Shown: positions 1 through 64,000 of the stretch, one piece after another
How positions within the stretch are numbered: the stretch's first letter is position 1
Layout of the letters: the number at the start of each line of letters is the position of its first letter
Assembly: GCA_021030905.1 (NCBI GenBank)
Contig: JAGFMI010000021.1
Location: 62,001 to 126,000, forward strand
Length of the DNA stretch: 64,000 nt
Direction: 5' to 3'
DNA from: Pyrenula massariospora
Lineage: Eukaryota; Ascomycota; Eurotiomycetes; Pyrenulales; Pyrenulaceae
Program-made: the position numbers and the translations under genes
The notes under the pieces: generated by a model
What the model was told of the DNA's origin: nothing
The model's input: the letters and a program-made list of their open reading frames with translations, nothing else
Databases searched by the model: none

Positions 1-2629
1 TCATTGCCGTTTGAAACATTTCCCGGCATCGCACGCGGCTGCCTAGTCTCGCACAAAGGAGAAACGCACCACTGAGCTTGCGATGAAGGCTGTAGGTTTC
101 TTCGGGTGGAGGCGCTAGACGCTCACGCAGCATTACCGGGATTAAGGCCTTCACCCGGTCTGTAATAGTCTGATCCCGGAAATCGTACATTTCGGGAGCC
201 GAATCTGCGAAAGGTTCTGCGAGCGTCAAAACCGAGTCAATGTGAGCCTCCGTCATTGCCTGCGATTCATAGCTTGTCAAATAGCCTAACTCGATGGACA
301 ATCTTTCTACGGCCTTCCGGTCATCATGAGAAGCTGCTAACAGGTTTTGGGCATAGAGAGAAATAAACCGTTCCGGATACTCTCTGGATGCTCCAAAATC
401 CAATAGCTCGAGTTTTTGAGTCGATCTGTTTAACAGGAAATTGGTCCAGTTGGGATCTGTCTGCATGTACTTGAAATCGACAATCTCCCGAAGACACAGA
501 CGTAATATCTGCTTTCCAATCCAATCTTTTTCATTTTGAGATAGATCTGTGATCTTAGTCACGGCGGTGCCCTCCATTCGTTCCATGGTCAAAACCTGCT
601 TCCCCGAAGCCTCGTCGATCATCGCCGGAACAGAAAATGTCTGAGATTCGTCAGCAAGGAGAGATTTGAACTTTCGTCCACATTCAGCTTCGCGTAAGTA
701 ATCGCATTCCCAGGCTAACTCGGTACGAGCATTGGCGATGGTTTTGTCCAGATACAGGCCCTTGGGAAGAAGGCGGGATGCCGTGAGGAGAATTGCCAAA
801 TTATTCAAGTCAGAGTCGATCGAGGCTGCAACTCCCGGATATTGGACTTTTACAACCACCTTTCTCTTATCCCTTTTCAACACAGCGCCGTGAACTTGGC
901 CAATAGAAGCAGCTGCGAAGGGAATCTCCTCAAAGGATTCGAAGAGATTGCGCCATTCACTACCGAGATCCGCAACTAGGACCTGATCACGTTGTGAGAC
1001 AGGCATGTAATCCGCGCTGTCCTGCACCCGCTGAAGCACTTGGTGCAGTGGTGCAGGGAGCATTTTCGAATCTAAGATAGATCATAAGCGTTTTCAATAG
1101 AACCAAAGCCAACTTTCCCTTACCTTGAAAGCTTATCATTTGTCCAAGTTTTAAGGCGGCGCCACGCATTTTGGAAAGTTTCGATACAAGTCGCTCCAGA
1201 TTCCCGGCACTTAGGAGAAACGAACCCTGATCTGTTTCGATGCTGCTGGTTGCTCTTCGGAAACTCTCCCCAACTACACCCATGGTCATGGATGCAGCTA
1301 GACCACTGTACTGCCAGAGACGCCCGAGGCGAGAAGACGGGACTCGAGATTGGCGCATTTGATATGGTGAATCTCTGGCGTCGTTCTCTAAATCTGTGGA
1401 GGTCTACGCGGAAGCTGTTAGTTAAGATCAGTGGAAAAGTCTAAAAAGTGTACGATTGTGCCAGCACTTACGGACGCTTGCGAGGTACTTAATTCTTCAG
1501 CAAGATCTTGTCCAAGTTTCTGAGCATCCCTGGCCGCCTTCTCGGAGTTCCTGGTCGCGGATGGCGGATTGGAACTTGCTAGGTGCGACATGTGAGCTTG
1601 TCCACTTCGATGTATCTGGTAAACTGGACCACTTTTGCCACCATCCTTGAAAAGCCGCGCAGTCTTGGGACTCTGAAAGAGACTTTGCAAGATCTTCTGC
1701 TCAGTGGTCTCGCCATGTCCGTCTCCTGTTGCATTGTAAAAAGTGTCGGGATTTATTCCATTCGGTAAATGCGAATCGCTTGCTTGGATAGTACCGGATA
1801 TTTTTGGAAGCTTGATACGTGGAAGGGCTGATAGAACGGGTGAAGCTGTCGTACTAGGTCTATAAAATGTATCTTTCTCTTGGTCGACGCCAATCTCTGA
1901 CTCTCTCGCTGCAGGCTCTGTGTCAACATTGAAGGCTTCTGACCCTGGGGGTTCGGCAGGCTTGGAGGGTATCTGTGTTTCTGACTGGCGTTGAATCTTT
2001 TGAGCTGCTAAAGAAGTGCCTAGCTCACTATCGCGGGGGTCGGGTATACTCGACCTGCTCGATGCTTCCGGCCGAATAGTGTCATGGTCCAGAGAATGTG
2101 AACTCTGCAATGGCTCCGCTGCGGTTTCATCAATTGGTCTGACATTCAGAACCTCAGAGTCAGGCGTTTGTCTTCCAAGCGAACTATTTGCTGGTGGAAT
2201 GGAACCGTCTGGCAAAGAATACCGCGGAGGTTTTTTTTGTCGAACCCCAAGATCGCCGTCTGCCTGTCCGTCCACCAAAGAATTATCTGTGGAGTGTTTG
2301 TAGAAATGGTCTTGTTCAAGGCCTTGCTGATGGTCTAAGGAGACTCTTCTACTCCTATGGGGGTCTGTTGAGTCCGTTGAAGGTATATGATCGCCATCGT
2401 CCTTCGACTTGTTGGCAGAACTAGACGTTTGCGTTAGATATCGTGTTGGAGTCGACCCGCGGTACTGCTTAGCTGAAGAGTCACTAAGACCAAATTTAAG
2501 GGTGTTCCTCAAGCTGGAGGTTCTGAAATAGTGGTCGAGTTGCCCGGACCGTATGGCTACATGGTGTGCAGCGACCGCCCTTGTCGATCCCACTAAGTTG
2601 AAAGCATCCAGTACACGTTTACCTGACAT
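1..2629 (-). CDS. COQ8: COQ8/ABC1-family atypical kinase, 3' end cut by window edge
   Basis: Member of the ABC1/ADCK/UbiB atypical kinase family, which acts at the mitochondrial inner membrane and supports the coenzyme Q synthesis complex. I read exons 2629-1472, 1403-1124 and 1072 to beyond base 1, with introns GTAAGT..AG and GTAAGG..AG. The first roughly 385 residues are a low-complexity Ser/Pro/Asp-rich extension starting MSGKRVLDAFNL, much longer than in yeast. The kinase part then shows the family-specific KxGQ motif (ALKLGQMISFQ, at the end of exon 2), the Ala-rich loop AAASIGQV that replaces a glycine loop, the lysine in VVVKVQYPG, QTDPNWTNF and LLDFGAS. The frame is still open at base 1, in a region that normally lies near the C-terminus (KLSGAFLLCARLG), so few residues are missing. 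Identity is firm from these motifs; the role is by family. Confidence 0.93.
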
Positions 2630-2996
2630 CGTGACGTTGATGATGTACTCAATATTCGACTAAGCAGGGAGCAGCATGATCCGCATCCATGGTACATGAA
2701 GCACATTTAACTTGTTTAAACCGGCGTATGTCCCAATTGTGAAATAGAAAACTAGTCGTCGCCTAATGTGGAATAGCTCCAGGCCTCTACCGCTGTGGCC
2801 GACGACACTCCTTCAATTACATGGGAAGTTCGTCAATGAGTTTTTCAAGAATGTTCAGCAAGGTTACAGTGTTTTTTCTAGCATTGGTTCTTCCACCAAA
2901 CTTTACTCGTGGCCTGTGTCGCCACAATGTGGGTTTTGGGAAAGACTCCCGTCCATATCTTCGATCCACCATCTTCGTAACGTGATCACATTAAAA
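2630..2996. promoter_or_regulatory. Divergent promoter region COQ8 / UREF
   Basis: About 370 bases between two divergent start codons. No coding signal of its own was seen. The 5' leaders and promoters of both flanking genes must lie here; no clear TATA box was picked out. Confidence 0.5.
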
Positions 2997-3952
2997 ATGT
3001 GCTCTCCTCGAAAATCTATATCGACTTCCCGTTTGGGCGATCGCGTAAACGACGACGAAATTTGCGTAGAGATAGCTGCGCTAGAAGAAAAACTAGCGAG
3101 GGCGAGGGCGAGGGCTCGACAGTCAAGCCATACAAATGAGCTCGTGAGCCAAGGTCTGCAGACAACCTCTCGTTAGGTCCCTCATACGTGAACTAATTGT
3201 TATCAAAAGAGGCCCTTAGGACCAGCTTCATTCACCCTCTCCTTTGGCTCGCAGACTCAGCTCTTCCGCTGGGCTCGTTTGCCTACTCAAGCGGACTTGA
3301 GTCATTCTTGGCCCACCACAAGAGTCTTCCAAGAAACTCTGATGCTTTTCGAAAATTCTTCGATCTATCTGTAGACTCACTCGCTTCTACGAGCCTTCCA
3401 TACGTGTTAGAAACCCATCGCCGGCCATCCCGTTTGGCTCAACTAGTCAACGACTTCGATGCCTCCACCCTTTGTACTGTCGCCCGCAGAGCCAGCATTG
3501 CTCAAGGGCGCGCACTTCTAAACATATGGGAAATGTGCCCCAATACAAATGGCTCTCAAAGTACGTCATTACACGCTGCAGCTATTCTACGTGCGTTCAG
3601 CTCGATGTTGAAAGTCGGAACAACTAACTCGCAAACGGATCGTTTGCACGCTCATTTTGCTCCGCTATGGGGAGCTGTATGTTCTGCATTGGGTCTTGGA
3701 GAATGGGACTCAGCGTACGTGTTCTTATTCAACCACGCAAAGGCTATTGCAAGCGCGGCCGTTCGAGCATCCGTAATTGGACCTTATCAAGCACAGAAAT
3801 TTCTTGCAAGTCATGATCTACAGAGGCTTTTTCAGGAAATTCTCCTAAAAATGTGGTCTGTGACTCCGGAAGATGCTGGCCAGTCGACGGCAGCAATGGA
3901 TATCTGGATTGGACGGCATGAGTTACTTTACAGCCGTATTTTTAACTCGTGA
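2997..3952 (+). CDS. Urease accessory protein UreF
   Basis: UreF works with UreD/UreG in loading nickel into cytosolic urease, so the gene belongs to urea use. The core is in exon 2 and begins PLLWLADSALPLGSFAYSSG, the hallmark UreF start. The exon 2 frame has no ATG (its first possible start is a TTG), so I add exon 1 at 2997-3143. It starts MCSPRKS and encodes EIAALEEKLARARARAR, the coiled N-terminal segment of fungal UreF. The intron is then 3144-3211 (GTGAGC..AG, branch in GAACTAAT), phase 0, giving 295 residues. Other acceptors within 15 bases would shift the frame. The gene ends 425 bases from the convergent BRE1 stop. Family assignment is strong; the exact exon 1 start is inferred. Confidence 0.88.
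3096..3119 (+). repeat. Short GAGGGC hexamer repeat in UREF exon 1
   Basis: Three near-perfect copies of a six-base unit encode alternating Ala-Arg (ARARARAR) in the N-terminal helix of UreF. Such repeats can vary in copy number without breaking the frame. Confidence 0.8.
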
Positions 3953-4377
3953 AAAGACATTTACATGGAAACGATATCACTTCTAGGACCCTTAGTGTGT
4001 GGGTTTCGTCAGCCATGCAAGTCTTCAAAGGATCAATCTGGCGGCCTCAATCTTCGCTACTGTATTCAATTATCCCCAAGATGGCTTCCGCCGTCTTAAA
4101 ATGGACGGAGGCTCTCTCAACGACTTCTTAGGAACCAAGGCAGCGAAACACTATCCGTCATCTATCTGCGATCTTTTGAACGAGAGGAGCCTTTTGATAT
4201 GGCAATGCGCATCTAAAGAATCATTGAGGCCCCCAAACACAAGACTCATCTGAAGATTGAAAGACAGCGATTTCTCGGGCCGTACATGCTCGACTTCGGA
4301 ACGCTCAAAAGAACGCCGTGCCTCCATGCATGCAACAATTTGAAATGGAACATAGTATACATCGACGCAATCCAATC
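3953..4377. other. Intergenic, convergent 3' ends of UREF and BRE1
   Basis: About 425 bases between two stop codons on opposite strands. I see only short ORFs that look like chance; this is 3' UTR and terminator space. Confidence 0.6.
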
Positions 4378-6780
4378 CTACAGTGTGATTTTCAAGCGAT
4401 CGCCGGAGCCGAATGACCTGGAGCAGAGTGGACACTTTCGGGATCTGGACTTTTCTCGTTCCTCCACGCAAACACCACAAAGCACGTGACCGCAGGTTTT
4501 GATGACGGTGTTTCGGAAATTCGTACGACAGACAGGACAACACAACATTTCCTGCAAAATTCGGTTAGCAAGGTGAGCAGACTTTTTACACAATGCCGAG
4601 ACTTACCCTAAGCTTTTCATACTCCGAAGATTTGTCACCGAGCCCTTTCATCTTCCACGACTCTAAGCTTTTCTTCGTGTCTGCAAGCGACATTTTGAGC
4701 TCCTCGCATTGCAGTTCTAGTTGCCTGGATCTGCTCGAGGCAGAGCTTGCTGCAGAGTCTTTAGCCGCGATGACCTTGTTCAGCTCCAACATTTGGCTCT
4801 TCACGTTGTCCATGGCGATTGTGTGGTCGATGACCTGCTGTTGTAATGTTCGAAAGTTATTTGTGATTTTGGCGACTTCGTCCTTCGTCTCCGCAAACTG
4901 CTTCTCTAGATTCGCGGAGTAGGTCCTACTCGCAGCCTCAGATTCTTTTAACTGAGAGACAACCTCAGCACTCTTGGTATTTTGAGCCTTGAGCATTTTG
5001 ATTTCGCCATCTTTGCTCTCTTTAGATTTCATAGCCGCGAAGTATTTCTGATCTGCTTTTGCCTTCTCGGCAGCAAGTCTCGCCAGCTTATCATCGTATC
5101 CAGTCAACTCGGCAACCTTTTGAGATGCCAACTTGGACATTTTGGGAAGTGCCGCCTGCATGGACGACAATTCGCTATTCAGCAGTTTATACTTCTTTTC
5201 CAGCTCCCTGTAGCGCGCAGGGAGTTGATCTGCTGATATCTCAGGATCTGCCTGCAACGCAACATCAACCTCGGTTTCCATCTTCAGTCGAGAATTTTCG
5301 GTCTCCAAGGCAGCGACTCGCTCCTCGTATGCCTCGGCTAGCTCCTTACTCTTTTGTATCGAGGTCCGTTCTTCATCCAACTGTCTTTTTTTAATAGCTT
5401 GATCTGCTATGAGCTCATCCCTGCTACTCCGGATCCGAGTGAGCGCAGTCTCTGCGGCCGTTAATTGAGCTTCTTTCTCTCCTAAAACTACTTGGAATTC
5501 CGCCTCAATCATAGCACGGAACGACGTCCTCTCCGACTGAAGCTTGGTAATTTCTTGCCGAGACTGGGAATTCGACGCCTCGAGATGATTTACCTTTTTC
5601 ACAGTATCATCGTGCTGCGATTTGAGTAATTTGAAAAGGTCACTGTTCGCATAATCCTCGTCTGTGAGCTTAGTAGCCTGAATGCTGTCAGCAAAAATTC
5701 AATTCGTTGATTCTAGGAAACGACATACCTTAACCTGCAGGTCTGTTATTTGACTGCCCAATTTGGCATTTTCGGACTCAAGAATTGCTATTTGTTCCGT
5801 TTGTTTCTCCGACAGCGCAGATAATCGATTGTTAGATTCCTCCATCTCGGTTTTGCCAGGTACATCGTTCATGTCAACATTGCCATTGACTTCACTCTCC
5901 TCTCTCTTGACAACCTCGACCTCACCTGCCGCCTTCTGCGGACCTAAAAGCGCTTGTCGTTCCAATTTTGCGACAGTTGCACTTTTCGCCCGATCGAGCT
6001 TTTTCTCGGCCATCATGTAGCGTTCAATCGCCGCCTCTAATCGTTCTTCCAATTGCTCTGTCTCGGCGCGGTTCCTGTCTCTTTCGATCTGTGCCGCCTT
6101 TTGCCCAGCCAGTGCTCGTGTTAAGTGGCTGTGTACTGATGACGTATCTGAATTGGTGGATGCTGAGGCGTACATGCGCGAAATTAAATTTCCCAAACTG
6201 CCGTTAAATTCACGGAGATGTTCTTCGATCTTTGCCTCGCCTTGAAAGAGAAGCGACGATGGAAAGCTTGCTGTGTCTAGGATCTGGTCAGGCTCATTGC
6301 CCGAAGCTACGATCTGCGACTCACCGTCTATACAACCCTCGGAGCCAGGAATAAGGGCAATAATTTCATCAAGAATCTGCCACCATGTATGAATATCGTT
6401 GCAAATACATTGAACATATTCCAAAAGAACCACCTACTTGTTTGAACCATTGATCAAGGATTCTGATGTGATCTTCGTGATAAAACGCCCGCTCTTTAGC
6501 TCGATCTCGCTCGCTTGTTAATGTATTGATCTCCCGTTTCAATTCTTGGATCCTCCGTGACATGGCGTCCTTAGTAATAATCTATTGCCATGGTATATTA
6601 GACTGGGCTGAGCAAGAAGCACCACCAAGTATCATCCAAACTAACCTCTATGTCTTTCTGGTACGGCATATCTGCATCTCGCTCATTCTTGAAAGCTCCA
6701 TTAGTTGTAGTGGCCTGCTTTTTGCTCGGAGGCGCAAGGTCGTGCTGGTCGTAAGGGGAGGGGCGTTTTCTTTCTTCCAT
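4378..6780 (-). CDS. BRE1: E3 ubiquitin ligase Bre1 (histone H2B ubiquitination)
   Basis: Bre1 is the nuclear RING ligase that, with Rad6, monoubiquitinates histone H2B. Five exons fit: 6780-6646, 6581-6438, 6376-5729, 5677-4607 and 4551-4378, all phase 0, giving 723 residues, the usual size. The N-terminus MEERKRPSPYDQ is the conserved fungal Bre1 start. The middle is heptad-rich coiled coil. The C-terminus carries a C3HC4 RING: CCPVCRTNFRNTVIKTCGH, then C..C..C in CGVCVEEREKSRSRKCPLC, ending GSGDRLKITL. The acceptor of exon 4 must be the second AG (TTCAG, exon from 5677), because the nearer one (exon from 5684) meets an immediate in-frame stop. It is divergent from BDP1. Identity is very secure. 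Confidence 0.96.
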
Positions 6781-7303
6781 CTTGACAAGGCCGAAATGGG
6801 TCAGAGGGCCAGGGATCGCTTCGATGGCCGTCATCAGTACGTTGAGACCGGGTGCTTTCGATGTGCGGCTCCCTGGCTGGTCAATGAGCGAATGCGATGC
6901 CCGCAAGGCTTGAGGCACGTGTATTCAAGATCAAGACAGCCATGGTGTTGGCAAGAGATTTTGAAGGGGTGCTGGCTCCGCTGACACTAGGTCTTTTTCG
7001 GTTAGCCTAACTGGTCTTACGTGGGGAAAAGTCCTCGAGTGAAGCTTCTGTTGAACCGGAACTACCTTGTCCGAGGTCTCTCACGCTGTCGATGTGATTC
7101 TCCTACCGTGTGTGGTACCTCAATGACTCTACTTCAAGAGACCCAGCAAGATCAAGTGTATGCAGGGTGCCTTCGTGCACTCATCCAAATCTACCCTTTC
7201 TCCCTGCGATAGCCCTGTTCGCCCATCATCATGGCGCCAAGTGCGGGCTCAGTCATCAGTTTGTCTCCGCGCCCTTCTGAACTCCGCTTTCTAATTCCTA
7301 TAC
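6781..7303. promoter_or_regulatory. Divergent promoter region BRE1 / BDP1
   Basis: About 520 bases between divergent genes. A CACGTG palindrome (E-box type, 6916-6921) lies upstream of BRE1. An ATG at 7231 opens a 29-codon upstream ORF that ends at 7320 and overlaps the first BDP1 ATG (7304) in another frame. No other gene was seen. Confidence 0.55.
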
Positions 7304-9262
7304 ATGACAGACAAGTCTGAAAGACCCATGGCTCCTCGGAAAATACCTTCTCGCCGATCCGCGAGGGTTGCGAACGGGTCATCACCGAACACAGCGCCAA
7401 AATCTATCAATCCCCATACTTCACCAGAACTAACAACTGATAATCAGATCACTCGACCATCCAGCTCTAATGTGGGAAGCGGCAAATCTGCGCAAACCAG
7501 GACCCGACGTGGGGCTATTGTGAATCAAGAATGCCCTAGCGAAGCGACATCGCAGCATCAGAGCTCAATAGATGCTGGAGGCGTTACGGCAAATGGAAGT
7601 TTGGAGCCTGCCATAGGAAATCGAAATAACTCCTTTCATAAGTCCCTGTCAGAAGCTACGCCCAGGTCTTATACCATGAAACAAACCCCTAGAATCTCCA
7701 AGGATGGTCACCAAGGGCTACATGAAAATACCAGATTGCGTCAGCGTAACCCAATACAAAGGGAAAATGTCAAAGCGAAAGTTTTAGCGAAGTATCGTGC
7801 GGAAGATCACGGGCGTACTGGAAGAGCCCAAAAAGAGAAATTGTCTGCCGAAAAGGGCCAAGCTGGGAGTCAGGCCTCATCTCAACATCATCGCAGAGAG
7901 GACTCTAGTGACAGAGGTGGTGAAGTGGAAGAAGATTTACAAGCTTCTGGCGCACGGTTTTCTACGAATGCTGACCCAGCAAATACTTCTAGCTCCAATC
8001 CTGGTCCTCCAGCTCCATTGCAAGGGCAGTCATTGACAACAGAGAACAAGGCTCGGGCCCATAAACACTCAAAAAAACGAAAAGCAGTCGAAGATCAGAC
8101 GCCTAACGAGCAGGATGAAACACAACAACAGAGAATACCATCGGGAAGGCGGCAAAGTAAGAAGCTTCAGGAGGGACAGCCAAAAGGTTCTTCGGAGCCA
8201 GCTCATACAGGTGCCCATAAAAAAAGGAGGCGTCAACTTACCCCTGAAGATGCTGAAGCGAGTGAAATCCAACCGTCGATAACCACCATGTCCGAGATGA
8301 CAAAAGACTCGGGCTTAGGGCAGATGTCACGGCGCGAAACCCTATTACGTCAGGTAGATTGGACTGCAGTCAATGAGCGTGAAGAACAAGATCACGAAAA
8401 AGAGAGACGTGAAGAGAAAGAAGCACATGAAGAGGAGTTGCGACGAGACAGACGTCAACCCTCAAACGTCCTCCAGGAAGGAAATGGAGGGCAGATGAAC
8501 GACGGGCCGCGTTTAAGATTACTAAACAACGAACTCATTTTAGATGAGACTAGTCAGTTCATAGACGAACATGCACAGACTCTCGAAGTAGCCGAGGAAG
8601 GACGTGACGCCCTGAACGAGTCGAATCTTACGAAGCGCGTCAACCAAGCCACTATTAAGCCCAGGCGAAGGAAATCGCGACCTATTGTATGGGATGAGGA
8701 GAACACAGACAAGTTTTACGAAGGGCTGAAAATGTTTGGTATTGATCTAAGGATGATCGCTAGTCACTTCTTCGAAGGACTCGATCGGCACCATCTAAAA
8801 CGAAAGTATACGAAGGAAGAGCGCGTCAATCCACATAAGATACAGGCAACGTTGTCCGGGCCTCGAAAAAGCCTGACAAAGGATGAGATGCTGGCCATGA
8901 CGAAATACGACTACGAAGATCCAAAGAAGATATACGCACGGATTGAGGAGCGAATTAAAGAGCTCGAACAGGCGCAAGCCGAGGAAAACGAGGAAGAAGT
9001 CAATGGCCAGGATGATCGCCTGCGCAAGAAATCAAAGCCTAGGGCGTCTAGGAGAGAAGATTCATCCACTCACAATAATGAGACTCCAGCAGCTGAGGCA
9101 AACGGGTACGATGAGGAAGTCAGACGAACCGTTGAGGACGCTACAGCCAGTCGCAAGAAGCCCAGGAAATCAACTACTGTGAGAAAGAAAAATCAACGAC
9201 ACAAGGGTGCTGGGGGCGGGACGGAAGAAATTCTTGGCTCAATTGAGGATGTGCAGCTGTAG
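7304..9262 (+). CDS. BDP1: TFIIIB component B'' (Bdp1)
   Basis: Bdp1 is the SANT-domain subunit of TFIIIB, which recruits RNA polymerase III to tRNA and 5S genes. The single exon encodes 652 residues. The first 450 are charged and low-complexity, rich in Arg, Lys, Ser and Gln. The diagnostic SANT/Myb domain is near residues 455-505: RPIVWDEENTDKFYEGLKMF followed by GIDLRMIASHFF and KRKYTKEERVNPHKI. After it come a helical segment and a basic tail. The start may be the ATG at 7304 or the second one at 7328 (ACCCATGG, better context). An upstream ORF from 7231 ends at 7320, between the two, so initiation at 7328 is plausible and would remove eight residues. Confidence 0.9.
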   Translation: MTDKSERPMAPRKIPSRRSARVANGSSPNTAPKSINPHTSPELTTDNQITRPSSSNVGSGKSAQTRTRRGAIVNQECPSEATSQHQSSIDAGGVTANGSLEPAIGNRNNSFHKSLSEATPRSYTMKQTPRISKDGHQGLHENTRLRQRNPIQRENVKAKVLAKYRAEDHGRTGRAQKEKLSAEKGQAGSQASSQHHRREDSSDRGGEVEEDLQASGARFSTNADPANTSSSNPGPPAPLQGQSLTTENKARAHKHSKKRKAVEDQTPNEQDETQQQRIPSGRRQSKKLQEGQPKGSSEPAHTGAHKKRRRQLTPEDAEASEIQPSITTMSEMTKDSGLGQMSRRETLLRQVDWTAVNEREEQDHEKERREEKEAHEEELRRDRRQPSNVLQEGNGGQMNDGPRLRLLNNELILDETSQFIDEHAQTLEVAEEGRDALNESNLTKRVNQATIKPRRRKSRPIVWDEENTDKFYEGLKMFGIDLRMIASHFFEGLDRHHLKRKYTKEERVNPHKIQATLSGPRKSLTKDEMLAMTKYDYEDPKKIYARIEERIKELEQAQAEENEEEVNGQDDRLRKKSKPRASRREDSSTHNNETPAAEANGYDEEVRRTVEDATASRKKPRKSTTVRKKNQRHKGAGGGTEEILGSIEDVQL

Positions 9263-9610
9263 CCAATGTGGAAGCAAGGATCGCTATAGCAATCTTGTTT
9301 CCACATCGTATTAATATCGTGGAGGTCATATGACCTAGAAATTAAAATTTTCTGAGCACGAAGATATTTAGTAACATAAGCCCTTGATCCGAGCCTTCGA
9401 CACTCAAGACGAATTATGTGTGCGTTTTGCACGAGAGAGAGTTACGGCCGAGTCTTGATATAAGAAATTGACACCGGCTCTGTTGCAAACTTCTTGCAAA
9501 TCGGTCTTGCTCGTTGTCCACCATCGCATCCATAGTGTACAGAGGTCGATTGAGCACCATTAGAGACATCCTTGGCCAGCGGTCATTGTGTAAAGTCTTC
9601 ACTATTTACG
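9263..9610. other. Intergenic, convergent 3' ends of BDP1 and SARAF-like gene
   Basis: About 350 bases, AT-richer than the flanking genes, with no coding signal. 3' UTR and terminator space for both convergent genes. Confidence 0.6.
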
Positions 9611-10591
9611 CTATCGCCGGCTCGACGAGCCGAAACCACTACTTTCATATCTGCTCGAAGAGAATGACGGAGGAGACCTAGAACTGCCTTCCCCCGGGTC
9701 ATTGCTTCCCCTACCAAACCAACTTGTTGATCGTGAAGTGTCCCTCGCAGTATTCTGGCCACCCATCCTACCTGCGGCATATCCAGCAGCTGCTCCGCCA
9801 AGAGCGCCGGACCAAAATCCAGGTTCCCACCTCTGGCCGTTACCCTCATTTCTTCTATTTGAAGAATATGCCGGTCTCGACCGTGGCTTTCGAGGAGGTT
9901 GCCAGTTTTCATCATACGGCGGCGGAGGGTCACCCGGAGGTCCACCCCCTCCACCCCCCCAGCCAAAGCCGCCACCCCCAGCCGCGCGTGGCCCGGGCAC
10001 GTTCTGGCGTCCAAACATCGCCCGTAGAATAATTATTGCGGCAAGCAAGAAGATGACCCAGAAGATGGATTTTGAGAGGAGATCACCTCCGCCAGTGCGA
10101 GATGATGACGGACCCCGCCAACTGTCTCCATGTCTGCCATATCTTTCCTCACCTTTCTCGGTCAACAGGAGCCTGTACTCGACACCGCAGCTACCTTTCA
10201 GAACATACGGATCTTCGCTGCTTTCGTACCCCTCGCACGTCACGTCTGTGCTGCCAAGCTTGAACTCTCCAGGCAGGGAAGCTGTGCACGTCCATTGAAC
10301 ATTATCAGGATCGTAATCAGATCCAGCATTGGTACAACGCATCACATCAACGTTGTACAATGCGCAGACGTCTTTGGGTCCGATACATTTTGTTTGGGAA
10401 ACGGGAGAGACTCGTCGGTGAGCTGTTTGTTTGCCGGAGCGAAGGGTGAGGGTGGAAATGTCGGAGAGAAGCACGGCATTTTTGGGGACTTTGGCAGGAT
10501 TGGTTCTTCGAGCTGCAAGAACAGGAGTGGCGAGGAGGAGAGACCAAACGAAGAGGGATATTAATGACTGAAGAGCAGAGTGACGGTTCAT
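9611..10591 (-). CDS. SARAF-like ER membrane protein (TMEM66 family)
   Basis: Single-exon gene of 326 residues resembling SARAF, which in animals restrains store-operated calcium entry from the ER membrane. Seen: an N-terminal signal peptide (LFVWSLLLATPVLA), a Cys-rich lumenal domain (KCIGPKDVCALYNVDVMRC, VQWTCTASLPGEF, VTCEGYE, LKGSCGVEYRL) matching the SARAF core, one transmembrane helix near residues 172-193 (FWVIFLLAAIIILRAMFG), and a cytosolic tail rich in Gly, Pro, Arg and Ser. The tail DNA is GC-rich and throws long false ORFs on the other strand. The cellular role in fungi, which are not known to have animal-type STIM/Orai channels, is unknown. Confidence 0.87.
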   Translation of the reverse strand: MNRHSALQSLISLFVWSLLLATPVLAARRTNPAKVPKNAVLLSDISTLTLRSGKQTAHRRVSPVSQTKCIGPKDVCALYNVDVMRCTNAGSDYDPDNVQWTCTASLPGEFKLGSTDVTCEGYESSEDPYVLKGSCGVEYRLLLTEKGEERYGRHGDSWRGPSSSRTGGGDLLSKSIFWVIFLLAAIIILRAMFGRQNVPGPRAAGGGGFGWGGGGGGPPGDPPPPYDENWQPPRKPRSRPAYSSNRRNEGNGQRWEPGFWSGALGGAAAGYAAGRMGGQNTARDTSRSTSWFGRGSNDPGEGSSRSPPSFSSSRYESSGFGSSSRR

Positions 10592-10962
10592 GGCAGAGGT
10601 TAGGCAATGGTCGAGGTTAAGGCCGTCTCAACAATACGGTAAAGACCTTCATGATAATGAGAATTGCAAAATGACATTTGTTGAGGCCAGCGTGTCCTTC
10701 ATAGCTCGCATGCGAGTCTTTGGGGGAACGACGCTGCCTGGATGCCTTGGGTGGCACAAGAAATGCTCCCCGCAGGTGGAGGATAAAGATGCCTGAGCCT
10801 AACCTGGTTAGTCACATAAACATACGCCAAGAAATTCCGTGCATCACGACCATCGATTTCGTTCATGAGCGGGGAGCTGGACCTTTTTCCCTTCCTTCAA
10901 CTGGAGAGCTGTAGCCCATGACAATAATGTGAGAGTCTTTTTGAAAGTGTGCAGCCCTCTTC
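10592..10962. promoter_or_regulatory. Divergent promoter region SARAF-like / MMM1
   Basis: About 370 bases between divergent start codons. No ORF or clear motif beyond ordinary promoter sequence was recognised. Confidence 0.5.
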
Positions 10963-12373
10963 ATGGCCCCCGAAGGTAAATCGGCAATCTAGGAGAAGAC
11001 GTGTAAAATCAAACCTGACTTATACAGATCGTCAACCTCCCGCACAGTCTTCGTCAGTCTCTCACACTTGGTGTTAACGAGTATGCTAACGTAGAACCAG
11101 CTTATCCTTCACTCAGGGTCTACTTGTCGGTCAACTCTCCGTCGTTCTTCTAATCGGCGCCTTCATCAAATTCTTCATTTTCGGAGAAGCCCCATTCCCA
11201 CGTTATTCTACGCATAGCTATGCAGCCTCGAGACGACATCTGCGATCATCTTCCCTCCACAACCTTGCCTCGAGAAACTCCCCGCCAAATTCTCTCCGGC
11301 ATAAGTCTAGCACTCACCATATCCTTCGACCAGTCGCCTCAAGCTCGACCAATGTTGATTCCATCTTGAGGAAGACTTACTATCAGATTTTGCCCAACAA
11401 GGTACCGTCATTAGGGCACACAAGAGGACACTCTCAACATTCCTCTCATCAACCAGAGAGCCTTGATTGGTTCAACGTCCTGATTGCTCAAGCGATAGCA
11501 CAGTACCGGCAAGCCGCGTATAACCAGCGGGATGCAACTCCTTCGGCACCTCCGTCGATCTTAACAACTTTGACCGCGGCCCTCAACAATCCCGATAAAA
11601 AGCCTTCCTTTGTCGATACTATAAATGTGACGGAGATCTCTCTTGGCGAGGAATTTCCTATCTTCAGCAACTGCCGCGTGATTGCACTGGATGATGACGC
11701 GGTTGGCGGTCAAGGGGGTGGAGAACGATTGCAAGCCTTGATGGATGTGGATCTGTCGGATGACAGTTTGACTTTAGGCATCGAGACGTCTTTGATACTC
11801 AACTACCCCAAGCCATTTTCTGCAGTCCTACCAGTTGCCTTGGTTGTCTCGGTCGTCAGATTTTCAGGGACTCTCTCCATCAGCTTCATGCCAGTAGCGT
11901 CTTCGGATCGCACTTCGGAAAATTCTGATGTTCAGACCAGCATCGCATCCGTCTCTCCTAGGACGAATCTCGCATTTTCTTTTTTGCCCGACTATCGTCT
12001 TGATCTGTCTGTTCGCAGCCTCGTTGGATCCAGGTCCCGGCTCCAAGACGTACCAAAGATTGCGCAACTTGTGGAAGCTCGAGTTCAAGCATGGTTTGAG
12101 GAAAGAGTTGTTGAACCGCGAGTTCAAGTCGTCGGCCTTCCAGGCTTGTGGCCGCGCATGGGCCGGACGAACATACGAGGCAGTGACGAGAGCCAACAAA
12201 GCGGACAAGATGTAACCCCCGAGCCATCTGTCGCCGTACGAGGCTCGCATAAGCCTTTGGATGATCAGCAGGGACTGAGGATCAGGTCCTCACGCCCATC
12301 CCGACCCTCAGTTCTGCCAGAAGATACTTTTAAGATGCCAGGAGCGCTACCAGACACACAAGTTTTCAGCTAA
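10963..12373 (+). CDS. MMM1: ERMES subunit Mmm1
   Basis: Mmm1 is the ER-anchored SMP-domain subunit of the ER-mitochondria encounter structure, which transfers lipids and holds mitochondrial shape. Exons: 10963-10975 (13 bases, M-A-P-E plus one base), 11028-11052 (25 bases) and 11101-12373. Introns are 52 and 48 bases (GTAAAT..CAG; GTCAGT..CAG with branch GCTAAC). The product is 436 residues. The joined start reads [20 protein letters not shown], then the transmembrane helix [20 protein letters not shown], a Ser/His-rich linker, and the SMP domain ([48 protein letters not shown]-like end). The SMP part is typical. The two tiny exons are inferred from splice signals and the conserved SFTQGL.. 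start. Confidence 0.92.
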
Positions 12374-13339
12374 GAAAGACTTAATTTAGGATTATGGCTG
12401 CCGGCTCTTTGGAATAGGTCTTGATGATTGTGAGGCCCTGCATCGATAAAAGGACTGACGCGGAAGATCACCGTATATACTCTACTGGTGAAACTCCACT
12501 TCTTTCACCTAGATCAACATGAGACCTACTGTCTTAAAATCGAGACATTGGCCGCAGATGCCAACTGAATACAATTGCCTCAACCGCGAGGTGCGATAAT
12601 ACGATTTGCACAAGCTTGTTGTCCGGCAGAACGAGGGAGATGAATTATGTCATGTGGTACCACAAGACACAAAAAGGTATTAGTTGGCTTGAAAACAAGT
12701 CGCCTGTTTCGCAGAAGCAGCGCAGTAACGATGCTAGGTATCTAAGGCATCCAATCTCTCTCGCAGGCTCGCAATCAGCTTGGACAAGTAGTGGTAGATC
12801 GCGAGATGCAGCGGTCCCCGTATGTATCAGCGTAGCATGATTTTGCGCCCATCAAGGAGAGTAATGCGTTTCAAGTGATCCAGTCGCTTGTCCAAGGTAG
12901 CCATCATTCAGATAGGTAGTATAGGTATCAATGTGGGCTAGAAACTAGAGGGGAAACAGTACCAAGTGCTAAATGTAGCAATATGACACGAGTGACATCA
13001 ATGGCTTAATTAGGTCAGTGATCAGTCAACAACGGAAGTCGTGTGAATCCTTCACTTCGATTTGGGGGCTTTAGGGCGTGCGGCGGCAGGCGGAAATGCA
13101 TCTGCCCCTCCTCGCTCTACAATAATCATTGCTGGTGGCCCACTCACGTCATCCCTGACCTTTATCGCGCTCTGGACCAATACCAATTTATAGGAAGGCG
13201 GCCACGTGGGCTTGAAATTCTAGGTTTTCATTTCGACATACCTCACACCACAAAGAAGCTTTCGGGGGAATCGCAGCATTCGACGATTGCGATATCGATA
13301 CGTGATTCGTTGCAACTCGCATCCTCCAGACATCAAACT
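12374..13339. other. Intergenic region MMM1 / ADI1
   Basis: About 970 bases. Only one short chance-like ORF (74 codons at 12616-12840). No tRNA, repeat or domain was recognised. It holds the MMM1 3' end and the ADI1 promoter. Confidence 0.5.
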
Positions 13340-14068
13340 ATGAAGGCATACTGGTTCGACAACCAAACGGTAAGCGAACGAAACCTTCACCCCCTCCAGT
13401 CATTACCCCCGGTATTCAACCTTTTTTCCCTTCCAGGGCGATCAACGGGAAGACCACGACTCCGGCCGTCCCGTCGACACCTCGTACTTGGAGTCTCTCG
13501 GCGTCATCTGCCGCCAGTATCCAACCATCGACGCGGTCAACGACATCGCCACCTCGCGCCACTACAAGAACCGCGATGAGATCACCGTCTCGCCGGAGAA
13601 GATGGGCGACGTCTACGAGGAGAAGGTGAAGATGTTCTTCAATGAACATCTTCATGAGGTAAGTCTTTCCGCCTGGGCTTAACCCGCTGCTGCTAGACAT
13701 TGGGCGTGTGGAGATTGACAGGCCGGTGTCCGTAGGATGAAGAGATTAGGTACATTCTTGACGGCGAAGGCTTTTTTGACGTGCGCAACGAGGGTGATGA
13801 CTGGGTGAGGATGAGGTGTGTGGCGGGAGATTTGATCATCTTGCCGGCGGGGATCTATCATCGGTTTACCACCGATTCGAAGAATGTTGGTGTTCTCCGC
13901 CCCCGCAGCGACATCGATACAGGTACTGACAAAGTCTAGTATATCAAGGCGATGCGTCTATTCAAGGACGAGCCAAAGTGGACGCCGCTGAATCGCGGAC
14001 CGGAGACCGATGAGAATGTGCATCGAAGGACGTATCTTGAAAATAGAGGAAACTTGATCGTTGCTTGA
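13340..14068 (+). CDS. ADI1: Acireductone dioxygenase (methionine salvage)
   Basis: Iron-dependent cupin enzyme that oxidises acireductone to the keto-acid precursor of methionine, in the cytosol and nucleus. Four exons: 13340-13369, 13437-13658, 13736-13885 and 13940-14068, all phase 0, giving 176 residues, the family length. It begins [10 protein letters not shown] and then [10 protein letters not shown]. The metal-binding cupin motif is [20 protein letters not shown] (His, His, Glu), and the last ligand His lies in LPAGIYHRF. The second intron falls inside the first motif, between HE and DEE. It ends ENRGNLIVA. Introns are short (54-77 bases) with GTAAGC, GTAAGT and GTTGGT donors. The gene is convergent with the next one, 200 bases apart. 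Identity is secure. Confidence 0.96.
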
Positions 14069-14269
14069 GAATCTTTTAGAAAGCAGTCGTTTTAATCGAA
14101 TACCTGTTAGGAATCTAGGGCCGGAGTCCCCTCAGCGCTTTTCAAAGCCGTAACAATATCCCATTTGATGCTGTTCACCACCGTCGGATCTTTCCCAGTT
14201 CTCTAGCTCTGGCATTTGCAGACCAAGACCGACCCTTAGATCCCCTCAAACTCAAAATTTCGAATTCAT

Positions 14270-15329
14270 TCAGGCAACCTCCTCGTGTTCCGCGTCTTCC
14301 TCCTGTTTTTCGTCCTGTTTCTCCTCTGACTTCACCTGCGTATCGCTATCTGGGTCCTGATTTGGAAAACTTAAATGCTTCCAGTCCTCGATCTCCTCAA
14401 TGATGCTTCTTAATCGATCTCGGATACTCTCCACGGCGTAGCTTCCCAACAACAACCTTAACGGTGGAAATTGGCAATGTCCCAGCTGCCACACCAACTC
14501 GGCAGCCTTCACTACGCTGGTTGGCTGATTCTCCCCCAGCCAATGCAGCATTCGCTTTGCGTGTGCGGCTGGGGCCGTCGGGCCAGCATACGGCTCCGAG
14601 GCTTGCTTGACAAAGAAATGACCAAAAGCCGGAAGACGCTCATGCATCGCATCTGGCGGTTCATCACGTCTCAGATGGCCGGGTTCCACCAACGTAGCTT
14701 TGATGTTGAATTGGTCCACTTCGTAGAGCATACTTTCAATAAGTCCCTCGACAGCATATTTCGTAGCACAGTACGGACCCAAGCCCGGAACGCCCAGCGC
14801 TCCGCTGGTCGAGCTGAAGATGAGATACCTGCCCCCTCCCCGCTGGCGGAAATACGGCAAACTCAGCTGGATGATGTTCACCGTGCCCATGAAATTCGTC
14901 TCAAACTGATTCCGGACCTCGAACTCGTCCTGATCCTCACAGGCGCCGATGACACCAAAGCCCGAGCAGTTCGCGATCACATCCACGCGGCCCCATTTGG
15001 CGATCGCTTGGTCGAGACAGTGGGCGACCGTCTCGCGGACCCGGACGTCGCAGAGCAGTCCCAGGGAGAGCGTCGGATGCCAGTCCTGCATGCTGTCGAG
15101 AGTGTTGTCGAAGGCTTTGCCCACCACGGTGACCATGTCGCCGTGGTTGATGGCTGCTTTGGCGACGGACCGGCCCATGTGGCCGGTTGCGCCAAAGATC
15201 TAGGTAGGGACCATCAGACACGTTAGAGAAGGGAAGACGGATTCTTACCAGCCATGACAGCTGTTTGGGTGACGTCTGGGATGGTGGGTCTGTGGTTATG
15301 GGGAGTTGGAGCCTGGGATGCTGGGACAT
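14270..15329 (-). CDS. Short-chain dehydrogenase/reductase
   Basis: NAD(P)-dependent oxidoreductase of the classical SDR fold. Exons 15329-15249 and 15199-14270, intron 49 bases (GTAAGA..TAG), phase 0, 336 residues. The intron restores the nucleotide-binding start LSWLIFGATGHMGRSV; the in-frame ATG within exon 2 would remove it. Other motifs: DVIANCSGFG (NNAG position), the catalytic Ser in IFSSTSGALG and YCATK (Tyr170, Lys174). The glycine motif GATGHMG differs slightly from the usual TGxxxGxG. The C-terminal 25 residues are Glu/Asp/Gln-rich. The substrate cannot be told. It is the first of three same-strand enzyme genes. Family certain, function open. Confidence 0.9.
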
Positions 15330-15745
15330 TGGCGCATGCCGATAGGCGTGGTTTTTACAGCTAACGAGACAATTCGAATCCGCAACACTTTGAATTTACT
15401 TCAAAGCTTGATGATCGACATCCTAGATCAAGCAGGATCTGGTGTCATGGCGACCTCACGATTGGACGATAGTCGCGGAAATAGCAATAAGGAAGGGAGA
15501 TAGTGTTCAAATAAACAGGGGCAGATGGTTTTCTTACTAGATGGCTTGGCGCTTGCTCGTGGTCAACGGATAGATGCAGAATGCGTGGCTTGCAACAGGA
15601 AGAATGTGGGGGAATATTTACATCGTTGATCTGTTGTTTTAGAAGAAGAATGTCATGCTACGGTCGATTCTAAAGAATTTGTGTGATACTTTGCAACTAT
15701 CTACAACCCTTTTATCTACAAACCCTTCTTGTCCAAGTCCCCAAT
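15330..15745. promoter_or_regulatory. Upstream region of the SDR gene
   Basis: About 415 bases between the SDR start and the stop of the next reverse-strand gene. No coding signal. It holds the SDR promoter and the 3' end of its neighbour. Confidence 0.5.
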
Positions 15746-17041
15746 TTACAGCCTTTCGCCTGCAATATCAGGCAATAAGTTACCCGCTATCATCTCGGTC
15801 ACGGCACGCTCAACTGCCTCCTGCGCCAGACTATCCCCTATATTCGTTGCGCTCACGAATGTTTCTGGCCTCCTACCGCCAGTCATGATCAATGCAGCCG
15901 CATAGTTGTAAGTGTTCGATCCCTCATGTCCCAGAGCATACCCCTTTTCACCATCTTCGCCAATATCCTTTACCCCGTGTTTGATCACGTTCCACGCCCC
16001 TGGGGAGTAAGCAACATCATCGACCCTGCTAGCGTAGGGCGTGTGCAAAACCTCCCAATCCTTGAAATCGAGCCCGAGAGGCGTGTCTTGGCTGTTTCCG
16101 CCATTCGCGTGCGCTTGCAGAAATTTGCCGTAACTTTCTAATGGACAATGCACCCGTCCAGCAGAATTCATCGCCGGTGGATTGTCCCTCGAGGCAAACG
16201 GCAAATAGTCAAGAGGAACAGGACGACGACCTGAAGGCATATCTATGACTGTGTGTGGCCAAGGATTGTCGATAGAGCGGCTGCTTCTTTCAGCATTGGG
16301 GCCCAGACCGCAATTTGTCATATTCAATGGGTCGAACAGGTACATGGACAGTATTGTTTCCCAACTCGAGTTCAGTGCTGACTCAACGACGGCGCCGGCG
16401 ATAATGAAGTTGTTATTATCGTATACAAAAGATCCTGGAGATACTGATGGAGCCCGCGAAAGACTGCGCGAAGTGACCGCTTGCCGGCCATCATAGGCGT
16501 TTTGACGGTAGAGAGATGTCCAGAAAGCAATATCGGAAGGATTGGATGGCCAGTTAATACAAATGCCGGAACGATGAGAGGTGAGCATCCGGAGCGTAGT
16601 TGAGTGGTGCCCTGGATGCATGATCCCAGACATCGTCGGAAGCGCATCGGCGAGAGTTGTCTCCCAAGTGAGAAAGCCCTTTCTGACAGCTATAGCAAGC
16701 AGAGTTGCCGTCATAGCTTTGGTAAGCGAGCCTAGGTGAAATTGGTCGCTTAGCTGGGCTTTGGGCTGGGAGCCATACTTGCGCATCCCAGTCACAGCTT
16801 GGGTGGAGCTAGTATTATCACCATATCGAGCTGCAAGGCAAGGCAGACGGTAATGGGATCGCAGATCTTCGAGAGACAATTTGGTGGAGGACGGGGCTTT
16901 CTGCGGCTGAGAGAGCGGTGTCTGGAGGGAAGCAAGGACTCTGTTCGGAATCAGAAGCATCATACAAAGTAACATGACACGTCCTCCCCAGAGACTTGCC
17001 ACTTTACTCTGACGCATCTTATGGAAATTATGAAAGCACAC
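15746..17041 (-). CDS. Secreted beta-lactamase-like serine hydrolase
   Basis: Member of the class C beta-lactamase/penicillin-binding-like serine hydrolases, in fungi usually esterases, peptidases or lactam/lactone hydrolases. Single exon, 431 residues. Seen: the catalytic SxxK as SLTK (Ser105, Lys108), YxN as YDN (Tyr206, Asn208) in SFVYDNNNFIIAGAVV, and a third motif HEG (371-373) in GYALGHEGSNTYNYAA. A hydrophobic N-terminal stretch (VMLLCMMLLIPNRVLA) looks like a signal peptide or anchor. The methionine at residue 9 (position 17017) is an equally good start. The substrate is unknown. It lies between the SDR and FAD oxidoreductase genes on the same strand. Confidence 0.85.
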   Translation of the reverse strand: MCFHNFHKMRQSKVASLWGGRVMLLCMMLLIPNRVLASLQTPLSQPQKAPSSTKLSLEDLRSHYRLPCLAARYGDNTSSTQAVTGMRKYGSQPKAQLSDQFHLGSLTKAMTATLLAIAVRKGFLTWETTLADALPTMSGIMHPGHHSTTLRMLTSHRSGICINWPSNPSDIAFWTSLYRQNAYDGRQAVTSRSLSRAPSVSPGSFVYDNNNFIIAGAVVESALNSSWETILSMYLFDPLNMTNCGLGPNAERSSRSIDNPWPHTVIDMPSGRRPVPLDYLPFASRDNPPAMNSAGRVHCPLESYGKFLQAHANGGNSQDTPLGLDFKDWEVLHTPYASRVDDVAYSPGAWNVIKHGVKDIGEDGEKGYALGHEGSNTYNYAAALIMTGGRRPETFVSATNIGDSLAQEAVERAVTEMIAGNLLPDIAGERL

Positions 17042-17765
17042 GTTTTGAGAGTTTCCGGCTCTTTCGTCAAGACTAAGCTCGACCTAGTTCAAGTGACTCT
17101 GATACTGAGTATGCGTTGAGAAGTTTTGCGACAATGGAGAGCCTCCAATATGGACGCCTCACAGCCTCGCAAGTCTTACATTTGAAATGCCGTAGAATGA
17201 CAGTAGTAAAGCTTGGAAAGCAAGACGCAGGTGAGAGGGCATGTCAAAACAAAGAGTTGCTGAATCTCAATGACAGAAATTGTTACCGAAGCATTGAGGT
17301 TCGGTAAGGCATTTCATCACTAAACCTCGTTGAAAAGATCGGGGGCTGAAAAAAAGTGTCGTAAATAGACGTTGCATGCTGTGCCTGAAAAGCCCTAGGA
17401 AGCTTTACAGTCACAGTCTACTGGAAAATCTCAATATTACCACCTCGTGCTTTATAATACTTAGGATTAGCGAGCCACGGAACAGTTGTCTACGCTCCCC
17501 CTCACTTTTCACGTAATATTGAAGTGCGTTCAGGAGATTCTATCAGAAAACGGGATGCTTGAAGGACTTTAGAGGAGTGTGATTGAGGGCACACGACATT
17601 ATTTTTAAACATCACGCTGTCAGGGAGCTTGCTGGAGAAATGCGATGAAAGCCACAATGCCAATGGTAATGCGTGCTCCGACCAAGATTCAAATCGGAAA
17701 GGCTAGGTATGCAGATGAAGCGATTCCCAACGCCAAATGTGCCAAACAACACACGACGCCAATAT
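17042..17765. other. Intergenic region upstream of the serine hydrolase
   Basis: About 725 bases with an AT-rich middle (17300-17600) and no convincing ORF. It holds the hydrolase promoter and the 3' UTR of the FAD oxidoreductase. Confidence 0.5.
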
Positions 17766-19425
17766 CTACTGGCCCTTCTTTCCAGGCTTGTAACGAACAC
17801 CGTGGGAAAGAAGTAGATAGTTGGAGAAGAAGTTTTCCGCAAAATCGTCGAACTTCACGTATTCGGCTCCCAGGCGATAAGCGGCGGCAATGCCACTCAC
17901 ACAGGCAAGTTCATGCATATTCTGTTCAGATGTCAGTATATGTGGGTGCGGTTTGAAGGAGGACAGGGACACCACATACGACCAGTGTCCAAGAGCCAGC
18001 AAACCATGTTCTGTTCTTACCGTTAAGAAACATCATTCCGGGAACCACTCGAACGTAGTGCTGCCATTTGTGACCCAATTGATGCCACCATTTTTGCTCA
18101 ATGATTTTGGTCTTATCGATCTGGTCAATAGTCCAGAGATGACGCTGGGTCTTGTCCAAGAAAATTGACTGGAACACATGCCTTTCGTATTCAACGGGGG
18201 GCCTATCTGCGTCATGATCCATGCGGAACTGATGTTGATAGTTTGTGCAATCGAAGGACATTTCAATCTTTTGCATATCCTCTGGGTATGAATGTGTGTA
18301 GTACATTGGCCGGTATCCGCCAGGTTCCCCGCCCTGGCCCTCCCCTTCATTTTTGGCGAATTTGATTTGTTGTTTCTGAGCCTCGGACTTTGGTTCTGCA
18401 CAGAGGTCTGGGTTGAACTTGGTCTCGTAAATTCTCGAAAAATAGTCAGAGTCGGAGTGGGTGATGGTGATGTCGTCGTAGAAGCTGGCCCCTCCAAGGA
18501 CAAATCTCTCTTTCCAAGTTGCTGTTTTGCCCAAAAGTTTCTTCGCATCATCTGCCAGTGTACACATGACGAGCTCGTCAAAGCTTTCTGTTTTGACCTC
18601 GGGTCCAATATGCTCACCATGACGATCACGGCGGTCGGGGTCAAAGGGGGCGGTGCTAAGAACGACGCCTTTATTACTCCGTTCCAATATCGCGGTCACG
18701 TCGGTGTTAAGTCGAATGTCAACACCCTTGGATCGGAGGTCAGCAGCCCAGTCCTTGTAGAACTGGTCAAGCTTTGGGAATGTCACCATGGTCGGCAAGT
18801 TGGGCAGCAATGTCTCTGAATCGTAATCCCACAGTTTCATGTTCGGGTCATGGAAGAGCCTTTCAAGAATAGCACACGAGACGTTGGCAGTCTGATTTCC
18901 CGTCCCGAGAAACAAGGCGATCAGCGGATACACCATTTTGTCGCCAAAGTCTTTGCTGAACATGAATATCCGAAGCATGATGCGTATCGGCACCAAGCCC
19001 AATATGGGCATGGTGTACTTGATCAAGTTGAGGACTTTGCCAAACTTTCTGATGTCCTTCGAATAGTGGCCTACAAGCTGGCTCGGGAAGACGTTGGTCC
19101 AAAAGCCATCCTTGCCTTTGCCAAAGGCGACCTGCAGCCTCACCTCATGAGGCTCATGACCATACTGCTTGAAAAAATTGAAGGTATGCCTAAAGATCGG
19201 AGAGCCGCCTTGCACCCCGTCGTTGAGCCAATCGGTGCCATACTGATCTTTGTCAAGGGAGATTGAGGTGGCCTGTCCGCCGGTGACACTCATCCGCTCG
19301 ATGACGGTGACCTGAATTTTGTCCGGGTGCTGGGCCAGAGTCGCTGCACAGCTCATTCCGGCCGCGCCGGCTCCCACGATCACGACGCGTTTTTTCGCGT
19401 CTTGGCCTTTGGGCGGAGGGCTCAT
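17766..19425 (-). CDS. FAD-dependent oxidoreductase (amine-oxidase-like, COG2907 type)
   Basis: Flavoprotein with an N-terminal Rossmann FAD-binding site: KKRVVIVGAGAAGMSCAATL (GxGxxG), then VIERMSVTGGQATSI. Exon 19425-17980 and exon 17921-17766, separated by a 58-base intron (GTATGT..CAG), phase 0, 533 residues. The intron sits at FAGSWTLV/NMHELACVSG, a typical flavin-contacting C-terminal motif of the amine-oxidase fold (GxW..x..HE). Without splicing the product would stop a few residues later and lose the last 51. It resembles the predicted NAD/FAD-binding proteins grouped as COG2907. The substrate is not known and no targeting signal is evident. The 5' leader is GT/CA-repeat-rich. Confidence 0.87.
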
Positions 19426-19556
19426 TGTGTCGCTGGGGAAGGCTGTCGAGACGGTGAAAATCGTGCGACGAGATGTGCGGAGAGTCGACTGCGCCGCGTG
19501 TGAGAGTCGACGGTGGGCGTTTGGTCTTGTACATTTCCATCGTTGTTGATGGCGAT

Positions 19557-19584
19557 GGTGGTGGTGGTGGTGGTGTGGTGGTGG
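19557..19584. repeat. GGT trinucleotide microsatellite
   Basis: Nine nearly perfect GGT units (CCA on the reverse strand) about 130-160 bases upstream of the FAD oxidoreductase start codon, probably in its leader. Confidence 0.85.
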
Positions 19585-19987
19585 AATTCGCTTGGCCGGG
19601 CGCGAGTAGTGACGAAATCGATGTGGGCTCTTTTAGCTTCCCTCCATCCCAGTTGGAGGGTGGCGGCATTCCTCTCTGCTTGGTCCCTCGGTCGTATCCG
19701 AGGATCAATGATCAGCGATCGTCCATCTCCAGATCTCACGCCGCAGCCTGCAGGACATCTCTCCCGGTCCACTCGCTGTCGTTTGATTTAGCTTTAGGCT
19801 TCTCTCGCTTCTGCACCCCCTTAGATAGGCTTTGTGCAACGTCGGCTGAACTCCTGAGCCTTCCGTCCCCCAGAGAGCCTCGCCGACATACAGCGCCCTT
19901 TCAGAAGGCTTACATCGCTTGTAGACGAGGAAAACTAAAAGACACGTAATTTTCGGCCATACACCAATACGTATCAATTTTTGTCGC

Positions 19988-20348
19988 CTAAATTACGGGC
20001 CGTAAAATTGTAGACCTGCGTTGACGTCCAGGTCGGCCTTTCATTCCTCCAGCATTCGTAATAAGCCGCAACGCCTTGCTATATGCAATCTGCTGATTCG
20101 CTTGTTTTGGTCGTATCAAGGCAAAACAAACAGCCACCCAGAGCGATGCGTAAAGACCACCGTTGATGACCACCATGCCAGAATCTCTGCTGTAACGCCA
20201 CCAAGTGAGTGGTGTTGTCAACACCTTTCCCCAGCCCCCGTCTCATGCCCAGTAGTATGCTTCCAAATCCTTCCGATCCAACGAGGTAGATTTTGTTCCG
20301 CATCTCGATGTCGCCTCGTTGGTTGACAACATCTTCCGGACCCACCAT
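19988..20348 (-). other. Possible small membrane-protein gene (unconfirmed)
   Basis: Two overlapping reverse-strand frames look more protein-like than chance: an ATG at 20348 giving MVGPEDVVNQRGDIEMRNKI.., and a second frame containing a hydrophobic segment (GMVVINGGLYASLWVAVCFA) followed by IRPKQANQQIAYSKALRL. A 41-base GTGTTG..CAGAG intron would join them in frame, which is at the lower size limit for fungal introns. I do not recognise the family. It could equally be a decayed gene or noise. Confidence 0.25.
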
Positions 20349-20600
20349 CTCCGTCCAGAGTCATATCCTAAGACCGTGATCCTGTAGTATCACAAAACTC
20401 TAGGACGGAACTGAGCGTGTTGGGAGTCGTTGCTGATAGACCTGTGTCTATTTTGGGCTCCTACTGGGTGATGATCGATTATTTAGGCGCTGGTGGTGAG
20501 ATAGCGAGCAGTAGCCTAGACACTTGAGTCTGCCTACCTTCAGTTTCCAATTCTAGAGAATAGAGACCAACAATCCCCCAGGCTTTACAACAATTCACCT

Positions 20601-21974
20601 TCACAACGTTTGCGACCATGATTGCAATGGTGTGCTCTGCTGATATTGAGAACGAGCATAATCACCCATCGATCCAGACCCGCCGTCAGCGTAAAATTGA
20701 GGCTGCCTTTCCGAGCCGTAAGGTAGTTGCGAATCACGGCGATCGGCCATCTGAGCAGGCGATGCCTGATGTGACCTTCGCGGCTCCATGGAAGTGGTAT
20801 GATTGGCTGCATTCATCGTAAAACCGCTGGAGCCGCGATCCAATGTGACGGGACTCTGCGACATGCCCGGTCTTTGCTGCATACCGGACTGTCCGTACAA
20901 CAGAGGATGGCTAGACGTTCGCTCGGGTTGTGAAGGAGGTAATGATGTTTGTAGGATAGAAGGCATATTAGAAGTCACCGTCGTTATCGGGGTCTGGCTG
21001 CCAATACCACCATAGTTTCCCCGATACGCTGCCTGATTGTACCCGCTATAATCCTCATTTTTCACGTACTGTGGATTTGTGGCTGCATTTGGCATGTAAG
21101 ATTGCTGCGGCGCCGACATTGCCATGGGGTAAGCAGCATTATTGGAGCTCGCGTTCTGAGGAAGGGTGGCGTACGTGTTCGCAGGAACTTGATAATAGCC
21201 CCGAGGTGCATTCTGAAGGTAACCTTGTGCCGCCATCATATTCGAAGGGTACATGTAAGGGGCTGAAGGGTCTCTCGGATCCATAAGGTCGTCCGATGGT
21301 TCTTCCACCGCAACTCTAAAACTCTGCTTGTGGAGAAGCTCGTGGCGCGGCTGAACATGCTGAAGATTCAGGTCATTTTTAGGTGTTAGGAGCTTGTTTT
21401 GGACCACGTCGTCACAGCTGTAGTAAGAAACAAGATGGTGAGTGACGCCCGTGACAGTAACGCTCATTGTTTTCTTCACAAGACCCTGCTCTTTGAAGCC
21501 GTAAGAGTCGACCAGCGATCCTACCAAAGCGCGCTCTGCCTCCGCCGCCGACCTGTCTGTTCCATTGTTTGGGCCAGATGCACTCTTGGGGGAATATGCT
21601 TCGCCGTTCTGGTCTGTCCGAGAAGTTGAGTACGGCTCTGGCCTGATTTGACGCCTATTCTGCTTCTTCATAGCTCGTTTTTTCTCACCGGGTGGGAATG
21701 GCTTATCAAGTTCTCGATAAATGAGGAAGTTACCCAGAATCCGGCTGGGACTCCACGTCACGCCGTCGGTCCATCGTTTGATCCCAGACGCGTTCTCTTC
21801 GTATATGAATACGCAACCGCTTCGAATTAAATTTGCGCGTTCGCGGTCGTGTGGTCGTCGGGGGACGTGATGGAGATGGCCTGTGAGGCAGGCCTCAAAA
21901 AGCACTAAGGCATCCTGCGTCGAGCTGATATGTCCTTCATACGTAGGCTGCAGTGCGGCAGCACCGCTCGCCAT
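20601..21974 (-). CDS. Gti1/Pac2 (WOPR) family transcriptional regulator
   Basis: Fungal-specific DNA-binding regulator of the family of Wor1 (Candida), Ryp1 (Histoplasma), Sge1 (Fusarium) and Gti1/Pac2 (fission yeast), which control morphology, conidiation, effector genes and virulence. Intronless, 457 residues from MASGAAALQPTYEGH. WOPRa spans about residues 9-104, with ISSTQDALVLFEACLTGHL, RSGCVFIYEENASGIKRWTD and WSPSRILGNFLIYREL. WOPRb lies near 165-210 (KKTMSVTVTGVTHHLVSYYS). The sequence is so close to the Wor1/Ryp1/Sge1 branch that I place it there rather than with Pac2. The C-terminal 240 residues are rich in Tyr, Asn, Gln, Ser and Pro. An in-frame TTG extension upstream is not conserved. 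It has a very long gene-free upstream region. Confidence 0.95.
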   Translation of the reverse strand: MASGAAALQPTYEGHISSTQDALVLFEACLTGHLHHVPRRPHDRERANLIRSGCVFIYEENASGIKRWTDGVTWSPSRILGNFLIYRELDKPFPPGEKKRAMKKQNRRQIRPEPYSTSRTDQNGEAYSPKSASGPNNGTDRSAAEAERALVGSLVDSYGFKEQGLVKKTMSVTVTGVTHHLVSYYSCDDVVQNKLLTPKNDLNLQHVQPRHELLHKQSFRVAVEEPSDDLMDPRDPSAPYMYPSNMMAAQGYLQNAPRGYYQVPANTYATLPQNASSNNAAYPMAMSAPQQSYMPNAATNPQYVKNEDYSGYNQAAYRGNYGGIGSQTPITTVTSNMPSILQTSLPPSQPERTSSHPLLYGQSGMQQRPGMSQSPVTLDRGSSGFTMNAANHTTSMEPRRSHQASPAQMADRRDSQLPYGSERQPQFYADGGSGSMGDYARSQYQQSTPLQSWSQTL

Positions 21975-24900
21975 TTGGAATAAAGAATGAGGTAGAGGTT
22001 CAGCAAGGTTCAGCAAGGTTCAAATACCCGGAAGGCTCTCTGAACACTGTAGCAGGATGTGGAACGAGAAAAAGCTTCGGATGTTGGTTATCCAATGATC
22101 GCCTCCGCGGAGGCTGAACAGCGGAGCGCACTATAGTCAGGGAGATCGGATATATTCTTTTAATGATGTTCAATATCCAGCTAATTGTGTGGTAGCCAGC
22201 GAACTCTGTCGTTTTTAAGAATCAAATATGGGCGGTAGATATTGGTGGAGAGGGCAACAGAGACGCTATGAATGTCGATCCTGGGGATGTAGAAGAGTAG
22301 GTGGGCTCCTGAAAGGATCGACTGGCAACCACTGCGAGCAACGCGCCCCTTCCGCCGACCGAAAGTCAAAAAACCTCCGATTTTCAGATCTGGTGGTAGC
22401 AATGATTCCAAGGTCCCGCAGACATGAGCTAGGGCTGTGTGAGCATCTGGACTGGCCCCATCTTCAAAGCATTCTGGTACGCCTTACTGCAGCATGCAAA
22501 ACTCCGTTCTCCCAAAGTCGACGTGAGCCGTTCGATTTCACGGGCGTTTGGGTCGCACAATGGAATTACGATAGCGGCGGTCAAATGCGCAGATTTTGAG
22601 GACCAAGTGGGGAGTATCCGGTGAGCGGCGGTTCAGAATTGGGGCAACCAAGTAGCACCGAGTTCTCTGGGTCCGCTCTTGAGCTCACTTTCGTCGGGAA
22701 GTGGCCTGTTGTACAAGAGGACAATGTTAGGATGATGAGACTATAATGTCCAAAAAGAAGAGCGGAATAGTTGCCAGGACTGCTTAACGGCGCGTCCCTG
22801 CACGTGTTACCGCCATGACTCGCAAGGGCCAGCTAATCAGCCCAAACACAATCTGGGCGTGATCGAGCTAATTGGACAGGCCACATCGCTGCCATGGCGA
22901 GGACTTTTCATACAAGGACAAGGCGTGCCCAATACGGCAGGGGGGGACGGGGTGTTGGCCCATGGGTAGAAATGGACGTAGCCATGCCTAGAGAGCCGCC
23001 GCCAGCCCTTGGTGGTAGCCTAGTAGGGCATGGAGAGCACCGGACAAATGAAAGCCATTGACGATGTACAAGCCAGGTACTGAAGGCCCTAAGAGAAATG
23101 GAGCTCACCTGGTAGGAAGGGATGTTGAGGAGCACAGACGGAGCTGGCTCAGACACCACGACGATGGGAGACTCTGGATAAGGCCAAAAGAAGCAAGAAG
23201 GGCAATAGAGACCAGCAGGGGTCCGGAAGTTTCTGGCGATGAAACGGTTCGAGGAGCCGAATCTGTCGAGCGTCGAGCTGAAGCGTTAAAAGCTTAACTT
23301 GGGGGACAAGGGGGAATAGAGTTTGGGTATTTTGCGGAGGTTGGTGCCATAGGGTCCAAGAAGCTCGTCAGGCGGCGTTCAGTTGTTCGTCTCCATGGGG
23401 TTTTTGAAGGGTCGAGGTCGAGAGAGAGGGTCGACTCAGGAGCTACGGGCGTGGATCAATGTGGTAAGTGATAAGTGGTCAGAGGGAAGGGGGTGGGATA
23501 GGGATGTGTAATGTTGAACGCGTCGCTTCACGAGCCCCGGTCGTTGTAGTAGGGACCTCTTCTTTGGGGACAGCGGGTCCGCGGAATCAAGGACTGGCTC
23601 GTCCACGGCGATTCTCTACCAGGAGTTGAGCGAGAAGGGAATCCAGGACTGGAGAGAAGTCGAGCCAGCTGCTGCATCGAGGCACGGCCCACTTTCGGCG
23701 TCGAGAGCTAACAAGACCCTCTTTCTCGCGACCAGGCGGAATCTCCCACCCCATTTCACGAGGTCACTGCAATGCCAGCGACGGCGGGCCCTCCGCAGTA
23801 CGCTGCCCCCTCGGATTGATCAACGGCCCACCGCGATCATTGGGTGAAGGCGTGCACAGCCAGCGAGTGCAGCGGGGACGTGGCAGATCAAGATGCTGAG
23901 ATGGCCTTCCCGGGGAGTCCCTGGCAGACCCTCGATGGATCACCGCGCCGAAGCACCTGGGGGCCATCTGTGCTGGGGTCGACTGGGCTAAGGGCCGGCT
24001 GCGCGCCCGCGAGAGCTAGCGATGTGCAAGAGCTAGATGCAATTGCCGGAGGTCTAATTTGTACAGTACTCACTCCCTCTTCACTGCTGGGCCATCTTCC
24101 GGCGTCGGCTACCTTGTCTTTGCCCGGATCGTGACGGCATCAACATTGACGGAACAAGCGCTGGCAATGCTCAGCGGAGACCCTAAGTTGATGGGCTTTC
24201 TCGTTGTTGGTTGCTTTGGTAGAGTGCGCTTCTAACAGGCGCCAGACAATGCTCCTACATCCTACCCGGACGACGTGGCTGACGCTGCCAGACAGCACTC
24301 CTCCCAATCCACCCTCTCGCCCCCATGACCGTGTTTCCAGCCGCATCGCTTGTGGAAAGGGGCTTAAAAAAGAATCAGGGAGAGGACTAGTTGTCAGCGC
24401 ATGGTTTTGCGAATCACCGTTTCACTTTTAAATTGTCTATTGTTTTAGAAGAATTGTTCCAAAATCCTGATCTTTCTTGGTAGAGGTTACAACCGTGGCA
24501 ATGATATCATACGGTCACCACAGCAAGCTGAAGTCTTGTGGTCTTTGTTGTTGCCAGACCTGCAGCAATAACCAAATACAGACGGCCGCTTAGGGGTTGC
24601 TATCTTATTTCGTAGGACCTCTAAACCACTCATCTATGATTGTGATAAGAAAGACAGCAAGAGTGTCTCTTGTAAAGTCTCTTTAATACTATCGTCTAAG
24701 GAGTATCTCACTATGGAAAGTATAGCTGTTTCCGTGCGTACGCACATGGTCCAGGTTGGTCAGCTCTTCCCTCAATATTCGTCGACTAGAGCTTTCGGTC
24801 CGCGAGGAGTTTTCCACATCTCTCCATAAGATGATAGTCGTTGGTATCGGGCAGCTGGGCAGAGCGAGAAGCGGAAATTAGTCCTGATGCGGCATCCATA

Positions 24901-27900
24901 TCCGTTCAACGAGTTCAGGGACATGGCTCTGATTTCACACAGACGCTATTCCTGTCGTCCTCAACTCTTGTCCCCCGGGTATGCCCGTCCGCGAGCCTTT
25001 ATTGCGGAGCATAAGATGGGCTTATCTATCTCCTGAACACTAAATACTGCTCCGTGCCCTAGAGTTTGACGGTTCCAACACATCTCAAGCTCTCCTAGTC
25101 TGTGCGCCGACCATGGCTCAGACCGTGGGTCGTCAACCGCAGTGAGAGGCAGGTTTCCCGCCCCAGTGTCCGGAGCTTTAGACCCGTTTCCGGGTTTGGT
25201 CTTGTATATCAAAGAACTTCGGAACCCTGACAGTCCGCCTATAAACGTCATCACATATTCGATTGCAACAACAAGGAGGGTTGGGGCCATACCATCATCC
25301 ACTTTTTAAGCCCCGGAGAAAGCTGTGTAGAGGGGATCTTTAAAGTGTGCGGATACCACTATGGCTTTTGCGGAGACGTAGGAGAATAAATAGCCGGCTT
25401 TATGGTGCTTCCTCTGTGAGCACTGAAATATCCAGGCGATAGTTGCATGTTGTTGCACAACCGCAATCATGGCGTAATGGCGTACGACGGTCGGTTTGCA
25501 AACACGCCATCGATCCGTAGCCATGGTCATGTCTCCACGCTATGAAATGGCCGCAGATAATGGCGCGGTGGCCATCTCCGTTCCCGATCTCACCATTCAC
25601 AATGCTGCTGTCATATGCAGTTATATGCACCGGTGGTATTTGGACAACATCGCAGTATCAAGCCAGCTCACGACTCTGGGAAATCTACCTAGGCTCCCTC
25701 TCTCTCTCTCACCGTTGCGAATGTGGTGTGCAAGGTCAGGCCGACATTGATGCCTGAGATACCCTAGCTGCAGAATCACACGGATAGCGCGGGCGGGGGG
25801 AACTGGAGAAGAAAGCCGTTCTCTCAGGGTTCAAGGTTCGGTGTGAGGGAGGAATGAGAATACCTTGTGCTTAGCGTCATCTTGAAGCAATGGTAGACTA
25901 GGTCAAGCCTGGTTGACCTAAAGGCCCCTCTTATTGGTCTTTTCACCTTATTGCGCTCATGGTTCCTGATCAAGAGCTAGGTCCAACCCGGCTAAAGAAC
26001 GTGGACGGGTCGGCGTATTCAGTATATTGCCAGCAGCATGCAGCCTGAAGTCATTTTAAAATAACTAGTCATGGAGATCATGTTGCTGGAAAATTTCTAG
26101 ATCGGAGGCAGCATTCGAGATGTCCAAGGGCTGTGCGATGCCGATGACGAAGCACCACTGCCATATCCTCTATCTGAAAAAGGCTCCCCACCGGAAGGTT
26201 TCAAGTCATCAGACCTAACGAGTGGGAAGTGGTTGGGGTAGGCGCAAAGAGGGAAAGTCAGCAGAGTCCCTGCTTCGTCGTTTTCGGCGGCTTTGTCCCT
26301 CATGCAGGGCGAGCTTCTTTCTGATGATAGTCCATCCATGATTCCATAGCGCTATGCGTCGATCAACAAGTCTCTTGGCCAAGTGACTTCCTGGGCAACC
26401 CGCTCCCCCGACGCTGCGCTCTCCACTCTCACCGTGGACCATCAGCACAGCTAAGTGGTGGACATCGTTGACCTTGGCGAATCATCGTTCCTAGCCCTGA
26501 TCACCAATGAGGTTCGATCCGTCTACCGTGGCTAGTCCTTCCTCATTATGTCAGCTTCGGTTGTCTATTCTCATACTTGTGGCTGGTTAAATTGACGCCA
26601 GACGCCATTAGTTGCGAGTACATTCGGAGCTACCGGCCTAGGTTTCATTGCGGACATTCCCACTGGATGACATGGCCGTGAACCGGGCCTCCAGAGACGT
26701 GGGCCATCGACTCATCCGACAGCGAATCGCAATTTTTGATTCGCCGCGTCTCAAGCTGCTCTACTTTGCATGCAAACACTGCCCGTCTAGTCCTCCTCAA
26801 TGAAGTGAGCATAGTGGCGGTGGCTTGTGGTTGACTTCGCCCGTGGACGGAATGGCTTTTGAGCTTTCGGAACGTCGATCTGAAGATCTTAGCAATTTAG
26901 TGGCCGTCTTCATTCATTGCCAGAGCCCTTGATGCCCTGATCTCTGAGAGCTCCCCTCACGCCCATGCACAAGCTGCGTCTGCCGGCCCCAGAGTGGTCC
27001 GCCGCTGTTGGTGGCGACGAAAGCTGAAGGGGCTGGCCAACAACAAGCCAGCAACCCCTACAGGTGAGCCAGGATCCCCTCGACATCAGTCTTCCCGGGG
27101 AGAATCCATGTCTTGGCAGCCTTGGCAGTTGATGTCGGCTATCAAATGACGCCTGGGCCCTTCAGATGTTGAAATGCTTTGGGATAGTAGCTCCGAGGTC
27201 TGGTGGACAGTCAAACCCAATTGCCGAATGGCGAGAATGAGTATTTTGGTCACTCTAGGCGTCGATTTTAACGTTTAGGTGCCGAGCAAACCGCACAATC
27301 TTGCAAATCTTGAACACTCCCAACGCCTGATCTACAAAAATACGAACACCCTGGCCGCTTCGAGACATCACTGTCTTACTGATATCTTGTCGGTTGAGCA
27401 TTGATAAGGTGCCCAAACCATTTTCTGCCTGACAGCCGAGGCAGGCCTGATAACGTGACCTCTCCTGACCACTTGTCGATCTCGTGGAATTGAAGCCCAA
27501 CATCCTCTTGGGTCAGGGGCTGAACTAGCCCTTTTCCGAAGAATCAATTTGTTGCCGGAGTCTCAATTCCTTGAGCGTTCGAAATCCTCCCTACTGACAG
27601 CATCACTCCAAGCTCTTCTCGCCCTCCAATGCTCATTCATGGGATGTCAATACCAACAGGCTAATGACAAACACACTATCCACACGAAATGCCTACCCAA
27701 GGGCCTTATCGAGAGACGGAAATCTGATACCTATTCCCGCCATGCTTCGTCGGCCACCTCTACCCTATAATAAGTATAATGTCTTGGAAAACAGATCAAA
27801 TATTGAATCAAGAGCCCCAAGACGTTGCTCTGAACGCCTTCATTGTTGTGCCTAGTAGGAAAAGGGTTGTGAAATGATCGCTTGACACAGTGTTGGCCGA

Positions 27901-28272
27901 ATCCCCAGAGGCAATTGTTCCCATCCTGCGCACAGTGACAACGAAACAGTTGGTAACAGTCAGTCAAACAGTGCATCTCTTCAAACTGCCTTCACACATT
28001 CAACAGCTCGATGCTATACGGGATTTGAGTTTTGCGCCTGCTCTGATGGTCTCGGAAGTAGTGGTCTTGCTTATCATTATCAACCCCACTCTACAAAGCC
28101 TCTGTTGTCGATAAGGCTGCCCATCAGCGATTACCAGAGATTATGTGTTGTCTCAATGCTATACCAACACAACACAGGATGTAAGATGTTTGACTTAGTA
28201 AGATCACGATTCAGTGCAATTTTACTAGCACTCGTTCCAGAAAACTGGTGCCCGGGCCTTTCAGAACGAGGG
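21975..28272. promoter_or_regulatory. 6.3 kb gene desert upstream of the WOPR gene
   Basis: No ORF in either strand over 6.3 kb shows a recognisable domain or credible codon pattern; the longest are about 120 codons and overlap randomly. Base composition is ordinary (not AT-rich), so it does not look like RIP-degraded repeats. The flanking genes are both on the reverse strand, so this is the WOPR promoter plus probably a long 5' leader. GTGAGT/GTGAGC donor-like sites on the reverse strand occur (for example near 24068 and 23104). Pyrimidine tracts occur, for example around 25696-25713. WOR1 and RYP1 are known for unusually long upstream/leader regions; here that is inference by analogy. Confidence 0.6.
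21996..22022. repeat. Tandem 10-base repeat next to WOPR start
   Basis: Two full copies and a partial third copy of AGGTTCAGCA, ending 22 bases upstream of the WOPR ATG, so probably in the mRNA leader. Confidence 0.85.
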
Positions 28273-30177
28273 TCACAAACCTCCCATAAAGAACCACGGT
28301 TTCGAATTATGATAAGTTTGTCCCGGGTATTCCATAGGAATCGGTATTGCGGCTTCGAGTTTTGCAAATCCGTCTTGAAAACTCTTTTTCTCTTTCTCCC
28401 TTTCATGGGTATTGCGAACGGGAAAGATGACGCCACATTCCCAATTTCGCAGGTTAAGTTTTGGCTGCCTTGTTTTCCTGTCTTGAATTAATTTACCCCT
28501 GCAAATGTTAGCATTAATTTGTGGGCAAAATGCGGCGTACGTAATATGGTACCATGGAGCATGGCTCATGACTTACCATGCACTCTCCGATAAGTTGGCA
28601 CTTCCAAGATAAGCCCACGCTTGACACGAGGATCCGTCCTTGAGCTTCAACTGCTCTTCCGTCCTCGCCAGCAGTAACTTTCATCAATTAGCAGAAATGG
28701 TATGGTATGAAGGTATGGATTCATCACTAACTTTGTTGTGCATTAACAATCCACTCCTTCGGCTGGCACAATCTCTCATGACATGCCGGGGGAAATCGGA
28801 CTTCGTCCACCATTGCTCCTGAAAGCAAATGGTTCCCGCGTTGTTCGGCCCACCTTTTGATTGTTTAACCGTTTTATCGGTTGGGAAATATACGTTGAAT
28901 CTTGACCTCCATTGGTCAGGATCCTTCTCCTCCGTGTTCAGCTGGGACTGCTTAGATCCGTGCGCAAAAGAGCTTTTAGGGTTTCGTATGGCATATGCAG
29001 CGAGGCCACCATCGCCCTGAGCAGCCATATACATTGAGCGGAGAAAGCCTTCTGTGAGAGCTCCAATTGAAGATGTCACAAAATCAAGGTGCAACAGTCG
29101 CCGGGTGCAGAGACCTAGCTCTTGAAGAGCTGTTCCTAATCCGCAGAGACCCGTCCGTTTCCAGTCATCCTCGCTATGAGAACCGCCGATAGAGTGAACA
29201 AATCCTAGATGCGCTGTTCCTGAAAAATCAAAAAGCTTGACCTTCTCTATTACATCATTCTGCAAGCCCATGGAATTGAGAAAACGGAGTAGGTACTCTG
29301 AAAACGAGGTTTTTACCGGCGCTGCATTTTCTCGTAGTATGGGCAGGTCAATAAGGAAAACTAGATTTTCCATCACACCGGTCTCACCCCAATCATATTG
29401 TGTCAAGTTCGCAGTGGGCACAACAATGCGCAACCGGGCCTCGTAGAAGAGTAGCATTAATTTTGAGTGCATACAATTTACCTGCCCAGGCATGGGCGGG
29501 AAACACAATCTGAGATTCTTGATTGCTGAAGTCTCCTCGCGATACTGCCGTTGTGTCTCAGCATCCTTAGCTTGCATTACGAGGACAAGTTTTGTGCGTT
29601 TAGTATCCAACTTCGTGAACAACCAGTCCATGTCCCACATGAAAGAGCTCAAAACGGCTGCTTGAAGCTCGTTCCTTTGAATAACTTCCTCAATTTTAAT
29701 ATCCTGTCCTCGGGTATAACCAAAGACCCATGTCTTTTTAATCATGCCACTTGGATACAGGTTCTCTCGCTCTTCTTTTGACCCGTTCTTCTGCTCTGTA
29801 GGCAGCTCTCCTTTCACTTGCGGCATTGGCAGTTGGCCACTTGCCGGCATCGGGGCCGCACGACTACGGCGGTTGAGTGGTGGCGGAGAGATATGGCTTG
29901 TCTCACGCTTCCTCTTCAGTCTTTCGAGGCGGGCAGCTTCATCGGCTTTCCTATCTAGGCCGGGTATCCCAAAGCCGCCATGTGCAGTGACTTCGGGTCC
30001 GGGATTTTGCTCACGGGGAGAGCCAATGTTGACTTCAGCTTCAGTGATGCACTGACGGGGATCTGACCTCATTTCACGAAGGGATAGTGCGATTGCAGCC
30101 TTGAGATCCTCGTCCTCTGACTCTTCCGGAGCGACATTTGGATCCTTTTCGGTGGTTAAATCAACGAAGTTGTCCAT
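28273..30177 (-). CDS. TDP1: Tyrosyl-DNA phosphodiesterase 1
   Basis: Nuclear repair enzyme that removes stalled topoisomerase I peptides from DNA 3' ends. Exons 30177-28732, 28677-28577 and 28498-28273 (phases 0 and 2) give 590 residues. The start MDNFVDLTTEKDP leads into a ubiquitin-interacting-like helix (DEDLKAAIALSLREM), as in fungal orthologues. First HKN motif: His237 and Lys239 in NCMHSKLMLLFYEARLRIVV with Asn in PTANLTQYDWGE. Second HKN motif: His480 and Lys482 in LLMHNK, with Asn510 in AYLGSANLSESAW. The first intron falls directly after catalytic Lys482, so without it the second motif is lost. The end, KPWFFMGGL, is typical. An upstream in-frame ATG at 30348 exists but its 57 residues are not conserved. 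Confidence 0.95.
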
Positions 30178-31003
30178 GCGGTTTGCTGTCTCAAAATTAG
30201 ATCGCCCGGAATGCGTCTCGGACCATAAGAGAAAAGGTGTCTCAACCCTTTTGGTAGGCTTATATGTAAGGAAAGGATCCCTGAGGACGTCGAATGTTTT
30301 GCAGACCCTCTGAGTTAGAGCAAGGCTGGGCGAGGAGAGTTGTCGCAACTGAGGGATTGTAATTTTATCTGAGAGAAGCTTAGTGATTATCTAAGCCGAA
30401 TGACGAAGTCGACAGTGGAACAGAGTCTGTTTCCAACTATAAACAAGATAAGGCGTAGTTCTCTTTAACCCACGCCATGATTGCACCGATTCAGATTCAT
30501 CCCGAGGGTGACACAGAACGGACACAAGGCTTCTATGCTATCATAGAGACCACGCGCATGGCAATGTTCGTTCAATGAATGACAGGCATTTGCACAATGG
30601 AAAACAATCGCTCACATGATGAATTTATCCTAGAGTAAAACATCCAACGTTTAAGAGGTGCTGAACAGGGGAGATAATTCTTCGAAGTTGGGGTTTTCCT
30701 CGATTCCTGAAGACTTTTCAGGGTGTAAGTGGTGCGTTGAAAGAAGCAGGATTTCAAGGTCTGGGCATTAGGAGGCAGCGATGACCGAGTCTGATATCCA
30801 GACGGATGTTCGGGAACACCTCGGTTCCGAGCCGACTTGGCCCCGTCAAGGTCTGTTCCCTTCGAGGAACGAAATCTCCTGACAGCGACCAAAACTCCCC
30901 CATCGGTCAAACGTCTTAAATTAGTTCATGATGGAATAACCCATGAAACTCAACTCACGAAACCCCAATGAGCCGGTCATAGCCGCCTTGTGATCAACAT
31001 GCC
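30178..31003. promoter_or_regulatory. Divergent promoter region TDP1 / CRD1
   Basis: About 825 bases between divergent genes. A 112-codon reverse ORF (30572-30910) shows no recognisable domain and is taken as chance. An ATG at 30999 starts a four-codon uORF (M-P-W-H-stop) that overlaps the CRD1 start at 31004. Confidence 0.5.
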
Positions 31004-32259
31004 ATGGCATTAAGTCTGAGACGCCCATATGCGGCTCCAAGATCATTTAGCAACGCATTCTGGGGCTCTGTCCAAGTCCTGCAGCCCAAGCGATCCAATT
31101 CCTCTTCGGGGTCAAAATGGTTAATTCCGAAAGATTTCTCTCACCTCAAGAGAACCAGACCTTCCCTAAGGTAAGGAGCTGCCGGGTCTTCCGCCTAATT
31201 CTTAACCTTTGCTAGTTCATTCTGTCCCACCCGGCCGCGCCAGGAATGCCCCAAAATCTCCTTACGAGTCCGTATCCAGCCATTGGCACAAACTCGACAA
31301 GTGCACAACGAAAGTAAAAGGTAGGATATTTCTCTGCTCGTTCCTTATTGACGCCGAACCTCTCTAGTTTGAGAAACCTTGTCCGTTTTGTGGCTCAGAG
31401 TGTTCGTTGTGATCAAATTTTCAAGTTTTGATCTGTGCGTTGAAGGTCAGGCTAATTGAATGAGGCTTGATCAGTCCTACAACCTCCTCGACTCGAGAGC
31501 CTGTGCGGTCGAAATTGTTAAAACGGCTAACACCCCACGAAAATATATATACATTTCCCAATTTTCTTACTATATCCCGCTTGGTCGCCGCTCCGATAAT
31601 TGGCTACTTCATTGTCTATCAACAGCATACGCTAGCCCTTGGGCTCTTCTTCTACGCTGGAGTCACTGATCTTGTGGATGGATATATTGCACGCCGGTAC
31701 TCCCAGCAAACCGTTGTCGGGACCGTCATTGATCCAATGGCAGACAAGGCCTTAATGACCATTAGCGTCATCGCTCTGGCTGTACAGGGTACTCTTCCTA
31801 TTTGGCTAGCATCTCTGATCCTGCTCAGGGATATTGGTCTTGGCCTTGCCGCGATATACTTTCGATGGATCAGCCTGCCGCCGCCCAAGACCTTTTCTCG
31901 ATATTGGGACTTCTCGCTTCCCAGTGCGGAGGTTAGGCCAACGACAATCAGCAAGTATAACACTTTTCTGCAACTTGTACTAGTTGGGTACGGTATGGCT
32001 CTCCCCGTGGTATCGGAAGCTGCCATTTCCTCCTGGCACTTGGGCCAAGCATTCCAATACCTTCAGTAGGTACAACCTTTACGTGAAAGCTTCACAAAAC
32101 CCACCCGCTAAGACCAAGCACAGGTACCTTGTAGCTTCAACAACGATCTGGAGCGGTGCCAGCTACGTCTACTCTAAGGATGCGGTCAAGATCCTCACAC
32201 AGAAGGAAATCGAAAATAGGCTCGCAGAAAAGAAGCGTCAGATTCCAGGTAGACCTTGA
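31004..32259 (+). CDS. CRD1: Cardiolipin synthase (mitochondrial)
   Basis: Inner-membrane CDP-alcohol phosphatidyltransferase making cardiolipin from CDP-diacylglycerol and phosphatidylglycerol. Exons 31004-31170, 31244-31320, 31465-32065 and 32124-32259 give 326 residues. The start MALSLRRPYAAPRSF looks like a mitochondrial targeting peptide. The core begins ENIYTFPNFLTISRLVAAP and holds the family motif as DGYIARR, then VVGTVIDPMADK (D-G-x2-A-R-x8-G-x3-D-x3-D). Several hydrophobic helices follow. The tail YLVASTTIWSGASYVYSKDA is conserved and needs the last intron (GTAGGT..CAG), since the unspliced frame stops at once. The intron 2 acceptor (ATGAG, 31464) is the least certain junction. Confidence 0.92.
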
Positions 32260-32638
32260 TATCATAAAAAGAGGAATCAGTCTAATGCACCTAACATGAA
32301 AGAGCAATGCTTTCACGCTTCCACATGTAGACAGTGTTGTAGTATTTTGGTAAACGATTGTAAATGGACGTTCCCCCACCTTATTTCTCTGAAAAGGTTT
32401 GGCGAGGAAGACCATTTTCTAGACACGGCTAGATCAGCGCCAAGCATTGACGCTTGGCAAGAAAATCAAGCATGAGGTTGCTTCTTATAGTATTCAAATT
32501 TACCCTACGATACATTCACAATCATCTCGTACTTCCCCTGTAAACCCCCGAGATACCATGATAAATCGCAAGCGCACGTCACTGCGTTAGCGGTATGGCG
32601 GCTGGGACATTTGTGAGAGGGGTTGTCTTGCGGAGGAG
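32260..32638. other. Intergenic CRD1 / NAM2
   Basis: About 380 bases between two same-strand genes; CRD1 3' UTR and NAM2 promoter. Nothing else recognised. Confidence 0.55.
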
Positions 32639-35578
32639 ATGCAACCAGTATTCCGCCAATTCCATTTGGGGCAGAGAAATACGTGTCTCCTGTGGCGAAG
32701 CAAGAAAAACACTTCCCAGATAGGTGTATATCCGCAAGCTATATTGATTGGCTCGCGATGGCTTTCTCAGTCTAAAGTCGACAGCACTGGTGATACGCAA
32801 TGGCAGAAACCCAAGTCCTACGTGCTTTCTATGTTCCCCTATCCGTCTGGGGCACTCCATATGGGCCATGTCCGTGTCTATACGATCTCGGATATCCTAG
32901 CGCGGTTCAAACGACTGAAGGGATTTGATGTCCTGCATCCCATGGGCTGGGATGCTTTCGGTCTTCCGGCCGAGAATGCGGCCATTGAGCGTGGTGTCGA
33001 TCCTGAGATCTGGACCATTGGAAATATTCGCCGGATGAAGCAGCAGCTCATTGAGATGGGTGTTGAGATGAATTGGGAGAAGGAATTCATGACGTGTGCT
33101 CCTTCTTTCTACAAGCATACGCAACGACTATTCCTCGATCTTTTCCAAAGGGGCTTGGCATATCAAGCGGAGGCTTCTGTGAACTATGACCCGGTGGATA
33201 AGACAGTCCTAGCTAACGAACAGGTCAATTCCGATGGCATGTCCTGGAGGTCTGGCGCAAAGGTAGAGCGCATTAAATTAAAACAATGGTTTTTCAGGAT
33301 TACTGCCTTTAAAGAAACCCTTCTCAAGGGTCTTGATCAACTATCTGCCGGCGGCCGATGGCCGGAACGAGTTCTTTCAATGCAAAGACATTGGCTAGGA
33401 AAGTCGAACGGTGCAAGTCTCCGGTTCAAGATTCGGGGGGCAAATAGGCACGAATACGTAGAAGTTTTCACAACAAGACCCGACACTTTATTTGGTGTCC
33501 AATACCTCGCGCTTTCTACGTCACATCCGCTCGTGCTCCAGATTGCCCACTCATCACCTGAACTCAGACGATTCCTTGACTTTGCGAACACGCTACCGCC
33601 AGACTCGAAGGCTGGATTCCGTCTACCAGGCATTTCCGCCATGAATCCAACCAGTCAGCTCTCCGGCCGCGAGCACGATCCAGAGCATGTTGTGCCCGTC
33701 TTTGTAGCTCCTTATGTACTCAGCGAATATGGTGAAGGCGCTGTGATGGGGGTTCCAGCTCATGACGATCGCGACTATAGGTTTTGGCAAGGTCAAGGGG
33801 AGCGTTCAGTGAAGGCAGTTATCATGCCAATTGAACCTGGATCAGACACTAACCCAGGTTCCGATGGCAAGTCTCAATTGCAGTCCTCGAGCACATCCGC
33901 CTTCACCGATAAAGGCACACTCAACTCCCTATGTGGCATTTATGCTGGTATGGCCTCCAGTGAAGCAGCGCATACAATTGTCAAAGATCTTAAACAACAG
34001 GGAAACCTGGCGCGTTCGACTGAGAGCTGGCGATTGCGAGACTGGCTTGTGAGCCGCCAACGATATTGGGGAACACCAATCCCTATCATCCATTGCTCAA
34101 GCTGCGGAGCAGTTCCGGTGCCTGTGCATCATCTGCCTGTTAAACTTCCTCCACTTGACACAGATCGCAAAGTAAAGCTGGGCAACCCGTTAGACCAAAT
34201 GGATGACTGGGTCAACACTCAATGTCCGAAGTGTCACGGGTCTGCCAGGCGTGACACTGACACGATGGATACGTTTGTTGATTCATCTTGGTATTACCTA
34301 CGTTTTCCCGACCCACACAACGGATCGGAAGTCTTCTCTCGCACGGTAGCCGAACGGTTTTTCCCCGTCGATATCTACGTTGGTGGTGTCGAGCATGCAA
34401 TTCTTCATCTTCTATACTCCCGATTCGTATACAAATTTCTCGCTTCCGAGGGCCGCATTCCGGTACAGGCTAGTGCTGCGGTCGAGCCCTTCCGTGCCTT
34501 GTATACCCAAGGAATGGTTCGTGGTAAGACCTTTTCCGATCCAAACACTGGACGCTTTCTTCATCCCTCCGAAGTTGAAGGCGCCGAGACGTCGATCCCT
34601 GTCATTAAAGCGTCCGGACTAACACCCAGCGTCTCCTGGGAGAAAATGTCCAAAAGCAAGCACAATGGTGTAGACCCAATCTCATGCATTACAAAATTTG
34701 GCGCTGACGCAACAAGAGCTCACATAATTTTCTCGGCGCCTGTGAGCGAGGAACTAGATTGGGACGAAGAAAAGATTCGCGGAATCCAGCGCTGGTTTCA
34801 GAGGGTTTGTCGAGTTGTTACTACTGCCAAAGGGGCGCAGACAGTATCTCCGCCATGCGAGCCATCGCCCGAATTTTGGAGCACAATCGCTCAAAAGGCT
34901 AGAGAGCGTGATATTGAGATGATTCTCACCTTGCAGCACACTATTTCATCTGTAACCAACACATTTGAGAACAATGTCTATGGCCTCAACAGTACTGTTT
35001 CAGACCTCATAAAGCTTACGAACTTTCTCGTTGCCTATGGCGAGACGCACTCGAAAGAACTTTCTCAGCCGCCACCGAATCAAACGAGGGATCCCGCGTC
35101 ATCACCGATCTCAAGCCAACTATATTGCTTCAGTGTGTCTTGCCTGTTGCGCATGCTTGCGCCTATCACGCCAGCTTTGGCCGAGGAGTCGTGGAGCAAA
35201 TTGCAGGAATCTCGTTGCCGTACTACACCAATTCGTGATGAGCGCTCCGGGGCAGAAGAGAAGAGGAGTTCTTTCCCTTCTATTTTCGAAAGTCGATTTC
35301 CCGAGCCTCCGCTTACACCAGATTTAGTTACCGCACTGAGCAGTCGGCGACAAACTTTCACATGTGCTGTACAGATCAACGGGAAGCTTCGGTTCACCAC
35401 GGACTTGCCAATGAAGAAGGACGATGGGGACGGTGGGCAGTCACTTGAGGACTACCTCATGGCGAAAATAATGGAGACACGAGAAGGGAAATTGTGGCTG
35501 TGCGAGAAGAATGATTGGGAGCGTAGAAAACGAGTTATAGTTGTCAAAGGCGGGAAAGTGGTCAATGTTGTATTTTAG
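32639..35578 (+). CDS. NAM2: Mitochondrial leucyl-tRNA synthetase
   Basis: Charges mitochondrial tRNA-Leu; the yeast orthologue Nam2 also helps splice group I introns. Single exon, 979 residues, of bacterial/mitochondrial LeuRS type. An Arg-rich, acid-poor leader of about 45 residues suits import. The HIGH-type motif is HMGH (residues 74-77) in [22 protein letters not shown]1 editing domain follows ([29 protein letters not shown]). The C-x2-C pairs at CSSCG and CPKCHG resemble the zinc-binding insert. The KMSKS motif is at about residues 669-673 ([14 protein letters not shown]). It ends in an anticodon-binding domain and a short C-terminal domain. No intron. Identity very secure. Confidence 0.97.
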
Positions 35579-36086
35579 TGTACAATATCCCCAAGACTAT
35601 CTATTGACGTAAGTGAAAAGTGCCTTCCGGCTCAGAGACTCAATAGCTGTTGCTTCGATCCTTGGACGGGAGCCACAAAGAATCACAAATTTCAACTCCT
35701 TTATACGAATTCCATGTCACAAAGTTCAAGGCTCAAAGATGCCTCTAGAGGAACGGAATATCGAAACCTTTCTGAAACTATGTTGTCGGATTCGAAGCTA
35801 CAACGTTCGCAAATTCATTGTAATTAATCTGCCATCATCGAGTCTCTACATCGACAACCATTATTTGCACAATGGCATCGTTTCAGACCAATGCCTGCCG
35901 TCATGTCACTGATCGGCCGTTCCTGACAACTGCACCGGCAGGGTTAAACCTACGATCGTAGCCTGGCGGCACACGAAGCCGCCGTTCGTCACGCTCGCTA
36001 GGCTCACGCCCTTCACAAGCGGTGGAGTTGCCCAGACATAGCTTTTTAGTTTAGAACGCAAATATTTTAGAGCAATGACATTAAAT
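35579..36086. other. Intergenic, convergent NAM2 / ALE1
   Basis: About 510 bases between two stop codons. Only short chance-like ORFs, including one of 99 codons from 35613. 3' UTR and terminator space. Confidence 0.55.
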
Positions 36087-37901
36087 TTAGGTAATCTTTC
36101 GACCTAGCTTATCTTCAAGTGTCTTCACGAGCTCTTCGCCAGTAGGCATAGTGACCTTACTACCTCTTCGCCTTCTCAGTTCAACTTCTTTCTTGATTTC
36201 TTGTACGGCTTCATCAACATCTTTTCCTGGATCGCTAGGCAGACCAAGTGATGGATGGTGGAGACTGTCTTCGCTTTTGCTACGCCGTATCCCTGGATGA
36301 CTGTGCTTCTTGACACGTTGATCCAGCCATTGCTTGGCAGGACTTGCAAAGAAGCCCATTGATGTTGCAACACCAAGAATGCAGTAGAAATACACACGCG
36401 CCCAGACTTTGATCGAATCCGGGAAGGACAGGATGACAAAGGGAGCTGTGGTAAAACAGAAAGCTGATTGCGTGGCTACAAAAGACAATAGGTCGTACCA
36501 GCGCTTTCGCGGTAAGGGTTTGCTGCCATCAGGCGAGAGAAATAACGGACGGACATGACGCCGAAAATCTGCGCATCGTCAGCGAAAATGTCAACTATGT
36601 AAGGAAAGAGCTACGGACTTTTTGCAACCGTTTGAATGAAGGAAGCAAGGACAAAGGTAAGGTAATAACCAGGATAAAACCCGTGCCAAAATGCACTGGT
36701 AAGAAAGGTGGCTAAACTAGCTCGAAAACCAGGTTTTTTGCCTTTTGGTGTTACTCGTAGGTACATGCTGTACCGTAGCCAATTGTTCGTGTTCTTGTTC
36801 CAATTCTCGAGAAAGGCTCGCGAATTTTGAGCTGTCTCAATTCCCCAAGGATTAACGTTTTCGAGCCTGTCCCAGTGGACCACGCCAGTTTTCAGGTCAA
36901 AGCCATTGTAGCCCATTCCTGATAGAATGCAAGCACCTTCGGTAAGGGACCATACACCATAGTACTTGAGTCGTGTTGTAATCCCGAGCATTTGAAGTTG
37001 CCAGATGCGCCTTAGAAGTCCATACTGCATGTACTTGTCGCCCAGAAAAAGATCAGTATTGTACCAGGCAGAGAATTTAAGGAACGCAAAGATCCAGCCA
37101 AGCCCATAAACAGCTTTCCACGCCGCAGGTCTTCCACTTCGAGGAATCCGACGTTGTTTCCGAGTGACAGGGCGCTTTGCAGGATCCTCACCAGGAGGAG
37201 CGTCAAACATGGTTGTCTCGATCCAACTTTTGTAATCGTTGTAATCGAAAGCTGGGCCGGCAAAGAGGGAAGGGAAGAACAATACATATCCAGCAAAGTC
37301 TAAAACCCCGGGAAATTCTCTAATAGCCATCTTTTTCTGGTAGTCCGACAGGTCTTTTTCAGGAAGCCTTCCGTCATGCACGTTCCAGCAGAAAGATGTC
37401 AGTTTCATTACCAGTACCATCTGCGCGCCAGTGATATCGATTATGGAGGGTGAGTTTGCAAATTGCCGGTAGATATGATTGACAGACATGTGGCCCATGA
37501 GAAACACGAATCCGATCCAAGGCATCAATGAACCGTCCAGGTAATATGCAATGGCATAAGCGCCACCAGAACTGTAGAGAAGTGTCCGCACGCCATCCCA
37601 CAGATCAAATAGACCAACTAGGTAGAATATCGAAATAGCGCTGATGAAAGTGTTCTTTTGCCACGGCTTCGAGTCCGGAATTCGTTTCAAAACGGCGGCT
37701 AAGGGATAAGACAAGAGGAAAGAGGCGATCAGTTTCACTGTAGTACTTCAGCCGATAGTCTTGCCTATCAACGGTGCACGGACACTCATCTATAGATGCG
37801 CCAGTAGCACGAGCGAGAGCGCCAAAAGCTGTTACAGAGATTAGTGCATGAAAAGCATGCCTCGTGGCTGCAAGCTTACGCGAATTGATGTAGGGAAGCA
37901 T
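36087..37901 (-). CDS. ALE1: MBOAT lysophospholipid acyltransferase (Ale1/Slc4)
   Basis: ER membrane enzyme re-acylating lysophospholipids. Exons 37901-37880, 37828-37784, 37737-36619 and 36568-36087 give 555 residues. The joined start reads MLPYINSPFGALARATGASI then DELKLIASFLLSYPLAAVLK, matching the family only if all junctions hold. About ten hydrophobic segments are visible. The catalytic His is in FLTSAFWHGFYPGYYLTFV, and a conserved Asn is in FLENWNKNTNNWLR. The cytosolic C-terminus is basic (KEVELRRRRGSK). Introns 2 and 3 both use the donor GTCCGT instead of GTAAGT, with lengths of 46 and 50 bases. Divergent from VPS45. Identity very secure. Confidence 0.94.
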
Positions 37902-38346
37902 TTCTAGGGCTGGAAGAGGCCTGCAGGCCCAACGCCAGTCAGGACATTATAGACAGAGAGGGTTGCAATAGGAATATAAGGATGACACAACTTCTTCGGG
38001 TGATGGTAGAGACAGGCGGGCTATTTAAACATCGTTGCAGTACCAGAATCCCCACGGCAAGCTTCAAGGTCAACAGACACATGCACGAGCTCTCCCCCGC
38101 AACGTCATTGGCAAAGAGCTTGTTTGCGCTGTTTGCCAAAGTGAGCCGGGGCCAACGACTGCTGCGTTGGCATTCGAATAGCAGCATCGTCAAGCTCTAC
38201 ACGCAAGGGGAGAGCTCAAGGCTGGCTGGAGATTCTTCACGCATCAACAGGCAGTGTTGAACCATTGTCAATTCACGTCTGATCTTTCTCGGGTCTCTTG
38301 GAGGCCAAGGCTTTCGTGAACTGTTGTCCTACCATGAGCGCTCAAT
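37902..38346. promoter_or_regulatory. Divergent promoter region ALE1 / VPS45
   Basis: About 445 bases. An ATG at 38334 opens a uORF that overlaps the VPS45 start (38347) in another frame. No other gene. Confidence 0.5.
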
Positions 38347-40170
38347 ATGGATTGCTCGAGCGCCGTGTCTGGCTACATCTCCAAGATGGTCTCGACCGGA
38401 GATGGTGCCTCGAGCTCGTCTTCAGCCAAGATGAAGATCTTACTGCTCGATAGCGAAACTGTGCGTACAGCCTGTTCTAGCAGAGTTGGAGCTGACGTCT
38501 GCTAGGTGACTATTGTATCCACGGCCATCACCCAATCCGCCCTTCTTAAGAATGAGGTTTATCTCATCGACCGCCTTGATAATGTCGCGCGGGAGAAAAT
38601 GCGTCATTTGCGCTGTCTGTGCTTCATCAGACCGTCTCCAGACTCCATACAGAATCTCATAGAGGAGCTGAGGGAACCGAAGTATGGGGAATACAACATC
38701 TACTTTAGCAACGTTATACGCAAGTCCTCCTTAGAACGGCTCGCCGAGGCAGATGATCACGAAGTTGTCAAGGCCATTCAAGAGTACTTTGCGGACTACA
38801 TTGTTGTTAATCCCGACCTAATATCCTTAAATCTCGGATTTCCCAAGCAACGGATTTGGAGTCACAACCCGGACACTTGGAACCCCGATGCTCTTCAAAG
38901 AACGACAGAAGGAGTCATAGCTCTTCTCCTGTCTCTGAAAAAATCACCGCTCATCCGATATGAGAAGAATAGCTTCATGGCTAAGAAGCTCGCGACGGAG
39001 GTCAGATATCAAGTGACGCAAGAAGAGCAGCTATTTGAGTTTCGCAAGACAGATACGCCACCCATCCTTCTTATCTTAGATCGAAGGGACGATCCCATCA
39101 CGCCACTTCTGACTCAGTGGACCTACCAAGCCATGGTGCACGAGCTTTTAGGAATTTTCAATGGGAGAGTAGACCTAAGCAGCGTCCCCGATATACGACC
39201 GGAGCTAAAAGAGATCGTTCTCTCACAAGACCAGGATCCTTTCTTTAAAAAGAACATGTATCAAAATTTTGGAGACCTTGGCGGTAATATTAAAGAATAT
39301 GTCGAGCAATATCAGTCACGCACCAAGAGCAATATGCAAATTGACTCTATCGCCGATATGAAGCGTTTCGTTGAAGATTATCCTGAATTTCGAAAACTCT
39401 CTGGAAATGTCAGCAAGCATGTGACTTTGGTTGGCGAATTGTCCCGCCGAGTTGGAGAAGAGTCCCTCCTCGACGTGAGTGAGCTTGAACAGAGCCTCGC
39501 CTGCAGTGACAACCACTCCTCGGACCTCAAGATTCTACAAAAACTGATACAGTCCCCGACCGTCCCTGAAGAGAGCAAGCTCCGTCTTGTCGCTCTCTAC
39601 GCAATCCGCTATGAGCGCAACCCTAACAACAGCTTACCTGTCCTCCTTGACCTCCTCTCGGCGGCCGGTAATGTGCCACCTAATCGGATCAGTATGATTC
39701 CCAAGTTGCTTGCTTACCATCATTCCCTCCAACCAGCTCCAGTTGCCGGCGGTTTTTCCGATCTTTTCGAATCCGCTTCTCTATTCTCCGACGCACGTGA
39801 CCGCTTCAAAGGCTTGAAAGGCGTCGAGAACGTCTACACTCAACACTCTCCTCGTCTAGAAGCTACTTTACAAAACTTAATTAAGGGCCGGCTGAAGGAG
39901 TTACAGTACCCATTTCTTGAAGGCGGAGGACACACTCGGGACAAGCCTCAGGACATTGTCGTATTTATGGTTGGCGGTGTCACTTATGAAGAGGCAAAGA
40001 TGGTCGCGCAAGTAAATGCGAGCTCTCCAGGTGTCAGAGTGGTACTCGGAGGTACGAGCATCCATAATAGCACAACCTTCTTAGAGGAGGTGGACGATGC
40101 CGTGGCAAACTGGCCGCAGGCCCCTCCAGCCACGGCAGCAGGGAGGTTACGGAATCAGGTAGGGCGTTAG
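38347..40170 (+). CDS. VPS45: Sec1/Munc18 protein Vps45
   Basis: SM protein that binds the syntaxin Tlg2 and drives vesicle fusion at the trans-Golgi/endosome. Exons 38347-38460 and 38506-40170 with a 45-base intron (GTGCGT..CTAG), phase 0, 592 residues. The start MDCSSAVSGYISKMVSTGD and the following AKMKILLLDSETVTIVSTAI are the conserved Vps45 opening; the intron lies inside the latter. Further along come EVYLIDRLDN, PPILLILDRRDDPITPLL (SM-family signature), EYVEQYQSRTKSN and DIVVFMVGGVTYEEAKMVAQ. A start at the upstream ATG 38334 would be out of frame. Identity very secure. Confidence 0.97.
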
Positions 40171-40547
40171 AGCGTGAAGGATCTGGGCTAGTGTTGGCGG
40201 CGGAGTCTTGAGGATTCGGTATGGCGTTCAGACGTGGTGGAAACCCATGCGGAATGAATCAGCGCTTACTCTGTAGGTTGTTCTAGAGATAGATCCGTGC
40301 ACCAAGATACTTTCGCGTCGCTACAACGAAGAAGGGGCGAGAGACAGTCAAACAATGAATGTACTGGTGACGTGGGGAGTAAAGGATGTCTGCTGATGTA
40401 CCACAGGTGGAGGATGTTTGCAACCATTATCAATAGCGGACTCCAGAAGCCCGACCCGGCTCGGCAACCCGACCCGGGGAGCGGCGCGCAATCGTGAAAT
40501 TGTTTGCAGCCCTGCTGGACATTGTACATACCAGGCAAAACCTCGAC
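40171..40547. other. Intergenic VPS45 / MTO1
   Basis: About 375 bases between two same-strand genes; VPS45 3' UTR and MTO1 promoter. The in-frame ATG at 40494 would add 18 residues to MTO1. Confidence 0.5.
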
Positions 40548-42658
40548 ATGAGGGCCGTTCGGCTGTCAGTCAGCCACTTCTATTGGGGCCATACGCCCCG
40601 ACCACGGTCCCAAATTCTGAGTGTTCGTCGCTTCGCTTCAGTCGCGACAGAATCAAGGTACACTATCCCCTTGAAGTCTAGCGATCCCTACTGACATCCA
40701 GCAGAGCCTACGATGTCGTGGTCATTGGTGGCGGCCATGCGGGTACCGAAGCATGTGCTGCTTCAGCTCGCTCTGGAGCTCGGACCCTCCTCGTGACCCC
40801 ATCACTCTCAAATATCGGAGTCTGTTCTTGCAATCCAAGCTTTGGAGGGATCGGGAAAGGAACGATGATTCGGGAGATAGATGCTTTGGATGGGTTGGCT
40901 GGACGGATTGTTGACAAGGCAGGGATTAATTTTCGGGTCCTGAACAAAAGCAAAGGTCCAGCTGTCTGGGGACCTCGTGCGCAAATCGATCGCGACCTTT
41001 ACAAGAAGCATATGCGCGAAGAATTGTTGTCCACGAACGGCCTCAGTATTTTGGAAGGCAAGGTTGCAGATATCACTGTCTCGACTGAGCAGCCGGACCT
41101 TCAGTCTATATCCAAAGGCCAGATAACAGGAGTACGCCTAGAGTCTGGGGAAATGATCACTGCCAGAAATGTTGTCATCACGACTGGGACTTTCCTCGGT
41201 GGGGAGATTCATATTGGCCTCGAAGTTTATCCGTCGGGTCGCATGGGAGAAGCAGCAACATTTGGCCTTAGCAAGTCATTAAGAGAATCCGGCTTCACGC
41301 TTGGCAGGCTGAAAACTGGCACCCCACCACGTTTACATCGCGACTCCATTGATTTCTCCGTCATGCAGCGGCAGGCTGGTGATTCTCCTCCCCAGCCGTT
41401 TTCGTACCTCAATGATACTGTCGATACCCCGGACGATGCACAATTACCATGCTGGAGCACTTATACGAACGAACAATCGCACGACATCATCCGAGCCAAT
41501 CTTGACAAATCGATCCACATCCGTGAGACAGTTCGTGGCCCAAGGTATTGTCCCTCTCTTGAGTCAAAAATCATCAGATTTAAATCCAAGACTCAGCACA
41601 TCATCTGGCTCGAGCCAGAAGGCTTCGAACCAAACAAAGTCATGTACCCTAATGGGGTTAGTATGACTGTTCCGGCCGATGCACAACTAGCTATGCTCAA
41701 GACCGTTGCGGGCTTGGAGAATGTTAACATGTTGCAACCGGGATATGGTGTTGAGTATGATTATATCGACCCTCGAAACCTGTTCCCTACATTAGAAACA
41801 AAGCTCATTGGGGGGCTTTTTCTAGCTGGCCAGATAAATGGGACTACGGGCTACGAGGAGGCTGCAAGCCAAGGCATCATTGCGGGCATAAATGCAGGTC
41901 TCTCCGCTCAAGGGAAACCTGCGTTTACCGTCTCCCGGAGTGAATCCTATATCGGTATCATGATTGATGACCTTCTTACAAAGGGAGTCAGTGAACCATA
42001 CCGCATGTTTACAAGCCGAAGCGAATATCGCATGAGCTCTCGTGCTGATAATGCTGACTTGCGACTAACTGCTAGGGGCCGATCCGCTGGTGTTGTGGGC
42101 GAGAAGCGATGGCAGCATTTCCAAGCCTCCCTTGCTAAAATGCAGGAGCTTCAGCAGCGGCTCGAGATCTTCAAGCTTCCAAGTAATATCTGGCATGCAA
42201 AAGGCTTCAAAGTCCACGCTGATAGCGACTATCGATCCGCATTTGATATGCTCCGCGTCTCAGGGGTCACGGTTGATACTCTGCTTTCACTTTTATCAGA
42301 CAATTCTAGAGATTTTGATCTCAGGACAAAACAGCGTATTGGCATTGAAGCTACTTATGCACCTTATATTGCACAGCAGAAAAGCACAGCGAAGGCTTTT
42401 GAAAAGGACGAAGGGCTCAAACTCCCCGTTGACCTAGACTTTTCAAAAATCCATGGATTGAGTTTTGAAGAAAAAGCAGCACTACAAATGGTGAGGCCGC
42501 TGAGTGTGGGCATGGCGAGGCGTACTGAAGGCGTTACACCGACCGGTGCTCTCAGGCTGTTGCAATACGTCAAAGCCGGGAGATACCAGGAATTAGATCC
42601 AGTCATTGACGGGCAAGATAGCGTGGATGTTACTCCAGCAGATGGCCCGCCGCAGTGA
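40548..42658 (+). CDS. MTO1: Mitochondrial tRNA modification FAD protein MTO1 (MnmG/GidA family)
   Basis: FAD enzyme that, with Mss1, puts the carboxymethylaminomethyl group on U34 of mitochondrial tRNAs. Exon 40548-40657, intron 47 bases (GTACAC..CAG), exon 40705-42658, 687 residues. An Arg-rich leader ([20 protein letters not shown]) suits import. The FAD site is [20 protein letters not shown]. GidA landmarks: [105 protein letters not shown], and the C-terminal [20 protein letters not shown]. An in-frame ATG at 40494 is possible but less likely. Its partner MSS1 lies 7.4 kb downstream. Identity very secure. Confidence 0.96.
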
Positions 42659-43862
42659 CCCACGTTGTGTATTTTAACAACTGTCGCGATTTGACATGAG
42701 GGATGCTGAGCAAATACTGCTCTACTTCAAGCTAGAAGCTCGGATACTAGTGTGAGCCTTCTATCGTGATAGAGACATTTTAGCGGCCATGTACGTTTAT
42801 GATATGGCCGGCCGAAGACTAAATGTTGGGACAAATACTGTTCCCCGAGCTCGATTTCCACATTCAAGTATGCATTGAGCCACAATGTGGGACGTCCACA
42901 AGGGGGAGAGGCAGTGACTAATTTATCGTATTACTCAACACTTGCTCCGACCAAAGAGCCTTGCATCAACAGCATGGCAAAGAGGCTCGGGAACGCGAGT
43001 TTTCGTTGATATAGTGGAGAGTTCGTACTGGAGGCTAAAGATCAAGCATAGAACGTATCTCTACGATTCCAACTTAAATATGTGGACGAAATCAGCTGGC
43101 TTACTTTCCACGTCGATTACATCTTGCAAATGAGTTGAGGTAGAGAGAGTTGGAGACTGACGACTATTTCCGCGACGAAGAAGTTACGGGATCACTCCGT
43201 AACCCTGCTGCCGTTGGGAAAGAGAAGACTTGTGTTTTTTCACGCATGCTTGCGCCGCTCAACTTCCTGCAATCTCGCTCCTTCTTACTACGAATCATTT
43301 TCGAGTGTACATCGCGCCCGTGGAAAGCTCAATATCTTACGGCTTATGAACGCGGTGGTGCTGGTTATATTTCCGTTAAAAGCGGGGTTTTAATTTTTCC
43401 GTCCAAGTTGGGACGTTCAGAAATGGTCTCCTCTATTTCAGCCAATGAATACGCTTCAATCTTTGAAACAAACTTGTGCATATTATTCCACGGCTAAGCT
43501 TTTTGCTCGCGTAATCCTGGATCACTGTTCCTCAGATCTTTGCGGCTACTCGACTTAAATTCCGACGCAAAATCGTTGTTGATTTGGACGTCGTTGTCAA
43601 GGGACAGTAACCTCACCCCTGTCTGGTCACATTCCGATGTTAGCCCAGATGGCGAGACTTGCTTTCATTTACCTTGTATTTGGAGCTGACCCTGGCCAGC
43701 GCCGTGGTGAAAAGAAGACCGAGACGGAGTTGTCTGAGTTCATTGCCGAAGAGAGGTCTCTTGAATATGGATATGGAGATATTGCGATCCAGCTCTTATA
43801 TAAGGCCGGATAGCCTATCTCCGTACCTTAAGGAGCACAAAGTGAAAACATAGGTACGTACA
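42659..43862. promoter_or_regulatory. Upstream region of the GH28 gene
   Basis: About 1.2 kb with no recognisable gene; a 115-codon ORF at 43150-43497 has no domain I know. As expected for a regulated secreted enzyme, the promoter is long and has a TATA box (separate entry). Confidence 0.5.
43797..43804 (+). promoter_or_regulatory. TATA box of the GH28 gene
   Basis: TATATAAG, about 60 bases before the ATG at 43863, in a suitable place for a highly induced gene with a short leader. Confidence 0.6.
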
Positions 43863-45694
43863 ATGAAGGTTGGTGACTCATTCAGCGCTGCCCTTGTGGC
43901 GCTTACCTTTCTGTTTTCAAGTTCTGTCCTGGGCCAGCTCTCTGGAAGTGTAGGACCGACAACCTCAACTGCGAGCAAAGCCGCTAAGAAAGTCTGCAAC
44001 GTGCTGAACTATGGAGGTGTTGCCTCGACAAGCTCCGATCTTGGTCCTGCACTAGCATCTGCTTTTGCCGCTTGCAAGAGCGGTGGAATAGGTACGTGAA
44101 GCTCTACGGTTAGCTTCCAACAAGACACTTATCTCTTGCAGTCTACGTACCACCAGGAAACTATGGCATGTCAACGTGGCAGACGCTCAATGGTGGAACG
44201 GGCTGGGCTCTTCAGCTTGACGGTGTCATCTATCGAACTGGGACGGCTGGCGGCCACATGATCATTGTACAAAACGCCAACGATTTCGAATTCTTTTCCA
44301 AAACGTCACAGGGTGCAATGCAAGGTTACGGCTACTCCTTCCTGTCCCAAGGAACCTATGGTCCTCGCCTTGTCCGCATCGTCACATCAAATCATTTTTC
44401 GTTTCATGATATAAAGCTGGTTGACTCGCCTGCGTTTCATCTCATCTTAGACAACTGCCAAAATGGTGAGTGCGAAAGAAGCCAATTGCCATCTCCAAAT
44501 TTTGATACGGAAAGACTGATGTCCATCGAACGCAGGGGAAGTATATAACACTATCATAAGGTATTGCGCTGTTCAGTTATAATATTAAGGGATGAGACGT
44601 CGTTTCTAACACTCGATCAGGGGCGCCAATAAGGGTGGTCTTGATGGAATGGATGTTTCCGGGTCCAACATCTGGGTTCATGACGTTGAGGTCACCAACA
44701 AAGACGAATGTGTCACCATCAAAACCCCAGCGACCAACATGCTCATCGAAAATATCTACTGCAACTGGTCAGGCGGATCAGCATTCGGCTCCCTTGGCAG
44801 CGGCACCGCCATTTCCAATATCGAGTACAACAACATCTACACCTGGCAGTCTAACCAGATGATTATGATCAAATCCAACGGAGGCGACGGGTACGTGCGT
44901 GACTGCACATTTTCGAACTTCATCGGCCACTCTAACGCCTACGCACTTGACATCAACGAGTACTGGACCGATCGAGCTTTAGACCCCGGAAACGGCGTTG
45001 TGTTGTCCAACCTCAAATTCTCCAACTTTGCAGGCACCATCGTCGACCCCAAGCGCGCCACCGTCCAGGTGCTCTGCGCCGACGCCGCCCCCTGCACCGG
45101 CATCTCTCTTTCGAACATCAACCTCTGGTCCGACACCGGCGCCGCCTGCCATTACAGCTGCGAGAGCGCGTACGGATCCGGCGCCTGCCTCCGCAGCGGC
45201 GCCGGCGGCTCCTACACCTCGGCGAGCACCTACTCGAGCGCCCCCGCCGGCGCCACGAACGCTGCCAAAATGCCGGCTGACCTGGCGTCGGGCCTGGGCG
45301 TCAGCGTGTCCATCGCCATCCCCGCGACGATCCCGACGAGCTTCTATCCCGGCGTGTCGGCTATCAGCAAACTGTTGAACGGGAGCGGGGGCGGGGCCGG
45401 GGGGACCACCGTCGCTGGAGGCGGCGGAGCTACTAGCACCACGTTGAAGACGACGACGACGGTTGCGACGACCAAAGCGACGGCTACAACAACAGCTGGG
45501 TCGGGCTCGGGCGGGAGCTGCGCTGCAGTTTACGGGCAGTGCGGTGGTTCGGGATGGTCTGGGTCGACATGTTGTGCGAGTGGGAGCAAATGTGAGTTTC
45601 CGTCAAATAAAGTCATCAGCAACCGCTGCTAACATGGATCTATTCTCTAGGCACCTACAGTAATGACTACTATTCACAATGTCTTCCTTCTTAG
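43863..45694 (+). CDS. Secreted rhamnogalacturonan hydrolase (GH28) with C-terminal CBM1
   Basis: Extracellular pectinase cutting the rhamnogalacturonan backbone. Exons 43863-44091, 44142-44465, 44536-44560 (25 bases), 44621-45591 and 45651-45694; 530 residues. A signal peptide (ALVALTFLFSSSVLGQ) is followed by a parallel beta-helix with rhamnogalacturonase landmarks: YGGVASTSSDLGPALASAF, GANKGGLDGMDVSGSNIWV, VTNKDECVTIKTPATN, CNWSGGSAFGSLGSGT (in place of the GHG of polygalacturonases) and MIMIKSNGGDG. A Gly/Ser/Thr-rich linker leads to a cellulose-binding CBM1: VYGQCGGSGWSGSTCCASGS, then KCTYSNDYYSQCLPS across the last intron. Reading through that intron would replace the CBM1 end with an unrelated short tail. 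Function by family; linkage specificity untested. Confidence 0.93.
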
Positions 45695-48350
45695 GTAGCA
45701 ACTCGGTTTACGCAGTTCTAGGAAGTGAGCGAATTGAACGAAATTGACCATTCTCAACGAGAATTCTTTGTAATTGAGTGCTGCCACAGCGTAAATCGGA
45801 AACGTTGCTCACCGCAGGAACCACCAATTTTTGTGTGTCTGTTCCTCATAGCATCCTGATCTTTTACTTGCCTTTAACAACTCTCCCATCAGGATTCTGC
45901 GCCGTAAACCTGGTTCTTAGCAGGGGAGATCCTAAAGCAATATTGTACAACAAGTTAGCGGCAGTCTCATTGCGGTAGGCCCATCTAAGATAAGACAGTA
46001 GCACCTTTTTTTCTTGTCTCCCTGTATCCTTCTAGCCCTCCACAACCGGGATTCTCTCGGTCCCTCTCCTCGAAGACAGCGTCGTGGAGGCCGTTGACAT
46101 CAGAAGAGTTACGTCAGCACGCGATGAGAAATTTGCGGCTGAGGTGTCATTGGGTGCGTCTGTGGAAGCCTGCCTATTTAAGTGCACGCCACGTGTATGA
46201 ATAAGGGAGCTGTGCGGAAAGGCATTGTGCAACATTGTAGTGTAGTTACCTCTCGCAATTTCTACGAGTCCGAAAATCCCCCGGCCGCGCGCCATGCTTC
46301 CTTTTCTCGCTTACGCTCCGCCTCCCTCCGCCTACCTCTCACGTCCTGGCCAAGGGTCCATATTCTCCTTCCGCCTTCTTCGCCCGCGCCTTTTTATCCA
46401 ATTACCCTTCCGACATTTTTAAGACATTCCCCTGCTGAAGCCTTCTCTCTCCCACATCTCCTTGGCATATTCTCCTTCCGCTTCCCCGCTCACCTCGTTT
46501 CCAAAATTTCCACCTGATAAATGTGCCACGCATCTCTCCTCGTTTCAATGCACCGGCTGCTGTTCTTTCCGATTCCTATGGTGGCTGTAAACAGCTTATA
46601 TTTACCGCGGGGCTGAATGTGGCAAATCCAATGATTGGCACGCCGGATTGGGAAGTACTATCTAGGACAACCGACAATGAGAAGGCGCGGCACTCTGACA
46701 CAGCTCACAATATTCTGTCATACATTGTAGACGGCACGTGTAGAGACTAAGAGTGCACATGTGATAATTGTCTGTCCGTCACGTACTGGCCGCCAGTTTT
46801 CGGGCCTGACGCAGATAGCCACTGTAGTCGTGATGCGGAGTTCACGATAGCAATAGTGGGGTGAGGAGGACCAGCAAAATACCAACAACGAGAAAGTGTA
46901 CGATGTGAAGAAGGAAAATAGGCGACAGCAACGATAATAAACAACGGCGACGAAAACGTACGGCAGCAGCGATGATAGTGGTAGCTGTCTCATTTGGTAC
47001 AGTGTGAACACTCTCTGCTGTGGGTAAACGTGGCTTCGCGTAGACTGCGGGCCATTATGCACAAGGAGGGATCATGGCCAAGGTACCGCATCTGATAGCT
47101 ATGTTAAAAGAATACGAGGCGGCTCTGATAAAAAGCATCAAAAGCCGATCGTGTGAATGAGACCCTGATGCCCTGGTCCTACAGCCGTAAGAATGCCTTG
47201 GCTTCAGCCTGCGACAATGACAAATGTGAGGTAGTTAGGACAGGTATGCGACTCCCATGGCGCATTACCACGCCGGAAGCGCCAGAGAAAGCACTCACAG
47301 TGGAAGACTGGTGGTCTAGATGTCGACATCCTTGCCATATCCCCGACGGAGGCCCAAAAGGTTCGGGTTGCCTGACGGGAACGTTTCACAGGCGCAACTC
47401 CTCCACGTGGCTTTTGATGTCATCCAGGACGAGCCTTGCTGGGATCGCGATCTGTTCGAGAATACTGCCACATTCGGCCGAGGGTTTTCGGATACGAGTA
47501 ACGCGGCGGTTCATTTCGCGCAACGGGCCTTTGTAACTGACAAATCCCGCTTCACGTAAGACATGAGTCAGGCGGCCCGTAGCTCGGGATTCAAACTTTA
47601 TTGATGGACGGCAATATCAAGATCGACGCTGCGAGATTTTTTGGGACCATTTTTGGTGTCGAGTCCCAGAATAGGAGGAATGCGCCGAACGTTGTGCGAC
47701 CTGGAGGGAAAGGTGAGATCGATGAGCACATGGCGTGAGGCGCGGTACCTGCAGCTGACGGCTGTCTGCAGCGTGTATCTCGAGAACTTGGCAACGTCGG
47801 TAGAGAGCGTGATTTTCATCCCAACATTGTTCAACACAGGCTCCAAGGTATTATTCAGCAGGGGCTGATACCTGGCCAGACGTAGAGAGCCATTTTTTGG
47901 AATGGTATCTTACCTAATGGTCGACGGGGCATCAGCAATCACGAGGTAGTCCGCATGCAGAAAATGGGAGTTGCTGGAGATCGGGGAAGGGAATGGGTGT
48001 GTTGGTTTCAGGCGGTAGGAAGGGGCCGTAGGGCGTTCCCGGGCGGGTTTCTGGCGATGAGAGCCTAGAGTTGCCCGACGAGCACGCCCAGAACGGCCCC
48101 CCAAATGTCTGACTTGGTGGTCAGGGTTGGAGGAGAGGTATCTTGGTCTCCAAGCATCCACGAGAGGTTCAGCAGCTCGCTGAGGGACCTCGCTGGAGAT
48201 TGTGACAGATGCCTACCGACCTGATAGGGACTCACGCCTTGTCGGCGCAGAATCGGCGGACCCTGTTCTGCTGCTCTCCCGACTATTACGGGCCTGTTGC
48301 GGCGTCTACGAGTCCACTCACCACGCGCCGGAAATGAAATCGATGATCCG

Positions 48351-48404
48351 AGATGATTTGATTTGATGTGATGTGATTTGATACGATTTGCTAATTGATT
48401 GATA
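48351..48404. repeat. Degenerate GATTTGAT/GATGTGAT tract
   Basis: Imperfect short repeats of the type GATTTGAT and GATGTGAT over about 50 bases in intergenic DNA; slippage-type simple sequence. Confidence 0.6.
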
Positions 48405-49182
48405 ATTGCCTAGGAACGAGCCTATCACCGCGCGCACTGGCTAAAAATTCCCTAGGCAACAGGCTCTGCAGTGGTCGCGTTCTCACGGTCTTAACAAAGC
48501 CATCATCGCAGTGACACAGCCCCCAGTCCGGCTAATCGGGCTTCGCTCCAGGCTTGGCCCCTCCATCCTCCGCTCCGAGCGAACTCCCAACACCCTCTTT
48601 GCTGACCTTTTGCAAGTTGCGGCTCCTGGACGCCGTTTAAGATGCTGACACCCACTTGGTTTCTTTTCTTAGCCATGACGGAGCGCCGCTACGCTGGTCC
48701 ACCAATCTATGCCATCTTCGGCAATATTCCTCGCAGCTGAGACCTGGCCATTGGTTGCCGCTGATAACGAGCACGCCCGTTAGGATCGCCATGTGCGTCT
48801 GATCCTACCCACGGCGCTGGGTCTTCGTGTCAGGTACCCGGCGCTGCTCACCACCATCGACCATGCAGCCCTATTGAATCACCTACAGTCCTCAGCCTCG
48901 CAGCTGGCTCACCCTGCCCCCCTGCGCGATATTCCTGAATTAAGACGTGGATGACTCAGTTGGCGCGAGACTAGGTCCCAGCGGATGTGGCTTGCGAGGC
49001 CTTGCGCGGCTCCACTTTCTAGGCCCCAAGGCTTCATGGTTTGCCTATTCCTCGTGGTGGCTGCAAGTGAGACTCATTCTGAGGAACCCCTGGGATCATG
49101 ACTGACGTCGTAGGGCGAAGGATGGGGAAAGGACTATGTTCGTTGCCTGGAAGTAGTGACTATGGCGCGAGCCGTTGGGGCC

Positions 49183-49191
49183 TGATATAAG
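49183..49191 (+). promoter_or_regulatory. TATA-like element of the small ORF gene
   Basis: TGATATAAG about 190 bases before the ATG at 49381. The following 160 bases are CA-rich and purine-poor, as in leaders of well expressed fungal genes. Confidence 0.45.
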
Positions 49192-49380
49192 ATGCCTTTG
49201 ATATCCGGCCTAAGTTTCAAGACATCAAACATCCTCACATCGACAATATCCTTCAGATCCAATCCTCAAGTTCTGCCTACCCATATACAAAACAATCTTC
49301 CTTCACACACACAAAAAACATCCAATCTACACACCATCCAACAGACCAACCGATCCTCATCCACAACCACCACTATCGCA

Positions 49381-49515
49381 ATGGCCTTCAGCGGATATAA
49401 CACACCATCAGCCGTCTTTGGACGGGAGAGCCTTGACGCTCCTCAGGATATCCCTGTCAACTATGGCAGGGGAGGGTACAACGTCCCTCCGCCAAACCCC
49501 CCGGACGACAACTAA
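49381..49515 (+). CDS. Small 44-residue protein of unknown function
   Basis: The ORF MAFSGYNTPSAVFGRESLDA.. ends in GRGGYNVPPPNPPDDN. It has no signal peptide or membrane segment and is rich in Pro, Gly, Asn and Asp. Support: a TATA-like element, a long CA/CT-rich purine-poor leader (49220-49380) typical of strongly expressed fungal genes, and good start context (TATCGCAATGGC). The frame is open further upstream to 49192, but that part translates the leader. Downstream 400 bases contain only unlikely ORFs and look like a 3' UTR. I recognise no family. It could also be the short coding part of a mostly non-coding transcript. Confidence 0.5.
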   Translation: MAFSGYNTPSAVFGRESLDAPQDIPVNYGRGGYNVPPPNPPDDN

Positions 49516-50033
49516 GCAGGGTGTCCCTGCTTTGAACATTGAAGCGTGGCATAGCATAGCGACATTGATTGGCATTTCTCTCGGCGTCTTCTTTGATTCA
49601 TTCGGTGCATATATTCAAATCAAACAAACAAATTCATCCCCCACTTACACCTTTGGGCATGACGGACCGACAACATGGAACACGGGCGTTTTTCTGGGAA
49701 TAGAAAGGACTGCCGCAAGGCAAGGGACATGAGCGGATGGTTTTCATTTTTGCATAGCGAGGAACTGGGAAAGACATACTTAGGCCGCGAGGCCGCTGCA
49801 TTTGCACAGGGGGGACACTGGATTTTCTTATACCCTTTAGACCATTTCAGCCGCGAGGCAAGATATGAAACGGAGGATCAGGACATGGAATGTGGCGTTT
49901 GGTTGGGAATCGCATGTTGAAACTCGACAAGGACATTCGTTTTGACTTGATTCATTTTGAGATAGATTTCTTAGCAGACCATCCCATTCAACCCCTCATT
50001 TATTCAATTCGATTCGATCCAACTCATATCAAT
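49516..50033. other. Intergenic, 3' of small ORF and MSS1
   Basis: About 520 bases between convergent ends. Two chance-like ORFs (49418-49732, 49675-49920). Two diverged copies of a GACATGGAA..TGGCGTTT..GGGAAT-like phrase occur near 49673-49700 and 49884-49911. Confidence 0.45.
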
Positions 50034-52008
50034 TCACTTTCCAACACAGAACCTTTAGACAAATAAAACAGGTTAGCAACGTGTCTCAACGACGGTCTAG
50101 CCTTCGCTTTCACGGGGGAGGAAAATTCTAAGCAATACTCACTTCTCAAACACGACCCCTAACACATCCTCCACATCCCCAGTCTCTCCCTTCCCCGTGA
50201 TCTTTGCCAGAGACTCAGCCGCGAATCGTAGATGCTCTGCCGCAGCAACGACATCAACATGGTCAGACACCAGGTCGTCGTGCCCATCAACGTGCGGGGT
50301 ATTTGTACAGGCTTGGAAGGAGGTCAGATGGGCGTGGCAAGCTTGTAGATGATAGGCTTGGCGGTGGGTCACGGCGAGCGGGAGGAATCCTCGCCCGTCT
50401 TCGGAAGAAAGACTCTGACCACCATCGTTCTCGCTTCCTTCCTCGCCCTCGCAAGACGCCATGTGGGAAAAGACTTTGGTGAGGCCGTTGAGTAGGGCTT
50501 GTATATTTCCAGGATCTGAAGACGAAGAAGAAGATAAGGCGTCTTTGCAGGAAATGGGGAAGATGCTGGATGGGTCAACAAATAGAAAGGTCTTGCAGGC
50601 GGCCGCCTTGATAGTAGCGAAAGCCCCGTCATAGTCATGAGCTGGGATGTGATCAATCTTGTTGATGACAATAACGAGGGCTTTGCCGGATTGAGCGCAT
50701 TGAGTTGCGGTGTCAATGACCTCTTGATCGACTGAAAGATGAGGCCGGGAACATTGGCCGGCTTGCTCTATAGAAAGCATGATGCACACTAAGTCGGAAG
50801 AGAGGGCACGCTCCTTGGCTCTGCGAATTCCTTCCTGCTCCACCGCTCCGATGGCGGAGGGCGGAATCGCAGTTAGGTTCTTGGCATTGCCTCGTAAACC
50901 TGCCATATCTCCTAGTCGACAGAGCCATCCACCGATGTCCACACTAACATCAACGACATCTCTTGTCGTACCTTCTTCGGTACTGACGATAGCTGCCTCC
51001 CTGCCGACAATGTGATTCAGCAGTGAGCTCTTCCCTGCATTTGGCGCTCCTAGGAGTGCAATGCTGATGCCACTCCTAAGCAGCTCACCCTTCGCGGCAT
51101 TATTGATATGCAGCTTAATTTGACGCTTCAGCTGCTCTATCTGGTCATTGACCGAACGCATAAATTCAGACGGTGAATCATCGAAATGTTGGTCTTCCGA
51201 AAAGTCAATGAGTGCCTCGAGCTCTCCTCGCGCTAGGAGGAGATCCTGACGCCAAGTCTGGTACCGCGCGGCCAACGAGTCAGTAGAGCCTTTCACTGCC
51301 AGGCGTCGCTGCTGCTCAGTCTCTGCCGCTAGCGTCTCTCCCAGAGCCTCGATTTGCGTAAGATCTGTCCTCGCATTATAGAATGCTCGCTTCGTAAATT
51401 CCCCAGCTTCAGCTAAGCGTATGTCGCCACGGACGTCGCCTTTAGTTTTGCAAAAAGGGATCGCAAGCAAGACTGCTTTAACGGTAGCTGGACCGCCATG
51501 TATGTGGAGCTCAAGGACGTCTTCACCAGTGACGGTTTTCGGCGCTGGAAAGTAGATAACCAAGGCGGCAGAGTCGAGTACTTCGGGTGCACTTGCCGAG
51601 GACCGTCGGTGTAGAAGTTTACGAAGAGTAGCTCTTCGAGGTTGTAAAATTGGACCATTTGGGCAGAGAGCATTGTAGATCTATCTCACGTTAGGGATAT
51701 CAAGATGAAGGGTGCTGACTAACGCCTAGGCACTTTGGCCCCGAAACGCGGACGATGGCAATTGCGGCTCTACCGGGTGCTGTGGAAAGCGCATAGATCG
51801 TGTCAGATATTGCTTCAGTGTTGCTTGTGACATTACTGAGGGTCGCAACGCTTCGACATGGAAGGTGCACTAATATTCGTCCCGGAATATCGCATGCATG
51901 TTCTCTGGTAGGCCCGTGGCAATGAGAGGATATTAAGGTTATTTGCCGGACGGACCTTAGAGGTATCCTGTGAGAGAAGACCTTAATTAGGCGAAAATTC
52001 TGGCGCAT
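50034..52008 (-). CDS. MSS1: Mitochondrial tRNA modification GTPase MSS1 (MnmE family)
   Basis: GTPase partner of Mto1 in cmnm5U34 synthesis on mitochondrial tRNAs. Exons 52008-51724, 51680-50143 and a last exon of 19 bases, 50052-50034; 613 residues. A basic leader, then DTIYALSTAPGRAAIAIVRV, the conserved MnmE start. YFPAPKTVTGEDVLELHIHG completes the folate-binding domain, followed by AEAGEFTKRAFYNARTDLTQ. G domain: GAPNAGKSSLLN (G1), GTTRDVVDV (G2), GDMAGLRG (G3) and NKID (G4). The unspliced frame ends at VVFEK. The last intron (GTGAGT..AAAG, 90 bases) instead yields VVFEKFCVGK, the C-x-G-K end whose Cys is essential in MnmE. The first intron is only 43 bases. Divergent from AIM32 with 217 bases between. 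Confidence 0.95.
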
Positions 52009-52225
52009 TCGAGGAAGATGGTATTCAACGTTAGGATGCGCGACGTTTTACTAACATTGCTTTATGGACATTGAAAAGAGAGAGCTCGATCCTCCAATAG
52101 GAGCTTGGCGGAGGTTTGATCTTATCTTATCCAATCCTCTGAACTTTTTCCCACTCCCTTCCATGGGACCAAGAGTCTTTACCATGCATTAGGTAGCTTT
52201 CACGACTACTGGCGGCAGCTACCAA
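52009..52225. promoter_or_regulatory. Bidirectional promoter MSS1 / AIM32
   Basis: 217 bases between the start codons of two divergent genes for mitochondrial proteins; shared control is likely but no motif was identified. Confidence 0.5.
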
Positions 52226-53312
52226 ATGAATGCCAGGATCATACCTTCTAGGCTCTTGAGAAATCCGCAGCATTTTCGCGGCGTTTCCCAGCTCAGATCG
52301 CACTACTCTACAATTGAAAAATGTCCTTCTCCGACCTGTTCCTGTAGCCTAACTCCTCCAAGTCTCGATATTGATCACAATCGCGCTCTCGGCGGCACAG
52401 CTCCCACTTATGCACAACATGTGATGATATCCACCGGAAAGAGAGACTGGACGAGTCGGATAGAAGATGATGGCAAGGGCACAGGATGGGGCGAGCTAGG
52501 AAGAATATTAAGGTCCATGCTCACCCGTGGCGGAGAGCTTGCTGATGTAGGTTCGCTGTACACGATGAATCTCGTGTCGTCATCAGCAATTCTCTAACAG
52601 AGGCCCGAAGTCATAGCCGTACAATAATGTGTTAATATCCAACACCTCTTTCTCCACTGATGCCGACTCTTCTCAAGAACGCCCAGTAGCTTCAGCAACG
52701 GTCTGGTCCCGCGATTTTGGATTGAGACGATTTCGAAATATTGCTGTCAATGATGACAATGTACGGAGATTCATTCAGACACAACTCCTTCCGCAAAAAC
52801 TTCATCCAGCCAATGACAAACTCTCCGATGCGCAGAAACGTCACTGGACACGAGATAGCGTAGGCGACCCTCAATTGCAAATGACAGCCCACGCGTGGAA
52901 TGAGCCAATCATTCTGATTTGCGGTCACGGAGGGCGAGACCAAAGATGCGGAATTCTTGGCCCTGTGCTTCAGGATGAGGTGTCTCATACCCTCAAGGCA
53001 AGTAGACTTCTACAAAGCGCTCAGACGACATTCTCGCACGCTTCCCTCGATGGCGACTCCCATGGGCTCAAAGTGGGTCTGTGCAGTCACATAGGGGGGC
53101 ATCGATTCGCTGGCAATATGATTATCTATTTTCCGCGTCGGTATAGACTAACCCTTGATTCTTCAGACCATCCGCTTCAGGGGTGTGGAGTCTGGTATGG
53201 AAGGGTAGAGCCGAGGCATGTTGAGGGCATCCTAGACCGAACAATTTACAAAGGGCAGGTCATTGAAGAGCTTCTAAGAGGCACACAACATGGACAGGCG
53301 GCCAATTCGTAA
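52226..53312 (+). CDS. AIM32: Aim32-like mitochondrial thioredoxin-fold Fe-S protein
   Basis: Sucrase/ferredoxin-like family; yeast Aim32 is a mitochondrial thioredoxin-like [2Fe-2S] protein linked to redox quality control of imported proteins. Exons 52226-52546 and 52617-53312, intron 70 bases (GTAGGT..TAG), phase 0, 338 residues. Seen: a basic leader, a Cys-containing N-terminal segment (KCPSPTCSCSL), LGGTAPTYAQHVMISTGKRD, then PYNNVLISNTSF after the splice. The C-terminal domain has ILICGHGGRDQRCGILGPVL and VGLCSHIGGHRFAGNMIIYF, giving the conserved C/H ligands, and ends EELLRGTQHG. It is divergent from MSS1. Its stop lies 71 bases from the convergent RCE1 stop. The family is clear; the molecular role is inferred from yeast. 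Confidence 0.92.
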
Positions 53313-53383
53313 ACCTAAGTAGTGGCACAAATACATCTGATATCGCACCAACAACGATACTTTGCAGTAGTCTGATTACGGGC

Positions 53384-54600
53384 TCATTTCTTCTTTGGAA
53401 AGAATTCGACAAGAGCTCTTGGACTCTCTGTCAGGGACCAAAACTCGAAGTAAAAGCCTACTGCTCCAGCCACGAGGATGCAATAGTATGCAACAGTCCA
53501 TGTCACCTTCAGGCGTCCACCAGCTACCTCAAACCTCGACTCATTACTATTTTCCTTCCCTTTTGGAGACACTGGCGGTCCCATTGGCTCTCCTGCTTCA
53601 ACCCGACCCCAAAATCTCGGTAGGCCACTCCAGTTGCAGAAACTGTGAACGAGAATTACCGCAGGGAGTGAACCAGTACGAAGATAAAGGAAGGAGGCAT
53701 ACCAGCCGAAAATGGTGGTGTAAGCAAATTGAAACAGAGATCTAAAGATGGTGGGCGGTAGCGGGAAGTGTGGATGGGTCAGCTTGAACTCGTAGAAATG
53801 GTGAATGTGTGCAATGCCAAAGTAGAGTGGTGAGGCGAATACAATCCTGGTCGGTGAGATCTTGGCGAGTATGTGGAGGGGGATAATGACAGAACGGAAT
53901 ATTACTTCCTCTGTGATGGGGCCCTAGATTACATCTTAGCAGAATTAGGCAACGGAATCACATATCACGAACCGCTACAAAGTTCCTCCATCCGATCCAG
54001 CTTCCAAATGTCTCGGCCAGCTTATTTCCAGCAATCCAGCTGCGCCAGCGATTCTCGCAGAAGCCAGACTCGAAAAGCGGTCCAGAGAAGAGAATAACGG
54101 TCAGTAAAAGAGACTTCAGTACCTCCACTACGCCGATCGGCCACCAGCCTAATAGCCGCAAAGCTTCCAAAGGTGTTGCTTTCCCGTTATTTACGATGAT
54201 GTAGACAGTGATCAAGGAGCTGGCGATGCAGGCTGCGGTGACAGTTCTGATTCTGGCTCGTATGATGGATGGAGCATCTCGATTAAGGTTCGGAGAAGGG
54301 CGGGTCTGGGTCGATGCGTAGAAGGGAAGGACGTAAGAGAGCGTGAATATTATCTTCAAACGTAGATCAGCATTTTGAACGATTGCGCTTTTGCCTCCCA
54401 AATTTATGTCGCTGTCTCGGACCGCACTTCAGGCCGTGCGTATTCAAGTCAACGTTTGGGGCAAAGGCGGCACAGACGAGGACCAGGCACAACGCCTACC
54501 GACAAGAATGCTGCATTCTGTTGAGATATGATAGGTAGATCTTTCTCTGTTTTATTAAGGCGTTAGCGTTCGAACTCAAAGATTGCAGAAAGAAGTCCAT
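53384..54600 (-). CDS. RCE1: CAAX prenyl protease 2 (Rce1)
   Basis: ER intramembrane protease that cuts the last three residues from prenylated CAAX proteins such as Ras. Firm exons: 54353-53973 and 53923-53384. Catalytic motifs: GPITEEVIFRSVII (EExxxR), FGIAHIHHFYEF (His) and VILVHSFCNW (His, Asn). Several transmembrane helices; Lys-rich end FFPKKK. The firm part opens IIFTLSYVLPFYASTQTRPS. No ATG precedes this in frame (the frame upstream starts at a TTG), so I propose exon 1 at 54600-54576 (MDFFLQSL) and a micro-exon 54510-54500 (11 bases), giving MDFFLQSLTFLSIIFTLSYV and 318 residues. This N-terminal model is the weak part; the enzyme identity is secure. Confidence 0.9.
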
Positions 54601-55611
54601 TGGGCGAGCGCAGGCGGCTCAAGAGTCGGTGAAACTTCCAACACCTTGGATGGCGCAGGGGGATGGTTTCTGCAGCAGACCGTACCTTCGTCCCTCAAAT
54701 AGTAATTTTTGAGATGATTGAACCATGTGGGCGCCATGTCGACGTGCAATTCCAGACACTTAGGAGAACTTCATTGCCGGCTGCTGTCTCGACTGGAGAG
54801 AGAGACAGAACAGCTTGTAAATTGCAAGTCAGCGTCAATGTCTAAGGAACGGGCCGTTGGCAGCGGCAGCGATGGAAGAGGGGGGCGGACGAGGCTCTCG
54901 GGGTGGATGTTTCTGTGGCTTGAGCGAAGGATTTCATCCCTAATCGTAATTGACGAATGTCTGGCGACTGTGGCTGGTGAGTGGCTCGACGCGCAACCGA
55001 CGCGTTGTTTTTCACGCGTCTCGGGGTGCAGCAGGAAAAGTCCGCACGGCTCTCGTCTTGCTTCCACAGCGCTTCCATTTCTCCACGCCGAAGGTCATAA
55101 TTGCTTCTCTATTAAGATTCCCACTCTTGCGAATTACGATCGATCCTGCCCCAATCGGCCGGCACTCGCATAAATTTTTTATTTTGGGCGCCCGCTGGCC
55201 AGTGCTTGGTTCGCCGCTGCATAAGCTCTTTACCGCCCCTTGACGGCACGCAAATTATCGCTGCTAGGCTCTCTAGACCACTCATCCGCTCATATATCGT
55301 CAAGCCACGCGCACGCTGTTCCATTTCCCCCTTTCTTCGGCCGCGTTCTTGTCCTGGCCCCGTCTGACTTCCAGGCTACGTTCGTCATTTGCATATAACT
55401 ACTCTTCGCACTCGGTACCTCGTGCTCTTGCTCTCGCACGCCCAGTTTTCGGTCTGTGACTGCGACAGTTCCTCCCTCTCAACATTAACCCTATCCAACT
55501 TACGCCGTTCGCTCTCACACTCCAAACATTTTGTACGCTATTCTCCCAATCTTGCGCTTTTGCGTAGGCGTGGAGATCAAATCCTCTGTTGATTTCAAAA
55601 TGCGTTGAAGA
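54601..55611. promoter_or_regulatory. Divergent promoter region RCE1 / serine-rich gene
   Basis: About 1 kb. The right third (about 55320-55600) is pyrimidine-rich with a GCATATAAC element near 55391, like a leader. A two-codon uORF (ATG CGT TGA, 55600-55608) sits in frame three bases before the main ATG. ORFs of 97-151 codons around 54720-55240 look like chance. Confidence 0.5.
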
Positions 55612-58097
55612 ATGCCCTCCCCCCAATCCTCACCCAAGCGTTCACCAAAACAAGGCAATTCTCCAAAACGCAGCCCACTTCATGAGCGATCGCAATCGCA
55701 GACGAACGAACTTTCGCTACCGCGAGCGAAAGAAGTCGACGTTTACGCTTCCACCCCTTTCCCGACCAAGCCAGAACATGTACTTTTGCCAAGCAATGCC
55801 CCGGGCCAAGGTCTGAGTTCGGATGACGAGAACGGCGTTTCAGATCCTGGACCTCCGCGCCACCTATTGGAACATGTCAATAAAAGCAAGGGTAAAGCGC
55901 GATGGATCGATCATGCGTCGGAGCGGCCCACCACTGCAAGGTCTGCCAGCAATGGCCCGACGTTATCGCTAAGGCGTTCGGTTGCGGCACTAAGAGACCT
56001 CTACGAGAGTCAAGCTGCCGCCCCAGAACTCTCGTCATCCCCGTCCTTAAAGCCACGGAGAGAAGTTTCTAACGACGGTTTGCGGGGATTGGACAGGTTC
56101 GTCACAACTGTTTCAGACAATGTAGTAGTCGTGAACGACCTTGCTCCTTCGACCATTAAAAGGGTCGGGTCGGAGTCTTCGTCATCTCAATCACCGACCG
56201 CTTCAATTCAACCGTCCAGCCCGGTCGTCCGACCTTCTGATGATCCATCTTCTCAAGATCCCTCCTCGGAAGTGGCATCATCTAGTCCTAACGTCGTTCG
56301 CATTGCGCACTCTCCGAGCCCAAACCCTGGCTATTCTTCGAACAACGATCACAGCGAGGGACAATTCGCACCTGAGCTCTTATCTGATCTCCTCGAATTT
56401 GATGATCCACCGGCGAGCTCATCAATTGACGAGCTAGAGTCAACTTCTTGGACCGATTCTGCGCGACGGATTGAGTCTTCGAGCCCTAATCTTGTTCCTG
56501 TCGGATCATCGTCGAGCCCTAACATTGTTAAAGTTGGTCCGTCGTCGCCTGTTGCGCTCGGCGAGAAAATTTCAGACTCGTCACTCTTCTCATCAGATTC
56601 TTTAGGCACAGTTAAAAGGCACGTCCGCGACCGGAGTGGAAACCAGCCATCCTACTCCACCTTTCCAACCTCCTCAAACCGATTCAGTTCGAGTCCTCCC
56701 GAGCAGATACTACGAGAATACGCATCAACATCTACACTTGATTTACATTCCCCCGATCCGACCTATTCCCGACCGACTACTCCCGAACCTCACGATGACG
56801 GCCCGCAACATACAGAATTAGAAGCAATAGATGAATCTAGCCCAGCACCAAGTATACACTATCCAGTTGTGCAAGCACCAGCACCAAGTGCGTGGGCTGA
56901 AATTCACGTTCCAAAACGAGCACCAAGATTGATGAGCGATTCAACTTCCGGAAGATGGGACCCTCATCTCTCCACAATTCCCTCTGAATGGTCGGCGGAG
57001 AGAGCACAGAGCGCACCTTCTGTTGAGCCACCAGAACGAACGTCATGGCCTGAGAGACCACAACCCCCATTTGCACGGCGCAGAGATACAACCGGATCAA
57101 CCATCCGGGTGGTGTCAGAAATAGATCACAATGAGGCTGAAGACATTGTAGGAGATCTCGGTCGGTCGCAACCGCGGCCCAAGGCCTCAGGGTTCTTCAG
57201 TATTATCTCCTCGTCCGATTCTCGAAGCAATAGCCTGCGAGGGAGTCTGCGTAGGCCAACGTCAAATAGCAGCCTAGCCAGTAGCATTGGAATCCCTGGC
57301 TGGGCCAGGCGCTATTACTCCCAAATTGGGACCCGGGACTCGCTTCCCTCCACGGGACAGATGTCCTCTGCGTCTCCACCTGGTACCGCAACTTCTCAAC
57401 CCTCTGATAATCAGTTTCCTCTTGGAATCTTTCGACCCAGAACTCGCACACATGGTGAACGACGTCCTAGCTCACCAAAGACACAACCCGGTCCGCTTAC
57501 ATCTAATCCTAGCGGACCAAGCCGTCCTCGGCCTGTCTCTCTCCCTCTTGACCCTTCCGATCCTCGCGCACATTGGGCAGGCGCCGAGCGCGCTGCAATC
57601 GAGGCGGCAGTGCAAAATCGTCCGACTCGGTCACGCATCGTGAACGAGTGGTCTCCTCATCTCTACAACGACAATCGAGCAGCGCGCCGAAGTCTATGGC
57701 ATGCTCCTTCTCTGGACGAAAAAGGGGAGGGGCTTTTCACCAGACGCAACGCTCAAGTTTTCGGCTTCATCCTTGGGTTTGTGATGCCGTTAAGCTGGTT
57801 CGTTGCTTCCTTCTTACCCTTACCTCCAAAGCCCCGCTTCCTCGACGACGAACACTCGACGAACGAAACTCAAGACCCCGAAGCATCTCTTGCTTATCAA
57901 GTTAATGTTCTTGATGATATACGGTACGAAAATGCAAGATGGTGGCGAAACCTCAACCGGTTCATGTGCCTCGTGGGGGTCGCCGTCATCGTTCTTGTTG
58001 TATGTCTGCAGCTTTCACACTATCCAGATGTTAGAAACTAACGTCGTTGTCTTAGGTTGTTCTTGCTGTCATTGGAACACGTGCCGGAGGTTTCTAG
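55612..58097 (+). CDS. Serine-rich membrane protein of unknown function
   Basis: 809 residues in exons 55612-57999 and 58056-58097 (intron GTATGT..TTAG, 56 bases). The first 700 residues are disordered and very rich in Ser, Pro and Asn, with recurring SSSPN and SPNIV-like phrases, and begin MPSPQSSPKRSPKQGN. The C-terminal 110 residues are ordered and carry two membrane helices: AQVFGFILGFVMPLSWFVAS followed by FLPLPPKP, and RFMCLVGVAVIVLV. Splicing adds VVLAVIGTRAGGF; the unspliced frame gives an unrelated tail. It resembles conserved fungal proteins annotated only as serine-rich. Many SP sites suggest kinase regulation, but that is inference. The function is unknown. Confidence 0.85.
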
Positions 58098-58765
58098 CAT
58101 TATTTTATATGCGCTGTCCATCACTGACAAATTTCACGAATTTCTTTTGCGCTGTTTTAAAGATACCCATTCACCTCATGCCGAGATGTAACGCCTGCGA
58201 TGCGTCATTTGCACCGACTTTTGATACCATTTTTTGCAACGTCACGATGCCTACGAGCGGCTTACATGCTATCATTTAGAACGAGTTGTCTTGGATTTCT
58301 GATCTGATATTTATATTTACTTAATGTTTTTGTGATTAGATTTAGAGACTATCATTCAAATCTTTTACCAATGGAGGTCAAGGACTTGCAGCCGAACAAA
58401 TGGTCACGAAAATGTTCTTTGAGGACATAGTTAGGCTTGATTGAACCAATCGGCCAGCCGACTTCATTTTTTGTGTGGTATTGTCAAGCTATCAACCAGG
58501 TTTCGGCTCAAGTTACTCTAAGAATCCAAGTCCTACACTATCCTCTCCTAAATTTCAGCGCCGTATACGGCTAAGTTGCTCCTTAATTCCGTCTTTTATG
58601 CGTTACATCGCCTATTTCCCCTTTTCTTACCCCGACCTCAGACCAATATCAATCAAAGCACGGCCAATATCCAAATCTGATCGCCTAGCTGCCCATCGAT
58701 AACAAGATAGCCCGTCCTGTCCGACTTTACAAATTTACCGAAACCGACACTCCCACCCTCCAGAA
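58098..58765. other. Intergenic, convergent 3' ends
   Basis: About 670 AT-rich bases between two convergent genes. No credible ORF; 3' UTR and terminator space. Confidence 0.55.
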
Positions 58766-60011
58766 CTACCTCCTCTTCTCCTTCAATTTCTCCTCTCCCT
58801 CCCTCTCCCTTTTGAAGACGAGCTCGTCCCTCCCCCAAACCGCCACGACCGCCGCCCCCGCCGGCCCAACAGCCAATGCCAACAGCCCGGCCAACGCGAA
58901 ACCCCTCACCCACTGCCCAACACTCGCCTCTTCCCTCTTCGCCTGCACCCGCAGCGTCAACGCCCACAGCAGCACGGCGCTCGTCGCCCCGAACTGGTCC
59001 CACTGCAGGAACCACAGCGCGCCGTCGGCGAGGGTTTCCGCTTTCGCCGGGGGGAACGGCGCCTTCGGCAGAAAGACGTGCGCGGGCTGCATCTGCGCGG
59101 CGTACTTGGGGTCGAAGAGCACGGGGAAGAGGTAGGCGAGGATGGCGAGGAGCCAGGCGATGAGGTGCCCCGCGGCGGAGGAGAGGGCGGCGAAGGCGTA
59201 GACGGCGCGGAAGTGGCGGAGGAGGAGGGGCCGGTCGTCGGATTCGAAGCCGGTGGATTGGGAGAAGGCTTGGGTGAGGAAGGTGAGGATTTCCTGGGCG
59301 AGGGTTGTCCAGAGGGGCCAGAGTTGCTGGATCGCGGTCCAGTTTTCCTTGGTTTCGAAGGAGATGGTGGTTGGGGCGGCGAGGGTCATGACGACGGAGG
59401 GGAAGACGTAGCCGATGGCGATGGAGAAGGGGATCAGCTTGAGGCTGAGGGGGTTGACTACTATGTCTCGTGCTTTTGAGCCGGAGGTGGTTGGAGAGGT
59501 GGCGAGATGGAGCGCCATCCAGAGAGGAGCGATGCAAGCGAAGCCGATGTTCTGGAGTAGAAAACCGAGGATCGTGGAACTGAGAAGGGGATATTAGTTT
59601 TCAGGGTATTGAAGATTTGGAAGACAGAAACACGCGCAGTCAAAGTGAATGTGGAACGCACAATGTAATCAGCTTCCCCTTGTTGCCTTGTCTCATCGAC
59701 TCGATCACGATGAGAACCCATGCCCCGATAACTTGCCCTCCAAGGTCCAAGCCATGCAACGAAACATCGGCTCGGTTGCCATCTGTGGCCGTATAGAAAA
59801 ATGCCACCAGGATAGTCAATTGCCTGTCAATGACCTTGAACCCCGTGTAATGAGTTTTCATGGGCTCGCTAGTATTGACGAGAAGTGCACCGGGCTTTTG
59901 AAGATCGGCCAGCTGCTTGAGGAGGCCATTAGTGTATGGAAACCCCCAAAGGGTCCAAAAGCCCCATATCGAAATGAGAACCAAGGCTAGCTTGGGGAAT
60001 GCGAGTCCCAT
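58766..60011 (-). CDS. Polytopic membrane protein of unknown function
   Basis: Exons 60011-59662 and 59579-58766, intron 82 bases (GTGCGT..CAG), phase 2, 387 residues. About eight to nine hydrophobic helices: LALVLISIWGFWTLWGF, LTILVAFFYTATDG, VIGAWVLIVIESM, ILGFLLQNIGFACIAPLWMA, LIPFSIAIGYVFPSVVMTLA, LIAWLLAILAYLFPVLF, GATSAVLLWALTL and GFALAGLLALAVGPAGAAV. The C-terminus is basic and charged. No catalytic motif was recognised. Similar proteins occur across moulds as integral membrane proteins, sometimes near secondary-metabolism genes, but I cannot name a function. An in-frame ATG at 60101 would add 30 residues (MPSFRPATRK..). Codon use in exon 2 is notably GC-rich (GGC, GCC, CTC). Confidence 0.8.
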
Positions 60012-60765
60012 CTTTTCCACACCCAATGCTGCAATTTCAGAAGGCGAATGTTCAATATTCAACAGGTAAGTTTTCCTTGTAGCTGGTCTAAAAGATGGCA
60101 AAAAACCATGTATAGTAGCAGATTTCCAGAGGGCAATGACTGCTGAAAGCTACGACAGATACTGTATGGAGCCTGGCGCGAAGGGATGAAGGCCTGACAG
60201 CCTCAGCAGCAGGAGCATCTTATATGTTCAAGGTCGGGTCAGCCTCCGTCCCTGCGGCTGAGGGTGGGAGTAACACGAGGCTCTGGCACAAACGTGGGGG
60301 CAAGGACGCCATGGCAGCTGAAATGGGCAGTGCACATCAAAGCAGGATCCAATGAGAAGTTCTAAATGCACAATACACGCCGACGTACTTTTCGCTGGCC
60401 TGGATCGAAGTGAGGGAAGGACATCTTATTTGTACAATTTGAATTAAACACATACGATCAAGATTCTGAATGTCAGAAACTCAAAGTAGTTATGCATGCA
60501 GCTTCCCCGGAGCCACTTGCCTCATGGCGCCTCTGAAAACGATCATCCAACGAGAACTCCGCTTCAAAGAATTCGTCCTGGGCATGACTCCAAATTCCAA
60601 TGAATAGGTAATGCTGGAGATGTACTCCTAGTCATCCCACACAGACTCCAGGCAAGAATCAACAGTTCGCTTGAACGCAGCTCCACACACTAAGATGAGA
60701 CAAAGCGTAGAAAAAAACCAAGAAACAAGACTCAGTCCTCATATGATCCGTTCTTTTGATGAACC
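60012..60765. promoter_or_regulatory. Upstream region of the polytopic membrane protein gene
   Basis: About 750 bases between the start of one reverse-strand gene and the stop of the formin. No other gene recognised. Confidence 0.5.
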
Positions 60766-63700
60766 TCAGTCCGGAATCTCAACGGGTCGGTCCTCTGAAC
60801 CGTCCGCTGCCTCCTCTGGTCCTACAGTGGGACTCACTACGATCATAGGTGTAGTCGGCGCTATTTCAGCAGCCTCTTCAGCGCCGTCACCCTCACTCGG
60901 TGGACCCTCGCTAGAGAGACCATGTCCTTCCTTGACGGGAGACAATGCACTTGATGTATCTCTGGCGTCACTGCTTTGTGCAGCAGTTCGCCTTCTCATC
61001 CTTCGATTTCGACGCTCTTCGTCCGCGCTTTCTCGCCGTCGGCGGACCTTAAGATTTCCGTCACCCTCCTCGGCACCAACATCTCCCCGAAGGCCTTGCA
61101 ATAAATTGGCAGCGCGGTCGGCGATGTCCTCAGATTCGGACACCTGGCCATCGGCAACAGAAGAGCCACTACCTTCATCAGCCTGGCTGTCTGGGCTTAG
61201 AAGACCGCGATCCGGATCCACTTCGTCTCTAACTGGTAAGTCAGGCAGCTTCTGTCCAGAAGCAATGCGGACATCGTGTCTCTCCTTGAGTCGTGCCCGT
61301 CGCCGTCTGTCTCTTTGGTCCCTGGCTTGAGGCGCTGCTGCTCGGAGCTTCTCTAGTAGAGAGTCCATCGCGCCACTTGAGGCTGGTGAAGTCGGAGCAT
61401 CGGCGGTGACGCCATTTGCAAGGGCAGGATTGATGCGCTTCCGAGCGAGAGATGCTTCGACTCGACGCTTTGTATCTTCCATTTGGACATTCTTCTCACG
61501 GGATTTCTAAATTTGGTTAGCCAAATGCATGTGGACAGGGTAGCGAATGATAAAACTCATACCTTCCATTCCGATACAAATCCTGCAAGCTTGGCAAAGA
61601 AGTCTCGTCGTGCCATTTCGTCACTGTTGTCTTCCCCAAAGTAAGTCATTATGTCGTCGTATGTGCGGGTCATTTCCTCAAGATATAGCTGCATTTGTTC
61701 TGCCTTCCGTCTGGCCTCTTTCATTGATCTTTGTACAACTTGCGCAACTCGATCCTGTGGATGAAATCTCTTGGGGTCGCTCAGGTTACCTGCATCCAGG
61801 GAAGACTGTACATTCTTGATATTCTCAGTATACCTTTTGGCGTCAAGTTGCATCTGGTCTACGTTGAGTTTTTGAACAGCGAGCACTCCCCCGATATCGT
61901 CAACAAAGCCTTCCCATTCAGGATACTGATTTCGCACGATACGTTCGATGAGATCCGCAAATGTAGATTCGTTCTTTTGATCTTTGACCATTCCTAGACG
62001 AGCCAGCGAGCTCAGCTTGAAACCGGACGCCTGTTTGTTTGAATCGTTCATGTAGTTGCCAATGTCCAGGATAAGAGCGAGGACACTCATCAAGGATGTA
62101 GAGTCACGGATAGATTCACAGACCTGAACAATCTCTTGTAGCTTCTGCGATATGTGATCGTACTCGGGTTCGAAGCTCTTTGTCAAGGCTAATGCTCTCA
62201 TCCTTGCTTTCCAATAATGATGAAGTTCGAAGGCAGTCTGCAGATATATTTGATCTTCTCGAGTTAGCTCGGAAGGGTCATGTTCACGGCTAGATCGTAT
62301 TGCATCAGGTCCAGTCCAATCTTTGCTATATGGTGCCATCAATTTGGACGTGTTGTCAGGAATCGTGCACATATCATCTTTCTGGAGAAAATCCATCACG
62401 ACATTGTTGTCCAGAACCTCCTTGTCGCAGTGGATTATCATGCGTATGACTTCGTCAGCCGGTATGTTTGAGAATTTGGCCATCGAGATTTGAAATGTCT
62501 TCCGTAGATCACTGGAAATGAGTTGTTTCTTGTCTTCTTTTTTACCTGAAGTAGCGCCGATGATCTTGGCCTCTTTCGCCATAAAGAGCTTTTCTACCTC
62601 GTCCAGCACCCCCTTCTTCTGTAATTCGACGTATTTCTCTTCTTTCGCTTCGTGAGTGGGGGCGTGAGAAGCCCAGACCGTGACCTGAGGTGAGTCAACC
62701 TTCTCCCAATGGAGGGCTTTCAACTTCTTCTTTGGCCGGATACTTGGTAATGCGAGGGTCGGTACAGCGTTGAACTCTTGCTGGGGAAGGAAATGGCCAG
62801 ATTTGGGCGTTGGAAGAGGAGGGGCACCCGGGGTAGGAGGAGGAACCGGGGATTTCAGACTCGTCGGGCTCATTGGATTGGATCCAGGCAGAGAAGGCGG
62901 CAGCGGAGGTGGCGGTGGCGGCGCAGTGCCATTGAAGCCTGGCAGAGGAGGCGGTGGAGGAGGCGGTGGACCGGACGCAGAAGGTAACGGTGGTGGAGGC
63001 GGTGGAGGCGGACCGGAAAACTTAGCAGTGTCATTTTGCATCGTTTCTTCTGCTGGAGTTTTCGGCGATTGAGATTCCAAGCTCGGATGGGAAGGGCCAG
63101 TCGTGATACCATCACCTTCATCGTCGGAAGCGTCAAATCTGCGAACTTTGGAAGCAATTTCGCCTAGCAATCCAGTAGCCTGTTCGGGATTCATCTTTGG
63201 GCGCTTCATCTCAACCAACCGCGGCTTTTCATAGACCACAGACTCTTCTTCTATTATCTCGTTCTCTGCCAGGGCATCAATAGCTGCGCGTCTTGGCCCT
63301 CGGTGGGCATTGCTTCGGGTCACGCTCCCCAGACCGCTATTGATCATATGTCTGCGAGTTTTCTCCTGGAATTCGACATCACCCTCATTGTCCATCTGTT
63401 CCCTAAGTTCTCGGAGGCGATCTGAAGGTCCATTTTGGCCCCATACTTTGCCTTCCAGCTTGAATTGTGTTTTTGTTCTCTCGAGGTTGCGCTCCAATCT
63501 CTTCATCAACTTTTCGCGGTCTAATATTCCCTGCATCTGTTTCGGATCTTGACTGCTAAGACCATCAGCAGGACCACGCTTGGCGTTAGATGCAGCAACG
63601 TCTTGAGCATCCCGAAGCATCAGATAGAGTTCACGTGTCTCTAATTCATTCCTTTGAAGTTCTTGACCGCGAAGTCTTTGCAGGTCGGCCAATTCTGCTT

Positions 63701-64000
63701 TGACAGATTCATTCTGGCGGGACTGAAGTTCAATGACACCGATCTGTTCGGCGATTTGCTTTTGCAGTTTCGCCACGAGGCCATTTGCGCCCATCTCAAC
63801 CTGTGACTTCATCTCATCTCGTTCTGCAATAGCAGCTTCCGCAATCTGCCGAGCCTCTGTGGCTTCGTCGAAAGCCAAACGAGCTTCTGAATCGGTGTGG
63901 AGCTTGTCAAGTAAGTTCTGTACCGTGAAATTGAGACTTTGCTTGAGATCCATATCTGGCAGCCGGCGATCCATTGCTACGTAGCTTAGCATCGAGTCGA
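60766..64000 (-). CDS. Formin (SepA/Bni1 type), 5' end cut by window edge
   Basis: Actin nucleator/elongator for polarised hyphal growth and septation. Visible exons: beyond 64000 to 61563, and 61506-60766 (intron GTATGA..TTTAG, 56 bases, phase 0). The visible N-terminal part is coiled coil. The FH1 region (about 62790-63030) has several polyproline runs that bind profilin. The FH2 domain (about 61600-62740) begins KKKLKALHWEKVDSPQVTVW and includes SLMSVLALILDIGNYMNDSN and KLSSLARLGMVKDQ. The C-terminus has a diaphanous autoregulatory domain: GAMDSLLEKLRAA plus a basic RDRRRRARLKER patch, so it is Rho-regulated. The GTPase-binding and FH3 regions lie outside the window. The frame is open to the last base. 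Confidence 0.95.

Follow-up and report, generated by a model that had tools for sequence, protein, structure and literature searches.

Several described WOPR regulators have long upstream DNA, long untranslated leaders, or both, and we take these genes, as presented in the accessible parts of the papers cited, as the points of comparison for the locus analyzed here. In Candida albicans, WOR1 has a 5' untranslated region of 1,978 nt and about 6 kb of upstream DNA bound by Wor1, the intergenic regions that Wor1 binds are about five times their expected length, and antisense transcription was seen opposite the WOR1 leader in white cells (PMC2924316). The 2-kb untranslated region of WOR1 is said to lower translation efficiency (PMC8546583). 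Likewise, ros1 of Ustilago maydis has a long upstream intergenic region in which six Ros1-bound places were located by ChIP (PMC4917244). The osaA gene of Aspergillus nidulans gives mRNAs of about 3.2, 2.8, and 1 kb, of which the long two surround a 1,422-nt open reading frame (PMC4567300) and so leave 1.4 to 1.8 kb untranslated, 5' and 3' portions together.

The WOPR gene studied here lies in a window of 64 kb (bases 62,001 to 126,000 of contig C13, in an assembly of 37.8 Mb and 33 contigs), the gene content of which we judge to be that of a filamentous fungus. Like WOR1, with its leader of nearly 2 kb, it encodes a WOPR regulator and has about 6 kb of intergenic DNA upstream; unlike WOR1, whose leader comes from RNA-seq mapping and whose upstream DNA binds Wor1, it has a leader predicted from sequence and shows no enrichment of the WOPR motif. 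Likewise, ros1 is a WOPR gene preceded by much intergenic DNA, but whereas ChIP revealed six bound regions there, no motif cluster appears here. The coding length is similar to that of osaA (1,374 nt with the stop, against 1,422 nt). In contrast to the 6.3 kb upstream of the window gene, osaA complementation constructs carried 1.6 kb of 5' flank in A. nidulans (PMC4567300) and 2 kb in A. flavus (PMC12845751), a hint that a distal region might be dispensable in relatives.

The preliminary description of this DNA had likened the locus to WOR1 and to Histoplasma RYP1, as genes with large upstream regions and long leaders. The comparison with WOR1 is right. That with RYP1 holds in one respect, in that the DNA upstream of RYP1 is bound by Ryp1, Ryp2, and Ryp3 (PMC3720256), but a long RYP1 leader found no confirmation in the accessible text: the longer-leader genes named in the accessible text of the Histoplasma study are RYP2, RYP3, WET1, and MS95, while RYP1 is given there as a yeast-enriched transcript (PMC4503680). 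What the present gene shares with the Histoplasma longer-leader transcripts is membership of the developmental regulators, a long (here predicted) leader, and possible control by upstream open reading frames (uORFs). The upstream region is not mentioned in the accessible part of a paper on Coccidioides Ryp1 (PMC9015156), and the literature on long upstream regions or leaders of filamentous-fungal developmental regulators, as far as its text was accessible, yielded nothing of use beyond the papers cited here.

We consider it most likely, with a probability of roughly 0.6, that the stretch in question is the upstream region of the WOPR gene and consists of distal cis-control DNA plus a long, uORF-bearing 5' leader. 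No other reading fits better, and what is described for WOR1 and, in part, for ros1 and osaA is consistent with it. Such an arrangement is not new in kind, having already been reported for WOPR relatives; it would add one WOPR gene to the set of regulators that have a far larger control region and leader than the genes around them, and it changes no concept.

The gap upstream of the WOPR gene

The WOPR gene runs on the minus strand from an ATG at 21,974, and its domain is complete, with protein residues 11 to 186 matching positions 1 to 168 of the 168-position PF09729 profile in a Pfam search. No relative of the protein was found among bacterial and archaeal genomes or viral contigs, as is expected of a fungal gene. 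The upstream neighbor, in the same orientation, is a Tdp1 gene (PF06087). Its long frame ends at 28,684 and covers only positions 2 to 352 of the 445 in the profile; a further frame at 28,273 to 28,572 matches positions 385 to 444 (Pfam E value, 3.1e-6), and an intron-like stretch from 28,576 to 28,499, with an intron score of 23.4, adjoins this last exon. Because the last exon ends at 28,273, the coordinates of the coding-free gap from the WOPR start to the Tdp1 stop are exact: 21,975 to 28,272, or 6,298 bp, precisely the 6.3-kb gap claimed in the preliminary description. The features of the locus are the following.

20601 to 21974, minus strand: WOPR (Gti1/Pac2) gene, a single open frame of 457 codons (PF09729, E value 9.7e-65)
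21975 to 24052, minus strand: candidate 5' leader plus core promoter, the sense strand being pyrimidine rich and ATG poor; an upper limit for the leader, the signal being most pronounced as far as about 23,575, with transcription predicted
21975 to 22374, minus strand: proximal leader-like stretch with no sense-strand ATG in its two 200-nt bins (C+T, 0.585 and 0.58)
22384 to 22495, minus strand: cluster of five short uORFs of 2 to 13 codons, from a uORF listing over 2,100 nt; none reaches the main frame
23710 to 23924, minus strand: dispersed-repeat relic of 215 bp, one of three copies located in the genome; identity of 78% with C28:910436-910665 and, across a shorter segment, of 70% with C30:1159250-1159376
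24053 to 28272, no strand: distal coding-free DNA, a candidate cis-control region that includes the Tdp1 3' flank; Pfam empty in six frames and coding scores at null level, the control role being presumptive
28273 to 28498, minus strand: last exon of Tdp1 (PF06087 positions 385 to 444, with the intron-like stretch 28,499 to 28,576 adjoining), the far edge of the gap and outside the control region

The gap is free of detectable protein genes, confirming the earlier statement that it holds no credible open reading frame. With stops masked as X, all six of its frames were searched against Pfam and returned no family at an E value of ≤0.1. For coding potential, we trained a hexamer model on 60 long open reading frames of the contig (30,914 codons). 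It found seven segments scoring at least 8 in the gap, where a Markov null (477 segments in 300 kb) would predict about 10, and the best of them reached 12.6; the flanking genes reach 100 and 109 in the same model. Across the 64-kb window, there was no tRNA and no Rfam family at gathering score.

Two frames were considered as hidden genes and rejected. A plus-strand frame of 201 amino acids (27,886 to 28,491) had no Pfam match and is partly antisense to the last Tdp1 exon, and a frame of 100 amino acids (22,181 to 22,483) had only a sub-threshold match to DUF3917 (E value, 0.0097; 16.8 bits against a cut-off of 25.1).

Within 256 kb of contig C13, this gap is the longest of 145 without coding sequence at a coding-score threshold of 14 (runner-up, 4,156 bp) and the longest of 113 at a threshold of 18 (runner-up, 4,971 bp). 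It measures 6,775 bp in the coding scan because the scan misses the short Tdp1 exon, and the other gap lengths are upper estimates too, since further short genes are overlooked in the same way. The composition had been called ordinary and not RIP-like. The second part of this stands, with a TpA/ApT of 0.67 and a (CpA+TpG)/(ApC+GpT) of 1.32 lying near the 0.64 and 1.28 of the whole window; the first does not entirely, as the composition is not uniform and the DNA from 23 to 24 kb is 58.6% GC with a strong strand skew.

A candidate leader with short uORFs

Asymmetry in pyrimidines and in ATG triplets is a mark of fungal leaders and core promoters, and the part of the gap next to the WOPR gene has it. 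In 200-nt bins counted upstream from the ATG, the C+T fraction of the sense strand is 0.555 to 0.645 over the first 1.6 kb (except for 0.485 at 400 to 600), about 0.52 up to 2 kb, and 0.395 to 0.54 beyond. The cumulative C+T excess peaks at +290 at 2,078 nt. None of 2,000 shuffles reached this value, and 19 further upstream regions of the contig, measured in the same way, did not go above 157. Within the same 2,078 nt, the sense strand has 19 ATG and 41 CAT triplets (binomial P = 0.006). The 2,100 nt upstream contain 19 uORFs, of which not one extends into the main frame.

The gap, its lack of detectable genes, the strand asymmetry, and the uORFs are observed; transcription of the leader, translational control, and a control role for the distal DNA are what we infer. 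The proximal 1.6 to 2.1 kb would be transcribed with the WOPR gene as a long 5' leader carrying many short uORFs, and these could lower or time WOPR translation through scanning followed by reinitiation across the last ~400 ATG-free nucleotides. The distal ~4 kb would serve as cis-regulatory DNA gathering several developmental inputs. Provided that the leader exists, it would be simple to test whether uORFs control a WOPR protein in a filamentous fungus.

The suggestions in the preliminary description that the leader might be spliced, or that the gap might hold a non-coding RNA, found no support. Under an intron model learned from just 29 inferred introns, the best candidate in the leader scored 18.9, below the median of 19.95 for the best candidate of shuffled leaders (300 shuffles), and the antisense control scored higher, at 23.6; a stricter intron consensus scan returned none in the leader. 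An intron picked by eye (GTGAGC at 23,108 to CAG at 22,706) scored 17.3, likewise under the shuffle median, and was rejected as unsupported. As for a non-coding RNA, besides the absence of Rfam families from the window, the fold of the proximal 526 nt is not unusual (z = 0.32; 64 of 100 shuffles fold at least equally well).

A perfect 10-bp tandem repeat of 2.7 copies (21996 to 22022) lies close upstream of the WOPR ATG.

Upstream regions of other developmental regulators

The preliminary description had presented the WOPR gene as alone in having so long an upstream stretch. This is true within the window but not genome-wide, where a second WOPR gene and one velvet gene also have long upstream stretches. 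The second WOPR gene, on contig C11 (E value, 4.5e-43), has an ERV1 gene upstream, identified by Pfam. About 7.5 kb separate the end of the ERV1 open frame at L026:1,547 from the WOPR ATG at L026:9,122 (C11:1743747-1751321), and within them no Pfam match was above the cut-off, DUF5657 being sub-threshold (E value, 0.024). Four weak coding segments with a score of 14 lie in this stretch, and small genes without a Pfam domain are therefore possible there. In the coding scan, this gap becomes 950 bp at threshold 14 because of a weak segment and 9,122 at threshold 18 because the scan misses ERV1. The velvet gene, also on C11, starts near L027:1,470. Its upstream gap is 7,310 bp long in the scan but would shrink to about 5.5 kb should the weak segments at 1,861 to 2,241 (score, 12) and 7,803 to 8,186 (score, 13) be genes; the six frames of L027:2,320-8,492 gave no Pfam match at an E value of ≤0.01. 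The upstream stretches of the second WOPR gene and the velvet gene are thus gene-free less securely than the gap in the window.

The STE12 gene has an upstream gap of about 4.5 kb, which reaches an FSAF1-like gene (PF15375; E value, 1.1e-8). Leader-like asymmetry is found upstream of both STE12 (C+T excess of +307 over 2,257 nt, with 26 ATG and 40 CAT) and the second WOPR gene (+307 over 1,257 nt, with 7 ATG and 25 CAT). The paralogous WOPR gene and STE12 probably belong, too, with the regulators that have a far larger control region and leader than the genes around them.

Long upstream gaps are more frequent among developmental regulators of this genome as a group. We compared eight of them (one WOPR, four velvet, two APSES, and one STE12, the WOPR gene of the window being excluded) with those gaps of contig C13 that measure at least 300 bp, and the regulators' gaps were longer at both thresholds, 14 and 18 (Mann-Whitney P = 0.002). 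Since the scan misses short genes, any gap length in this comparison that lacks a Pfam search behind it is an upper estimate. At threshold 14, gaps of at least 3 kb precede three of the eight regulators and make up 4 of the 103 contig gaps (P = 0.008); at threshold 18, the corresponding fractions are 4/8 and 10/90 (P = 0.014), and the regulators that fall short of 3 kb are both APSES genes together with two velvet genes.

Two short words stand out among those over-represented in six regulator upstream regions: GCATGCA, with 18 occurrences against 5.6 expected and present in five of the six, and GAAACAAA, with 7 against 0.2 and present in three. Thousands of words were compared, and the P values are uncorrected.

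Motifs, a repeat relic, and readings of the gap

A scan for clusters of WOPR-binding motifs, which the preliminary description had proposed, found no enrichment in the gap. The WOPR core motif TTAAAGTTT, as given in the accessible text of PMC4567300, has no exact occurrence there (0.11 expected) and two with one mismatch (2.06 expected), the background being 116 kb of non-coding DNA. Such a cluster, the plainest mark of autoregulation that sequence can give, is thus missing, although its absence is compatible with WOPR binding, as many Ros1-bound regions are reported to lack the motif (PMC4917244, accessible part). Genome-wide, TTAAAGTTT occurs 381 times and its reversed control word 692 times. 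Among the matches listed, TTAAAGTTT is dense near one end of contig C6 (C6:2256-43536) and in parts of C4 (C4:1052447-1233028), places that are perhaps AT-rich or repeat DNA.

The other patterns scanned, apart from shortenings of the WOPR core, were used in what we take to be their accepted forms, including SYGGRG for CreA. This last pattern occurs 34 times in the gap against 21.2 expected (P = 0.006, uncorrected over 19 patterns, in a gap that is GC-richer than the background). A blastn comparison of the gap with five other regulator upstream regions revealed no shared sequence above background.

The dispersed-repeat relic falls in the GC-rich part, where the leader-like stretch approaches its upper limit. 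A search with the C28 copy returned the same three places (the other copies being L004:1501-1730 and L005:1501-1627), 70 to 80% alike over parts. The relic is probably old, because its identity to its kin is at most 78%. The rest of the gap had no other match in the genome in a search skipping common words and simple repeats, and the gap has no direct repeat of 14 nt or longer. We considered the relic as a shared promoter module and rejected this: judged by open frames, the copies on C28 and C30 both lie between converging frames, so the relic looks like a dispersed element and not like a shared promoter.

These observations bear on what else the gap could be. It might be mostly passive DNA, that is, a promoter and leader of moderate size beside 3 to 4 kb of neutral sequence from decayed genes or mobile elements, as the relic, the background level of WOPR motifs, and the lack of anything shared with other regulator upstream regions would allow. 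This reading, although the most serious of the alternatives, seems unlikely to us: past the relic, nothing in the gap has a matching place elsewhere in the genome (within the search as described above), the six frames contain no domain remnant, there is no RIP signature, and long upstream gaps recur at several other developmental regulators of this genome.

A separate transcription unit, either a long non-coding RNA, such as one antisense to the leader, or a small orphan protein gene, appears less probable still. The antisense transcription opposite the WOR1 leader (PMC2924316, accessible part) offers a precedent for the former, and a coding scan that missed ERV1 and the last Tdp1 exon can overlook short genes of the latter kind; set against this are the absence of Rfam families and tRNAs from the window, a count of coding segments no higher than the null predicts, a six-frame Pfam search that came back empty, and the lack of any domain in the longest free-standing frames. 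We regard as very doubtful a more elaborate scheme in which the relic was co-opted as the WOPR core promoter and both WOPR genes, the velvet gene, and STE12 have one common layout of long control region and long uORF leader. That the gap owes its length to a recent insertion can be given hardly any weight, since the one repeat relic that speaks for it is no more than 78% identical to its kin and hence probably old, no second copy of the rest of the gap was found, and direct repeats of at least 14 nt are absent.

A control region with a long leader thus remains our preferred reading. The preliminary description had put this as a large control region or a long leader, and its proposal keeps the ~2.1 kb of leader-like asymmetry and the parallels with WOR1, ros1, and osaA on its side, with the missing motif cluster, leader intron, Rfam family, and unusual fold on the other.

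The window has a second large coding-free stretch, at 45540 to 49257 (3.7 kb by the coding scan). One frame was searched against Pfam, without a match; the frame beside this stretch may resemble a polygalacturonase with a cellulose-binding end.
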